DNA of 48,915 nucleotides from Naasia sp. (lineage in GTDB: Bacteria > Actinomycetota > Actinomycetes > Actinomycetales > Microbacteriaceae): contig NZ_JAODMK010000038.1 of NCBI RefSeq assembly GCF_025465545.1, positions 1-48,915 on the forward strand. The letters run 5' to 3'. Position 1 is the stretch's first letter. Each line of letters begins with the position of its first letter. The notes below the pieces were generated by a model. That model ran no database searches. It was not told where the DNA came from and saw only the letters and a program-made list of their open reading frames with translations. This document shows, piece after piece, positions 1 to 48,915 of the stretch. The position numbers and the translations under genes are program-made.

Positions 1-1459
1 CCGCGAGAACCTCGGCGATGATTCCCTCATCAACCGTTCCGCTTGCTCCGACGTCGCCGCTCTTCCACTGCTTCTCGAGACGAAGGCGCTCTCCGAGCAG
101 CTTCTTCTCTTCGTCGCGGAGGCTTGCCGCCTTCTCGAAGTCCTGGTCTTCGATGGCCGCTTCCTTCAGGCCACGAACACCGGAGATCTTGTCGTCGAAC
201 TCGCGCAGCTCGGGCGGGGCCGACAGGATCGACAGGCGCAGGCGTGCGCCGGCCTCGTCGATCAGGTCGATGGCCTTGTCCGGCAGGAACCGGTCGGCGA
301 CATAGCGGTCGGAGAGGTTCGCGGCGGCGACGAGCGCACCGTCCGTGATGCTCACCTTGTGGTGCGCCTCATAGCGGTCGCGCAGCCCCTTGAGGATGTT
401 GATCGTGTGCGGCAGGGACGGCTCCGCGACCTGGATCGGCTGGAACCGGCGCTCGAGCGCGGCGTCCTTCTCGAAGTGCTTGCGGTACTCGTCGATGGTG
501 GTGGCACCGATCGTCTGCAGCTCGCCGCGAGCGAGGAGCGGCTTGAGGATGGAGGCCGCATCGATCGCGCCCTCCGCGGCGCCCGCCCCGACGAGGGTGT
601 GGATCTCGTCGATGAAGGTGATGATGTCGCCCCGGGTGCGGATCTCCTTGGTCACCTTCTTGAGGCGCTCCTCGAAGTCGCCGCGGTAGCGGCTGCCGGC
701 GATGAGGGAGCCGAGGTCGAGCGTGTAGAGCTGCTTGTCCTTCAGCGTCTCCGGCACGTCGCCGCGGACGATCGCCTGGGCGAGGCCCTCCACGACCGCG
801 GTCTTGCCGACGCCGGGCTCGCCGATCAGCACGGGGTTGTTCTTGGAGCGGCGCGACAGGATCTGCATCACGCGCTCGATCTCCTTCTCGCGCCCGATGA
901 CCGGGTCGAGCTTGCCGTCGCGGGCGGCCTGGGTGAGGTTGCGCCCGAACTGGTCCAGCACCTGCGACCCCTGCTGCTGGCCCTGCTGCTGCTCACCGCC
1001 CACGGCGATGGCCTCCTTGCCCTGGTATCCGCTGAGAAGCTGGATGACCTGCTGGCGCACGCGGTTGAGGTCGGCGCCGAGCTTGACGAGGACCTGGGCG
1101 GCGACGCCCTCGCCCTCGCGGATGAGGCCGAGCAGGATGTGCTCGGTCCCGATGTAGTTGTGGCCGAGCTGGAGTGCCTCGCGGAGGCTGAGCTCCAGCA
1201 CCTTTTTGGCCCGCGGCGTGAACGGGATGTGTCCCGTCGGCTGCTGCTGGCCCTGGCCGATGATGTCCTGGACCTGCTCGCGCACGGCGTCGAGCGAGAT
1301 GCCCAGCGATTCCAGCGCCTTGGCTGCTACACCCTCACCCTCGTGGATGAGCCCGAGCAGGATGTGCTCGGTCCCGATGTAGTTGTGGTTGAGCATCTTG
1401 GCCTCTTCTTGGGCCAGGACGACGACACGGCGGGCTCGATCGGTGAATCTCTCGAACAT
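1..1459 (-). CDS. clpC: ClpC, ATP-dependent Clp protease ATPase subunit (C-terminus cut by window edge)
   Basis: This is the AAA+ unfoldase that feeds proteins to ClpP. The first 486 residues are present (start [10 protein letters not shown]); the rest, including the second AAA module, lies left of the window. Two Clp_N repeats occupy roughly residues 5-145 and share the phrase [14 protein letters not shown] Gln-rich linker near 157-165 leads to the first AAA module with Walker A GEPGVGKT at 213-220 and a Walker B-like region with [12 protein letters not shown]. The start of the coiled-coil middle domain ([25 protein letters not shown]) is visible. The ATG at 1459 has GGAAGAG just upstream. 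It is divergent from the polymerase gene at 1629, with 169 bp between. No CtsR or McsA/B partner is visible here. The N-terminus closely matches actinobacterial ClpC. Confidence 0.97.
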
Positions 1460-1628
1460 GGTCACTCTTCCCCGGAGCCGCGTGAGGGAGCGGCGCCGAT
1501 ACAGAAAGGGTAACGACGGGGCCGCGCGGAAACTGCGCTGTTCGCTCACGGCTATCCCTGCCTTCGGCGGGGCGTCGTCCGGCGCGGACTTCCAAGCGCC
1601 GCAACGGGGAGCAGGGCAGACTGGCCGC

Positions 1629-2705
1629 ATGAGCGACGCTCGCTCGTGGGTGCTCCACGTCGACCTGGACCAGTTCGTCGCGGCCGTCGAAGTGCTGCGT
1701 CGGCCGGAGCTCGCCGGGAAGCCGGTCATCGTCGGCGGACGAGGCGACCCGATGGAGCGTGCGGTCGTCTCGACGGCCTCCTATGAGGCACGCGCGTTCG
1801 GTGTCGGGTCCGGGATGCCGCTGCGCATCGCGGCCCGGAAGGTGCCCGACGCGGTGATCCTCCCGGTGGACGCGGACGCCTACACCGCGGCGTCGGCGGA
1901 GGTCATGGAGACGCTGCGCGCCCAGCCCGACGCCACGGTGCAGGTGCTGGGCTGGGACGAGGCCTTCGTGGGCGTGCAGACCGAGGACCCGGAGGGGTAC
2001 GCCCGGCGGGTGCAGAAGGCGGTGCTGGATCGGACCCGGCTGCACTGCAGTGTCGGCATCGGCGACACCCTCGTCCGTGCGAAGGTCGCAACGGGATTCG
2101 GGAAGCCTCGTGGCGTCTTCCGCCTCACCGCCGAGAACTGGGCGGCGGTGATGGGCGAGAGGCCCACGGTGGACCTGTGGGGGGTGGGCTCGAAGATCTC
2201 CCGCCGGCTCGCGGCGCACGGCATCACCACCGTCGCGCACCTGGCCCGCGCCGACCTCGAGCTGCTCACGACCGAGTTCGGGCCCCGGATGGGCCCGTGG
2301 TACGCCCAGCTCGGCCGGGGCGAGGGCACGGACGTGGTCGACGACACTCCGTGGCTCGCACGGGGCCACAGTCGTGAGACGACGTTCCAGCAGGACCTCA
2401 CCGAGCGCGCGCAGGTCGAGGCGGCCGTCGGCGAGCTGGCGGCGCGCGTGCTGGAGGACGTCGCACGTGAGGGCCGTCCCGTCATCGGGATCACCCTCAA
2501 GGTCCGCTATGCCCCGTTCCTCACCAGGACGTTCGCGAGGAGGATCGCGGCGACCGCCGATCCAGAGGTCGTGCTCGCCCAGGCGCTGGACCTTGCCGAC
2601 AGGTTCGAGAGCGGCCGGCCGATCCGGCTGCTGGGACTGCGCGCCGAGATGCCGATGCCGGAGGACGCCCGGGACGGGCACACCCCCACGCGCAGCGGCT
2701 GGTGA
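1629..2705 (+). CDS. Y-family DNA polymerase, DinB2-like, aromatic steric gate absent
   Basis: A 358-residue translesion polymerase of the DinB/ImpB/MucB family. The first catalytic motif is [11 protein letters not shown] (D12, D14) and the second acidic pair is in GWDEAFVG. Helix-hairpin-helix and little-finger segments follow ([33 protein letters not shown]). The position that carries Phe or Tyr in E. coli Pol IV (the steric gate excluding ribonucleotides) is Val17 here, in the context DLDQFV. Mycobacterial DinB2 has Leu at the same place. No beta-clamp motif of the QLxLF type ends the protein; the C-terminus is [13 protein letters not shown]. The ATG at 1629 begins the conserved domain. 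The gene stands alone, so a DinB2-like rather than DinB1-like identity rests on the motif and the missing clamp peptide. Confidence 0.9.
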
Positions 2706-2729
2706 CGGCGATCCCGGCTCGGGACGCGG

Positions 2730-2903
2730 TCAGACCGAGGGGGAACCGACCGCGAGGCGGGCGCGCTCCTCCTGCTCGATCCTGGCCTGGGCTGCTCGCT
2801 CGTGGCGGTCGGCGCGGATGATCGCCCACATGATGAACCAGAAGATGAGGCCGACCAGGATGGTCGGTGCGATCTCGAACAAGGCGCTGCCGAAGTTGTC
2901 CAT
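2730..2903 (-). CDS. Small single-pass membrane protein, unknown function
   Basis: Encodes 57 residues: MDNFGSALFE, then a hydrophobic segment at about 11-29 (IAPTILVGLIFWFIMWAII) followed by a charged helix (RADRHERAAQARIEQEERARL). It therefore looks like one transmembrane helix with an amphipathic charged cytoplasmic tail. The layout, a tiny membrane gene directly downstream of lysS, suggests a small conserved actinobacterial protein, but I do not recognise a named family. It is the last gene of the minus-strand run and is convergent with the polymerase gene, 24 bp apart. Confidence 0.65.
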   Translation of the reverse strand: MDNFGSALFEIAPTILVGLIFWFIMWAIIRADRHERAAQARIEQEERARLAVGSPSV

Positions 2904-2946
2904 GACTCCACCAGGATACGCCCGGCGTCCCGGAGCAGGAACGCGG

Positions 2947-3099
2947 CTAGTGGCCGCCGCCCGAGACGATGCCCACGATCCCGCTGATCAGGAGGTAGGC
3001 GCCGATCCCTCCGACGACCAGCCAGATGGCGATGCGGTTCATCGAGGGCGGCTTGCGCTTGTTCGGGTCCCGGAGCGCGTCATCGGGCAGGTAGTTCAC
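2947..3099 (-). CDS. Small single-pass membrane protein downstream of lysS
   Basis: Encodes 50 residues: a hydrophilic N-terminus (NYLPDDALRDPNKRKPPS), then one predicted transmembrane helix (IAIWLVVGGIGAYLLISGIVGIV) and a Gly-rich His tail. The GTG at 3099 is chosen because AGGAGA sits six bases before it. lysS ends 16 bp upstream, so cotranslation is likely. No function can be assigned from sequence. Confidence 0.65.
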   Translation of the reverse strand: MNYLPDDALRDPNKRKPPSMNRIAIWLVVGGIGAYLLISGIVGIVSGGGH

Positions 3100-3115
3100 G
3101 GTTGTCTCCTGGAGG

Positions 3116-4660
3116 TCACTTGACGAGCGGGAAGAGGATCGTCTCCCGGATGCCGAGTCCGGTGAGCGCCATGAGCAGGCGGTCGATGCCCATGCCCATG
3201 CCACCGGTGGGCGGCATGCCGTGCTCGAGCGCCTGCAGGAAGTCCTCGTCCACGCGCATCGCCTCGGGATCGCCGCCCGCGGCGAGCACCGCCTGGGCCA
3301 CGAACCGCTCCCGCTGGATGACCGGGTCCACGAGCTCCGAGTAGCCGGTGGCCAGCTCGAAGCCGCGCACGTAGAGATCCCATTTCTCCACGACACCCGC
3401 ACGGAAGCGGTGATCCCGGACGAGGGGCGAGGTGTCCACCGGGAAGTCGCGCACGAAGGTGGGGGCGGTGAGGCCCGGCTTCACGTGGTGCTCCCAGAGC
3501 TCCTCGACCCACTTCCCGCGCAGGGGGTGGTCGAGCTCGATGCCGGCGTCGTCGGCCAGCTTCTCCAGGCGGGAGACCGGCGTCTCCGGGGTGATCTCGT
3601 CACCGACCGCGTCGCTGAGGGACTCGTACATCCCGATGCGCGCCCACTCACCACCCAGGTCGTACTCGGTGCCGTCCGCCCAGGTCACCACGTGCGAGCC
3701 TGCGACGGCGAGGGCGGCGTTCTGCACGAGCTCCTGGGTGAGGTCGGCGATGCCGTCGTAGTCGCTGTAGGCCTCGTACGCCTCGAGCATCGCGAACTCC
3801 GGCGAGTGCGTCGAGTCGGCGCCCTCGTTGCGGAAGTTGCGGTTGATCTCGAAGATGCGGTCCAGCCCGCCGACGACGGCACGCTTGAGGTAGAGCTCCG
3901 GCGCGATGCGGAGGAAGAGCTCCGTGTCGAACGCGTTGCTGCGAGTGACGAAGGGCCGGGCGGAAGCGCCGCCGTGCTGCACCTGCAGCATGGGGGTCTC
4001 CAGTTCGAGGAAGCCGTGCTCGTCGAAGGTCCGGCGGAGCGAGGACACGGTCGCCGCACGGGCTCGGACGGTCTGTCGTGCGCGGTCCCGGACGAGGAGG
4101 TCGAGGTAGCGACTGCGCACCCGCGTCTCCTCGCTCAGCTCGGCGTGCAGGTTGGGCAGGGGGCGCAGCGCCTTGGCGGCCATCCGCCACTCGTCGACGA
4201 GGATCGACAGCTCGCCGCGGCGGGAGGAGATGACCTCGCCGGCGACCTGGACGAGGTCACCGAGGTCGATCACGGCCTTCCAGCCCTCGAGGGACTCCTC
4301 GCCCAGCTCGGCGAGGCTCAGCATGGCCTGGATCCTGCTGCCGTCGCCGGCCTGCAGCGCGGCGAAGCAGAGCTTGCCGGTGATGCGTGAATGCACCACG
4401 CGACCCGCGACCGAGACCCGCACCCCGGTGCGCGCATCGGCCTCGAGCTCGCCGAACCGGGCGCGCACGTCGGGGATCGCGTCGGTGACGGGCACACCCA
4501 CGGGGTAGGGCTCGGTTCCGGAGGCGAGCAGCTGCGCGCGCTTGTCGAGGCGCACGGCCTTCTGCTCGCTGACCTCGGCCTCGGTCGGCTCGGGGGTCTG
4601 GTCGGTCACGCGCTGCGTCTCCTCGTCCTGAAGCACCGCCGCCTGCGGATGCCGCGTCAA
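3116..4660 (-). CDS. lysS: Lysyl-tRNA synthetase, class II
   Basis: Charges tRNA-Lys with lysine in the cytoplasm. The product of up to 514 residues has the N-terminal OB-fold anticodon domain (around VRVSVAGRVVHSRITGKLCFAALQ) and a class II core: motif 2 with FRNEGADSTHSPEFAMLE and motif 3 with GMGMGIDRLLMAL near the C-terminus. The start is ambiguous. A TTG at 4660 lies 10 bases after a strong AGGAGG. A GTG at 4609 (giving MTDQTPEPTEAEVSEQK) lies 9 bases after AGGAG and gives about 497 residues, closer to the usual bacterial length. panC lies 33 bp upstream and is cotranscribed. Confidence 0.95.
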   Translation of the reverse strand: MTRHPQAAVLQDEETQRVTDQTPEPTEAEVSEQKAVRLDKRAQLLASGTEPYPVGVPVTDAIPDVRARFGELEADARTGVRVSVAGRVVHSRITGKLCFAALQAGDGSRIQAMLSLAELGEESLEGWKAVIDLGDLVQVAGEVISSRRGELSILVDEWRMAAKALRPLPNLHAELSEETRVRSRYLDLLVRDRARQTVRARAATVSSLRRTFDEHGFLELETPMLQVQHGGASARPFVTRSNAFDTELFLRIAPELYLKRAVVGGLDRIFEINRNFRNEGADSTHSPEFAMLEAYEAYSDYDGIADLTQELVQNAALAVAGSHVVTWADGTEYDLGGEWARIGMYESLSDAVGDEITPETPVSRLEKLADDAGIELDHPLRGKWVEELWEHHVKPGLTAPTFVRDFPVDTSPLVRDHRFRAGVVEKWDLYVRGFELATGYSELVDPVIQRERFVAQAVLAAGGDPEAMRVDEDFLQALEHGMPPTGGMGMGIDRLLMALTGLGIRETILFPLVK

Positions 4661-4693
4661 CGCTACCGTTCCTCCTGGAGGCCGTCGGCCGGG

Positions 4694-5554
4694 TCAGCCG
4701 AGGTGGGCGAGGTCGTTGTCGATCAGGCGCACATCCCCGACGCGAGCGGCGATGAGGATGCGCACCTTCCCCCGGAAGCCGTCGTCCACCGGCTGGAAGG
4801 TGCCGGGCTCCACGACGGCGAGGTAGTCGAGCTGGATGAGGGGCTCGCCCATCAGCGCCGACTGGGCGGCCGCCACGCAGGCGTCGATTCCGCGATCGGC
4901 CGCGGACACGGCGGCCTCGAGGGCGGTGTGCACGGTGCGGGCGACGGAACGCTGCCGGGGATCGAACCGCGCGTTGCGGCTGGACAGGGCGAGTCCGTCC
5001 TCGTCGCGGACGGTGTCGACCACCTCGACGCGCACCGGGAAGTCGAGGTCGCGGACCATCCGCTGCACGAGGAACACCTGCTGCGCATCCTTCTGCCCGA
5101 ACACGACCACGTCGGGGCCGACGATGTGCAGCAGCTTCGCGACGACGGTGAGGACGCCCTCGAAGTGCCCGCGCCGGCTCGCGCCCTCCAGCATCCCGGC
5201 TGCGGCGCCGCCGGTGATCCGGGTGGCGGAGGGGCCGTTGGGGTACATCTCGGACTCGGTGGGCGTGAACACGATGTCGGCTCCGACGTCCGCGAGCGCC
5301 GCCACGTCGCGCTCCAGCGAGCGCGGATACGACGACAGGTCCTCGTTCTGGCCGAACTGCAGCGGGTTCACGAAGATCGAGACGACCACGACATCGGCGA
5401 TGTCGCGCGCCCGCTCGACGAGCGCCAGGTGGCCGGCGTGCAGCGCACCCATGGTGGGAACGAGAGCGATCCGGCGGTCGCCCTGACCGGCACGCGCGTT
5501 CCGCACCGCCGAGCGAACGGCGGCGATGGTCGGCGCCACGATGGGCTCGCTCAC
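4694..5554 (-). CDS. panC: Pantothenate synthetase
   Basis: Joins pantoate and beta-alanine, with ATP, to make pantothenate (coenzyme A pathway). The 286 residues are normal length. The HIGH-type ATP motif reads PTMGALHAGH at 33-42; downstream are FVNPLQFGQNEDLSSYPR, FGQKDAQQ and the SSRNARF signature. Its start overlaps the stop of the upstream DUF2520-type gene by 4 bp (ATGA), so translation is probably coupled. No panB or panD lies in the window. Confidence 0.97.
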   Translation of the reverse strand: MSEPIVAPTIAAVRSAVRNARAGQGDRRIALVPTMGALHAGHLALVERARDIADVVVVSIFVNPLQFGQNEDLSSYPRSLERDVAALADVGADIVFTPTESEMYPNGPSATRITGGAAAGMLEGASRRGHFEGVLTVVAKLLHIVGPDVVVFGQKDAQQVFLVQRMVRDLDFPVRVEVVDTVRDEDGLALSSRNARFDPRQRSVARTVHTALEAAVSAADRGIDACVAAAQSALMGEPLIQLDYLAVVEPGTFQPVDDGFRGKVRILIAARVGDVRLIDNDLAHLG

Positions 5555-6300
5555 GAGTCCTCCTGCAGCTCGTCGAAGCCGTCGCGGGGGAGATCGGCGA
5601 GATCGATGCTATCCGGCTGGGCGCGGCTCAGGGCGTCCTCCACCGTCGAGCGGGCGAGCGGCCCCAGCACGCTGCCGGGCGACTCCACTCCGACGCCGGC
5701 GAGCAGCCGGGTGGCCTGCTCGATGACGGCGGTCGAGAACGTCGACACCGTCGAGATGGCCTCCGCGTAGGCGGGCCGGTCGGCCTCGGCGATGAGCACG
5801 GGCTCGCCGCCCATCTCCACCACCAGCGCCTGCCCGATGGGCTGCACCGGCGTGGGCGCCGTGACCGCGAACCACGCCTCGGCGAGGCGGGCCAGGTCGA
5901 GGCTGGTGCCGGTGAACGACATCGCCGGGTGGATGGCGAGGGGGATCACGCCGGCGGCCGTGGCCGGAGCGAGCACCGCGGTGCCGTACCGGGCCGCGGT
6001 GTGCACGACGAGCTGTCCCGCCTGCCACGCGCCGGTCGAGGCGAGTCCCTCCACGAGGGCGGCGAGCGCGTCCTCGGGCACCGCCAGCAGCACCAGCTCG
6101 CTGCGCTCGATGATCTCCGGGATGGTGAGGATCGGGACTCCCGGCAGCATCACCTCGGCGCGCTCCCGGCTGGCCGCGGAGATGGCGGAGATTCCGGTGA
6201 GCGCGTGACCTGCGCCCGCGAGCGCGGCGCCGAGCACCGGGCCGACCCGGCCGGCCCCGATCACCCCGACGCCGAGGCGGCCGGAGCGGCGGGCGCTCAT
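5551..6300 (-). CDS. Rossmann-like and DUF2520 domain protein
   Basis: 249 residues. A Rossmann dinucleotide-binding fold starts immediately (GVGVIGAGRVGPVLGAALAGAGH) and includes the segment LLAVPEDALAALVEGL. The C-terminal half (IPLAIHPAMSFTGTSLDLARL onward) is the DUF2520 type seen in 6-phosphogluconate-dehydrogenase-like proteins. The order DUF2520 gene then panC is a known neighbourhood, and some relatives have been proposed as ketopantoate reductases, but that is family knowledge and not shown here. Start and stop overlap both neighbours by 4 bp. Confidence 0.88.
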   Translation of the reverse strand: MSARRSGRLGVGVIGAGRVGPVLGAALAGAGHALTGISAISAASRERAEVMLPGVPILTIPEIIERSELVLLAVPEDALAALVEGLASTGAWQAGQLVVHTAARYGTAVLAPATAAGVIPLAIHPAMSFTGTSLDLARLAEAWFAVTAPTPVQPIGQALVVEMGGEPVLIAEADRPAYAEAISTVSTFSTAVIEQATRLLAGVGVESPGSVLGPLARSTVEDALSRAQPDSIDLADLPRDGFDELQEDS

Positions 6301-7823
6301 GCCGGCACCTGATCGGGCGAGGCATTCCAGCGGTGCGTGGTGTCGGCGGCGCCCGAGGTGACCGCGGCGGCGGAGACGTCGGCGAACAGGGAGATCGCGA
6401 GGTCCGCGTCGACGACGTCGAGCCGGGTGCTGACCGGGCCCGACACGGTGTGGGCGTGCAGGGTGGCCAGTCCGAGCGCGCGGCGGACCGGTCCCTGGAG
6501 CAGGGCGACGCTCTGCAGCCGGGCCTGGGGGACGATGACGAGTGAGCGCCAGACGCGACCGCTCCGCAGCAGCAGCGCGGAGCCGGTGAGGGTGAAGCCG
6601 GTGCGCCGCCAGGAGAACGGGCGCAGCCAGCGGGCACGTTCCGGCGCGTTGATGAAGCCGTCGGCACCGCCGGTGCCCTCGAGCCCGGCGCGGAGCACCC
6701 CTTCGGCGTCGGGTCCGCTCAGTGTGGGCAGCACGAGGGCGAGCACCCGCTCCACGTCCGCACGGTTTCCGACCGGCAGCACGGTCGTGGCCGGGGTGCC
6801 GGCTCCGTTCTGATTGGCGGACCCGCTGGCGAGGTTCATGGTGATCTGCCACCAGCCGGCCGGACGCCAGAGCAGGGGCTGCTTGACCGACACCGCGTGG
6901 ATGCGGCCCGGCGGGACGGTCTGGTTGCTCGTCGACAGCAGCCCGTAGCCGATCCGCACGCCGTTCGGCGTTCCCGCGATCGTGTAGCGCAGCGACCGGG
7001 TGAACCGGTTGAACACCAGGCTCCCCATGCCGAGCAGCGCGGGCAGGATTCCGAACAGCGCGTACCAGCTGTCGGACAGGACGATCCACGGGCCGCCGAT
7101 GGCGAGCACCAGCACGAGGATCACGGTCGTCTCACTGAGGAGGATCGAGCCGATCAGGCGCAGCGGTGGGATGCGCACCACGGACCTGACCTCCGCATCG
7201 GCGGGATCCAGTTCGGGCGCGAGGAGCTCCCCGATCCGCTGGGCGACCACTCCCCCGGCCTGATCGGCGGACGCCGCGGGTGCCGTCTGCCGCTTGGCGC
7301 CGGAGGCCAGCGTGAGGACGTCCCGGCGGAGCCCGTCGGCCTGGGCGGAGCGCAGGTAGGCGAGGCGCACGCCGGCGTCCTGGCCGGCGACCGAGACCTC
7401 GAGCCGGGCGGCGCCGATCAGCCGCGGCAGCAGCGGGCGCACCAGGTTGACGCCCTGGATGCGGTCGAGCCGTGCCTGCCGCTGGGTGCGGAAGAGGATG
7501 CCGGAGCGCACCTCGACCACCTCGTCGGTCACGCGGAACTGGTGGAACCGCCAGGAGAGGTAGAAGCCGAGGATGCCGAGCCCCACGACCCCGATCGCGA
7601 TCAGCAGCCCTGGCAGGAGGAGCCCCCGGCCGATCAGCACGTCCAGAGGGTCGTCCTCCTGCACGCCGACCGCGAACTCCACGAACCGGTCCCGGAAGTT
7701 CGCGATGAGTCCGCCGAGGATGGCGACGAGCGCGATTCCCCCGCGGAGCAGCGGAGTTGCCGGGTGCAGCCGGTGCCACTCTCCGTCCGCGAGCGGACCC
7801 CGTGAGTCCCCTGACGGGCTCAC
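6297..7823 (-). CDS. Bacterial PH domain (YdbT-like) membrane protein
   Basis: 508 residues with several transmembrane helices and three segments typical of the membrane-flanked bPH2 (DUF304) domain: around RFHQFRVTDEVVEVRSGILF, LRYTIAGTPNGVRIGYGLL and RRTGFTLTGSALLLRSGRVW. Each is followed by the usual R-I/L-Q phrase (LDRIQGVNLV, GRIHAVSVKQ, ARLQSVALLQ). The GTG at 7823 overlaps the stop of the upstream gene (GTGA), as is usual for the YdbS/YdbT pair. The molecular function of the family is not established; it is thought to act at the membrane. Confidence 0.88.
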   Translation of the reverse strand: MSPSGDSRGPLADGEWHRLHPATPLLRGGIALVAILGGLIANFRDRFVEFAVGVQEDDPLDVLIGRGLLLPGLLIAIGVVGLGILGFYLSWRFHQFRVTDEVVEVRSGILFRTQRQARLDRIQGVNLVRPLLPRLIGAARLEVSVAGQDAGVRLAYLRSAQADGLRRDVLTLASGAKRQTAPAASADQAGGVVAQRIGELLAPELDPADAEVRSVVRIPPLRLIGSILLSETTVILVLVLAIGGPWIVLSDSWYALFGILPALLGMGSLVFNRFTRSLRYTIAGTPNGVRIGYGLLSTSNQTVPPGRIHAVSVKQPLLWRPAGWWQITMNLASGSANQNGAGTPATTVLPVGNRADVERVLALVLPTLSGPDAEGVLRAGLEGTGGADGFINAPERARWLRPFSWRRTGFTLTGSALLLRSGRVWRSLVIVPQARLQSVALLQGPVRRALGLATLHAHTVSGPVSTRLDVVDADLAISLFADVSAAAVTSGAADTTHRWNASPDQVPA

Positions 7824-8302
7824 AGCCCCACCCGGCGGCTCTCCGCCAGCTGGACGAGCGAGTCGCGGAGCCGCTCCGCCTCCTCCTCGGGCAGCCCGGG
7901 GATCGTCACGCCGGTGGCAGCGGCCGCCGTCACGAACTTGAGCTCCGAGAGGTGCAGGGCTCGGGCGAGGGGGCCGCGATTGATGTCGATCAGCTGCATG
8001 CGGCCGTAGGGCACCGAGACGAAGCGCTGCAGGAGCAGGCCGCGACGGAACAGCAGGTCGTCGTCGCGCAGCTGATAGCCGTATGCGCGCACCCGGCGCG
8101 GCACGAAGAGCACCATCACCAGCGAGAGCAGGGACACCCCGGAGAGGACGGCGCCGAGCATCGGGATGTCGAGAAGGAAGGCGACCGCTGCGGCGAGGGC
8201 GGTGAGCAGCGTCATGACGATCCCGCCGACCATCTCCACCCCGACCTGCTTGGGGGACACGCGCCGCCATGGCCCGTCCGTCACTTCGATGCGCCGAGCC
8301 AT
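7820..8302 (-). CDS. Bacterial PH domain (YdbS-like) membrane protein
   Basis: 160 residues. Two adjacent hydrophobic helices (VGGIVMTLLTALAAAVAFLL, LGAVLSGVSLLSLVMVLFV) precede one bPH2 domain (RVRAYGYQLRDDDLLFRRGLL, then PYGRMQLIDINRGPLARALHL). It is the small partner of the larger PH protein that overlaps it by 4 bp. The ATG at 8302 is placed by GGGAG nine bases upstream. The gap to the DUF3180-type gene is 4 bp. Confidence 0.87.
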   Translation of the reverse strand: MARRIEVTDGPWRRVSPKQVGVEMVGGIVMTLLTALAAAVAFLLDIPMLGAVLSGVSLLSLVMVLFVPRRVRAYGYQLRDDDLLFRRGLLLQRFVSVPYGRMQLIDINRGPLARALHLSELKFVTAAAATGVTIPGLPEEEAERLRDSLVQLAESRRVGL

Positions 8303-8306
8303 GACG

Positions 8307-8786
8307 TCATTCTCCCTGCAGCACGAGCTTCCGGGACTCGTCCCCGTCGTCCTCGGGCGGAACGCGGCACCAGTGCTCGACGAGCAGTCCGCAGACGATG
8401 AGGATGATCGCTCCGCCGACGCTGAGCAGGGTGGTCGCGAGTGATGAGGCGGAGGGCAGGACCGGGCGGCTGGCGAGGTAGATCGCCACGCCCACGGCCG
8501 CCCCGCCGAGGAGCGACCCGGCGAGGGTGGAGGCCTTGGCGAGCAGGACCACCCGCATGGCGCGGAACGGGTCCACGCGGTGGCCGGAGGCGCCGTGCAC
8601 GGCCTGCCGGATGGGCCAGCCGGCCGCCAGCACGAGAGCGCTGATGCCGACCAGCGCGACGGGGAGCGAGACGGGCGGAAGGAGGACCGCCGCACCCGCG
8701 GACACGAGCGCCACCTCGATCAGCCAGCCGAGTCCGCCGCCGACGAGCGCGAGCAGCGCAGGCAGCCCTGCGCCGGTGCGCTTCAC
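8307..8786 (-). CDS. DUF3180-type membrane protein
   Basis: 159 residues with four predicted transmembrane helices (for example LPALLALVGGGLGWLIEVALV and LATTLLSVGGAIILIVCGLLV) and an acidic C-terminus. The position directly after folK in actinobacterial folate operons and the topology match DUF3180. The GTG at 8786 overlaps the folBK stop (GTGA). Its role is unknown. Confidence 0.8.
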   Translation of the reverse strand: MKRTGAGLPALLALVGGGLGWLIEVALVSAGAAVLLPPVSLPVALVGISALVLAAGWPIRQAVHGASGHRVDPFRAMRVVLLAKASTLAGSLLGGAAVGVAIYLASRPVLPSASSLATTLLSVGGAIILIVCGLLVEHWCRVPPEDDGDESRKLVLQGE

Positions 8787-9634
8787 GGCAGCTCCGCGAG
8801 GAGGTCGGCGACCCGGCCAGCTCCGGGCAGCACGGCGTCGGGATCGACCGCCAGCCAGGGCTCGAGCACGAACCGGCGGGAGGCGGCCTCCGGATGCGGC
8901 ACCCGCAGATCCGGCTCGTCGATGCGCTCGCCCCCGTAGGCGATGAGGTCCAGGTCGAGCGTGCGGTCCCCCCAGCGCTCGGTGCGCTCCCGGCCGTGCG
9001 TCTGCTCGATGGCGAGGAGGACATCGAGCAGGTCTCGGGCGGGCAGGGCGGTGCCGGCCAGCACCACCTGGTTGAGGTAGGCCGGTTTGCCGGCGTCGAC
9101 TCCGTGCGCCGTCAGCGCGGCCGTCTCGATCACCGGCGAGGCGCCGGTCACCTGGATGCCGGGCACGGCATCCAGCGCGGCGACCGCCGCAGCCAGGGTC
9201 GCCTCCCGGTCGCCGAGGTTGCTGCCCAGGGCGAGCACGACCGGCACGGGGTCGGGGAGCGGCGAACCGCTGCGGACGAGGGAGACGCTCACGTCGTCGA
9301 ACGCTACCGGGATGGGCGCCTGCGGCTTGTGCACCTCGACGCGGACTCGCAGAACCCGCCGGTCTTCGAGCACTGCGGCGGCGATCCGCTCCGCCAGGGT
9401 CTCGATCAGGTCGACCGGCTCTCCCGCGACGATCTCGGCGATCCGCGTGGCGAGCTCGCCGTAGTGCACCGTGTCGGCGACGTCGTCGGACCGACCGGCG
9501 AGGGAGAGGTCGAGCCCGAGATCCAGGTCGATCACGAAGTCCTGGCCCTGCTCCCGCTCCTCGGGCAGCACACCGTGCCGGCCGCGGATGCGAAGGCCCC
9601 GCAGTCGGATCTCGTCGTCCCACTGCCCGGTCAT
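8783..9634 (-). CDS. folBK: Bifunctional dihydroneopterin aldolase / HPPK (FolB-FolK fusion)
   Basis: One 283-residue chain carries two successive folate enzymes. The N-terminal about 120 residues are FolB (IRLRGLRIRGRHGVLPEEREQGQDF; DTVHYGELATRI; ETLAERIA). The C-terminal about 160 residues are FolK (VVLALGSNLGDREATLAAAV; GPRTLDLDLI-type motif seen as WGDRTLDLDLIAYG; RVPHPEAASRRFVLEPW). No stop or frameshift lies between the halves; the linker is near SGSPLPDPVP. The ATG at 9634 overlaps the folP stop (ATGA). Fusing consecutive steps of pterin synthesis is known in several actinobacteria. Confidence 0.95.
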   Translation of the reverse strand: MTGQWDDEIRLRGLRIRGRHGVLPEEREQGQDFVIDLDLGLDLSLAGRSDDVADTVHYGELATRIAEIVAGEPVDLIETLAERIAAAVLEDRRVLRVRVEVHKPQAPIPVAFDDVSVSLVRSGSPLPDPVPVVLALGSNLGDREATLAAAVAALDAVPGIQVTGASPVIETAALTAHGVDAGKPAYLNQVVLAGTALPARDLLDVLLAIEQTHGRERTERWGDRTLDLDLIAYGGERIDEPDLRVPHPEAASRRFVLEPWLAVDPDAVLPGAGRVADLLAELP

Positions 9635-10449
9635 GCGCCGCGCCGCCACGCGTCGACCACGTCGAGGGCGGTCCGGGTTCCTGCGACGTCGTGCACGCGG
9701 AGCGCCCAGACCCCGGCGAGCGCGGCCAAGGCGCTGACCACTGCGGTGGGCAGGTCCCGCGGATCGGCGCCGGACCCCTGAGCCTCGGCGATCCCCGGGA
9801 GCGCGGCGAGGAACCGCTTGCGGGACGCGCCGACGAGCAGCGGCGAGCCGAGGTCGTGCAGCTCGTCCAGGTGCGCGAGCAGCCGCCAATTGTGCTCGGC
9901 GTCCTTCGCGAAGCCCAGGCCGGGATCCAGCACGATCTGCTCGGGGGCGACGCCCTGGTCGATCAGCCGGGACCGGCGCTCGGCGAGCTCCGTGCGCACC
10001 TCGGCCACCACGTCGTCGTAGCGGGCGAGGGTGGTCATCACGCTGCTCGGTCCCCGCCAGTGCATGGCGACGAACGGCACGCCCGCCTCCGCCACGACCG
10101 CGGCCATGCCGGCGTCGGCGAGGCCCCCGGAGACGTCGTTGACGACGGCGGCCCCCGCCTCGACCGCTGCCCGGGCGGTATCCGCGTTCATGGTGTCGAT
10201 GCTCACGGCGATGCCGCGCTCGGCGAGGGCGGCCACGACGGGCAGCACGCGCGCCTGCTCGACCTCGGCGGGCACGCGGTCGGCGCCGGGCCGCGTGGAC
10301 TCACCGCCGACGTCGATGTAGTCGGCACCGCTCTCGGCGAGCCGGATCCCCTGGGCGATCGCGTCGCCCGCGGCCAGGAAGCGGCCGCCGTCGCTGAACG
10401 AGTCGGTCGTGACATTGAGCACGCCGAAGATGCGGGGCCGCTCAGGCAT
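9631..10449 (-). CDS. folP: Dihydropteroate synthase
   Basis: Condenses hydroxymethyl-dihydropterin pyrophosphate with p-aminobenzoate; the sulfonamide target. 272 residues with the N-terminal NVTTDSFSDGG signature, YIDVGGESTRPGA, VVNDVSGG, LDPGLGFAKDAEHN and the SRKRF phosphate-binding motif. Its ATG overlaps folE by 8 bp. It is a true FolP (SRKRF, DxGxxSTRPG intact) and not the diverged FolP2 type, judged from the motifs only. Confidence 0.97.
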   Translation of the reverse strand: MPERPRIFGVLNVTTDSFSDGGRFLAAGDAIAQGIRLAESGADYIDVGGESTRPGADRVPAEVEQARVLPVVAALAERGIAVSIDTMNADTARAAVEAGAAVVNDVSGGLADAGMAAVVAEAGVPFVAMHWRGPSSVMTTLARYDDVVAEVRTELAERRSRLIDQGVAPEQIVLDPGLGFAKDAEHNWRLLAHLDELHDLGSPLLVGASRKRFLAALPGIAEAQGSGADPRDLPTAVVSALAALAGVWALRVHDVAGTRTALDVVDAWRRGA

Positions 10450-11026
10450 GAGCGTGTCCCGCGGTCAGCAGCGCGATGGCCTCGGCCCGGCGGGCGGGCA
10501 TCTCCAGGGCGCCGCGCGCCGCGGCGGTGACGGCGCTCGCCCCCTGCGTGCGCGTGCCGCGCGCCCACAGGCAGGAGTGCGATGCGCGCACGACAACAGC
10601 GACGCCGTGCGCCTGCAGGCCGTCGAGGAGGGTGTCGGCCAGCTGGTCGGTGAGGCGCTCCTGCAACTGCAGCCGGGACGCGACGATGTCGACGGCGCGG
10701 GCGATCCGGCCGAGGCCGGCGAGCCGCTCGCCCGGGAGGTAGGCGACGCCGACGGTGCCGTCGAAGGGCAGCAGGTGGTGCTCGCACACCGAGCGGAAGG
10801 GGATGTCGACGAGGGACACGAGCTGATCGGTCCGCTGGTCGAGCTCGATCGCGCCCTCCCGGAGCACGGCCGCGGCGTCCTGGTCGGTGCCGGAGAGCAT
10901 CTCGGCGAAGGCCTCGGCCACGCGCGCCGGGGTCTCGGCGAGCCCCGGACGGGCCGGGTCCTCACCGAGAGCGGAGAGCAGCTCGGCGACGGCGGCACGC
11001 GCGCGGGCCGCGTCGATCGCCGGCAC
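10442..11026 (-). CDS. folE: GTP cyclohydrolase I
   Basis: Converts GTP to dihydroneopterin triphosphate, the first folate step. 194 residues: PGLAETPARVAEAFAEML; the zinc site in SVCEHHLLPFDGTVGVAYLPG; LQLQERLTDQLADTL; and the C-terminal zinc Cys in SHSCLWARG. The GTG at 11026 is formed out of the last base of the ftsH stop (TAGTG), so initiation probably depends on translation of ftsH. No separate ribosome site is evident. Confidence 0.96.
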   Translation of the reverse strand: MPAIDAARARAAVAELLSALGEDPARPGLAETPARVAEAFAEMLSGTDQDAAAVLREGAIELDQRTDQLVSLVDIPFRSVCEHHLLPFDGTVGVAYLPGERLAGLGRIARAVDIVASRLQLQERLTDQLADTLLDGLQAHGVAVVVRASHSCLWARGTRTQGASAVTAAARGALEMPARRAEAIALLTAGHAHA

Positions 11027-13038
11027 TACGCGGTGGCAGGACGGGGCTTGATGCGCGGTACGCGTGCCCGCTTGGGTCCGCTGCTGGGCTCCGAGTCGAC
11101 GCCACCGTCCACTGCGCCCGCGTCGATCGGGGCCTTGGGCCGGGGGATGGAGACGGCCGGCAGGTCCGACACGGGACGCTTCTCGCTGGAGAGCCACTGG
11201 GGGCGCTCGGGCAGCTTGCGGATGTCCTTGAAGATGTCCACCAGCTGGTTCTGGTCCAGGGTCTCCTGGTCGAGCAGCGCGAGCGCGAGCCGGTCGAGGA
11301 CGTCGCGGTTCTCCACGAGCACCTGGTACGCCTCGTCGTGCGCCGCCTCGATGAGGGCGCGCACCTCCGCATCCACCTGCTGGGCGAGCTCCTCGGAGTA
11401 GTCGCGCCCGTGGCCCATGTCGCGGCCGAGGAACATCTCGCCCGACGCGGCGCCCAGCTTGACGGAGCCGATGGCGGCGCTCATGCCGAACTCGGTGACC
11501 ATCTTGCGGGCGGTGCTGGTGGCCTTCTCGATGTCGTTCGACGCCCCGCTGGTGGGGTCGTGGAACACGATCTCCTCGGCGACGCGACCGCCCATCGCGT
11601 AGGCGAGCTGGTCCAGGAGCTCGTTCCGGGTGACCGAGTAGCGGTCCTCGATCGGCAGCACCATCGTGTAGCCGAGGGCGCGACCGCGCGGCAGGATCGT
11701 GATCTTGGTCACCGGGTCGGTGTGCCGCATCGCGGACGCCACGAGCGCGTGGCCGCCCTCGTGATAGGCCGTGATCAGCTTCTCCTGATCCTTCATCACC
11801 CGGCTGCGGCGCTGCGGGCCGGCGATGACCCGATCGACGGCCTCGTCGAGGGCGCGGTTGTCGATCAGCTGGGCGTTGGAGCGGGCGGTGAGGAGCGCCG
11901 CCTCGTTGAGGACGTTGGCAAGGTCGGCACCGGTGAAGCCGGGGGTCTTGCGGGCGAGGACCTCGAGGTCGACCCCCTGCGCCATGGGCTTGCCCTTGGC
12001 GTGCACCTCGAGGATGCGGCGGCGGCCGTTCAGGTCGGGAGCGTCGACGCCGATCTGGCGGTCGAAGCGGCCGGGGCGCAGCAGCGCGGGGTCGAGGATG
12101 TCGGGCCGGTTGGTGGCGGCGATCAGGATGACGTTCGTCTTCACGTCGAAGCCATCCATCTCGACCAGCAGCTGGTTGAGTGTCTGCTCGCGCTCGTCGT
12201 GGCCGCCGCCCATGCCGGCGCCGCGATGGCGGCCGACCGCGTCGATCTCGTCGACGAAGATGATGGCGGGCGCGTTGTTCTTGGCCTGCTCGAACAGGTC
12301 GCGAACGCGGCTCGCGCCGACGCCCACGAACATCTCCACGAAGTCGGAGCCGGAGATGGAGTAGAAGGGAACGCCCGCCTCACCGGCCACGGCGCGGGCG
12401 AGCAGCGTCTTGCCGGTTCCGGGAGGGCCGTAGAGCAGCACTCCCTTGGGGATGCGAGCGCCGACCGCGAGGAACTTGGCCGGCTCCTTGAGGAAGTCCT
12501 TGATCTCCTGGAGCTCCTCGATGGCCTCATCCGTGCCAGCCACATCCTTGAACGTGACCTTGGGGCTCTCCTTGGAGACGAGCTTGGCCCGGGACTTGCC
12601 GAACTGCATGACCCGGTTGCCGCCGCCCTGCATGCCGGAGAGCATCAGCCAGAAGAAGGCGCCGATGAGGATCAGCGGCAGCAGGAAGCTGAGGGCCGAC
12701 CAGACCCAGTTGGGCTGCGGGACCTCGTCGTCGTAGCCGCTCGCGATGTCGGCTGCGTCGACCGCCTTGACGATGTCGGCACCGCGCGGGGTCACGTAGT
12801 AGAACTGCACCTGCTTGCCGAGATCGGCGTCAGCGGTGCGCAGCGTGATGTCCACCCGGTTCTCGCCGTCGACGATCTTGACCGTCTCGGCCTTGCCCGC
12901 CTGCAGCAGGTCGAGGCCCTGCTGAGTGGTCACCTGGCGGAAGCCCGAGCCGGTGAGCAGGCTGGAGCCGACCCACACGACGATGACCGCGATCACGATG
13001 TAGAGGATCGGGCCTCGGAAGATGCGCTTGAAGTCCAT
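11026..13038 (-). CDS. ftsH: ATP-dependent zinc metalloprotease FtsH
   Basis: Membrane-anchored AAA+ protease for quality control of membrane and short-lived proteins. 670 residues. Two transmembrane helices (about 9-28 and 111-134) flank an extracytoplasmic domain. Walker A GPPGTGKT is at 204-211, the Walker B acidic pair is in [10 protein letters not shown], the second region of homology is [18 protein letters not shown], and the zinc motif is HEGGH at 426-430 (E. coli has HEAGH). The Lys/Arg/Pro-rich tail ends KPRPATA. It lies between hpt and folE, as in many actinobacteria; hpt ends 75 bp upstream. Confidence 0.98.
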
Positions 13039-13113
13039 GGTGCGACTAGGGTACAGCCCGGTATCTGGGCTTCCTCCCCTTGTTTGCCGTGGGCGAAAAT
13101 CGCGCGGCCTCCG

Positions 13114-13677
13114 CTAGTGGCCGCCCCCCCGGTAGACGTGGGGGGCGAGGACGCCGACGCCGCGCAGGTTGCGGTACCGCTCCGCGTAGTCGAGGCCGTA
13201 GCCGACGACGAACTCGTTGGGGATGTCGAAGCCCACGTAGCGGGGGTCGACCTGCATCTTGGCGGCCTCCGGCTTGCGCAGGAGAGCGCACACCTCGACC
13301 GATGCGGGACCCCGGGAGCGGAGGTTCTCGAGCAGCCAGGAGAGAGTGAGACCCGAGTCGATGATGTCCTCGACGATGAGGACGTGCCGGCCCGCCAGCT
13401 CGGTATCGAGGTCCTTGAGAATGCGGACCACGCCCGAGGACTTGGTGCTGCTGCCGTAGGAGCTCACTGCCATCCAGTCCATCTCGACGGGCAGGGTCAG
13501 CTCTCGGGCCAGGTCGGCCATCACCATGACTGCGCCCTTGAGCACCCCGACGAGGAGGAGATCCTCGCCCGCGTAGTCGCGCTCGATGTCGCGGCAGAGC
13601 TCGGTGATCCGCTCGCGGATCTGCTCCTCGCTGAGCAGCAGGTTGAGCAGATCGTTCTCGACGTCGGCGGGGCCCAT
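13114..13677 (-). CDS. hpt: Hypoxanthine phosphoribosyltransferase
   Basis: Salvages hypoxanthine or guanine to IMP or GMP using PRPP. 187 residues with the PRPP loop VEDIIDSG at 102-109, [16 protein letters not shown] and the C-terminal [21 protein letters not shown]. The gene follows tilS by 17 bp and precedes ftsH, the conserved tilS-hpt-ftsH order. Confidence 0.97.
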
Positions 13678-13694
13678 GTCCTCTTCCTTCTCCC

Positions 13695-14696
13695 TCAGGC
13701 GGACGGGGCGGCGGCCGAGAACCGCAGCATGCCGTCGCGGCGCTCCACCCTAACCCCGGGCAGATCGACCGGTCCCTGACCGTGCCAGTCGGTGACCAGG
13801 CGGGCCACGGCGAGGGTCTGCGCCCTGCTGGGCGTGAGGCCGAACTCGCCCTCGACCGCGAGCCGGATCACCCGCTGGCGGAGCGCGGCGGGGTTGGACG
13901 CGAGCGCAGCGACGGGGAGCGCGATGCCCGCCTCGGCGTGCTCGGCGATCTCCTCCACCCACTCCTCCGCCATGGCGTCGAGGGCCGCCGCGTCCTCCCT
14001 CAGCTGCTCCGCGGTCCGCGCGAGTGCCTCGGCCACCCCCGGACCGAGCTCGCGCTCGAGCACCGGCAGCACCTGATTCCGGACTCGGACCCGGCGGAAT
14101 CGGGGGTCGAGGTTCTGCGGGTCGTGCCACGGTGTGAGGCCCGAGTCCGTGCATGCTGCCGCCGTGGTGGCGCGAGGAACGTCGAGCAGGGGGCGCAGAT
14201 AGGGAGCACTGTCCGCCCGCATCCCGCTCAACGAGTCCGGCCCGGACCCGCGGGCGAGCCCCAGCAGGACCGTCTCGGCCTGGTCGTCGCGGGTGTGCCC
14301 CAGCAGCACCCGCACCGCCCCGGTCTCGGCGACGGCGGCGTCGAGGGCGGCATAGCGCGCGGCGCGGGCCGCCGCCTCGGGACCGCCCTCCCCCGTCACG
14401 GATACGCGGCGCACGAGGACCGGATGCAGTCCCAGCTGCACCGCCTGCTCGGACGCGCGCCGGGCCACCTCCGCGGACCCGTCCTGGAGGCCGTGATCCA
14501 CCACGACGGCGCCCACCCGCAAGCCGGCCCGCGGCGCCTCGAACGCCGCCGCGGCGGCGAGTGCGAGGGAGTCAGGACCCCCACTCAGCGCGACGAGGAT
14601 CAGGCGGTCGTCGCCGGGTCCCAGAAGGGCGAGGGAGTCCCGGACCGCCCGGCGCAGGTCGGCGACGGCCGGCGTCAATCGGGGCCGGGAGGGCAT
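13695..14696 (-). CDS. tilS: tRNA(Ile)-lysidine synthetase
   Basis: Modifies C34 of the CAU-anticodon tRNA-Ile to lysidine so that it reads AUA. 333 residues with the PP-loop SGGPDS at 38-43, the [19 protein letters not shown] motif, and a C-terminal region with PRATTAAAC and [17 protein letters not shown]. It is the first gene of the long minus-strand run. Only 65 bp separate its ATG from the divergent ppa start, so a compact bidirectional promoter region is likely. Confidence 0.95.
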
Positions 14697-14761
14697 CCAC
14701 TAACGTTATTGCGTCGGCGGCTCCTCGCCCCGACGCATCCCGAACTTCGCCGAGGAGAGCC

Positions 14762-15268
14762 ATGCCCCAGTACGACGTCGTCGTCGAGATCCCCAAGGGG
14801 AGCCGCAACAAGTACGAGGTCGATCACGAGACAGGCAGGGTCTGGCTCGACCGGGTGCTCTTCACGAGCTTCGTCTACCCGGTGGACTACGGCTACTTCG
14901 AGGGCACTCTGGGCGGCGACGGCGACCCGCTGGACGCCCTGGTGCTGCTCGAGCTGCCGGTCTTCCCCGGAGTGGGCGTCAAGGTGCGCCCGGTCGGCGT
15001 GCTCAAGATGAGCGACGAGGCGGGCACCGACGAGAAGATCCTCGTCGTCCCCTACAAGGATCCGCGCTGGAGCCACATCCAGGACCTCGAGGACGTGCCG
15101 GAGCAGATCCGCAACGAGATCGAGCACTTCTTCCGCCGCTACAAGGACCTCGAGCCCGGCAAGTTCGTCAACATCGACGGCTGGGAGGGCGCCGAGTCGG
15201 CGAACCAGCTGGTCGAGGAGGCCATCACCCGCCTCGCTGAGAGCGGCGGGCACGTCCCCGGCAACTGA
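14762..15268 (+). CDS. ppa: Inorganic pyrophosphatase, soluble family I
   Basis: Hydrolyses pyrophosphate and so drives biosynthetic reactions. 168 residues, typical for the bacterial enzyme. Visible signatures are [13 protein letters not shown], the metal-binding phrase [10 protein letters not shown], and [12 protein letters not shown]. The ATG has GGAGAG four bases before. Divergent from tilS. Confidence 0.97.
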
Positions 15269-15324
15269 ACCGGGCCTCATCGCGCCGGCCGCCCTCGGGA
15301 TGCGGGCAAGCGCGGGGAGCGCCG

Positions 15325-16689
15325 TCAGCCGGTGGGGCGGGCGACGTAGCCGACGCGCTCGTAGGAGCGTACGGGCACCTCGCGGACGGGCACGCCGTCG
15401 TACGGCGCCTCGATCATCATGCCGCCTCCCACATAGAGGGTGACGTGGTACATGTCGCCCCCACCGGAGGAGTAGAAGATGAGGTCGCCGGGCTGCCGAT
15501 CGGCATACGGCACCAGGTTCCCACTGCTCCGGGCGTGGTCGTACTGGTTCGTGGCGGAGTGGGTGCCGATGTAGATCCCCACCGACGAGTAGGCCATCTG
15601 AGTGAGGCCGGAGCAGTCCCAGCGGTCGGGCCCGGCTCCGCCGAGCTGATACATCTCGCCCTTCTGGGCTCGGGCGTACGAGATCGCGCCGGCGACCTTG
15701 CCCGGGGACGGCGCGGGCGCCTGCGGCTCGGGCGTCGGGCCGGGCTTCGGGTCGGGCTTCGGAGTCTCCCCCTGGCCTCCGGACTGGCCGCCCGAGTCGT
15801 CACTCGGGGATCCACCGGAGGAGTCACCGGAGGAGGGAGCCTGCGGGGGCGCCTCGGACGGGGTGCCGGCGGCGGGCGGGGCGGGGGGCTCTTCGTCCTG
15901 CCGGTCCTGCTCCGCCTGCGCCGCGGCGGCCTTCTGGCGCCGGTACTCGGCCTCCGCCTCCACCGTCGTGTTCTTGAGGGCCGCGAGCTGCTCGAGCAGC
16001 CGGCCCTGGCGCTTCTGCTGTTCGGCGAGGGCGGCCAGCGACTGCTGCGCGGCAGAGGAGGCGCTCGTGAGGGCGCTCCTCGCCGACTCGGCGAGGCGCT
16101 TGCGCTCGTCCGCGGCCTGCTTCGCTTGCTCGGTGAGCGACTCTGCCAGGTTCTGATCGGCCGCGGCCACCGAATAGATCGCCTGGGACTGCTCCGAGAG
16201 CTTGCCCATGGCGCTCAACTGGTAGAGCAGCTGGTCGGAGTTGCCGTCGAGGGCCAGGCTGAGCCCGACCTCGCCCCCCGCAGTGCGCGCGAGGTGTGCG
16301 GCGAGCAGCCCTGCCCGCATCTTGGACACCCGGGCGCGCTCGCCCGCCTGCTCCGCGCTGGCGGCCAGCTCCGCCTCACGGACGCTCGCGACATCGAGGG
16401 CGTCCTTCGTCACTCGGTACTTCTCGTCGGCGATCTGCTGCTGCCGGCCCGCCGCGGCTGCACTCGCTTCGAGGCCGTCGAGCAGCGCGGACAGGGACTC
16501 GATCTCGGCCTGCTTGGCCGCCTCGTCGCCCTTGGCGTGCTCCACGTCGTCCGACGACGGATAGTCAGGGGTGGCGGTGGCGGTCCCCACGCCGAAGCCG
16601 GCGGAGAGCGCCCCGATGGCCACGGCGGAGAGCGCGACCCTGGGCCGCATTCCGCGCCGGTCGCGTCGGGAGAGCCGGTGCTCAGCCAA
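15325..16689 (-). CDS. Secreted NlpC/P60 (C40) peptidoglycan endopeptidase with coiled coil
   Basis: 454 residues. The N-terminus has an Arg-rich start, a hydrophobic signal stretch (VALSAVAIGALSAGFGVGTATA), a long Ala/Glu/Gln-rich coiled coil (about 45-250), a Pro/Gly/Ser-rich linker (about 262-325) and an NlpC/P60 domain. Catalytic Cys359 is in DCSGLTQMAYS, His415 in YHVTLYVG, and the third position is Glu427 (MMIEAP), a Cys-His-Glu set like that of mycobacterial RipA. It probably cuts stem peptides at the septum or wall. The TTG at 16689 overlaps the upstream M23 gene by 8 bp; an ATG 13 codons later is an alternative start. Confidence 0.9.
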   Translation of the reverse strand: MAEHRLSRRDRRGMRPRVALSAVAIGALSAGFGVGTATATPDYPSSDDVEHAKGDEAAKQAEIESLSALLDGLEASAAAAGRQQQIADEKYRVTKDALDVASVREAELAASAEQAGERARVSKMRAGLLAAHLARTAGGEVGLSLALDGNSDQLLYQLSAMGKLSEQSQAIYSVAAADQNLAESLTEQAKQAADERKRLAESARSALTSASSAAQQSLAALAEQQKRQGRLLEQLAALKNTTVEAEAEYRRQKAAAAQAEQDRQDEEPPAPPAAGTPSEAPPQAPSSGDSSGGSPSDDSGGQSGGQGETPKPDPKPGPTPEPQAPAPSPGKVAGAISYARAQKGEMYQLGGAGPDRWDCSGLTQMAYSSVGIYIGTHSATNQYDHARSSGNLVPYADRQPGDLIFYSSGGGDMYHVTLYVGGGMMIEAPYDGVPVREVPVRSYERVGYVARPTG

Positions 16690-17947
16690 GAGCCGCGCCC
16701 CGGGCGCGCATGAACGGGACAGCGTCGATCGCGCTGCCTCCGGTTCGCACCTCGAAGTGCAGGTGGCAGCCGGTGCTGGCGCCGGTCGTGCCGACCGAGG
16801 CGATGTTCTCGCCGGCGTCGACGTCGTCGCCGACGCTCACGAAGATGCCGCCCGGCCGGATGTGGGCGTAGCCGGTGCTGATGCCGTCGCCGTGGTCGAT
16901 CAGCACGAAGTTGCCGTAGGTGCCGTTCCAGCCCGCATAGATCACGGTGCCGCCGGTCGCGGCATAGATGGAGGAGCCGCAGCCGGACCCCAGGTCGGTG
17001 CCGCGGTGGAAGGAGTTGGCGCCCGCGGGCTGACCGGGCCGGTAGCCGTAGTTGTCGGTGATGTAGCCGTAGGCGGGAACCGTCCACCCCTGGGAGCTCA
17101 GCTCGCCGGAGTCGCCGGAGGTTGAGCTGCCCCCTGCTGCTTCGGCGGCAGCGGCGGCGGCCGCCGCGACCGCGGCGGCGGCCTGGCGGCGGCGCTCCTC
17201 GACCCCCGCCTCGTACTGCTCGGTGGTGGTGGCGGTGACGTCCTTGAGTGCCGCAAGCTGCTGCTCGAGCACCGCATTCTTGTCCTGCTGCTCGGCGAGC
17301 TGGGCTTCGGCGGCCTGGGTGGCGGCGACGGCTTCGGCCATCTTCTTCTCGGCCTCGACTCGGAGCTTCTCGCGCTCCTTGCGGGCGACTCCGGCCTGGT
17401 CACTCAGGGACTGGGCGGTGTTCTTGGCGGCGAGCGCGGCGGAGTAGACGCCGTCGTTGATCTGGGCGAGCTTGCTGGCCGAGCCGAGCCGGGCGAGCAG
17501 CTCGTCCGCTCCTCCCCCGCCCTCGAGGAACAGGTTGGCGCTGAGTTCGGCGCCCCCGCCCGACCGGTAGAGCTGTGCGGCGAGCAGGCCGGCCCGGGCG
17601 TTGGCCTCCTTGGCGGCGGCCTTGCTCTCATCGGCCTGGTCCTGGATGGTCCTGGCCTTGAAGTCGGCCGCGTCGAAGGCGTCCTGCGCGACCTGGTACT
17701 CGGCGCCGCGCTGCTCCGCGAGAGCCTGGGTCTCGGCTACCTTCCGCTCGGAGTCGGCGATCAGACCTTCGATGCGGGAGATCTCGGCCGTCTTGGCCTT
17801 CTCGTTCTTCTTCGCGTTCTGCACGTCGTCCCAGCTGGGATAGTCGACGGCCCACGCGGGCGAGGAGGTGAGGCTCACGATCGCCAGGATCGCCAGGAGC
17901 GCGGCGAGGAGCCGTCGACGGACGTGCGCTGCGTGCACGACGATCAC
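16682..17947 (-). CDS. Secreted M23 (LytM) family metallopeptidase with coiled coil
   Basis: 421 residues. A signal peptide (LLAALLAILAIVSLTSSPAWA) is followed by a long coiled coil to about 285 and a LytM/M23 domain. The zinc ligands are His314 and Asp318 (HRGTDLG) and His397 in GCHLHFE; His362 and His395 complete the active site. This suggests an active enzyme rather than an EnvC-type degenerate activator. The mature N-terminus VDYPSWDDVQNAKKNEKAKT resembles PDYPSSDDVEHAKGDEAAKQ of the next gene, so the coiled-coil halves look paralogous. The GTG at 17947 follows a G-rich ribosome site. It is the first gene of a two-gene operon. Confidence 0.9.
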   Translation of the reverse strand: MIVVHAAHVRRRLLAALLAILAIVSLTSSPAWAVDYPSWDDVQNAKKNEKAKTAEISRIEGLIADSERKVAETQALAEQRGAEYQVAQDAFDAADFKARTIQDQADESKAAAKEANARAGLLAAQLYRSGGGAELSANLFLEGGGGADELLARLGSASKLAQINDGVYSAALAAKNTAQSLSDQAGVARKEREKLRVEAEKKMAEAVAATQAAEAQLAEQQDKNAVLEQQLAALKDVTATTTEQYEAGVEERRRQAAAAVAAAAAAAAEAAGGSSTSGDSGELSSQGWTVPAYGYITDNYGYRPGQPAGANSFHRGTDLGSGCGSSIYAATGGTVIYAGWNGTYGNFVLIDHGDGISTGYAHIRPGGIFVSVGDDVDAGENIASVGTTGASTGCHLHFEVRTGGSAIDAVPFMRARGAALG

Positions 17948-18070
17948 CCCCCGGAGACCTAGCGAACCTTGTCGGATGGGTCGAAGGTAACTCCCCTTTC
18001 GCGGGCCACCCGCCCCGGCTCGCCGGATGGGGGCGCATCTGGGGCGCGCGCCGCTCCCGCTGTGCCGGAT

Positions 18071-18098
18071 TTGCGACCTTCGGATCCTGCCCTATGCT
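18071..18098 (+). promoter_or_regulatory. Promoter of the tRNA-Glu/Asp/Phe cluster
   Basis: TTGCGA at 18071-18076 and TATGCT at 18093-18098 are separated by 16 bases. Both are close to the housekeeping sigma consensus. The predicted start near 18105 is about 25 bases before tRNA-Glu. It is the best consensus-like promoter I can see in the window. Confidence 0.7.
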
Positions 18099-18129
18099 GG
18101 TGTGCCGGTGAGTTCCTCGAGGGAATTGC

Positions 18130-18202
18130 GGCCCCATCGTTTAGTGGCCTAGGACGTCGCCCTTTCACGGCGATAACACGGGTTCGAATCCCGTTGGGGT
18201 CA
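18130..18202 (+). tRNA. tRNA-Glu (anticodon TTC)
   Basis: A 73-base cloverleaf. The acceptor GGCCCCA pairs with TGGGGTC (one G-U), the anticodon stem TCGCC/GGCGA encloses the loop CTTTCAC, and the T arm is ACGGG-TTCGAAT-CCCGT. Anticodon TTC is at 18164-18166. No CCA is encoded. Confidence 0.97.
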
Positions 18203-18234
18203 CGAAGCCCTACACTGGAACGCACCGAAAGTAA

Positions 18235-18308
18235 GGCCCTGTAGCGCAGCTGGTTAGCGTGCCGCCCTGTCACGGCGGAGGTCGCGGGTTCAAGTCCCGT
18301 CAGGGTCG
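18235..18308 (+). tRNA. tRNA-Asp (anticodon GTC)
   Basis: A 74-base cloverleaf with acceptor GGCCCTG/CAGGGTC, D arm GCGC, loop CTGTCAC with anticodon GTC at 18269-18271, and T loop TTCAAGT. No encoded CCA; discriminator G. Confidence 0.97.
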
Positions 18309-18364
18309 CGAGATGCGGCGGAAGCCGCCTCGGCGGAAGGCGAGCGCCAGCTCGACTCCCTGTC

Positions 18365-18437
18365 GGCTCTGTAGCTCAGTTGGTAGAGCGCACGACTGAA
18401 AATCGTGAGGTCACGGGATCGACGCCCGTCGGAGCCA
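18365..18437 (+). tRNA. tRNA-Phe (anticodon GAA)
   Basis: A 73-base cloverleaf with acceptor GGCTCTG/CGGAGCC, D arm GCTC/GAGC, loop CTGAAAA with anticodon GAA at 18398-18400, and T arm ACGGG/CCCGT. The T loop reads ATCGACG, so position 54 is A instead of the usual T; the rest is normal. No encoded CCA. Confidence 0.97.
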
Positions 18438-18440
18438 CTG

Positions 18441-18480
18441 CCCCGGGCCCAGGCTTCTACTGGGTTCGGGGCTTCTTCGT
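18441..18480 (+). terminator. Intrinsic terminator of the tRNA cluster
   Basis: A 12-bp stem: 18441-18452 pairs with 18460-18471 (two G-U pairs), with a 7-base loop GCTTCTA, followed by CTTCTTCGT. It begins 4 bases after tRNA-Phe. Confidence 0.75.
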
Positions 18481-18500
18481 GCCCGCACAGCGAGCCCGCC

Positions 18501-18563
18501 CTGACTTGCCCAGTTCTGCCGCAATTTGGCATCGAGTTGCGGCCGAAGTGGGCAGGTCACCGT
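18501..18563. repeat. REP-like palindrome, copy 1
   Basis: A 63-base element made of two 23-base near-complementary arms (18502-18524 and 18537-18559) around a 12-base loop. It matches the copy at 22655-22717 at 55 of 63 positions with no gap; most differences are in the loop. It lies between the tRNA terminator and the 3' end of the ferredoxin reductase gene. Confidence 0.8.
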
Positions 18564-18591
18564 TGTTCGGACGCGTGCCTGCTGCAGCGGC

Positions 18592-19824
18592 TCAGGCGGA
18601 CTCTCCGATGGGGACCTGCCCATAGCGGGAAACCTCGTCGCGGTACTTCATGACCTCGGAGCGCATGCCGATGCCGCAGACGCCGACCATGTGGTCCCCG
18701 ACGTAGTAGCCGTAGACGCAATCCTCCTCGGGCCGTCCTGCGAGCAGCTCCGCCCGGTCGGCCACTGCAGGGAGCCCGAAGGCGAGGAGGTGGATGTCGT
18801 ACTGATCGCTCCAGAAGGACGGCACCGGGGCGAACCGTTCTGCGACCACGGCAGGGAGGCCCGGATCGTCCGCCAGCTGCATCGCGAGGACCCGGCTCGC
18901 TCGCTTGGCTGTCTCGGTGGGGATGTTCCAGTGTTCGATCGATGCCGGCGTATCCCCGTAGATGGCGTTGGGAAAGCGGGCCACATCCCCGACGGCGAAC
19001 ACGTCGGCCCAGGGGCTTCCGTCGGCTCTCAGCACGCGCATGGCCGAGTCCGTGCGCAGGCCCAGCTCCGCGTCCACATCGTTCCCGCGGAGCCATTCCG
19101 TGTTGTGCACGGAGCCGATCGCCTCGACGAGGACCTCGCACGGGAGCTCGGACCCGTCCGCCAACCGGACGCCCTCCACCGAGTGCTCGCCGAGGACGTC
19201 GGCCACGTGCGTCCCCATCCGGAAGGAGACGCCGCGCGTCTCGTGACGCCGCATCACCCCTTCCGCGAGAGCCGCCCCGAGCGGGCCCAGCATCGGAAGC
19301 TGCGCGGACCCCACGACGGTCACCTGGCAGCCGATCTGGCGCGCGCTCGCGGCCACTTCGCAGCCGATGAAGCCGGAGCCCGCGATCACCACGCGAGCAC
19401 CCGGCACCAATGCGTCGCTCAGTGCTCCGGCGTCGTCGAGGGTGCGCAAGGCGAACGCACCGCTCAGACCCACAGTGCGCGGCGACAGCCGCTTGGGTCG
19501 GAGTCCGGTCGCCACCACGAGGGCCCGGTAGGCGACGTCCTCCCCGTCGGCGGTGCGGACGCGTCGCCCTTCGAGGTCCGCCGATTCGATCCGGATGCCG
19601 AGCCGCCAGAGGACATCGGCGGTCGCCGCGCGCTGGGGGAACGCGACCGCCGCGTGCGACACCGGCCCCGCGAGCGCGTCCTTCGACAGAGGAGGCCGGT
19701 TGTAGGGAGCATGCGGCTCGTCCCCGAAGACGGTGATGGGGCCGGCGTAGCCCGATCGTCGAAGTGCTTCAGCGGAGCGCAGTCCTCCGAGCGACGCCCC
19801 GACGATGACTACGGGCAGGCTCAC
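18592..19824 (-). CDS. NAD(P)H-dependent ferredoxin reductase, FAD-binding
   Basis: 410 residues of the pyridine nucleotide-disulfide oxidoreductase fold, like reductases of P450 and dioxygenase systems. It has the FAD motif VVIVGASLGGLRSAEALRRSG, NRPPLSK, the NAD(P)H motif VVIAGSGFIGCEVAASA, the second FAD motif in VFAVGDVARFPN, and the C-terminal reductase domain (FWSDQYDIHLLAFG). It presumably moves electrons from NAD(P)H to the ferredoxin encoded 8 bp upstream. The start is GTG at 19824. No cytochrome P450 or oxygenase is in the window, so the final acceptor is unknown. Confidence 0.92.
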   Translation of the reverse strand: MSLPVVIVGASLGGLRSAEALRRSGYAGPITVFGDEPHAPYNRPPLSKDALAGPVSHAAVAFPQRAATADVLWRLGIRIESADLEGRRVRTADGEDVAYRALVVATGLRPKRLSPRTVGLSGAFALRTLDDAGALSDALVPGARVVIAGSGFIGCEVAASARQIGCQVTVVGSAQLPMLGPLGAALAEGVMRRHETRGVSFRMGTHVADVLGEHSVEGVRLADGSELPCEVLVEAIGSVHNTEWLRGNDVDAELGLRTDSAMRVLRADGSPWADVFAVGDVARFPNAIYGDTPASIEHWNIPTETAKRASRVLAMQLADDPGLPAVVAERFAPVPSFWSDQYDIHLLAFGLPAVADRAELLAGRPEEDCVYGYYVGDHMVGVCGIGMRSEVMKYRDEVSRYGQVPIGESA

Positions 19825-19832
19825 TCGGCCGC

Positions 19833-20030
19833 CTAGCTCCGCAGGACCAGCGCGATGGCCTGCATCGGGCACACGTCTACCGCCGCCTCGACGTTGTCGA
19901 GCTCCGAGTCGTCCGCCTCCGGGGTGTACTCCATCTCGTCATTGGCATTCAGAGAGAACACGTTCGGCGCCTCGATGACGCACGACCCGAAGTTCTGACA
20001 CTGCGTCCTGTCAACTTGGATCTTCACCAT
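19833..20030 (-). CDS. Ferredoxin, 3Fe-4S type
   Basis: 65 residues. Cys11 and Cys17 in CQNFGSC plus Cys54 in VCPMQA give the Cx5C...CP pattern of ferredoxins in which the second cluster Cys is replaced (Gly in this one), typical of P450-linked 3Fe-4S ferredoxins. It is cotranscribed with the reductase downstream. The start is the ATG at 20030 (MVKIQVDRTQ). Confidence 0.92.
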   Translation of the reverse strand: MVKIQVDRTQCQNFGSCVIEAPNVFSLNANDEMEYTPEADDSELDNVEAAVDVCPMQAIALVLRS

Positions 20031-20152
20031 GGCTGAACCTCCGTCGAATAGACCGCCGCAACGATCGTGCCAGATTGTCCGACCCGGGTCGCACTCCTTG
20101 CGCCTGCTGCCCCAAAACGGCTGGGCCCGCGACCCTGAACCCGGGATGAGCA

Positions 20153-20186
20153 GTTCAGCCTGGGTTCAGCGCCGCCGCAGTACCGT
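20153..20186 (+). promoter_or_regulatory. Direct-repeat operator and -10 upstream of the PepSY gene
   Basis: GTTCAGC occurs at 20153-20159 and again at 20164-20170, separated by 4 bases, an 11-base period as for OmpR/PhoP-type regulators. A -10-like TACCGT at 20181-20186 places the second repeat at the -35 region, the usual site for an activator. An inverted CTGAAC lies at about 20134. The obvious candidate binder is the response regulator at 20592. Confidence 0.55.
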
Positions 20187-20216
20187 CGCGACACCTCGAC
20201 AAGAGAAAGGAACACA

Positions 20217-20528
20217 ATGCAGAAGAAGAGATTGACACTCGGGCTCGCGGGTTGCATTCTGGCCGGCGGTCTCGCGGTCGCGGGCAGCGGAATCGCCAAC
20301 GCTGCGGGGGCGGGCGACGCCGGCCCCGCGGAGCACGACACGGCCATCAGCGGTTCGGCGCTCGAGACGGCCAGCAAGGCGGCGCTCGCGGCCACCGGCC
20401 AAGGCCGGGTCACGGACAGCGAGGTCGGCGACGAGGAGAGCTACTACGAGGTAGAGGTGACTCTCGACGACGGCAGCGAGGTCGACGTTCAGTTGGACCA
20501 GGGGTTCCAGCTCGTCGAAATCAACTGA
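20217..20528 (+). CDS. Small secreted PepSY-like protein
   Basis: 103 residues: a signal peptide (LTLGLAGCILAGGLAVAGSGIANA; the Cys could make it a lipoprotein, though no clean lipobox is present), then one PepSY-like unit (ALETASKAALAATGQGRVTDSEVGDEESYYEVEVTLDDGSEVDVQLDQGFQLVEI). The ATG follows AAAGGAACACA. The two-component pair directly downstream suggests it is a target or input of that system. Confidence 0.82.
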   Translation: MQKKRLTLGLAGCILAGGLAVAGSGIANAAGAGDAGPAEHDTAISGSALETASKAALAATGQGRVTDSEVGDEESYYEVEVTLDDGSEVDVQLDQGFQLVEIN

Positions 20529-20591
20529 CGCGGCGCCCGGGACCCTTGCCGCCTCGGCGGCCAGGGTCCTCCGCGTTTCCGGAGCAATACT

Positions 20592-21281
20592 GTGGCGCTG
20601 GAGGATGCGGTGAAGGTGCTCGTGATCGATGACGACGTGAAGCTCGTGGCGCTGGTGAAGCGGGGCCTCGAGGCGGAGGGGTTCACGGTCGATGTCGCCT
20701 ATGACGGTGCCGACGGCCTCTGGCGGGCGTCGGAGTCGAGTCACGACGTGATCGTGCTCGACATCATGATTCCCGGCCGCAACGGATTCCTCGTCTGTTC
20801 GGAGCTGCGGGCCAACGGATCCTCGACACCCATCTTGATGCTCACCGCCAAGGACGGCGACCTCGATGAGGCCGAGGCGCTGGACACCGGCGCGGACGAC
20901 TACCTCGTGAAGCCGTTCTCCTTCGCGGTTCTGGTGGCACGCCTGCGCGCTCTCGTGCGGCGGAGTGGAACGAGCACACGAGTCAGCCTCGCGATCGCCG
21001 ACTTGCGTCTGGACGTGGCGACCCGCCGGACTTGGGTGGGCGTGCGTGAGGTCGGGCTGACGGCGCGCGAATTCGCGGTCCTCAGCTACCTCGTGCAGCG
21101 AGCGGAGGAGGTCCTGTCCAAGCGGGCCATCCTCGACGGGGTATGGGACGACGATTTCGAGGGCGACCCGAACATCGTCGAGGTGTACATCGCCCGGCTG
21201 CGGCGGAAGCTGGGGGCCAGCCGCAGCAGGGCGTCGATCGAGACCATCCGCGGCGCCGGGTACCGGATGAGGGCGGACTGA
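20592..21281 (+). CDS. OmpR/PhoB-family response regulator
   Basis: 229 residues: receiver domain with acidic pocket VIDDD, phospho-acceptor Asp57 in VIVLDIMIPG, conserved Thr/Lys in LTAKDG and VKPFSF, then a winged helix with REFAVLSYLVQRAEEVLSKRAIL and VEVYIARLRRKL. The GTG at 20592 has GGAG seven bases before; a GTG at 20610 also has a good site. The kinase gene follows with 1 bp between. Confidence 0.94.
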   Translation: MALEDAVKVLVIDDDVKLVALVKRGLEAEGFTVDVAYDGADGLWRASESSHDVIVLDIMIPGRNGFLVCSELRANGSSTPILMLTAKDGDLDEAEALDTGADDYLVKPFSFAVLVARLRALVRRSGTSTRVSLAIADLRLDVATRRTWVGVREVGLTAREFAVLSYLVQRAEEVLSKRAILDGVWDDDFEGDPNIVEVYIARLRRKLGASRSRASIETIRGAGYRMRAD

Positions 21282-21282
21282 G

Positions 21283-22614
21283 GTGAGGTGGAGTGCTCGG
21301 GTCCGGATCACGGCAGTGGCCTCCGTGCTCGTCCTCATCGTGCTCGGCGTCACCGGCGCCACACTGGCGGCGACTCAGCGCGCCGTGCTCACGGACAGTG
21401 TCGACGAGGTGCTGCAGCGCAGAGCGGCGGACCTCGAGGCGAGTCTGGATGCCGGAGAGCTGGCTGACCCGATACCGGGGCAGGGCGACGAGGAGTCGTT
21501 CGCGGAGGTGGTGGCTGCGGACGGCGGGCTGATCGCCAGCACGGCGAATCGCAGCCCCGACGGCCCACCACCGCGTGCACCCTCGCCGAGTCGGGCGTTC
21601 GGCGAGATACGCAAGGGGGACCAGCACTACCGGGTGTTGACCGAAGTCCACCACGGTTTCCTGGTCCGGGCGGGCACCCCGCTCGACGACGTCGATGACA
21701 GTGCGCTCGCCCTGGTGCGCGGTCTCGGGTTCTCCATACCGGCGGCCACCGTCCTGTTGGCCCTCCTGGTGTGGCTGGTCCTCGGCCGGGTACTGCGCCC
21801 GGTCGAGTCGATTCGCAGTCAGGTCGCCGAGATCTCGGGCGGCAGCCTGGATCGTCGTGTGCCGGTACCGGGAGCCGATGACGAGATCGGCAGGCTGGCC
21901 CGGACGATGAACGAGATGCTGGACCGGCTGGAGCGCTCGGCCGAACTTCAGGAGCGCTTCGTCGCCGATGCCTCGCACGAGCTGCGGGCGCCACTCGCCC
22001 GCATCAGGACCGAAATCGATGTCAGCCTGGCGGAGGGGGTTCACCCCGACGCCCGCGCCGTCCTCCGAAGCGTCAGTGAGGACGTGGACTCACTTCAACA
22101 GCTCGTTGCGGATCTGCTTGCGCTCGCACGAAGCGACAGCCGCGTCCCCCTGACCCATCGCCTGGCGGTGGACCTCGACGACCTGGTTCTTCGGGAGGCG
22201 GAGCGGGCCCGAACTCGGAACGTCGCGAGCATCGACCTGTCCGCGGTGTCCGGTGCCCAGGTCCTGGGCGACCCGTCGCAGCTCTCCCGCGTCATCCGCA
22301 ACCTCCTCGACAACGCGATCGCCTATGGCGGAGGAAGAATAGCCGTCTCGCTCGCCGAGCAGGACGGGAGTGCCGTCCTCGCGGTCTCGGACGACGGCCC
22401 TGGTGTGCCGCCCGGATTGCAGGAGCGCATGTTCGAACGCTTCACACGTGCCGACGAGGCCCGCACGCCCTCGGCAGGGGGAGCCGGCCTCGGCCTCTCC
22501 ATCTCCCGACAGATCATCGAGGCCCATGGGGGCGTCATCTCGTTCGATCCGGGGCGGCGGCGAGGCGCACGGGTCGTCGCCCGACTCCCGGCCATTCGGG
22601 CCGGGCAGTCGTAG
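21283..22614 (+). CDS. Sensor histidine kinase of the PepSY-linked two-component system
   Basis: 443 residues. Two transmembrane helices (about 9-31 and 145-170) flank an extracytoplasmic sensor region of about 110 residues that is Pro-rich near 93-104. A HAMP domain follows (RVLRPVESIRSQVAEIS), then the H-box SHELRAPLARIR with His232, the N-box NLLDNAIAYGG, and G-boxes DDGPGVP and GGAGLGLS. The GTG start lies 1 base after the response regulator stop. Confidence 0.94.
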   Translation: MRWSARVRITAVASVLVLIVLGVTGATLAATQRAVLTDSVDEVLQRRAADLEASLDAGELADPIPGQGDEESFAEVVAADGGLIASTANRSPDGPPPRAPSPSRAFGEIRKGDQHYRVLTEVHHGFLVRAGTPLDDVDDSALALVRGLGFSIPAATVLLALLVWLVLGRVLRPVESIRSQVAEISGGSLDRRVPVPGADDEIGRLARTMNEMLDRLERSAELQERFVADASHELRAPLARIRTEIDVSLAEGVHPDARAVLRSVSEDVDSLQQLVADLLALARSDSRVPLTHRLAVDLDDLVLREAERARTRNVASIDLSAVSGAQVLGDPSQLSRVIRNLLDNAIAYGGGRIAVSLAEQDGSAVLAVSDDGPGVPPGLQERMFERFTRADEARTPSAGGAGLGLSISRQIIEAHGGVISFDPGRRRGARVVARLPAIRAGQS

Positions 22615-22615
22615 T

Positions 22616-22649
22616 GCTTCGGGCCCGGCAGACGACCCGAGCCCGAAGC
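22616..22649 (+). terminator. Hairpin after the two-component operon
   Basis: GCTTCGGGC at 22616-22624 is complementary to GCCCGAAGC at 22641-22649, giving a 9-bp perfect stem 2 bases after the kinase stop, without a T tract. It probably works with the REP-like palindrome just downstream. Confidence 0.5.
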
Positions 22650-22654
22650 GATCG

Positions 22655-22717
22655 CTGACCTGCCCAGTTCTGCCGCAACTCGACGGCGACTTGCGGCAGA
22701 AGTGGGCAGGTCACCGT
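22655..22717. repeat. REP-like palindrome, copy 2
   Basis: A 63-base element with 23-base arms (22656-22678 and 22691-22713) that pair with a single mismatch around a 12-base loop. It is the better-paired partner of 18501-18563 and again lies at the 3' end of a transcription unit. Confidence 0.8.
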
Positions 22718-22840
22718 GCAGGGGTTCGTCACCCTCGACGGTGAGGGGCTGATGGGCGAGCTGACCAGGCGGTACAACCGGGTCCCCGAGCAGGTCGGAT
22801 CACGCACCCTCACCGGGGTAGCGCCGTTCGGGTGACTGCG

Positions 22841-22897
22841 GTGGCCGGGATCGTCAACGTCGTGTCCTAGGCGGGCGGGGGCGCGGAGCCTACCGTG
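22841..22897 (+). promoter_or_regulatory. 57-bp conserved promoter element, copy A
   Basis: The left block runs from GTGGCCG to GTGTCCTAGG (22862-22871). Exactly 19 bases later comes TACCGTG (22891-22897), read as a -10. The copies at 27538-27594 (plus) and 26445-26501 (minus) have the same length and order. Weaker similarity continues downstream to AAGTGCGT at 22928-22935, at the same offset as in copy B. It lies upstream of the alpha/beta hydrolase gene. The rest of 22718-23119 holds no convincing gene; a 39-codon open frame at 22716-22835 is unassigned. Confidence 0.7.
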
Positions 22898-23119
22898 GAG
22901 TCATCGCCACAGAAGCGAATCCGAACCAAGTGCGTTCTTACCGACGCCCTCGTTCCGGTCGATGTGGCTCGTCTCCCACCCTCGCCAGCGCGCGACAGTG
23001 ACCGCCTTCCGCCGATTCGCGAGCAGCGAACGCGTCGCATCGCGGTGCCCGCCGGACTGGCACGCCTCGTGTCGCGAATTCGCGACGTCAGATCTTCCTA
23101 CCCCCGAATCGAGCAGTTC

Positions 23120-24100
23120 ATGAAGACCTCCACCCCCTCCCAAGCCCGACCGGCTCGCTGGTTCCGCGTCGCTCGCGGACTCGGCATCGGCCTCGGCGTC
23201 GTTGTCGCGGCGACCGGAGTCTCCGCGTTCGCCAACGCTTCGCTGAACGCGACCGAGAGAGACAGCATCGCGCCCTACGGCCAGAAGGTGACGATCGCGG
23301 CGGGCGACATCAACGTCTACCGGAACGGCGGCACCGGCCCCACCATGGTGCTGCTCAGCGGCTACGGCACGCCGGCACCGGCGATCGACTTCGCGCCGCT
23401 CATCCGCGAGCTCGATGCCTTCGACGTGATCGTCGTCGAGGGGTTCGGCTACGGCTACAGCGACCTCGATGTCGGCGATCGGACCGTCGAGAACATCACC
23501 AGTGAGCTGCACGAGGTGCTCGCGGATCTCCAAGTGGATGAGCCCGTGATCCTCGTCGGGCATTCCGTTGGCGGAATCTATGCGCACTACTACGCCAACG
23601 CCTACCCCGACGAGGTGTCGGCCGTCGTCGGCATCGACCCGATGGCGGCCACTGCGTCGTCGCTCGAGGTCGGCACCCCGTCCGTCCTGGAAACCGCCAC
23701 CGCGGCATCCGGCCTCTTCCGGTGGGTGACGCAGATCGCTCCCGACCTCATCCAGCCTCCGGGAACCGCCTACACCGCGGATGAGCGCCGTCGCACCGCC
23801 ACGATGACCAACTGGACCTACGGCAGCCGCTCGACCGCCGACGAGTGGAGCCGCATCGGCGCCAACTCGACGAAGGCCGCAGCGCAGCCCTTCATGGCGG
23901 ATCTGCCCGTTCTCGAGATCCTGTCCAGCGACAGCGTGAAGTACGACTCGGAGTGGCTGCCCAAGCACGAGGCCGAGCTCTCCGACGTCACGACGCATCA
24001 GCTCGAGGTGCTCGAGGGGGCCCACTACCTGCAGTGGACCCAGGCGCCGGCCCTGGGGCGGATCATCTCCGACTTCGTCGCCGCGCACGTCGGAAGCTGA
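23120..24100 (+). CDS. Membrane-anchored or secreted alpha/beta hydrolase
   Basis: 326 residues: an N-terminal hydrophobic helix (GLGIGLGVVVAATGVSAFA, about 20-38) that is either an anchor or signal, then an alpha/beta hydrolase fold with the nucleophile elbow GHSVGG (Ser149), an oxyanion region LLSGYGTP, a likely acid in EILSSDS and a C-terminal His in EGAHYLQW. The substrate is unknown. The ATG at 23120 is chosen since the anchor starts there; the frame stays open upstream to 22895, but that stretch is Arg/Pro-rich and unlike a domain. The leader from promoter copy A is over 200 bases. Confidence 0.85.
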   Translation: MKTSTPSQARPARWFRVARGLGIGLGVVVAATGVSAFANASLNATERDSIAPYGQKVTIAAGDINVYRNGGTGPTMVLLSGYGTPAPAIDFAPLIRELDAFDVIVVEGFGYGYSDLDVGDRTVENITSELHEVLADLQVDEPVILVGHSVGGIYAHYYANAYPDEVSAVVGIDPMAATASSLEVGTPSVLETATAASGLFRWVTQIAPDLIQPPGTAYTADERRRTATMTNWTYGSRSTADEWSRIGANSTKAAAQPFMADLPVLEILSSDSVKYDSEWLPKHEAELSDVTTHQLEVLEGAHYLQWTQAPALGRIISDFVAAHVGS

Positions 24101-24123
24101 CCGGGACCTCTCCTCGATTGCCC

Positions 24124-24159
24124 TGTGCGGCGTACGTCATCCGTGACGTACGCCGCACA
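24124..24159. terminator. Bidirectional terminator between convergent genes
   Basis: A perfect 16-bp stem (24124-24139 with 24144-24159) closed by a 4-base loop TCCG. It sits between the hydrolase stop at 24100 and the MFS stop at 24194, so it can serve both strands. Confidence 0.7.
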
Positions 24160-24193
24160 CTCGACTCTCCGAGGTGTCTGGTCCGGCGTCGCA

Positions 24194-25603
24194 TCACGCT
24201 GCGTGCCTGCGCCCACGGAACAGCAGATAGGCCGCGAGGCCCGCCCCGAGCAGCGCCACCGCCGCAGCAGCCACGAACGCTGCCTGGAATCCCGCGCCCA
24301 CGTCCTGGCCCTGGCCGCTCGCAATCGCGGCGATCGAGCTGAAGGCGCTGACTCCGATGGCGCCGCCGATCTGGGAGCTCGAGTTCGCCAGGCCCGCGGC
24401 GAGACCGGATCGCGCGGCAGGAACGGCGGACGCGATGACCATCGTCGTCGGCGTGAAGCTCAGGGCGACCCCGGCCGCCGCCAGCAGCAGACAGGGAAGG
24501 ACCTCCCAGCCGTAGCTGCTGCCCGTTGAGAGCCGCGCGAGCGCGAGGTGACCGATCGCCAGCAGCAGCAGGCCAACCAGCAGGGTCCGGCCGGCACCCA
24601 GTCGTCGGATCAGTCGAGGCAGCAGGAGGAGCGATACGACGAAACCGGCAACGGAGGTGGGCACCATCGCCAACCCGGAGATGCCCGGCTGGAGGAGGAG
24701 GACCTGCTGAAGGAACAAGGCCGTGAGGAAGAACGTCGACACCCGCGCCGCGCCCCCCAGCAGCCCGATGGCCACTCCGAGAGACGCCACCGGATCGCGC
24801 AGGAGGGGCAGCGGAATGATCGGATCCGCAACGATCCGCTCGATTGCGAAGAACGCCGCGGCGAGCCCGGCGGCGGCCCCGAACCAGAGGAGTGTCGGTA
24901 CTGCGTTCCAGCCGTTGTCCGCGCCGGAGAGCACCGCGGCGATGAACGCGAGCGATGAGCCGGTGATCGCCGCTGCTCCCGGCGCATCGAAGCCCACGTG
25001 CAGGCGCTCCGACGCGGGCGCCGGCAGTCGGGAGGGTGCCAGAAGGACTGCGGCAATCGCGACGGGGGCCGTCACGAAGAACACCCCCTGCCAGCCGAAT
25101 GCTGCCGTCACGAGCCCGCCGAGGGCGACGCCGAGCGCCCCGCCGGCTGCGGACGCGGCACCCCAGCCGCTCATCGCACGAGCCCGAGAGGTGCCGGGAA
25201 AGGTGTGCAGGATCAACGAGAGCGCCGCCGTGCTGAGCGCTGCCGCGCCGACGCCCTGGAGCGCTCGAGCGGCGATGAGCACTGCACCGTTCGGGGCCAG
25301 CCCGGCTGCGATCGTCGCCGCTGCGACGATGGCGGCGCCGACGAGGAACATCCGTCGTCCGCCGAAGACGTCGGCGGCGCGCCCCGCGAGGAGGAGGAGG
25401 CCGCCGAACGTCAGGAAGTAGGAGTTGACGATCCAGGCGAGTCCGGTCGGCCCCAGTCCGAGGTCGCGGCCGATGGAGGGCAGGGCGACGTTGACCACCG
25501 AAGAGTCGAGCATCACGAGGAACTGCGCCACGATCAGCAGTGCGAGCACTCCCCGTCGGTGGCGCGCTATCGGCGCGACGAGCACCGGCGTTGGTTCGAG
25601 CAT
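24194..25603 (-). CDS. MFS drug/proton antiporter, DHA2 (14-helix) type
   Basis: 469 residues, about 14 predicted helices. Motif C-like and family phrases include LLIVAQFLVMLDSSVVNVALPSIGRDL, WIVNSYFLTFGGLLLLAGRAADVFGGRRMF and LQGVGAAALSTAALSLI. This fits export of drugs or toxic metabolites. GGAG lies 7 bases before the ATG. It follows the small membrane gene by 79 bp on the same strand and may share promoter copy C. Confidence 0.92.
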   Translation of the reverse strand: MLEPTPVLVAPIARHRRGVLALLIVAQFLVMLDSSVVNVALPSIGRDLGLGPTGLAWIVNSYFLTFGGLLLLAGRAADVFGGRRMFLVGAAIVAAATIAAGLAPNGAVLIAARALQGVGAAALSTAALSLILHTFPGTSRARAMSGWGAASAAGGALGVALGGLVTAAFGWQGVFFVTAPVAIAAVLLAPSRLPAPASERLHVGFDAPGAAAITGSSLAFIAAVLSGADNGWNAVPTLLWFGAAAGLAAAFFAIERIVADPIIPLPLLRDPVASLGVAIGLLGGAARVSTFFLTALFLQQVLLLQPGISGLAMVPTSVAGFVVSLLLLPRLIRRLGAGRTLLVGLLLLAIGHLALARLSTGSSYGWEVLPCLLLAAAGVALSFTPTTMVIASAVPAARSGLAAGLANSSSQIGGAIGVSAFSSIAAIASGQGQDVGAGFQAAFVAAAAVALLGAGLAAYLLFRGRRHAA

Positions 25604-25682
25604 TTCGGTACTCCGATCGACGAGCGACAGGAACAGCGCGGCAGGCCCTCAGCCTGCGATCACTGCCGTTCACTGGTCCTGC

Positions 25683-26291
25683 TCAACTCACTATGACCCC
25701 TGTCGTGATCGCGAGCACGAGCACGGCGGCGGCCACCCAGTCGGTGGCGGCGCAGAAGGGGGGCCACCATCGCGTGTTCGCCACGAACTGGGACCGGTGC
25801 TGCCAGTAGTCCTTCACCCCGTGTGCGGCGAGTCCGGCCACGATCAGCCAGGGCGGTCCGGTGATGCCGAGGGTGGCGATGACGACGAACGCCAGGGCGA
25901 CGGCCACCTCGACGACGATCACTTTGGGGCGGCCGTCTGCCACGGCGAATCCGATGTAGATGGCGGCGATGAGGATCAGCCCGGACGCGTAGACGGTGGC
26001 TGCGGGCAGCCACCAGAAGCCGAGAGGCGAGGCAGCCTGGGCCAGGCCGGCGACCACGCCCGCGAGGACCGGCACGGACACGCCGCGCAGCCGTCCGTGC
26101 AGGCCGGCGGCAGCATTGTGAACAGTGCCGGCCGCGGTCATGGGGTGAACTGCGCGATCCGCTGCGCCCACCCTTGCAGACCGGGGCTGATCGAGATCCA
26201 GGCCGTCACCGTCGCGAAGGCGCACGACTCGGGGCCCCACCACCGCCGGCAGTCCGGCGGGCGCCGTGCTGAATACGCTCGGGTCGGTCAC
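25683..26291 (-). CDS. Small polytopic membrane protein, unknown function
   Basis: Up to 202 residues. The last 150 contain about five hydrophobic helices (for example VYASGLILIAAIYIGFAV, VAVALAFVVIATLGI, WVAAAVLVLAITTGVIV) and a polar loop HGVKDYWQHRSQFVANTRWWPPFC. The GTG at 26291 has AAGGA seven bases before, but the first 50 residues look unlike a membrane protein; an ATG at 26141 (152 residues) is the alternative. I do not recognise the family with certainty. It lies downstream of promoter copy C and upstream of the MFS gene. Confidence 0.7.
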   Translation of the reverse strand: MTDPSVFSTAPAGLPAVVGPRVVRLRDGDGLDLDQPRSARVGAADRAVHPMTAAGTVHNAAAGLHGRLRGVSVPVLAGVVAGLAQAASPLGFWWLPAATVYASGLILIAAIYIGFAVADGRPKVIVVEVAVALAFVVIATLGITGPPWLIVAGLAAHGVKDYWQHRSQFVANTRWWPPFCAATDWVAAAVLVLAITTGVIVS

Positions 26292-26444
26292 TGCTCTTTC
26301 CTTCCACGTCGAATCGCTGCGTCTCGTGTCGTCCCGACGAGGGGGTGCGGCGGTGAGGACTCCCGAGGGTCACCGAGAGGGCGGCCGGGAAGGTCCGGCG
26401 CGGGGCATGCCACGTCGTTCGGCGCAAGTCCGTGAGGATGCCTT

Positions 26445-26501
26445 CACGGTATGGCTCGCCCGGTGGCGCGCCTAGGACACGATGTTGACGATCTCGGCCA
26501 C
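26445..26501 (-). promoter_or_regulatory. 57-bp conserved promoter element, copy C
   Basis: On the minus strand it reads GTGGCCGAG, then GTGTCCTAGG (26480-26471), exactly 19 bases, then TACCGTG (26451-26445). It starts about 50 bases past the regulator stop and points at the small membrane protein and MFS genes. The leader to the GTG at 26291 is about 145 bases and holds no other gene. Confidence 0.7.
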
Positions 26502-26552
26502 GACCCCGACTGGCGGCGCCTCCGGCCGAGACCGACGCGCGGCGGGGACCGC

Positions 26553-27512
26553 TCAGGCAGGCCCGAAGTGGAAGCGATGCTTGGTCGGGGTGGTGTTCAG
26601 CCGGCGCTGGAATGCGCGGTTCATCGTCTCGGGTGTGCCGAAGCCACAGCTGCGAGCAATCTGGTCCACGGGGCTCTGGGTCGTCTCGAGCAGGCGGCAA
26701 GCCGCTTCCATCCGCACCGCCTCCACATACTCCGCGGGGGTGGTGCCCACTTCCGCCTTGAAGAGTCGGCTGAACTGCCGCTCCGACAGGTGAGCGCGAG
26801 CCGACAGGACCGGGATGGAGAGGTCGTCGACCAGGTGTTCCGGCAGCCAGTCGAGCAGGTCGCGGATGGGCTCCTCGTTCGCCGATTGGGCGGCCAGGAG
26901 TGCCGAGAACTGGCCCTGCCCCCCGGAGCGACGCAGGTACACGACGAGGCGCCGCGCGACGATCGCGGCGGCCTTCCTTCCGTGGTCGTCGGCGACCAGG
27001 GCCAGCGCCAGGTCGATTCCGGCGGTGACACCGGCCGACGTCCAGACGTTGCCGTCCTGCACGTAGATCGAGTCGGGCTCGACCGAGACCTCCGGGTACT
27101 TCGCCTCCAACTCCGCGCACTCAGCCCAATGGGTGGTCGCGCGGCGGCCGTTCAGGAGGCCCGCGGCCGCAAGGAGGAAAGCTCCCGAGCAGACCGAGGT
27201 GACCCGTCGCGACTGTCCGGCCAGGCGACGGATGTTGTCGACGAGCTTCGTGTCGCCGGCCGCCAGGTCCATGTCGCGGCCGCCCGCCACCACGAGGGTG
27301 TCGATGGGACCGACGACCTCGTCGATCGGCGTTGAGGCGAACTCCAGTCCACTGGTCGAGAGCACCGAGCCACCGTGGGTGCTGACGATCTCGGTGGCAT
27401 AGCGAGGTATCGGCAGGAATCGCGACGCGCTCGAGAACACCTCGAGCGGCCCGGTCACGTCGAGGATCTGAGCCGAGGCGAATCCGACGATCACGATCCG
27501 GGGTTCGATCAC
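26553..27512 (-). CDS. GlxA-family transcriptional regulator (DJ-1/PfpI-like plus AraC HTH)
   Basis: 319 residues. The N-terminal about 165 residues have the DJ-1/PfpI fold (IVIVGFASAQILDVTGPLEVF; nucleophile elbow SVCSGAFLLAAAGLLNG with Cys108; TTHWAECAELEAKYP; VWTSAGVTAGIDLALALV). The C-terminal about 100 residues are an AraC/XylS double HTH (LSERQFSRLFKAEVGTTPAEYVEAVRME; IARSCGFGTPETMNRAFQRRLNTTP). GTG at 27512 is chosen for AGAGGA six bases upstream. The gene is flanked by promoter copies B and C, both directed outward, which makes it the natural candidate to act on them. Confidence 0.93.
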   Translation of the reverse strand: MIEPRIVIVGFASAQILDVTGPLEVFSSASRFLPIPRYATEIVSTHGGSVLSTSGLEFASTPIDEVVGPIDTLVVAGGRDMDLAAGDTKLVDNIRRLAGQSRRVTSVCSGAFLLAAAGLLNGRRATTHWAECAELEAKYPEVSVEPDSIYVQDGNVWTSAGVTAGIDLALALVADDHGRKAAAIVARRLVVYLRRSGGQGQFSALLAAQSANEEPIRDLLDWLPEHLVDDLSIPVLSARAHLSERQFSRLFKAEVGTTPAEYVEAVRMEAACRLLETTQSPVDQIARSCGFGTPETMNRAFQRRLNTTPTKHRFHFGPA

Positions 27513-27537
27513 GGGTTTTCCTCTGGGGTCGACGTCG

Positions 27538-27594
27538 GTGGCCGAGATCGTCAACCTCGTGTCCTAGGTGGGCCAGCGTGCGGATCCTACCGTG
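27538..27594 (+). promoter_or_regulatory. 57-bp conserved promoter element, copy B
   Basis: GTGGCCGAG then GTGTCCTAGG (27559-27568), 19 bases, TACCGTG (27588-27594). Similarity to copy A continues past the -10 (GAAT and AAGTGCGT at matching offsets). It lies 26 bases upstream of the regulator start on the other strand and faces the DJ-1 operon. Confidence 0.7.
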
Positions 27595-27626
27595 GGGATG
27601 TCCCTCCGACCAGGAATCGAGCTGAA

Positions 27627-27800
27627 GTGCGTCCCCAACGCGGCACTGACTTCTGGTGGCTCTGGCTCCTGTTCGTCGCGGCCACGACGGCGGTCGTGAT
27701 CGCCTTCGCGCGCTTCAGGAGCAATGAGCGGATCGCGGAAGCGATGGCTGCCGGGGCCGCGCGCCGACGAAGCGAACCAGGAACACCAGCGCCCGACTGA
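27627..27800 (+). CDS. Possible small single-pass membrane protein
   Basis: 57 codons from GTG: a short basic N-terminus, one strongly hydrophobic helix (FWWLWLLFVAATTAVVIAFA), then a charged tail (RFRSNERIAEAMAAGAARRRSE). The layout resembles a real small membrane protein and lies just after promoter B, but the ribosome site is weak (AGGA 11 bases away). It would be the first gene of the DJ-1 operon. From its stop to 27935 I see only leader sequence. Confidence 0.5.
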   Translation: MRPQRGTDFWWLWLLFVAATTAVVIAFARFRSNERIAEAMAAGAARRRSEPGTPAPD

Positions 27801-27935
27801 GCCGCAGAGAACCGGCGGGCTTGCGGACGTGCCACGTGCACATCTGCAGGTCCTTGCTGCGCCTGAAAGCGACCGTCCCCTCGCTCGTATCCCCGAGACC
27901 CGTCCCTGCCACACCACTGAACCTGGAGTACTCCC

Positions 27936-29213
27936 ATGTCACCTGCCGTCCGAAACATCGGCCGAATCGCCCTCTCGACCTCGATCACCCTCGTTGCCTT
28001 CGCCGGGGCTGCCGTGGCCGGACTGGCTCAGCCCGGCCCCCCGCCCACGTCGCCGGGGGAGGCCGCCCCGGGAGGAGAGCGCTTCACCGGGTCCACCGCA
28101 GAGGGAAAGATCGTCGTCGCGGTGGTGCTCGGCAAGTCCGGCTCCGAGGCGGCCGACGTGCTCGCCCCGTTCGACGTGCTCGCCACCTCTCCCCGATTCG
28201 CCGTCTATACGATCGCCGACTCACAGGCCGCGGCGCCGCTCGATGGCGGGCTCTGGCTCACTCCCGACTTCACCTTCGCCGACGCGGCGTCGGGCGCGGC
28301 GCCGAGGCCGGACCTCATCGTCGTGCCGGCCGTGAACCTGCCCGCCGAAACAGCGGAGGAGGGGGCACGCAGCTTCATCGCCGGCCAGTACGCCGACGGC
28401 GTCCATGTGCTCGGAATCTGCGCCGGGTCCCGCCTGCTCGCCGCAGCCGGCATCCTCGACGGGCTCACCGCCACGTCACATTGGTCGCGCATCTCCGAAC
28501 TCGAAGAGTCCAACCCGGCTGTCTCATGGGTCCGCGGGGAGCGGTATGTGCAGGACGGCCGGGTCACGACCACCGGCGGTGTGACCTCGAGCATTCCCGG
28601 GACGCTCAAGGTGATGGCCGACCTGGCCGGCGCTGCCGAGGCCGCACGGGTCGGGAAGCTCATCGACTACCCCGGCTGGACGCCCGACTCCCCGGCCCGC
28701 ATGCCCAAGAAGACCTTCGGCCTCGACGACGTTCCCGTGCTGATCAACGCGGCCTTCCCCTGGGCCCGCCCGACCTACGACATCCGACTGGCGGACGGCG
28801 TGGACGAGATCGATGCCGCGGCACTCTTCGAGATGTACAGCTACTCACTGGCCGGCACCACGCGCGCCGTATCGGCCTCGGGGTCGGTCAGGACCCGCCA
28901 CGGCCTGAACCTCCGCACCGAAGTGCTGGGCGAGTCGACCGGCGGCGAGACCCTGCAGGCCGGCGGCTTCACGAGCCGCAGCGGGAGAGGAGGCTTCGAC
29001 GCCGCCTTCGAGCAGCTGGGACGCACCGCCGGCTCCTCCGTTGTGGAATCGGTCAGCAAGATGCTCGAGTACCCGATCGACCGGGTGAACCGCGACCAGC
29101 CTTTCGCGTGGCAGCAGTGGCGCTCGACAGCGCTCCTCGCCGCCGCGGCACTCCTCGCCATCGCTGCGGGCTGCCTCCCCCTCGTTGCGCGCCGGATCCT
29201 GCGCCGCAGATGA
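27936..29213 (+). CDS. Membrane-anchored DJ-1/PfpI family protein
   Basis: 425 residues. An N-terminal hydrophobic segment (IALSTSITLVAFAGAAVAGLA) and a C-terminal helix (ALLAAAALLAIAAGCLPLVA, then RRILRRR) bracket a DJ-1/PfpI domain starting at KIVVAVVLGKSGSEAADVLAPFDVL. The elbow Cys162 is in GICAGSRLLAAAGILDG, followed by TSHWSRISELEESNP and VTTTGGVTSSIPGTLKV, which parallels the regulator's own DJ-1 domain. By charge distribution the domain should face outside. A second partial unit (VPVLINAAFPWARPTYDIRLADG onward) is less clear. GGAG is 7 bases before the ATG. Confidence 0.85.
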   Translation: MSPAVRNIGRIALSTSITLVAFAGAAVAGLAQPGPPPTSPGEAAPGGERFTGSTAEGKIVVAVVLGKSGSEAADVLAPFDVLATSPRFAVYTIADSQAAAPLDGGLWLTPDFTFADAASGAAPRPDLIVVPAVNLPAETAEEGARSFIAGQYADGVHVLGICAGSRLLAAAGILDGLTATSHWSRISELEESNPAVSWVRGERYVQDGRVTTTGGVTSSIPGTLKVMADLAGAAEAARVGKLIDYPGWTPDSPARMPKKTFGLDDVPVLINAAFPWARPTYDIRLADGVDEIDAAALFEMYSYSLAGTTRAVSASGSVRTRHGLNLRTEVLGESTGGETLQAGGFTSRSGRGGFDAAFEQLGRTAGSSVVESVSKMLEYPIDRVNRDQPFAWQQWRSTALLAAAALLAIAAGCLPLVARRILRRR

Positions 29214-29263
29214 GCCGCGCGCCCTTCCCCGAAGTTCGGCCCACGACACGAAGGAGGCCCGCC

Positions 29264-29710
29264 GTGGCCAACCGACCGAAGACCGCGACACGGAATGTCG
29301 CTGCCTATCGTGCCCGCCTCTTCCGCGGCGTTCTCGAGTATCTCGGGATGGTCGCGGCGATGCTCGCGGGGATGGTCGTCCTCGGCCTGCTCCGAGACGT
29401 GGTCGCACCGGGTCCCGCCCTGCGCGCCGACCTCGAGACGATGATCATGGCCACCGAGATGGTGATCGGCATGGCGGCGTGGATGATCGCGCGACGCCAC
29501 GCCTGGCGCGGCATCGCCGTCATGTCCGCCGCCATGTACCTCCCGTTCCTCGTCCTCGCCCCGCTGCTCTGGGTCGGCGCGATCTCCGCAGAAGCCCTCG
29601 GGATCGGTGGTCATCTGCTGATGCTCGTCGCGATGGCCCTCGCGATGCCGCTGACGCACCGAACGGGCCACGGGGCACAGCGGGCGCAGCACGAGGGAAC
29701 AGCTCGCTGA
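29264..29710 (+). CDS. Four-helix membrane protein, partner of the DJ-1 protein
   Basis: 148 residues with four hydrophobic helices (YLGMVAAMLAGMVVLGLL; MIMATEMVIGMAAWMIA; VMSAAMYLPFLVLAPLLWVGAI; IGGHLLMLVAMALAMPL). It is Met-rich: many Met residues line the helices. Homologues are sometimes labelled FliP-like in annotations, but there is no flagellar gene here, so I do not use that name. The GTG at 29264 has AAGGAGG six bases before. An ATG at 29210 overlapping the DJ-1 stop is a weaker option. Cotranscribed with the DJ-1 gene. Confidence 0.75.
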   Translation: MANRPKTATRNVAAYRARLFRGVLEYLGMVAAMLAGMVVLGLLRDVVAPGPALRADLETMIMATEMVIGMAAWMIARRHAWRGIAVMSAAMYLPFLVLAPLLWVGAISAEALGIGGHLLMLVAMALAMPLTHRTGHGAQRAQHEGTAR

Positions 29711-29750
29711 GCCGACCCTCCTGTGGGTGGCTGCGGGTACCGTGCCTCTC

Positions 29751-30707
29751 GTGGCCGAGCCGATCCAGTCCTGGTGGGCACGCCGCCAGTTCTCCCGCGG
29801 GGAGCGCGTGCCCTACGCGGTGGGCACCTACCGGGAGGCATGGGCAGCGTTCCCCGTCCTCATCCGCCAGTACCACCCGGAGCTCAACGCCGGGATCACG
29901 CTGACGCAGATCCCCCCGGCCGCCGAGGTGCTGCTGCAATGGCAGTGCGACGCGGGGCACATCTTCGTGGCCACCCCCGAGGAGCAGCGGATGCGGCCCG
30001 GCCGCGAGCGGCGGAAGTCGTCGTGGTGTCCGAGTTGCTCGGCGATGGCGCGGCCTCGGCCGGTCCGGATGCCCGAGCCGGTGCCGGAGCCGGCACCCGG
30101 GCAGGAGTCGGCACCTGAACCGGAGGCGGAGGCGCCGTTCGCCCTTCTCGCCTCGGCCGAGTGGCCACCGGCCGCGTCCTCGCCTGCTGCCCCTCGCGCC
30201 GCGCCTGCCCGGGTTCGCCCCGCGGCGCGACGTCGCGCTCCCCGGCTCTGCCTGCGCACGCCCGAGCTGCCCACCGGGGAACCGTTCGTCAGCGACTGCG
30301 CTCCCAGGCCCGCGTCGGCGGCCGAGGGGCAGCTTCGGGCCGAGCTGGCGGGTCGCCTGGAGTGGACGCCGGGGTTCAACGCGGTCCGGCTCGGGCGGCC
30401 CTTCTTCGAGCACCTGGAGGCCTGGCCCGACATCCTGCTCCCTGAGCTGCGCATCGCCGTCGAGTACGACACGGTGGGCCGGCACGGCCTCGAGCACGTC
30501 GGCCACCGCGAGGAGGCGGACCGGCGCAAGGACCGCGCGGTGCGCGCCGCCGGCTGGGAGGTCGTCCGGATCCGGACCGGGCGCCTGGAGAAGCTGGGGC
30601 CGCACGATGTCCAGCTGAGTGGGCTGACCCGCGCGGCGTACCCCGCGATCCTCGACGAGTTCCGGGCCATCCGCGGGCCGTTCCTCGTCGACGCCTATCT
30701 CCGCTGA
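29751..30707 (+). CDS. Putative PD-(D/E)XK / DUF559-like nuclease with zinc-ribbon
   Basis: 318 residues. The N-terminal part (WWARRQFSRGERVPYAVGTY; QYHPELNAGITLTQIPP) has a CxxC-type zinc-ribbon fragment (WQCDAGHIFVATPEE with WCPSCSAMARP). A Pro/Glu/Ala-rich linker (about 100-165) follows. The C-terminal domain has an endonuclease-like pattern: ILLPELRIAVEYD, HREEADRRKDRAVRAAGWEVVRIRTG, as in DUF559/Vsr-like restriction folds. The target is unknown. A GTG at 29727 is an alternative start. It is convergent with the GIY-YIG gene, 31 bp apart. Confidence 0.65.
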   Translation: MAEPIQSWWARRQFSRGERVPYAVGTYREAWAAFPVLIRQYHPELNAGITLTQIPPAAEVLLQWQCDAGHIFVATPEEQRMRPGRERRKSSWCPSCSAMARPRPVRMPEPVPEPAPGQESAPEPEAEAPFALLASAEWPPAASSPAAPRAAPARVRPAARRRAPRLCLRTPELPTGEPFVSDCAPRPASAAEGQLRAELAGRLEWTPGFNAVRLGRPFFEHLEAWPDILLPELRIAVEYDTVGRHGLEHVGHREEADRRKDRAVRAAGWEVVRIRTGRLEKLGPHDVQLSGLTRAAYPAILDEFRAIRGPFLVDAYLR

Positions 30708-30738
30708 CCCCGGTCTGCGTCGCCCCTGCCCCGCAGCC

Positions 30739-31347
30739 CTACCCCCGCAGGGCGGTGGCCTCGCTGACCCACCGAGCGTGCAGATCCCAGGGATCGTCGA
30801 CGCCGGCCGCGACGGCACCGACATGCTCGAGAAGCTCCGGCGACCTGCGGAACCACTCGCCCCCGAGGCGGTCATCCGCGAACTGCGCATGCCGTCGCTG
30901 CTCGAGCCGGCGCCCGCCGCGCTCGAACCCGAGCAGCTCGTCGTGCCAGATGCGGCCGAACCGCTGCCGAGGGTTCCCGGTCGTGCCGATCTTCACCCGG
31001 TCGGCGTAGCGGAGGTAGTAGACCACGTCCACCCGGGGCGGCGGCAGCTCATCGTCGACAACGTCCCCGACGCGCCACTCGCAGATCCCGCAGATCCATC
31101 CCGAGGGGTAGCGGACGCCCGTGCGCGACCCGCACGCGCGGCACGGAGCGGGAAGCAGGTCGGCGAGACCGTCCGCGCGCAGCGCCCAGTCCGCCGCGAC
31201 CGCGAGGTGCAGATCGCACAGGTCAAGGGGCGCGTCCGCGGCGATGACGCCGCCGCAGTCGCCTGCGAGACAGCGGCGCGAGTGCTGCGCCCGCTTCATC
31301 GTCGGCGGGGGCGCAGACAGGACGCGGTTGCCTCGGATACCGGACAT
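30739..31347 (-). CDS. GIY-YIG (T5orf172-like) nuclease domain protein with Cys-rich N-terminus
   Basis: 202 residues. The N-terminal half has Cys pairs suggesting zinc binding (RRCLAGDCGGV; LCDLH; PCRACGSRTG; WICGICEW). The C-terminal half fits the T5orf172 variant of the GIY-YIG fold: VVYYLRYADRVKIGTTGNPRQRFGRI, ERRHAQFADDR-like phrase (EQRRHAQFADDRLGGEWFR). AGGGAG lies nine bases before the ATG at 31347. Such proteins are common in phage and actinobacterial accessory DNA; the function here is unknown. Confidence 0.75.
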   Translation of the reverse strand: MSGIRGNRVLSAPPPTMKRAQHSRRCLAGDCGGVIAADAPLDLCDLHLAVAADWALRADGLADLLPAPCRACGSRTGVRYPSGWICGICEWRVGDVVDDELPPPRVDVVYYLRYADRVKIGTTGNPRQRFGRIWHDELLGFERGGRRLEQRRHAQFADDRLGGEWFRRSPELLEHVGAVAAGVDDPWDLHARWVSEATALRG

Positions 31348-31445
31348 GCGGATGTGCTCCCTCTTCCAGGAGCAGGGCCGGCCACCTGCCGACCCCGATC
31401 GTACCCAGTGAGGTCTGACGTTGCCCGGTGGTGCGGCGCCGGAAG

Positions 31446-31736
31446 CTACTTGAGCTGGCCCGACCCGTCCGCCGGCAGGACCGCCGGCGCCGCGGGCAGG
31501 GCGACCAGGGCGGCCGGGAGCCCGGTGCGGATCTCGCGGGAACGGCTGCCGGGCAGTACCGCGAGGACCAGAAGCACGGCGGTGGTGATGATCGCTGCCC
31601 CGATGAGTACGGGGATCACGGTGCTGGCGTGCTCGGCAGCGGCGCCGAGGGAGAGGAGGAGGAATCGCAGCAGCACGAGAAGAAAGCTATGGCCTCGCGG
31701 GCACCCTCGAAGGCCCCCCGCGTTACAACTAAGCAA
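31446..31736 (-). other. Weak open frame in a 578-bp intergenic region
   Basis: The region 31348-31925 between the nuclease gene and the SDR contains one open frame of interest on the minus strand. It would encode one or two hydrophobic helices (ASTVIPVLIGAAIITTAVLLVLAVLPG) and an Ala/Pro-rich end. The only starts are TTG at 31736 or internal GTG codons without a ribosome site. It may be a degenerate transporter tail or noncoding. The remaining sequence up to the SDR shows no other gene. Confidence 0.25.
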
Positions 31737-31925
31737 CGGTTCGCTGGGCCCCGCCTCGACCCCTGCTGAACGCCCTGCGGCGTGTTGTGCGCGGCTGTAT
31801 CGAAGGCGCCCTGGTCAGCACGGCGAGCCCGCGACGAGCGCCTGGGCGGCGACGGCAACCCCGTTGACGGATTGCCGCTCGGCGACGAGCGTGGAGGAAA
31901 CATGTGCGGATCTCCAGGAGGAACC

Positions 31926-32921
31926 ATGTCGGTCAAGAGCAGCGTCGTCGTGATCACGGGAGCCTCGAGCGGCATCGGACGGGCCACGGCCCTGCGCTTC
32001 GCGAAGAAGGGCGCATCCGTCGTCCTCGCGAGCCGGCGCGAGACCGCTTTGCAGGAGCTCGCGGTGCGGTGCCAGGAGCTCGGCGGGTCGGCACTCGCCG
32101 TGCCGACGGATGTCTCGGACGCGGCGGCCGTGCAGGCTCTCGCCGATGCCGCGATCCGCAAGTTCGGCCGGATCGACGTGTGGGTGAACAACGCCGCGAT
32201 CTCGGTGTACTCACCGTTCCTCGAGATGCCGCTCGACGACCTCCGGCGGGTGCTCGACGTGAACATCCTCGGCTACGTCTACGGGGCGAGGGCAGCGCTG
32301 CTGGAGATGACGAAGGAGGGTCGCGGATCGCTCATCAATGTGGCGTCCATCGTGGGCGAGATCCCGCAGCCGTACACCGCGGCGTACGGCATGTCCAAGG
32401 CGGCGGTGCGCGCTCTCGGAGTCAGCCTGCGCTCCGAGCTGTGGCTCGCCAAGCAGAAGAGGATCAAGGTCTCGACAGTGCTGCCGGCCACGATCGACAC
32501 CCGCTTCTTCCAGCACTCCGCCAACTACACCGGCCGCAAGGTGGTGGCGATGCCTCCCGTCTATCCCGCGGAGCTCGTGGCGAAGGCCATCGTGGACCTC
32601 GTGAAGGACCCGAAGGACGAGGTGACCGTGGGCGCGCTGGGCAAGACGATGGTGAAGCAGCACCGGGCCGCACCGGGGCCCCTCGAGGCGCAGATGGCGG
32701 TGCAGGTGGAGAGGACGCACCTGTCCCGCACGGAGCCCGTCGCCGCCAACCCTGGCACGATCTACGAGCCGGCTGCGGACCCGGCGGACGCCACCGTCTC
32801 CGGGGGCTGGCACGGTGCCAGCCGCACCGCCCGACGGGTCGTCGTCGGTCCGCTGCTGCTCGCGGGCGGCGGAGCGCTCGCCTGGCGCGCGCTGGGGCGC
32901 CGCGGCGCTAAGCGGTCGTAG
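31926..32921 (+). CDS. Short-chain dehydrogenase/reductase (SDR)
   Basis: 331 residues. NAD(P) motif TGASSGIG, the NNAAIS phrase, catalytic Ser in ASIVGE and the YGMSK Tyr-Lys motif are all intact. The cofactor-contacting ASRRE suggests NADP(H). A C-terminal extension ends in a hydrophobic stretch ([19 protein letters not shown]), possibly a membrane tail. AGGAGG lies four bases before the ATG. The substrate is unknown. The 3' end overlaps the convergent cysE by 14 bp. Confidence 0.9.
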
Positions 32922-33438
32922 GGCGGGCGGCGGGCAGGGGTCGCGGCACCGCGGGGACCCCGACGAGAAGCGATCCCGCTGGCGCGTCGTGGAGCACGAC
33001 GGCTCCCGCACCGACCAGGCAGTCGTCTCCGATGGTGATCGCGCCGAGCAGGGTCGCCCCCGCGCCGATGATCACCCGGTCGCCCACGGTGGGATGGCGC
33101 TTCACGTGCCGCAGCGTCGTGCCGCCGAGGGTGACCCCGTGGTACAGCGTGACGTCGTCGCCGATCTCGGCGGTCTCACCGATGACGACCCCCATGCCGT
33201 GATCGATGAAGAGGCGCCGCCCGATCCGGGCGCCGGGGTGGATCTCCACGCCGGTGAGGAAGCGGGCGAACTGCGAGAGCATGCGGGCGGGAAGCCGCAG
33301 GTTCCGCCGCCAGAGCCGTGAGGTCAGCCGATAGGCCCAGATGGCGTGCAGCCCCGGATAGGTGAGCCCGACCTCGAGGCGGCTGCGCGCAGCCGGGTCG
33401 CGGCGAAGGGCACAGGAGATGTCCTCGCGAACGCCCAA
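32908..33438 (-). CDS. cysE: Serine O-acetyltransferase
   Basis: Makes O-acetylserine for the cysteine synthase encoded upstream. 176 residues: N-terminal helices ([32 protein letters not shown]) and left-handed beta-helix hexapeptides ([44 protein letters not shown]). The TTG at 33438 begins one base after the cysK stop, so translation is coupled. This is the short CysE class. Confidence 0.94.
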
Positions 33439-33439
33439 G

Positions 33440-34375
33440 TCAGTCGACGAGGTCCTGGTACAGCACCGTCGAGAGGTACCGCTCACCGAAGCTCGCGACG
33501 ATCACGACGATGGTCTTTCCGGCGTTCTCGGGCCGCTTGGCGAGCTGCACCGCGGCATGCACGGTGGCGCCCGAGGAGATGCCCGCGAGGATGCCCTCCT
33601 CGGCGGCGAGGCGGCGTGCCATGGCGACCGACTCGGCGATGTCCACGTCGATCACCTCGTCGTAGACCGCGCGGTCGAGGATCTCGGGCACGAAGTTGGC
33701 GCCGATCCCCTGGATCTTGTGCGGACCCGGCTGCCCGCCGTTGAGGATCGGCGACTCCTTCGGCTCCACGGCGACGACGGTCAGGCCCGGCTTCTGCTCC
33801 TTGAGGTAGCCGCCGGCGCCGGTGATCGTGCCTCCGGTGCCGATGCCGGACACGAACACGTCGACGGCGCCGTCGGTGTCGTCCCAGATCTCCGGCCCGG
33901 TGGTGCTGCGGTGGATGGCGGGGTTCGCCTCGTTCTCGAACTGGCGTGCTCGCACGGCTCCCGGCGTGTTCGCCACGATCTCCTCGGCCCGTGCCACGGC
34001 GCCCTTCATGCCCTCGGAGCCGGGGGTGAGCACGAGCTCGGCACCGTATGCCTTGAGCAGCATGCGGCGCTCGGTGCTCATGGTCTCCGGCATCGTGAGG
34101 ATCACCTGGTAGCCCCGGGCGGCGCCGACCATGGCCAGTGCGATGCCGGTGTTGCCGCTGGTGCCCTCGACGATGGTGCCGCCCGGCTTCAGCTCGCCGG
34201 ACTTCTCGGCGGCGTCCACGATGGCGACGCCGATCCGGTCCTTCACGCTGGCCGAGGGGCCGTAGAACTCGAGCTTGGCGAGCACGGTGGCCTCCGCCCC
34301 GTCGGTCACGCGGTTGAGCCGCACCAGTGGGGTGGAGCCGAACGCCTCCGTGATGGACGAAAGGATGCGCGCCAT
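33440..34375 (-). CDS. cysK: Cysteine synthase A (PLP-dependent O-acetylserine sulfhydrylase)
   Basis: 311 residues. The PLP lysine is in [10 protein letters not shown] (typically SVKDR), [10 protein letters not shown] binds the substrate, and [10 protein letters not shown] is the phosphate loop. Converts O-acetylserine and sulfide to cysteine. cysE is directly downstream and an HdeD-like gene ends 15 bp upstream. Confidence 0.97.
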
Positions 34376-34390
34376 GGGAATCTTTGCCTC

Positions 34391-34993
34391 TCAGGCCGTC
34401 GTGCGGGTACGGGGAGCGGTGCGGGGGATCATCAGCAGCGTCGTGATGCTGACGGCGATCAGCAGGATGGCGCCGATGGTGACGAGGGGGCCGAGCCCCG
34501 CTGCGGGGAGCACGAACATCGCGACGCCTGCTGCGATGGAGACGATACCGCTGACGTAGCCGAACCAGCGGGGCTTGATCGCGTTCCGGACCCCTGCGAT
34601 CAGGTCGACGAGGCCGTCCGCGATCCAGCCGATGCCGATCACGATGGCGAGCACGACGAGGGCCTGGAACGGGTCGGAGAGGGCGAGGATCCCGGCGATG
34701 ACGACGAAGACGCCGAGGGTGCCGCTGACCCAGCGCATGGGTGCGCTGTAGCCGTCGGCGATGATCGCGGTCACGATCCGGAAGATGCCTGTCGCGACGA
34801 GGAAGCTGCCGAAGAGGATGGCGACCGTGTAGAGCGTGGGGCCGGGGAGGACGAGTCCGATGACGCCCAGCAGCACCCCGATGGCGGCGACCGCGATGGT
34901 CTGCGAACGGTGCACGCGAGCGAGGAAGGGGGCGGTACCCGGCCCGGTGGGCGGGGTCGGCTCGGATGCCGGGGTGTAGAGCGGTTCGGTCAT
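34391..34993 (-). CDS. HdeD/DUF308-type membrane protein
   Basis: 200 residues with six predicted helices arranged as a repeated pair (IAVAAIGVLLGVIGLVLP; TVAILFGSFLVATGIFRIV; VSGTLGVFVVIAGILALSDP; VVLAIVIGIGWIADGLVDLIAG). This is the DUF308 pattern of HdeD-like proteins associated with acid resistance in enterics; the role in this organism is unknown. AGGAAAGG lies six bases before the ATG. Confidence 0.85.
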   Translation of the reverse strand: MTEPLYTPASEPTPPTGPGTAPFLARVHRSQTIAVAAIGVLLGVIGLVLPGPTLYTVAILFGSFLVATGIFRIVTAIIADGYSAPMRWVSGTLGVFVVIAGILALSDPFQALVVLAIVIGIGWIADGLVDLIAGVRNAIKPRWFGYVSGIVSIAAGVAMFVLPAAGLGPLVTIGAILLIAVSITTLLMIPRTAPRTRTTA

Positions 34994-35073
34994 CGGAGAC
35001 CTTTCCTCGCGGGGGCGTCGAACACGTGCCCCCTCAGTCTGTCAGGAGCAGGGCGGAAGCCGCGATCTTCCGA

Positions 35074-36015
35074 TCAGAGGCAGGCGCGCGCGATCGCGGC
35101 GATGTGTCGGCTGTCGGTGCCGCAGCAGCCGCCCAGCACGGTGAGACTGGGCAGGACCGCCCGCAGCTGGGCCAGCTCTGCTGCCAGCTCGTCCGGGTCG
35201 CCGGAGTCCAGATCCGGCGCCTCGTCGAGCTCCGCATGACTGCGCCTCGACGCGTTGGGCCGGCAGCCGACGACGCGCGCTGCCCACGCCTCGCCCTCGA
35301 TGAGGTCTTCGGGCAGGTGCTCAGGATGCGAGCAGTTGACGAGGTAGCCGAGCGGATATCCGCCGGTCGCAGCATCGACGAACTCGATCCCTTCGCGGAG
35401 CGAGTCGCCGGAGGCGAGCCGGCCGTCGGTCTCCACGGTGAAGGAGACGAGGATCGGCATGCCGGCGTCACGGGCGGCGAGCGCGACTCCCGCCGCCTCC
35501 TCCGGATAGTTGAGGGTGAGTGCCTCGATCAGATCGACCTCGCCTGCCGCGAACACCCGGGTCTGAGCCGCCGAGTACTCCCTGGCCTGCTCGATCCCCT
35601 GCCGCTCATCCGCCCGATACCCGTCGCCTCGGGGGCCGATGACCCCCGCGATCAGCACCGGGCTCTCTGCGGAGTCGTGCCGGTCGCGCACCCCGACCGC
35701 GAGCGCGATCGCGGCGGCATTGACCTCCTCGAACTCCGCACGCGAGTAGCCGAGGAGGCTGGTCCAGTCGGGGTTCGCCCGCCACGTCGCGGTGTCGAGC
35801 AGGAAGCCGGCGCCGGCCTCCGCTGCGAGCGACGCGAACCCGTCGTAGTACGAGGCGAGCCGGATGCGGCCCGCTTCGCTGCGCAGCAGCTCGCATGCGG
35901 CGAAATGCGGCAGGTCGATGCCGTCACCGAAGATCAGGGTCGTCTCCAGGCCACCATCGGTGAGCACCGGGCGGAACGCGCCGCCGATCGGCGGGGCACT
36001 GCGGTATCTCGCCAT
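35074..36015 (-). CDS. mmuM: Homocysteine S-methyltransferase
   Basis: Transfers a methyl group, often from S-methylmethionine, to homocysteine. 313 residues with the zinc Cys ligands in VNCSHPEH and VLGGCCGT, and the N-terminal DGGLETTLIFGDGIDLPHFAACELL. AGGGAA precedes the ATG. A methionine/cysteine theme is shared with cysK-cysE just downstream. Confidence 0.93.
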   Translation of the reverse strand: MARYRSAPPIGGAFRPVLTDGGLETTLIFGDGIDLPHFAACELLRSEAGRIRLASYYDGFASLAAEAGAGFLLDTATWRANPDWTSLLGYSRAEFEEVNAAAIALAVGVRDRHDSAESPVLIAGVIGPRGDGYRADERQGIEQAREYSAAQTRVFAAGEVDLIEALTLNYPEEAAGVALAARDAGMPILVSFTVETDGRLASGDSLREGIEFVDAATGGYPLGYLVNCSHPEHLPEDLIEGEAWAARVVGCRPNASRRSHAELDEAPDLDSGDPDELAAELAQLRAVLPSLTVLGGCCGTDSRHIAAIARACL

Positions 36016-36069
36016 TGCTTCCCTCGTGGCGCAACGCGCCGGTCGCGGTCAGGCTATGCCCGGCTCGCG

Positions 36070-37993
<1,924 letters not shown>

Positions 37994-38039
37994 GAGGCCA
38001 TTCTCCCGTGCGGCAGGGCCGCTTCGCTCGGCGCCGGCA

Positions 38040-38918
38040 TCAGGGCGTGGCCGGGGCGAAGGTGTCGCACGCGGTCGGGCCGCCGTTGTACCCCGCGGTG
38101 AACCACTTCTGGCGCTTCTCGCTCGAGCCGTGGGTCCAGCTCTCGGAGTTGGCGGTGGTGCCCTGGATGCGGTCGTCGCCGACCGCCGCTGCGGCGCTGA
38201 GGGCATCGGTCAGCTGAGCGTCGGTGATCTGCTCGAGCAGCGGGTTGCCGTTGACGTCCTTGGTGCCCGCCGCCGCGGACGCCCAGGCTCCCGCGTAGCA
38301 GTCGGCCTGCAGCTCCACCCGCACCCCGTTGGAGGTGGGGCCGGTGTCGCCGTCCTGGGACCGCTCCAGCACCCCGGTGAGGCTCTGGATGTGATGCCCC
38401 CACTCGTGCGCGACGACGTACAGCTCGGCGAGCGGACCGCCGGAGGAGCCGTACTTGCTGCGCAGGTCGTCGTAGAAGGCGGTGTCGAGATAGATGGAGG
38501 TGTCGGGCGGGCAGTAGAACGGCCCGACCGCCGCGGTGGCGGCGCCGCAGCCGGTGTCCGTGGAGCCGTCGAAGGTGTACACGCCGGGGGTGGTGTAGTT
38601 GTCCGCCCCGACCGTTGCGGCGGCCCCGGCCCAGTAGTCGTCGAGCGAGGTCGCGGCGCCCACGACGAGGCACTCGACGTTGGCGTTCGCGTCGCTTCCG
38701 GTTCGGCACTCCTCCGGTGAGGTCCCCGGATCCTGCTGGGATGTCCCCGACCCTCCGCCGAGCAGCGGCGCAAGGCCGGTGAGGTCGATGCCGACCAGCT
38801 GGGAGATGACGACGAGGGCGATCGCACCGAGTCCGCCGCCGACGCCGATGCCTGTCGCGGTCCGCCTGCGGCGCTTGACCTTGCTCGGGTCCAGCCTGGC
38901 GTTGTCGTTGAACGTCAT
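38040..38918 (-). CDS. Putative neutral zinc metallopeptidase (YpfJ family)
   Basis: 292 residues: an Arg-rich cytoplasmic N-terminus (KVKRRRRTATG), one transmembrane helix (GLGAIALVVISQLVGIDL), and an extracytoplasmic domain with the zinc motif HEWGHH, the third-ligand helix phrase VELQADCYAGAWAS and Cys residues able to form disulfides. This matches the neutral zinc metallopeptidase family (YpfJ). No substrate is known. Confidence 0.93.
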   Translation of the reverse strand: MTFNDNARLDPSKVKRRRRTATGIGVGGGLGAIALVVISQLVGIDLTGLAPLLGGGSGTSQQDPGTSPEECRTGSDANANVECLVVGAATSLDDYWAGAAATVGADNYTTPGVYTFDGSTDTGCGAATAAVGPFYCPPDTSIYLDTAFYDDLRSKYGSSGGPLAELYVVAHEWGHHIQSLTGVLERSQDGDTGPTSNGVRVELQADCYAGAWASAAAGTKDVNGNPLLEQITDAQLTDALSAAAAVGDDRIQGTTANSESWTHGSSEKRQKWFTAGYNGGPTACDTFAPATP

Positions 38919-38993
38919 GCGTTCGACCGTACCGGCGCATCGAACACGCACCCGAGGGTTGACGGATGCTCGCCTGTCCCTGCCAGAGGCCGT

Positions 38994-40535
38994 TCACCCG
39001 TCCGGGGGTGCGCCGAGAGCGCGGACCGTCTGGATGGTGTCCGCCTCGGCCGCGGACTTGTCGTTCCGGTAGCGGAGGACCCGGGCGAACCGGAGGGCCA
39101 ACCCGCCGGGATAGCGGCTCGAGCGCTGCAGGCCGTCGAACGCGATCTCGACGACCTGTTCAGGGCGCAGCCGCACGGTCCACCCGTCGTCCTCCTCCGC
39201 CAGTTCGCGGAACCGGGTCGTCTGCCAGGCGAGCATCTCGTCCGTCAGCCCCTTGAACGTCTTGCCGAGCATGACGAAGCCGCCGCTGCCGTCCCGCGCA
39301 CCGACGGAGATGTTGGAGAGGAGCCCGCGGCGCCGGCCTGAACCGCGCTCCACGGCGAGCACCACGAGGTCGAGGGTGTGCCTCGGCTTGACCTTGACCC
39401 AGACGGCGCCTCGGCGGCCCGCCTCGTAGCCGGCTGCGGCATCCTTGACCACCACACCCTCCTGCCCGGCGGCGACCCAGTGGGTGAAGGCGTCCTGAGC
39501 GACGCGGGCGTCGGCGGTCACGACGCGCTCGACCACCTGACCGGCAGCGATCCGGTCGAGCACGGCGAGGCGCACGGCGAGTGGGGCCTCGAGGAGGTCG
39601 CGGCCGTCCACGTGCAGAACGTCGAAGAAGAAGGGGGTGAGGGTGACGGCAGCGGCCGCCTCGATGTCGCTCGTCGCGCTCCGCGCCGCGGTCTCCTGGA
39701 AGGGGCGCGGCCTTCCCGTCTCGTCCAGCGCGATCGCCTCGCCGTCGAGAACCGCGGACTGCATGGGCATCCGCAGCACGATCGAGACGAGCTCCGGGAC
39801 CCGCTCGGTGATGTCGTCGAGACTGCGGGTGTAGACGCGCACGTCGTCGCCGGACCGGTGCACCTGGATGCGGATGCCGTCGAGTTTGGCGTCGACGACG
39901 ACCTCCCGGCCGGCGAAACCGGCGAGGGCCGTGGCGATGTCGGGCGCCGAGGCGGCGAGCATCGGGCGGACGGGCCGTCCCACCGTGAGCCGGAACCCCT
40001 CCAGGGCGGTGCGGGCCGCGTCGGGGGACCCGGCGGCGAGGGCGGCCGTAGCGACCGGCTCCGTCGACCCGGCCAGCATCGCCGCGCGGCGGACTGCGGC
40101 CGCGGGCACTCCCACCGCCTCTGCCACCGCGTCGAGGAGCAGCGAGTCGAGGGCTCCTTGGCGCACCTCGCCGGCGATGAGGCCGCGGAGGAGCTTCTGC
40201 TCCTCGGCCGTCGCCGCTCCGAACAGCTCCGCGGCGCCCGCGGAACGGGCGGCGGCCGAACCGGGCCCGGCGAGGGCCGCGATCCGCTCGAAGGCGGCGT
40301 CGACGGCGAGCACCTCGAGCGACGGCCGGGCGGCGGGGCCCGGCAGGCCGGAGAGCGACCGCCAGCCGAGACCGGTGCGGCGCTGGCGCAGCTCGCCGGC
40401 GAGGTAGCGCGCGACGACGGGGATCTCCTGGGGCGCCGTCCGCAGGAGCAGGTCCGCGAGCAGGCGCCGCTTCGCGATCCGCGAGCTCGTGGCGGCGAGC
40501 GCAGAGGAGGTCGCGGCGACATCGGCGAGCATCAT
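38994..40535 (-). CDS. ATP-dependent DNA ligase, LigB type
   Basis: 513 residues. The ligase adenylation motif is AKLDGIRIQVH with Lys217, followed by EGVVVKD (motif IV) and VWVKVKP (motif V). A helical N-terminal domain and a C-terminal OB-fold (MLGKTFKGLTDEM; VVEIAFDGLQRSSRYPGGLALRFARVL) complete the archaeal/LigB architecture. No Ku or LigD partner is next to it. The start is ATG at 40535 or the adjacent ATG. It probably acts in repair. Confidence 0.93.
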   Translation of the reverse strand: MMLADVAATSSALAATSSRIAKRRLLADLLLRTAPQEIPVVARYLAGELRQRRTGLGWRSLSGLPGPAARPSLEVLAVDAAFERIAALAGPGSAAARSAGAAELFGAATAEEQKLLRGLIAGEVRQGALDSLLLDAVAEAVGVPAAAVRRAAMLAGSTEPVATAALAAGSPDAARTALEGFRLTVGRPVRPMLAASAPDIATALAGFAGREVVVDAKLDGIRIQVHRSGDDVRVYTRSLDDITERVPELVSIVLRMPMQSAVLDGEAIALDETGRPRPFQETAARSATSDIEAAAAVTLTPFFFDVLHVDGRDLLEAPLAVRLAVLDRIAAGQVVERVVTADARVAQDAFTHWVAAGQEGVVVKDAAAGYEAGRRGAVWVKVKPRHTLDLVVLAVERGSGRRRGLLSNISVGARDGSGGFVMLGKTFKGLTDEMLAWQTTRFRELAEEDDGWTVRLRPEQVVEIAFDGLQRSSRYPGGLALRFARVLRYRNDKSAAEADTIQTVRALGAPPDG

Positions 40536-40649
40536 GTTCCCCATCCTGCCGACGCAGATCCGGGCGCACGACATCGACCTCCCTGTCGGAGCACGAGGCG
40601 CGCAGTCGGAAGATGCGAGGTGCTGCCTATGCCCCCGCCTGCCGGCGTC

Positions 40650-42500
<1,851 letters not shown>

Positions 42501-42590
42501 GCTAATCGGCTCCCCCGACGGCACGCCCGTCGGCTCTCGGACGGTGGGCGATCCGTGGCATGGACGCGCCGAGGAGGGGCGCATGCCAGG

Positions 42591-43469
42591 ATGAGTCCGA
42601 TGTCGGCCCTCCTCGCCGCGCTGTTCGGAGTGTCCGGCGCCCTCGTCTACGGCGCTGCCGACTTCTTCGGCGGACTCGCGTCGCGGCGGATCGGGGCCGT
42701 TCTCACCGCGGGGGTCGGCTCACTCGCCGGGCTCGTGATCCTGTTCATCGCGTTTCCCGTCTTCGGCGGACACTGGTCGGCGGATGCCGTGCTGCTGGGG
42801 GTGATCTCCGGGGTGGCGGGTGCCATCGCGCTCTGCCTTCTGTACGCGTGCCTCGCGCTCGGCCCGATGAGCGTCCTGTCGCCCATCACGGCACTCATGA
42901 CGGCGATCGTTCCGATGCTGTGGGGTCTCCTGCGCGGCGAGCGCCTCTCGCTGCTCGGCTACGGCGGACTCGCCCTCGCGCTGGTCGCGATCGTGCTGGT
43001 CGCCTTCGTCCCGGAGAGGACGGCCGTCCGGGCGAGCGCCCGCGGCATCCTCATGGCGGTCGGCGCCGGCTCCCTCATCGGGGTCTTCCTGGCGCTGATC
43101 GATGCGACCCCGGACGACTCCGGCGTTCTCCCCCTGCTGTTCAACCGGGCGGTGAACGCCCTCATGCTGTTCAGCCTCCTGGGGCTGCTGGTCCTGCGAT
43201 CGCGTGCGCGCGGCGGGCAGAGCGAGGGACGCGCTGCGGGAGGCATCCGGATCGCGGTCCTCTGCGGCTCCCTCGACGGCATCGCGAACGTCCTGCTGCT
43301 CGCGGGACTGCGGACCGGCGACCTGACGGTGGTGTCGGTGCTGACCGCCCTCTACCCGGCAGGGACGATCGCGCTCGCCGCCCTGGTGCTGCACGAGCGG
43401 ATCGCCCGCGTGCAGGCGATCGGACTCGTCCTGGCGCTGGTGGCGGCGGCGATCCTCGCGCTGACGTGA
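42591..43469 (+). CDS. EamA/DMT family transporter
   Basis: About 292 residues with ten predicted transmembrane helices in two EamA halves (ALFGVSGALVYGAADFFGGLASRRIG; LLGVISGVAGAIALCLLYACLALGPMSVL; ILMAVGAGSLIGVFLALIDATP). The cargo cannot be inferred. An ATG at 42600 has a better spaced AGGA and is the alternative start. Divergent from recQ, with 90 bp between. Confidence 0.9.
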   Translation: MSPMSALLAALFGVSGALVYGAADFFGGLASRRIGAVLTAGVGSLAGLVILFIAFPVFGGHWSADAVLLGVISGVAGAIALCLLYACLALGPMSVLSPITALMTAIVPMLWGLLRGERLSLLGYGGLALALVAIVLVAFVPERTAVRASARGILMAVGAGSLIGVFLALIDATPDDSGVLPLLFNRAVNALMLFSLLGLLVLRSRARGGQSEGRAAGGIRIAVLCGSLDGIANVLLLAGLRTGDLTVVSVLTALYPAGTIALAALVLHERIARVQAIGLVLALVAAAILALT

Positions 43470-43474
43470 CGAAA

Positions 43475-43502
43475 GGGGCCGGCCGCCGAAGCGACCGACC
43501 CC
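43475..43502 (-). terminator. Intrinsic terminator of the DEAD-box helicase gene
   Basis: Read on the minus strand, a 12-bp stem (two G-U pairs) closes a TTCG tetraloop and is followed by TTTC. On the plus strand the G-U pairs become mismatches, so the element mainly serves the minus-strand helicase gene; it starts 15 bases after its stop codon. Confidence 0.75.
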
Positions 43503-43517
43503 TGCTCGGCGTCCGAG

Positions 43518-45629
43518 TCAGCGGTGCAGGAGCTCCGCGGGAACGTCTCCGCCGAGCGCGATCGAGGTCACTTCGGCGGTGATCTCCGCGCGGTCGAGGA
43601 GCTCCTCGAGCCGGCGGCGGCGGGACTTGGCGATGAGGGTCACGACCATGCCCTGCTTGCCCGCCCGGCCGGTGCGGCCGGAGCGGTGCAGGTAGGTCTT
43701 GTACTCCTCCGGCGCGTCGGCCTGGATGACCAGGCCGATGTCGTCCACGTGGATGCCGCGCGCGGCCACATCCGTCGCAACCAGCACCTTGACCCGGCCG
43801 CTGGTGAGCCGCTCCAGGTTGCGGGTGCGCTTGGCCTGGTTGAGGTCGCCGTGCAGGCTGGTGGAGGGCAGGCCGGCGTCGGACAGGTCCTCGGCGAGCT
43901 GCTCGGCGAAGGCGCGGGTGCGGGCGAACACGAGGGTGCGATCGGACGCGGCCGCGAGGTCGGTGAGAAGGCGCATCTTGTCCTTCTGGTCGATCAGCAG
44001 CACGCGGTGCTCGATGGTCGAGGACTCCTGGTCCTCGCCGGCGACCTCGTGCACCGACGGGTTCACGAGGAACTCGTCGACGAGGGTGGCGACGCCGCTG
44101 TCGAGGGTGGCGGAGAACAGCAGGCGCTGGCCGGCCTTCGGGGTGCGGCCGAGGATGCGCTGCACCGGCTCCAGGAAGCCGAGGTCGCACATGTGGTCGG
44201 CCTCGTCGAGCACGACGACCTCGATGTCGGAGAGGTCGAGGTGCCCCTGCTCGAGCAGGTCCTCGACGCGTCCCGGGGTGCCGATCACGATGTCGACGCC
44301 GCGGCGCAGGGCGCCGACCTGGCGGGCCTGGGGCACGCCACCGTAGATCTGGGTGGTGAAGAGCCCGACGCTGCGGGCGATCGGCTGGATGGTGCCGTCG
44401 ATCTGAAGGGCGAGCTCCCGGGTCGGTGCGAGGATCAGGGCGCGCGGGTTGCGGCCCATTGCGCGCTTGACGCCACCGTTGCCACCCTTGAGGATGCGCT
44501 CCACGAGGGGCGCGCCGAAGGCGATCGTCTTGCCCGAGCCGGTTCGCCCGCGGCCGAGCACGTCACGACCGGCGAGCACGTCCGGGATGGTCGCGGCCTG
44601 GATGGGGAACGGCGCGGTGGCGCCCAGCTCCTCCAGAGTGCGGACGATGTTGGTGCCGAGGCCCAGATCGCCGAAGGTGACCCCCTCGACGTCGACCGCG
44701 TCGGTGGAGACCGCCACGAGACGGTCGAGGACCACGTCCTCGACGTGGTTCATCGAGCGGTCGGGACGCCCCGAGCCGCGGCTGTCGTACCGGCCGGCGC
44801 TGTTCTCGCGCTCGTGGCGCGCGGAGCGGTCGTCGCGATTGGAGCGGGGCGCCCGATCGTTCCTGTCGTCGCGGGGGCCGCGGTCGGTGCGGTCATAGCG
44901 CGGGGCGCTCTCCGTGCGCTCGTACCGAGGGGCGCTGTCCTGGCGCGGGGCGCGGTCCGCACGGTCGTACCGAGGGGCTCGCTCGTCACGGTCGAAGCGG
45001 GGGGCGCGGTCGCTCTGCTCCCGGCGGGGAGCACGGTCGTCCCGAGCGAAGCGGGGAGCACGGTCGTCCCGAGCGAGGCGCGGCGCCGCGGCCCGGCGGT
45101 CGTCCCGGGGCGCACGGTCGTCACGCTCGAGGCGGGGCGCACGGGTCTCACGCTCGACGCGAGGGGCACGGGCGTCCCGGTCGAAGCGGGGTGCGGCAGT
45201 GCGGCGGTCGTCGCGGGGGGCGCGGTCATCGCGGCCGTAGCGGGGCGCACGGTCGTCGCGAGGCGCGCGATCGTCACGGGGAGCATCGCGATACTCGCGG
45301 CGGGGACCGTTGCCGAAGGAGCGGCCGTCGTTGCGTCCCTCGGTGGAGCCGCGACGGTCGTCCTGGCGGGGCGCGCCGAAGCGGCGGGCCGGGGCGCCGC
45401 TGTCGCGGGTGCGGGAGGGGCGGTTCTCGGGCGGCGTCCAGTCGGGGCGGCCGTCGGTGCTCTCGGCGCGGCCCCGGGTGTCGGCGCGGCGGTCGGCGCT
45501 CCAGCGGCCCTTCGAGGGCGACTCGTCGGGGCGGTGGCCGCGGTGGCTGGGGCTCCGGCTGCCGGCCTTGGCACCGGAGCGCGCCGAGGACCCGGCGCCG
45601 GGCGTGCGGGCAGAGAAGGACTTGGGCAT
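43518..45629 (-). CDS. DEAD-box RNA helicase with repetitive basic N-terminal region
   Basis: 703 residues. Residues about 1-290 are disordered and low-complexity, dominated by about 18 Ala-Pro-Arg or Gly-Pro-Arg units with Arg/Asp neighbours (for example DDRAPR) at 115-265. The core starts near 293 with the Q motif (FGDLGLGTNIVRTLEELG... PFPIQ), Walker A GRTGSGKT, LDEADHMC, SAT and HRSGRTGRAG. DEAD-box helicases with Arg-rich tails act in rRNA processing or cold adaptation; the target here is unknown. ATG at 45629 is placed by the start of the basic region. No paralogue lies in the window. Confidence 0.92.
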   Translation of the reverse strand: MPKSFSARTPGAGSSARSGAKAGSRSPSHRGHRPDESPSKGRWSADRRADTRGRAESTDGRPDWTPPENRPSRTRDSGAPARRFGAPRQDDRRGSTEGRNDGRSFGNGPRREYRDAPRDDRAPRDDRAPRYGRDDRAPRDDRRTAAPRFDRDARAPRVERETRAPRLERDDRAPRDDRRAAAPRLARDDRAPRFARDDRAPRREQSDRAPRFDRDERAPRYDRADRAPRQDSAPRYERTESAPRYDRTDRGPRDDRNDRAPRSNRDDRSARHERENSAGRYDSRGSGRPDRSMNHVEDVVLDRLVAVSTDAVDVEGVTFGDLGLGTNIVRTLEELGATAPFPIQAATIPDVLAGRDVLGRGRTGSGKTIAFGAPLVERILKGGNGGVKRAMGRNPRALILAPTRELALQIDGTIQPIARSVGLFTTQIYGGVPQARQVGALRRGVDIVIGTPGRVEDLLEQGHLDLSDIEVVVLDEADHMCDLGFLEPVQRILGRTPKAGQRLLFSATLDSGVATLVDEFLVNPSVHEVAGEDQESSTIEHRVLLIDQKDKMRLLTDLAAASDRTLVFARTRAFAEQLAEDLSDAGLPSTSLHGDLNQAKRTRNLERLTSGRVKVLVATDVAARGIHVDDIGLVIQADAPEEYKTYLHRSGRTGRAGKQGMVVTLIAKSRRRRLEELLDRAEITAEVTSIALGGDVPAELLHR

Positions 45630-45703
45630 GGATGTTCCATTCGGGGAGGCCGCGAGGGCGGCAGGGCTGTCCCGAGCATCCATTGGCCGGGCCGATCGAG
45701 AGG

Positions 45704-45726
45704 ATCGCCAGCGATCCGCTGGCGAT
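45704..45726 (-). promoter_or_regulatory. Hairpin in the helicase upstream region
   Basis: ATCGCCAGCG (45704-45713) and CGCTGGCGAT (45717-45726) form a 10-bp stem with a 3-base loop, about 75 bases before the helicase start. Outer GGCCGG/CCGGCC sequences could extend it. It may be a leader structure or part of the promoter; nothing else is visible in 45630-45880 except this. Confidence 0.45.
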
Positions 45727-45880
45727 GGACCGGCCCCGAGTGACACACACTTCACTACGCCGGAACACCGGCGCTCTCGTCACGAGCCGACCTCGTTACA
45801 TTAGGCCCAACAGGCATCCGGGCGCACCTATTCCGCGAAATCGGCCCTTCTCCAGGCTGTTCTCCGCCGAAGACCGTGCG

Positions 45881-48800
45881 CTACGCGGACTCGGCGAGCG
45901 CCTGCTCCCGGCGCGCGCGGCGACGCTCGCGGGGGCCCTCGACCAGCGCGTAGAGCACGGGCAGCACGATGAGGGTCAGCAGGGTCGAGGAGGCGAGCCC
46001 GCCGATCACCACGAGCGCCAGCGGCTGCGAGATGAATCCGCCTCCGCCGGTCAGCCCGATGGCCATCGGCAGCAGGGCGAAGACCGTCGCCAGGGCGGTC
46101 ATCAGGATGGGGCGGAGGCGCCGGGACGCGCCCTGAAGCAGCGCGTCCCGCACGGTCGCGCCGCGCTCCCGGTACTGGTTCACCAGATCGATGAGCACGA
46201 TGGCGTTCGTCACGACGATGCCGATGAGCATCAGCACGCCGATGATCGAGGCGACGCCGAGCGGGATCCCGGTCGCCACCTGGAGCAGGATCGCTCCGGT
46301 CGCCGCGAACGGCACCGAGACGAGCAGCAGCAGCGGCTGCAGCAGGGAGCGGAACGTCGCGACCATGACGATGTAGACGATGAGGATGGCCACGAGCAGC
46401 GCGATGCCGAGCTGGCCGAAGGCGTCCCGCTGGTCGGCGCTCACCCCGCCGATCTCGGCGGTCGCGCCGCCGGGCAGGTCGACGCTGCTGAGCGCCTGCT
46501 GCACGGCCGCGTTCGCGGTGGTCAGGTCATCCGTCGCGGGCGTGACCGACACCGTGGCGCTGCGCAGGTTGTCGACGGTGGTGACCGTCGCCGGTCCCTC
46601 GACCACGTCGACCTTCGCGAGGGTGTCGAGCCGCACCGGCCCGAGCGGCGTGGGCACGTCGAGTGCGGCGAGCTGCTCGCGGGTGTCCGGTGCGTCTGCG
46701 GCGGCCAGATAGATGGAGTAGAGGTCGTCATCGATGGTGACCCTGCCGACGGTGGCCGGCAGCGTCGCCTGGGACACGAAGCCGGCGAGCGCCGACTCGG
46801 TGTAGCCGGCCGCGGCCGCATCCGTGCGGTCGATCGCGACCTCGAGGTAGGGCTGCGCCGCGGCGAGGTTGCTGCTGGCCTCCGCCACCGCGTCCAGCGG
46901 GCTCACGGCGTCGAGGATCGCCTGGGCGGCGGTCTCGAGGTCGCCCTGGCCCCCGGCGGTGATGTCGATGGCGATGACGCTCGAGGACCCGAAGCCGCTG
47001 GAGGCCTGCACCGAGAAGGTGCCGGCGGCGCCGCCGAGGGAGTCCAGCCGGTCGCGCACCTGCTGCTGGAGGGCGTCCTGGTCGGAGCCCTCAACCGTGG
47101 TGATCGAGTACACCGCCTGTGATCCGCTCCCGCCCCCGCCCCGGAAGGCCGCCGCGATGCCCCCGCCGCCTCCGCCGATGGAGGCCTGAACGGTCTCGAC
47201 GCCGTCGATAGCCTGAAGCTCGTCCTCCACCCGGGACGCCGCTGCGGCCTCCACGTCGAGGCTCGTGCCGGGATCGAACTGCTGGGTGACGCTCAGCGTG
47301 TTCTGGCCGCTGGAGCCGAGGAAGTTCGTCTTCATGAGCGGCAGCAGCGCGAGCGAGCCGCCGAAGACGAGCGCGGCGACGAGGATCGTGACGAGCGGCC
47401 GCAGCAGGGTGGCCCGGAGGATCCGCAGGTAGGCGCGCTGCAGCCGGCTCGGGCCGGCTGGTGCGGCCGCGGCCACCGCCCTGGGGGCACGGCGGCCGTC
47501 CTTCAGCACCCAGTACGCGAGCACCGGCACGATCGTGAGCGAGACCAGCAGCGACGCGAGCAGGGCGATGGTCACCGTGAGGGCGAACGGCCGGAACAGC
47601 TCGCCGGTCGAGCCCTCGACGAAGGAGATGGGGAGGAACACCGTCACCGTGGTCAGGGTCGACGCGGTGACGGCCCCCGCCACCTCTCGCACCGCTCCGG
47701 CGATCGTGTCCACGCGGTTGCGGCCCGCCTCCTCGGGCGAGGAGAGGTGCCTCTTGATGTTCTCGAGCACGACGATCGAGTCGTCGACGACGCGGCCGAT
47801 CGCGATCGTGAGCCCGCCGAGGGTCAGCAGGTTGAGCGAGTAGTCGGAGAACTGCAGCCCCACGAAGGTGATGAGCACCGAGGTGGGGATGCTGATCGCG
47901 GTGACGATCGTGGCGCGGACCGAGAGCAGGAAGACCAGGATCACGAGCACGGCGAAGACGAGGCCGAGGAGTCCCTCGGTGGCGAGCGACTCGATCGACT
48001 GCTCGATGAAGGGCGCCTGGTCGAACACGATCGTGAACTTGGGATCGCCCACGGCGGCCCCGAGGCCGGGCAGGGCGGCGCGCACCGCGTGCGACACCTC
48101 GACCGTGTTCGCCCCCGGCAGCTTCGTGACGCCGATCGTCAGCGCCGGCTCGCCGTTCACCCGGGACAGGCTGGTGATCGGGTCGTTCTCGAGCTTCACG
48201 GAGGCGACGTCGTCGATCGTGGTCGCCCTCGTCGCCCCGACGAGCGGAAGCCTCGCCACATCTCTCACCGAGGCGAGCCGGGTCCCCGCCTGGACCGACA
48301 GGGTCTGGCCGTCCTGGGTGAGGGCGCCGGCGGGCACGAGCACCCCGCTCGACTGCACCGCCTCCCGGACAGCCTGGACCGTCACGCCTCGCGCGGCGAG
48401 CTCGTCCGGTTCCGGTGTGATCGTGATGCGCTGCCCCGGGGCACCCGACACCGTCGCGGCGCGCACGCCGTCGAGGTCCTCGAGCTGGGGCACGACGACG
48501 CGACGGAGGTCGGCCGCGAGCGCCGTCACATCGTCCCCGCCGGTCACCGCGACCTGGAGGACCGGGAAGTCGTCGATGCTGCCGCTCAGCACCTGAGGGT
48601 CGAGGTTCTCGGGCAGCGAGGAGGAGATCCGGTTGATGGCCTGAGCGATCTTGTTCTCGGTGGAGGGCAGGTCCGTGCCATAGGTGAAGGAGGCGGAGAC
48701 CACGCTGCGTCCGGTGCTGGAGGTGGCCGAGGTGGACTCCAGTCCCGCGATGCCCTGGATGGCCTGCTCGATGGGGATGCTGACGCTTCCGTTCACCACC

Positions 48801-48915
48801 TCGGGCGACGCCCCCTGATAGGTGGTCACCACAGCGAGCCGGGGGAACGAGATCGACGGGATCAGCTCCTGCTTGAGCGCGGTGAGCGCGATGCCCCCGA
48901 AGACGGCCGCAACGA
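45881..48915 (-). CDS. RND efflux transporter permease (N-terminus cut by window edge)
   Basis: At least 1011 codons; the start lies right of the window. The first visible residues (ALKQELIPSISFPRLAVVTTYQGASPEVV) are the periplasmic loop after helix 1, so only the first helix or so is missing. Family features include VEGSTGELFRPFALTVTIALLASLLVSLTIVPVLA, GGLTIAIGRVVDDSIVVLENI, a Gly-rich loop (SIGGGGGGIAAAFRGGGGSGS) and the final NQYRERGATVRDALLQGASRRLRPILMTA. It belongs to the HAE1/AcrB-like class in Gram-positives; the substrate and partners are unknown. Confidence 0.93.
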   Translation of the reverse strand, partial: VAAVFGGIALTALKQELIPSISFPRLAVVTTYQGASPEVVNGSVSIPIEQAIQGIAGLESTSATSSTGRSVVSASFTYGTDLPSTENKIAQAINRISSSLPENLDPQVLSGSIDDFPVLQVAVTGGDDVTALAADLRRVVVPQLEDLDGVRAATVSGAPGQRITITPEPDELAARGVTVQAVREAVQSSGVLVPAGALTQDGQTLSVQAGTRLASVRDVARLPLVGATRATTIDDVASVKLENDPITSLSRVNGEPALTIGVTKLPGANTVEVSHAVRAALPGLGAAVGDPKFTIVFDQAPFIEQSIESLATEGLLGLVFAVLVILVFLLSVRATIVTAISIPTSVLITFVGLQFSDYSLNLLTLGGLTIAIGRVVDDSIVVLENIKRHLSSPEEAGRNRVDTIAGAVREVAGAVTASTLTTVTVFLPISFVEGSTGELFRPFALTVTIALLASLLVSLTIVPVLAYWVLKDGRRAPRAVAAAAPAGPSRLQRAYLRILRATLLRPLVTILVAALVFGGSLALLPLMKTNFLGSSGQNTLSVTQQFDPGTSLDVEAAAASRVEDELQAIDGVETVQASIGGGGGGIAAAFRGGGGSGSQAVYSITTVEGSDQDALQQQVRDRLDSLGGAAGTFSVQASSGFGSSSVIAIDITAGGQGDLETAAQAILDAVSPLDAVAEASSNLAAAQPYLEVAIDRTDAAAAGYTESALAGFVSQATLPATVGRVTIDDDLYSIYLAAADAPDTREQLAALDVPTPLGPVRLDTLAKVDVVEGPATVTTVDNLRSATVSVTPATDDLTTANAAVQQALSSVDLPGGATAEIGGVSADQRDAFGQLGIALLVAILIVYIVMVATFRSLLQPLLLLVSVPFAATGAILLQVATGIPLGVASIIGVLMLIGIVVTNAIVLIDLVNQYRERGATVRDALLQGASRRLRPILMTALATVFALLPMAIGLTGGGGFISQPLALVVIGGLASSTLLTLIVLPVLYALVEGPRERRRARREQALAESA

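Follow-up and report, generated by a model that had tools for sequence, protein, structure and literature searches.

A probable operator-promoter element beside a GlxA-type regulator

The window, a stretch of 48,915 nucleotides from Naasia sp., carries three copies of a 57-bp element that are probably AraC-type operators fused to promoters, recognised by the adjacent DJ-1/PfpI-AraC regulator and together defining a local regulon. The regulon is new and its kind is already known; a search of PMC papers did not turn up this operator and gave little on the sites of GlxA-type regulators. GlxA-type (DJ-1/PfpI-AraC) regulators are common in Actinomycetes, and a site, spacing, -10 hexamer and target set derived from sequence predict where to look in other genomes. 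The central proposal of the first-pass annotation, that a transcription factor site with its -10 belongs to this regulator and serves a small regulon, is supported by the co-occurrence of element and regulator across families.

Copy A (22841..22897, +) contains the putative half-sites TGGCC (22842-22846) and TGTCC (22863-22867), followed by the spacer and the -10 hexamer TACCGT (22891-22896), and lies upstream of an alpha/beta hydrolase gene. Copy B (26445..26501, -; TACCGT at 26446-26451) precedes the gene of a small membrane protein and then an MFS transporter gene, and copy C (27538..27594, +; TACCGT at 27588-27593) lies in the 5' region of the regulator gene, upstream of a short membrane ORF and the gene of a DJ-1-domain membrane protein. 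The copies had been correctly placed by the first-pass annotation and are collinear without gaps: 29 of the 31 bases of the left block are common to all three (only positions 8 and 19 vary), the 19-base spacer is variable (8 of 19 positions identical), and every copy terminates in TACCGTG. With up to three mismatches allowed, the window has the 31-mer three times, whereas 100 dinucleotide shuffles did not produce it once.

Other details of the initial description required adjustment. The 10-base period ascribed to TCGT within the left block is a period of 9, the two TCGT beginning at positions 11 and 20. The TACCGT reported upstream of the PepSY gene is indeed present, at 20181-20186, but membership of that gene in the regulon is unsupported: base composition by itself would give about 13 occurrences of the hexamer in the window and only six are present, no left block was found near the occurrence at the PepSY gene, and the gene was therefore rejected as a fourth member. 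A mobile repeat was likewise dismissed, as the window's genome has only three copies, all at one locus.

The regulator gene (26553..27512, -; putative GTG start at 27510-27512) encodes an N-terminal DJ-1/PfpI domain (Pfam DJ-1_PfpI, 5e-22) and a C-terminal AraC-type helix-turn-helix (HTH_18, 2.7e-24), the domain order that defines GATase1-like AraC-family regulators (GATRs); as expected of that group, the site adjoins the regulator gene and precedes the targets, with the close orthologues described below agreeing in 11 of 12 cases. Its nearest NCBIfam model is FtrA (NF006902), at 254.7 bits and thus below the curated cut-off of 425, and among solved DNA-binding domains the AdpA domain comes closest to its own (3w6v, E 2.3e-18). 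The best solved relatives of its DJ-1 domain are isonitrile hydratases, from which isonitriles and reactive carbonyls may be guessed as candidate inducers. Copies B and C had been said to bracket this gene; copy C does lie at its 5' end, while copy B is found just beyond the 3' end and faces away from it.

The alpha/beta hydrolase downstream of copy A (23120..24100, +; Pfam) has an N-terminal hydrophobic segment. Downstream of copy B, the small membrane protein (25683..26141, -) belongs to no known family, and its start is provisional, an upstream GTG at 26291 being possible; the MFS transporter gene (24194..25603, -; Pfam) follows 79 bp downstream on the same strand and is presumably co-transcribed with it from copy B. 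Copy C is followed by the short membrane ORF of 57 aa (27627..27800, +), which has no Pfam match, and then by the DJ-1/PfpI-domain protein with hydrophobic ends (27936..29213, +; Pfam); these operon extents are predicted. Between copy A and the hydrolase gene, at 22962..23039 (+), lies a remnant resembling the short membrane ORF (tblastn E 1e-5 and 3e-6), which indicates that A and C derive from one duplicated unit.

Co-occurrence of element and regulator

In the whole genome (2,756,659 bases in 53 contigs) the 21-base core without mismatch is confined to the three window sites, and three additional places appear at two to three mismatches. The search of related genomes proposed by the first-pass annotation bore the idea out, the element co-occurring with close regulator orthologues across families. 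The close orthologues stand apart: when 398 genomes of the family were scanned, four regulator matches reached E 2e-169 or better and the next stood at 4.5e-92. At E <= 1e-70, matches of the regulator type are present in 124 of 394 class genomes. The orthologues come from a metagenome-assembled genome (BP_150), a Cryobacterium MAG and Lacisediminihabitans profunda (Microbacteriaceae) and from seven Blastococcus/Geodermatophilus genomes (Geodermatophilaceae), and one further orthologue, in a different family of the same order, was discovered via the element. L044, whose match covers only a portion of the protein at 30% identity, was omitted from the set.

Of the 12 assessable close orthologues, which span three families, 11 have the element immediately upstream of the regulator (the window, L033/L034, L035, L036, L037-L042 and L096). 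The exception, L043, has no element upstream of its regulator, a broken-looking one that matches piecewise in different frames; L048, where the locus ends at a contig edge, was excluded from the 12. Searching eight loci or genomes for the element with up to three mismatches gave 10 matches, nine of them with 0-1 mismatch and all nine at the regulator locus; the remaining one lies elsewhere with three mismatches, the reversed control pattern gave one match, and G299 had no match at up to three mismatches. 

Among 396 genomes of the order, scanned with up to two mismatches, there were eight foreign matches. Only one had fewer than two mismatches; it is in G741, beside a 67% orthologue of the regulator whose ORF starts about 33 bp away. 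All 10 foreign matches in 394 genomes of the class had two mismatches. None of the two-mismatch matches in either scan has a homologue of the window regulator in the surrounding ~3 kb, and the one in G420 was set aside, with no homologue of the tested window proteins within 9.9 kb. With the bare 21-base core at two mismatches another family scan gave matches in 24 of 299 genomes; a correctly spaced TACCGTG flanks the core only in the window's genome, G170 and G191, and the others, mostly inside coding sequence, look like chance.

Target genes recur with the element. Homologues of the small membrane protein are present at seven of seven Geodermatophilaceae loci, at 61-66% identity by tblastn and 57-62% over the alignment. 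In three of these (L040, L041, L043) its gene has its own element copy, like copy B in the window; in the other four (L037-L039, L042) it stands with an alpha/beta hydrolase gene on one strand behind a single copy, the hydrolase being identified by Pfam in L039 and L042. The short membrane ORF also has homologues behind the element: in L036 it is followed by a 71% homologue of the hydrolase, and in L035 by a hydrolase fragment and a 56% homologue of the DJ-1-domain membrane protein. In G741 a gene of the beta-lactamase family (PF00144) takes the place of the hydrolase gene behind the element, so the targets are not constant. The small membrane protein matches no Pfam or NCBIfam family, and its structural model, of moderate confidence (mean pLDDT 70.4), has no PDB fold match at E <= 0.001; for such an uncharacterised, well conserved protein the tie to a regulator and a hydrolase makes its function testable.

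Anatomy of the element and alternative explanations

An alignment of 16 copies (the three window copies, three of other Microbacteriaceae-type loci, nine of Geodermatophilaceae and the single G741 copy) gives the block consensus TGKCCGRRWTCGTCAA-N5-YGTCCTRG. The block has 1.56 bits per column, whereas the upstream flank reaches 0.29 and the 20-base spacer 0.47. The exact distance of the -10 noted in the window holds across the alignment: [TC]AnnnT is present in all 16 copies, at offset 49 in 13 and at offset 50 in three, that is, starting 20-21 bp downstream of the block, and no other offset between 30 and 59 has it in more than one copy. With the -10 at offsets 49-54, a 17-bp spacing places the -35 at offsets 26-31, on the second half-site, where the best TTGACA-like hexamer has 3/6 letters in 14 copies and 4/6 in two. 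Half-site 2 at the -35 place, the weak -35 hexamer and the constant -10 distance are read together as a class II activated promoter, an assignment based on geometry only.

The half-sites TGKCC and YGTCC lie 21 bp apart. As a direct repeat over the 16 copies this spacing scores 0.0375, which becomes 0.178 and not significant after correction over spacings 19-23, and under the same scoring an 11-bp direct repeat and two inverted arrangements outscored it. On these copies the direct repeat is only suggestive; the reading draws support from homologues and from the CdhR geometry described below, and is the weaker part of the proposal. A phased YGTC triple at 0/10/21, considered as a set of groove contacts, was discarded at 0.083 by column permutation.

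Under the proposed mechanism the regulator, presumably as a dimer, would bind the direct-repeat half-sites TGKCC and YGTCC, whose 21-bp distance corresponds to about two helical turns. The downstream half-site would then occupy the -35 place, and the [T/C]AnnnT -10 at 20-21 bp behind the block would complete what is geometrically a class II activated promoter of the AraC type. Copy A would switch on the hydrolase, copy B the small membrane protein and the MFS transporter, and copy C the short membrane ORF and the DJ-1-domain membrane protein; copy C would also sit where transcription of the regulator must begin. Only about 26 bp lie between the block and the regulator's start codon; the regulator transcript is therefore expected to start in or behind the element, which makes autoregulation likely. 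The regulator is predicted to bind the block, and activation rather than repression is inferred from the geometry.

The same operator could instead serve repression, the regulator occluding the -35 at three promoters until an inducer releases it. The block does overlap the -35 place (offsets 26-31 at 17-bp spacing), and relatives of the regulator at about 50% identity have the site on the regulator's own promoter, where autorepression is common. Nevertheless, no hexamer near the -35 in the 16 copies exceeds four of the six letters of TTGACA, with three in 14 of them, and such poor hexamers suggest a promoter needing help; a half-site 2 that adjoins the -35 at a constant distance also fits class II activation. 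Repression is a possible but less likely reading. That the block belongs to another regulator or to an alternative sigma factor, with the GlxA-type gene a mere neighbour or target, is improbable: a site upstream of a gene may belong to another protein controlling that gene, but here a genome has only one to three sites, none of them away from the regulator locus, the site tracks the regulator across families, the small membrane-protein gene has a copy wherever it is present at the locus, and equal geometry stands before the ~50% homologues of the regulator.

That the likeness of the copies reflects recent duplication alone, their letters being unimportant, is very improbable, even though what is left of a short membrane ORF behind copy A points to a shared duplicated origin of A and C; over the 16 copies from several families, spacer (0.47) and flanks (0.29) have diverged, against 1.56 bits per column in the block. 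Almost no credence can be given to a short leader peptide (GTG GCC GAG ATC GTC AAC nTC GTG TCC TAG) or an RNA element. In the window copies the frame stays open up to a TAG, but other families have TGG in place of the stop and may have CTG as the start; a number of third codon positions never vary, and changes also fall at other positions. The block moreover lies upstream of the -10, and no Rfam family reaches its gathering score within 20000-30000; leader peptide and RNA element were dismissed on the alignment changes and the absent Rfam match.

Known systems and more distant homologues

For AraC at araI1-I2 the operator consists of two half-sites in the same direction, of which the downstream one lies at the -35; the window element as proposed would share this layout, its sequence being unrelated. 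Neither AraC nor the AraC-family regulator SphR of P. aeruginosa is known to carry a DJ-1 domain. Direct repeats are bound by symmetric AraC-family dimers (PMC9723621). A close parallel is CdhR of Pseudomonas aeruginosa, which has direct repeats GGTCGC with a 15-bp spacer and a 34-bp footprint (PMC5806209). CdhR, like GbdR, SouR and ArgR, is a GATR in which a DJ-1/GATase1-like domain is joined to an AraC helix-turn-helix, as in the window regulator; its half-site distance of 6+15 = 21 bp and site of ~30 bp agree with those proposed for the window element, and it is divergent from a target operon, as is the window regulator (PMC5806209). The two differ in their half-sites (GGTCGC versus TGKCCG/YGTCCT) and in promoter class, CdhR being described as class I whereas the window site abuts the -35 in class II geometry (PMC5806209). 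They also come from different bacteria, P. aeruginosa and Actinomycetes.

SphR has the half-site TGNCCSNNRNNSNCC in direct repeats 6-8 bp apart (PMC3900636); of the 16 copies here, 14 agree with this consensus at 8/9 positions of half-site 1 and the other two at 7/9, and the targets of SphR differ from those in the window. The AdpA box of Streptomyces is TGGCSNGWWY (PMC8653842), and four of the 16 copies match it exactly at the beginning of half-site 1. AdpA is described as global with a degenerate site, whereas here one genome has three sites with a long specific block; taking the block as the site, three perfect cores do not make a global regulon of many sites. SAV742 of Streptomyces avermitilis was rejected as a model, since the inverted repeat published for it is GCCGA-n10/n12-TCGGC, unlike the window site (PMC5107987).

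The chances are about even that the operator-promoter code is kept by the whole Actinomycetes DJ-1/AraC subfamily and that the module was turned round and copied in the window clade. This broader reading includes, for the ~50% relatives, a site on what looks like a leaderless promoter of the regulator itself, and the passage from a self-regulating unit to a local, signal-responsive three-promoter regulon of envelope-associated genes. If it is true, many GlxA-type regulators that have yet to be characterised could have their sites and target sets deduced from sequence. The deeper surprise lies in how far the module is conserved and in its differing direction relative to the regulator.

These relatives comprise 30 loci at 48-53% identity (L108 and L112-L140: 29 class-scan loci and one plasmid record, the window locus excluded). 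The geometry lies upstream of the regulator's own start and points towards the regulator, so that module orientation differs between the window clade and the ~50% relatives. The distance to the regulator start is 56-75 nt in 29 of the 30; in L119 the first pattern match is at 150, and the module is also visible nearer in its sequence. Several of the loci had already matched the window pattern with up to seven mismatches, 77-87 nt from the protein match, and a pattern composed after those matches gave 17 matches where 0.34 would be expected. A shorter one, fitted to the full set, matches 30/30 at spacer 18 and none at other spacers from 12 to 24, with 0.25 expected. In 20 upstream stretches fetched after fitting, the unchanged pattern matched 13 at spacer 18, and L111, whose upstream sequence had been seen earlier, also matches, giving 14 of 21 in all, of which L143 (two matches) and L156 (match at 143 nt) are less certain. 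Other spacers gave at most two matches in either orientation among the 21, and most of the seven non-matching stretches carry, by eye, a similar variant.

Across 26 Microbacteriaceae-family homologues at 38-48% identity (L049-L074) the pattern occurs in no case towards the gene and once away from it, and there is no match to the window element at up to four mismatches. In 55 more distant homologues TGKCC pairs occur four times at 21 bp and at most once at each other spacing from 5 to 45, and one of 200 shuffles of this set reached four pairs at any spacing; the four cases are paralogues of ~40% identity, possibly of one lineage and not four independent cases. Downstream of the module, 27 of the 30 loci of the ~50% relatives carry A..[AG]T near the start codon, which suggests that their transcripts are nearly leaderless.

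Genes around copy A

Between copy A of the 57-bp element (22841-22897, plus strand) and the alpha/beta hydrolase gene lies a remnant of the short membrane ORF (22962-23039), which is a sign that promoter units have been duplicated. Genes for a PepSY-domain protein, a response regulator and a histidine kinase (20217-22614) also adjoin copy A, and these three carry no sign of regulon membership.

The element across 16 copies and in Blastococcus haudaquaticus

Across all 16 aligned copies, a T at offset 62 from the block start and C/A at offsets 68/70 are weakly conserved; the region 62-70 lies close to the likely transcription start. In Blastococcus haudaquaticus the match to the GlxA-type regulator is split into pieces in different frames (locus L043, 6001-6936), and the element is absent upstream of it. 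A copy with one mismatch is retained at the small membrane-protein gene close by.

Sites at more distant regulators

Upstream of regulator homologues in the relatives L112-L140, many sites have, in addition to the direct repeat, a terminal GCCA that forms the inverted counterpart of the leading TGGC. Homologues of about 40% identity (L057, L064, L066 and L070) are preceded by TGTCC-N16-TGKCC, oriented away from the gene, perhaps another operator with the same geometry.
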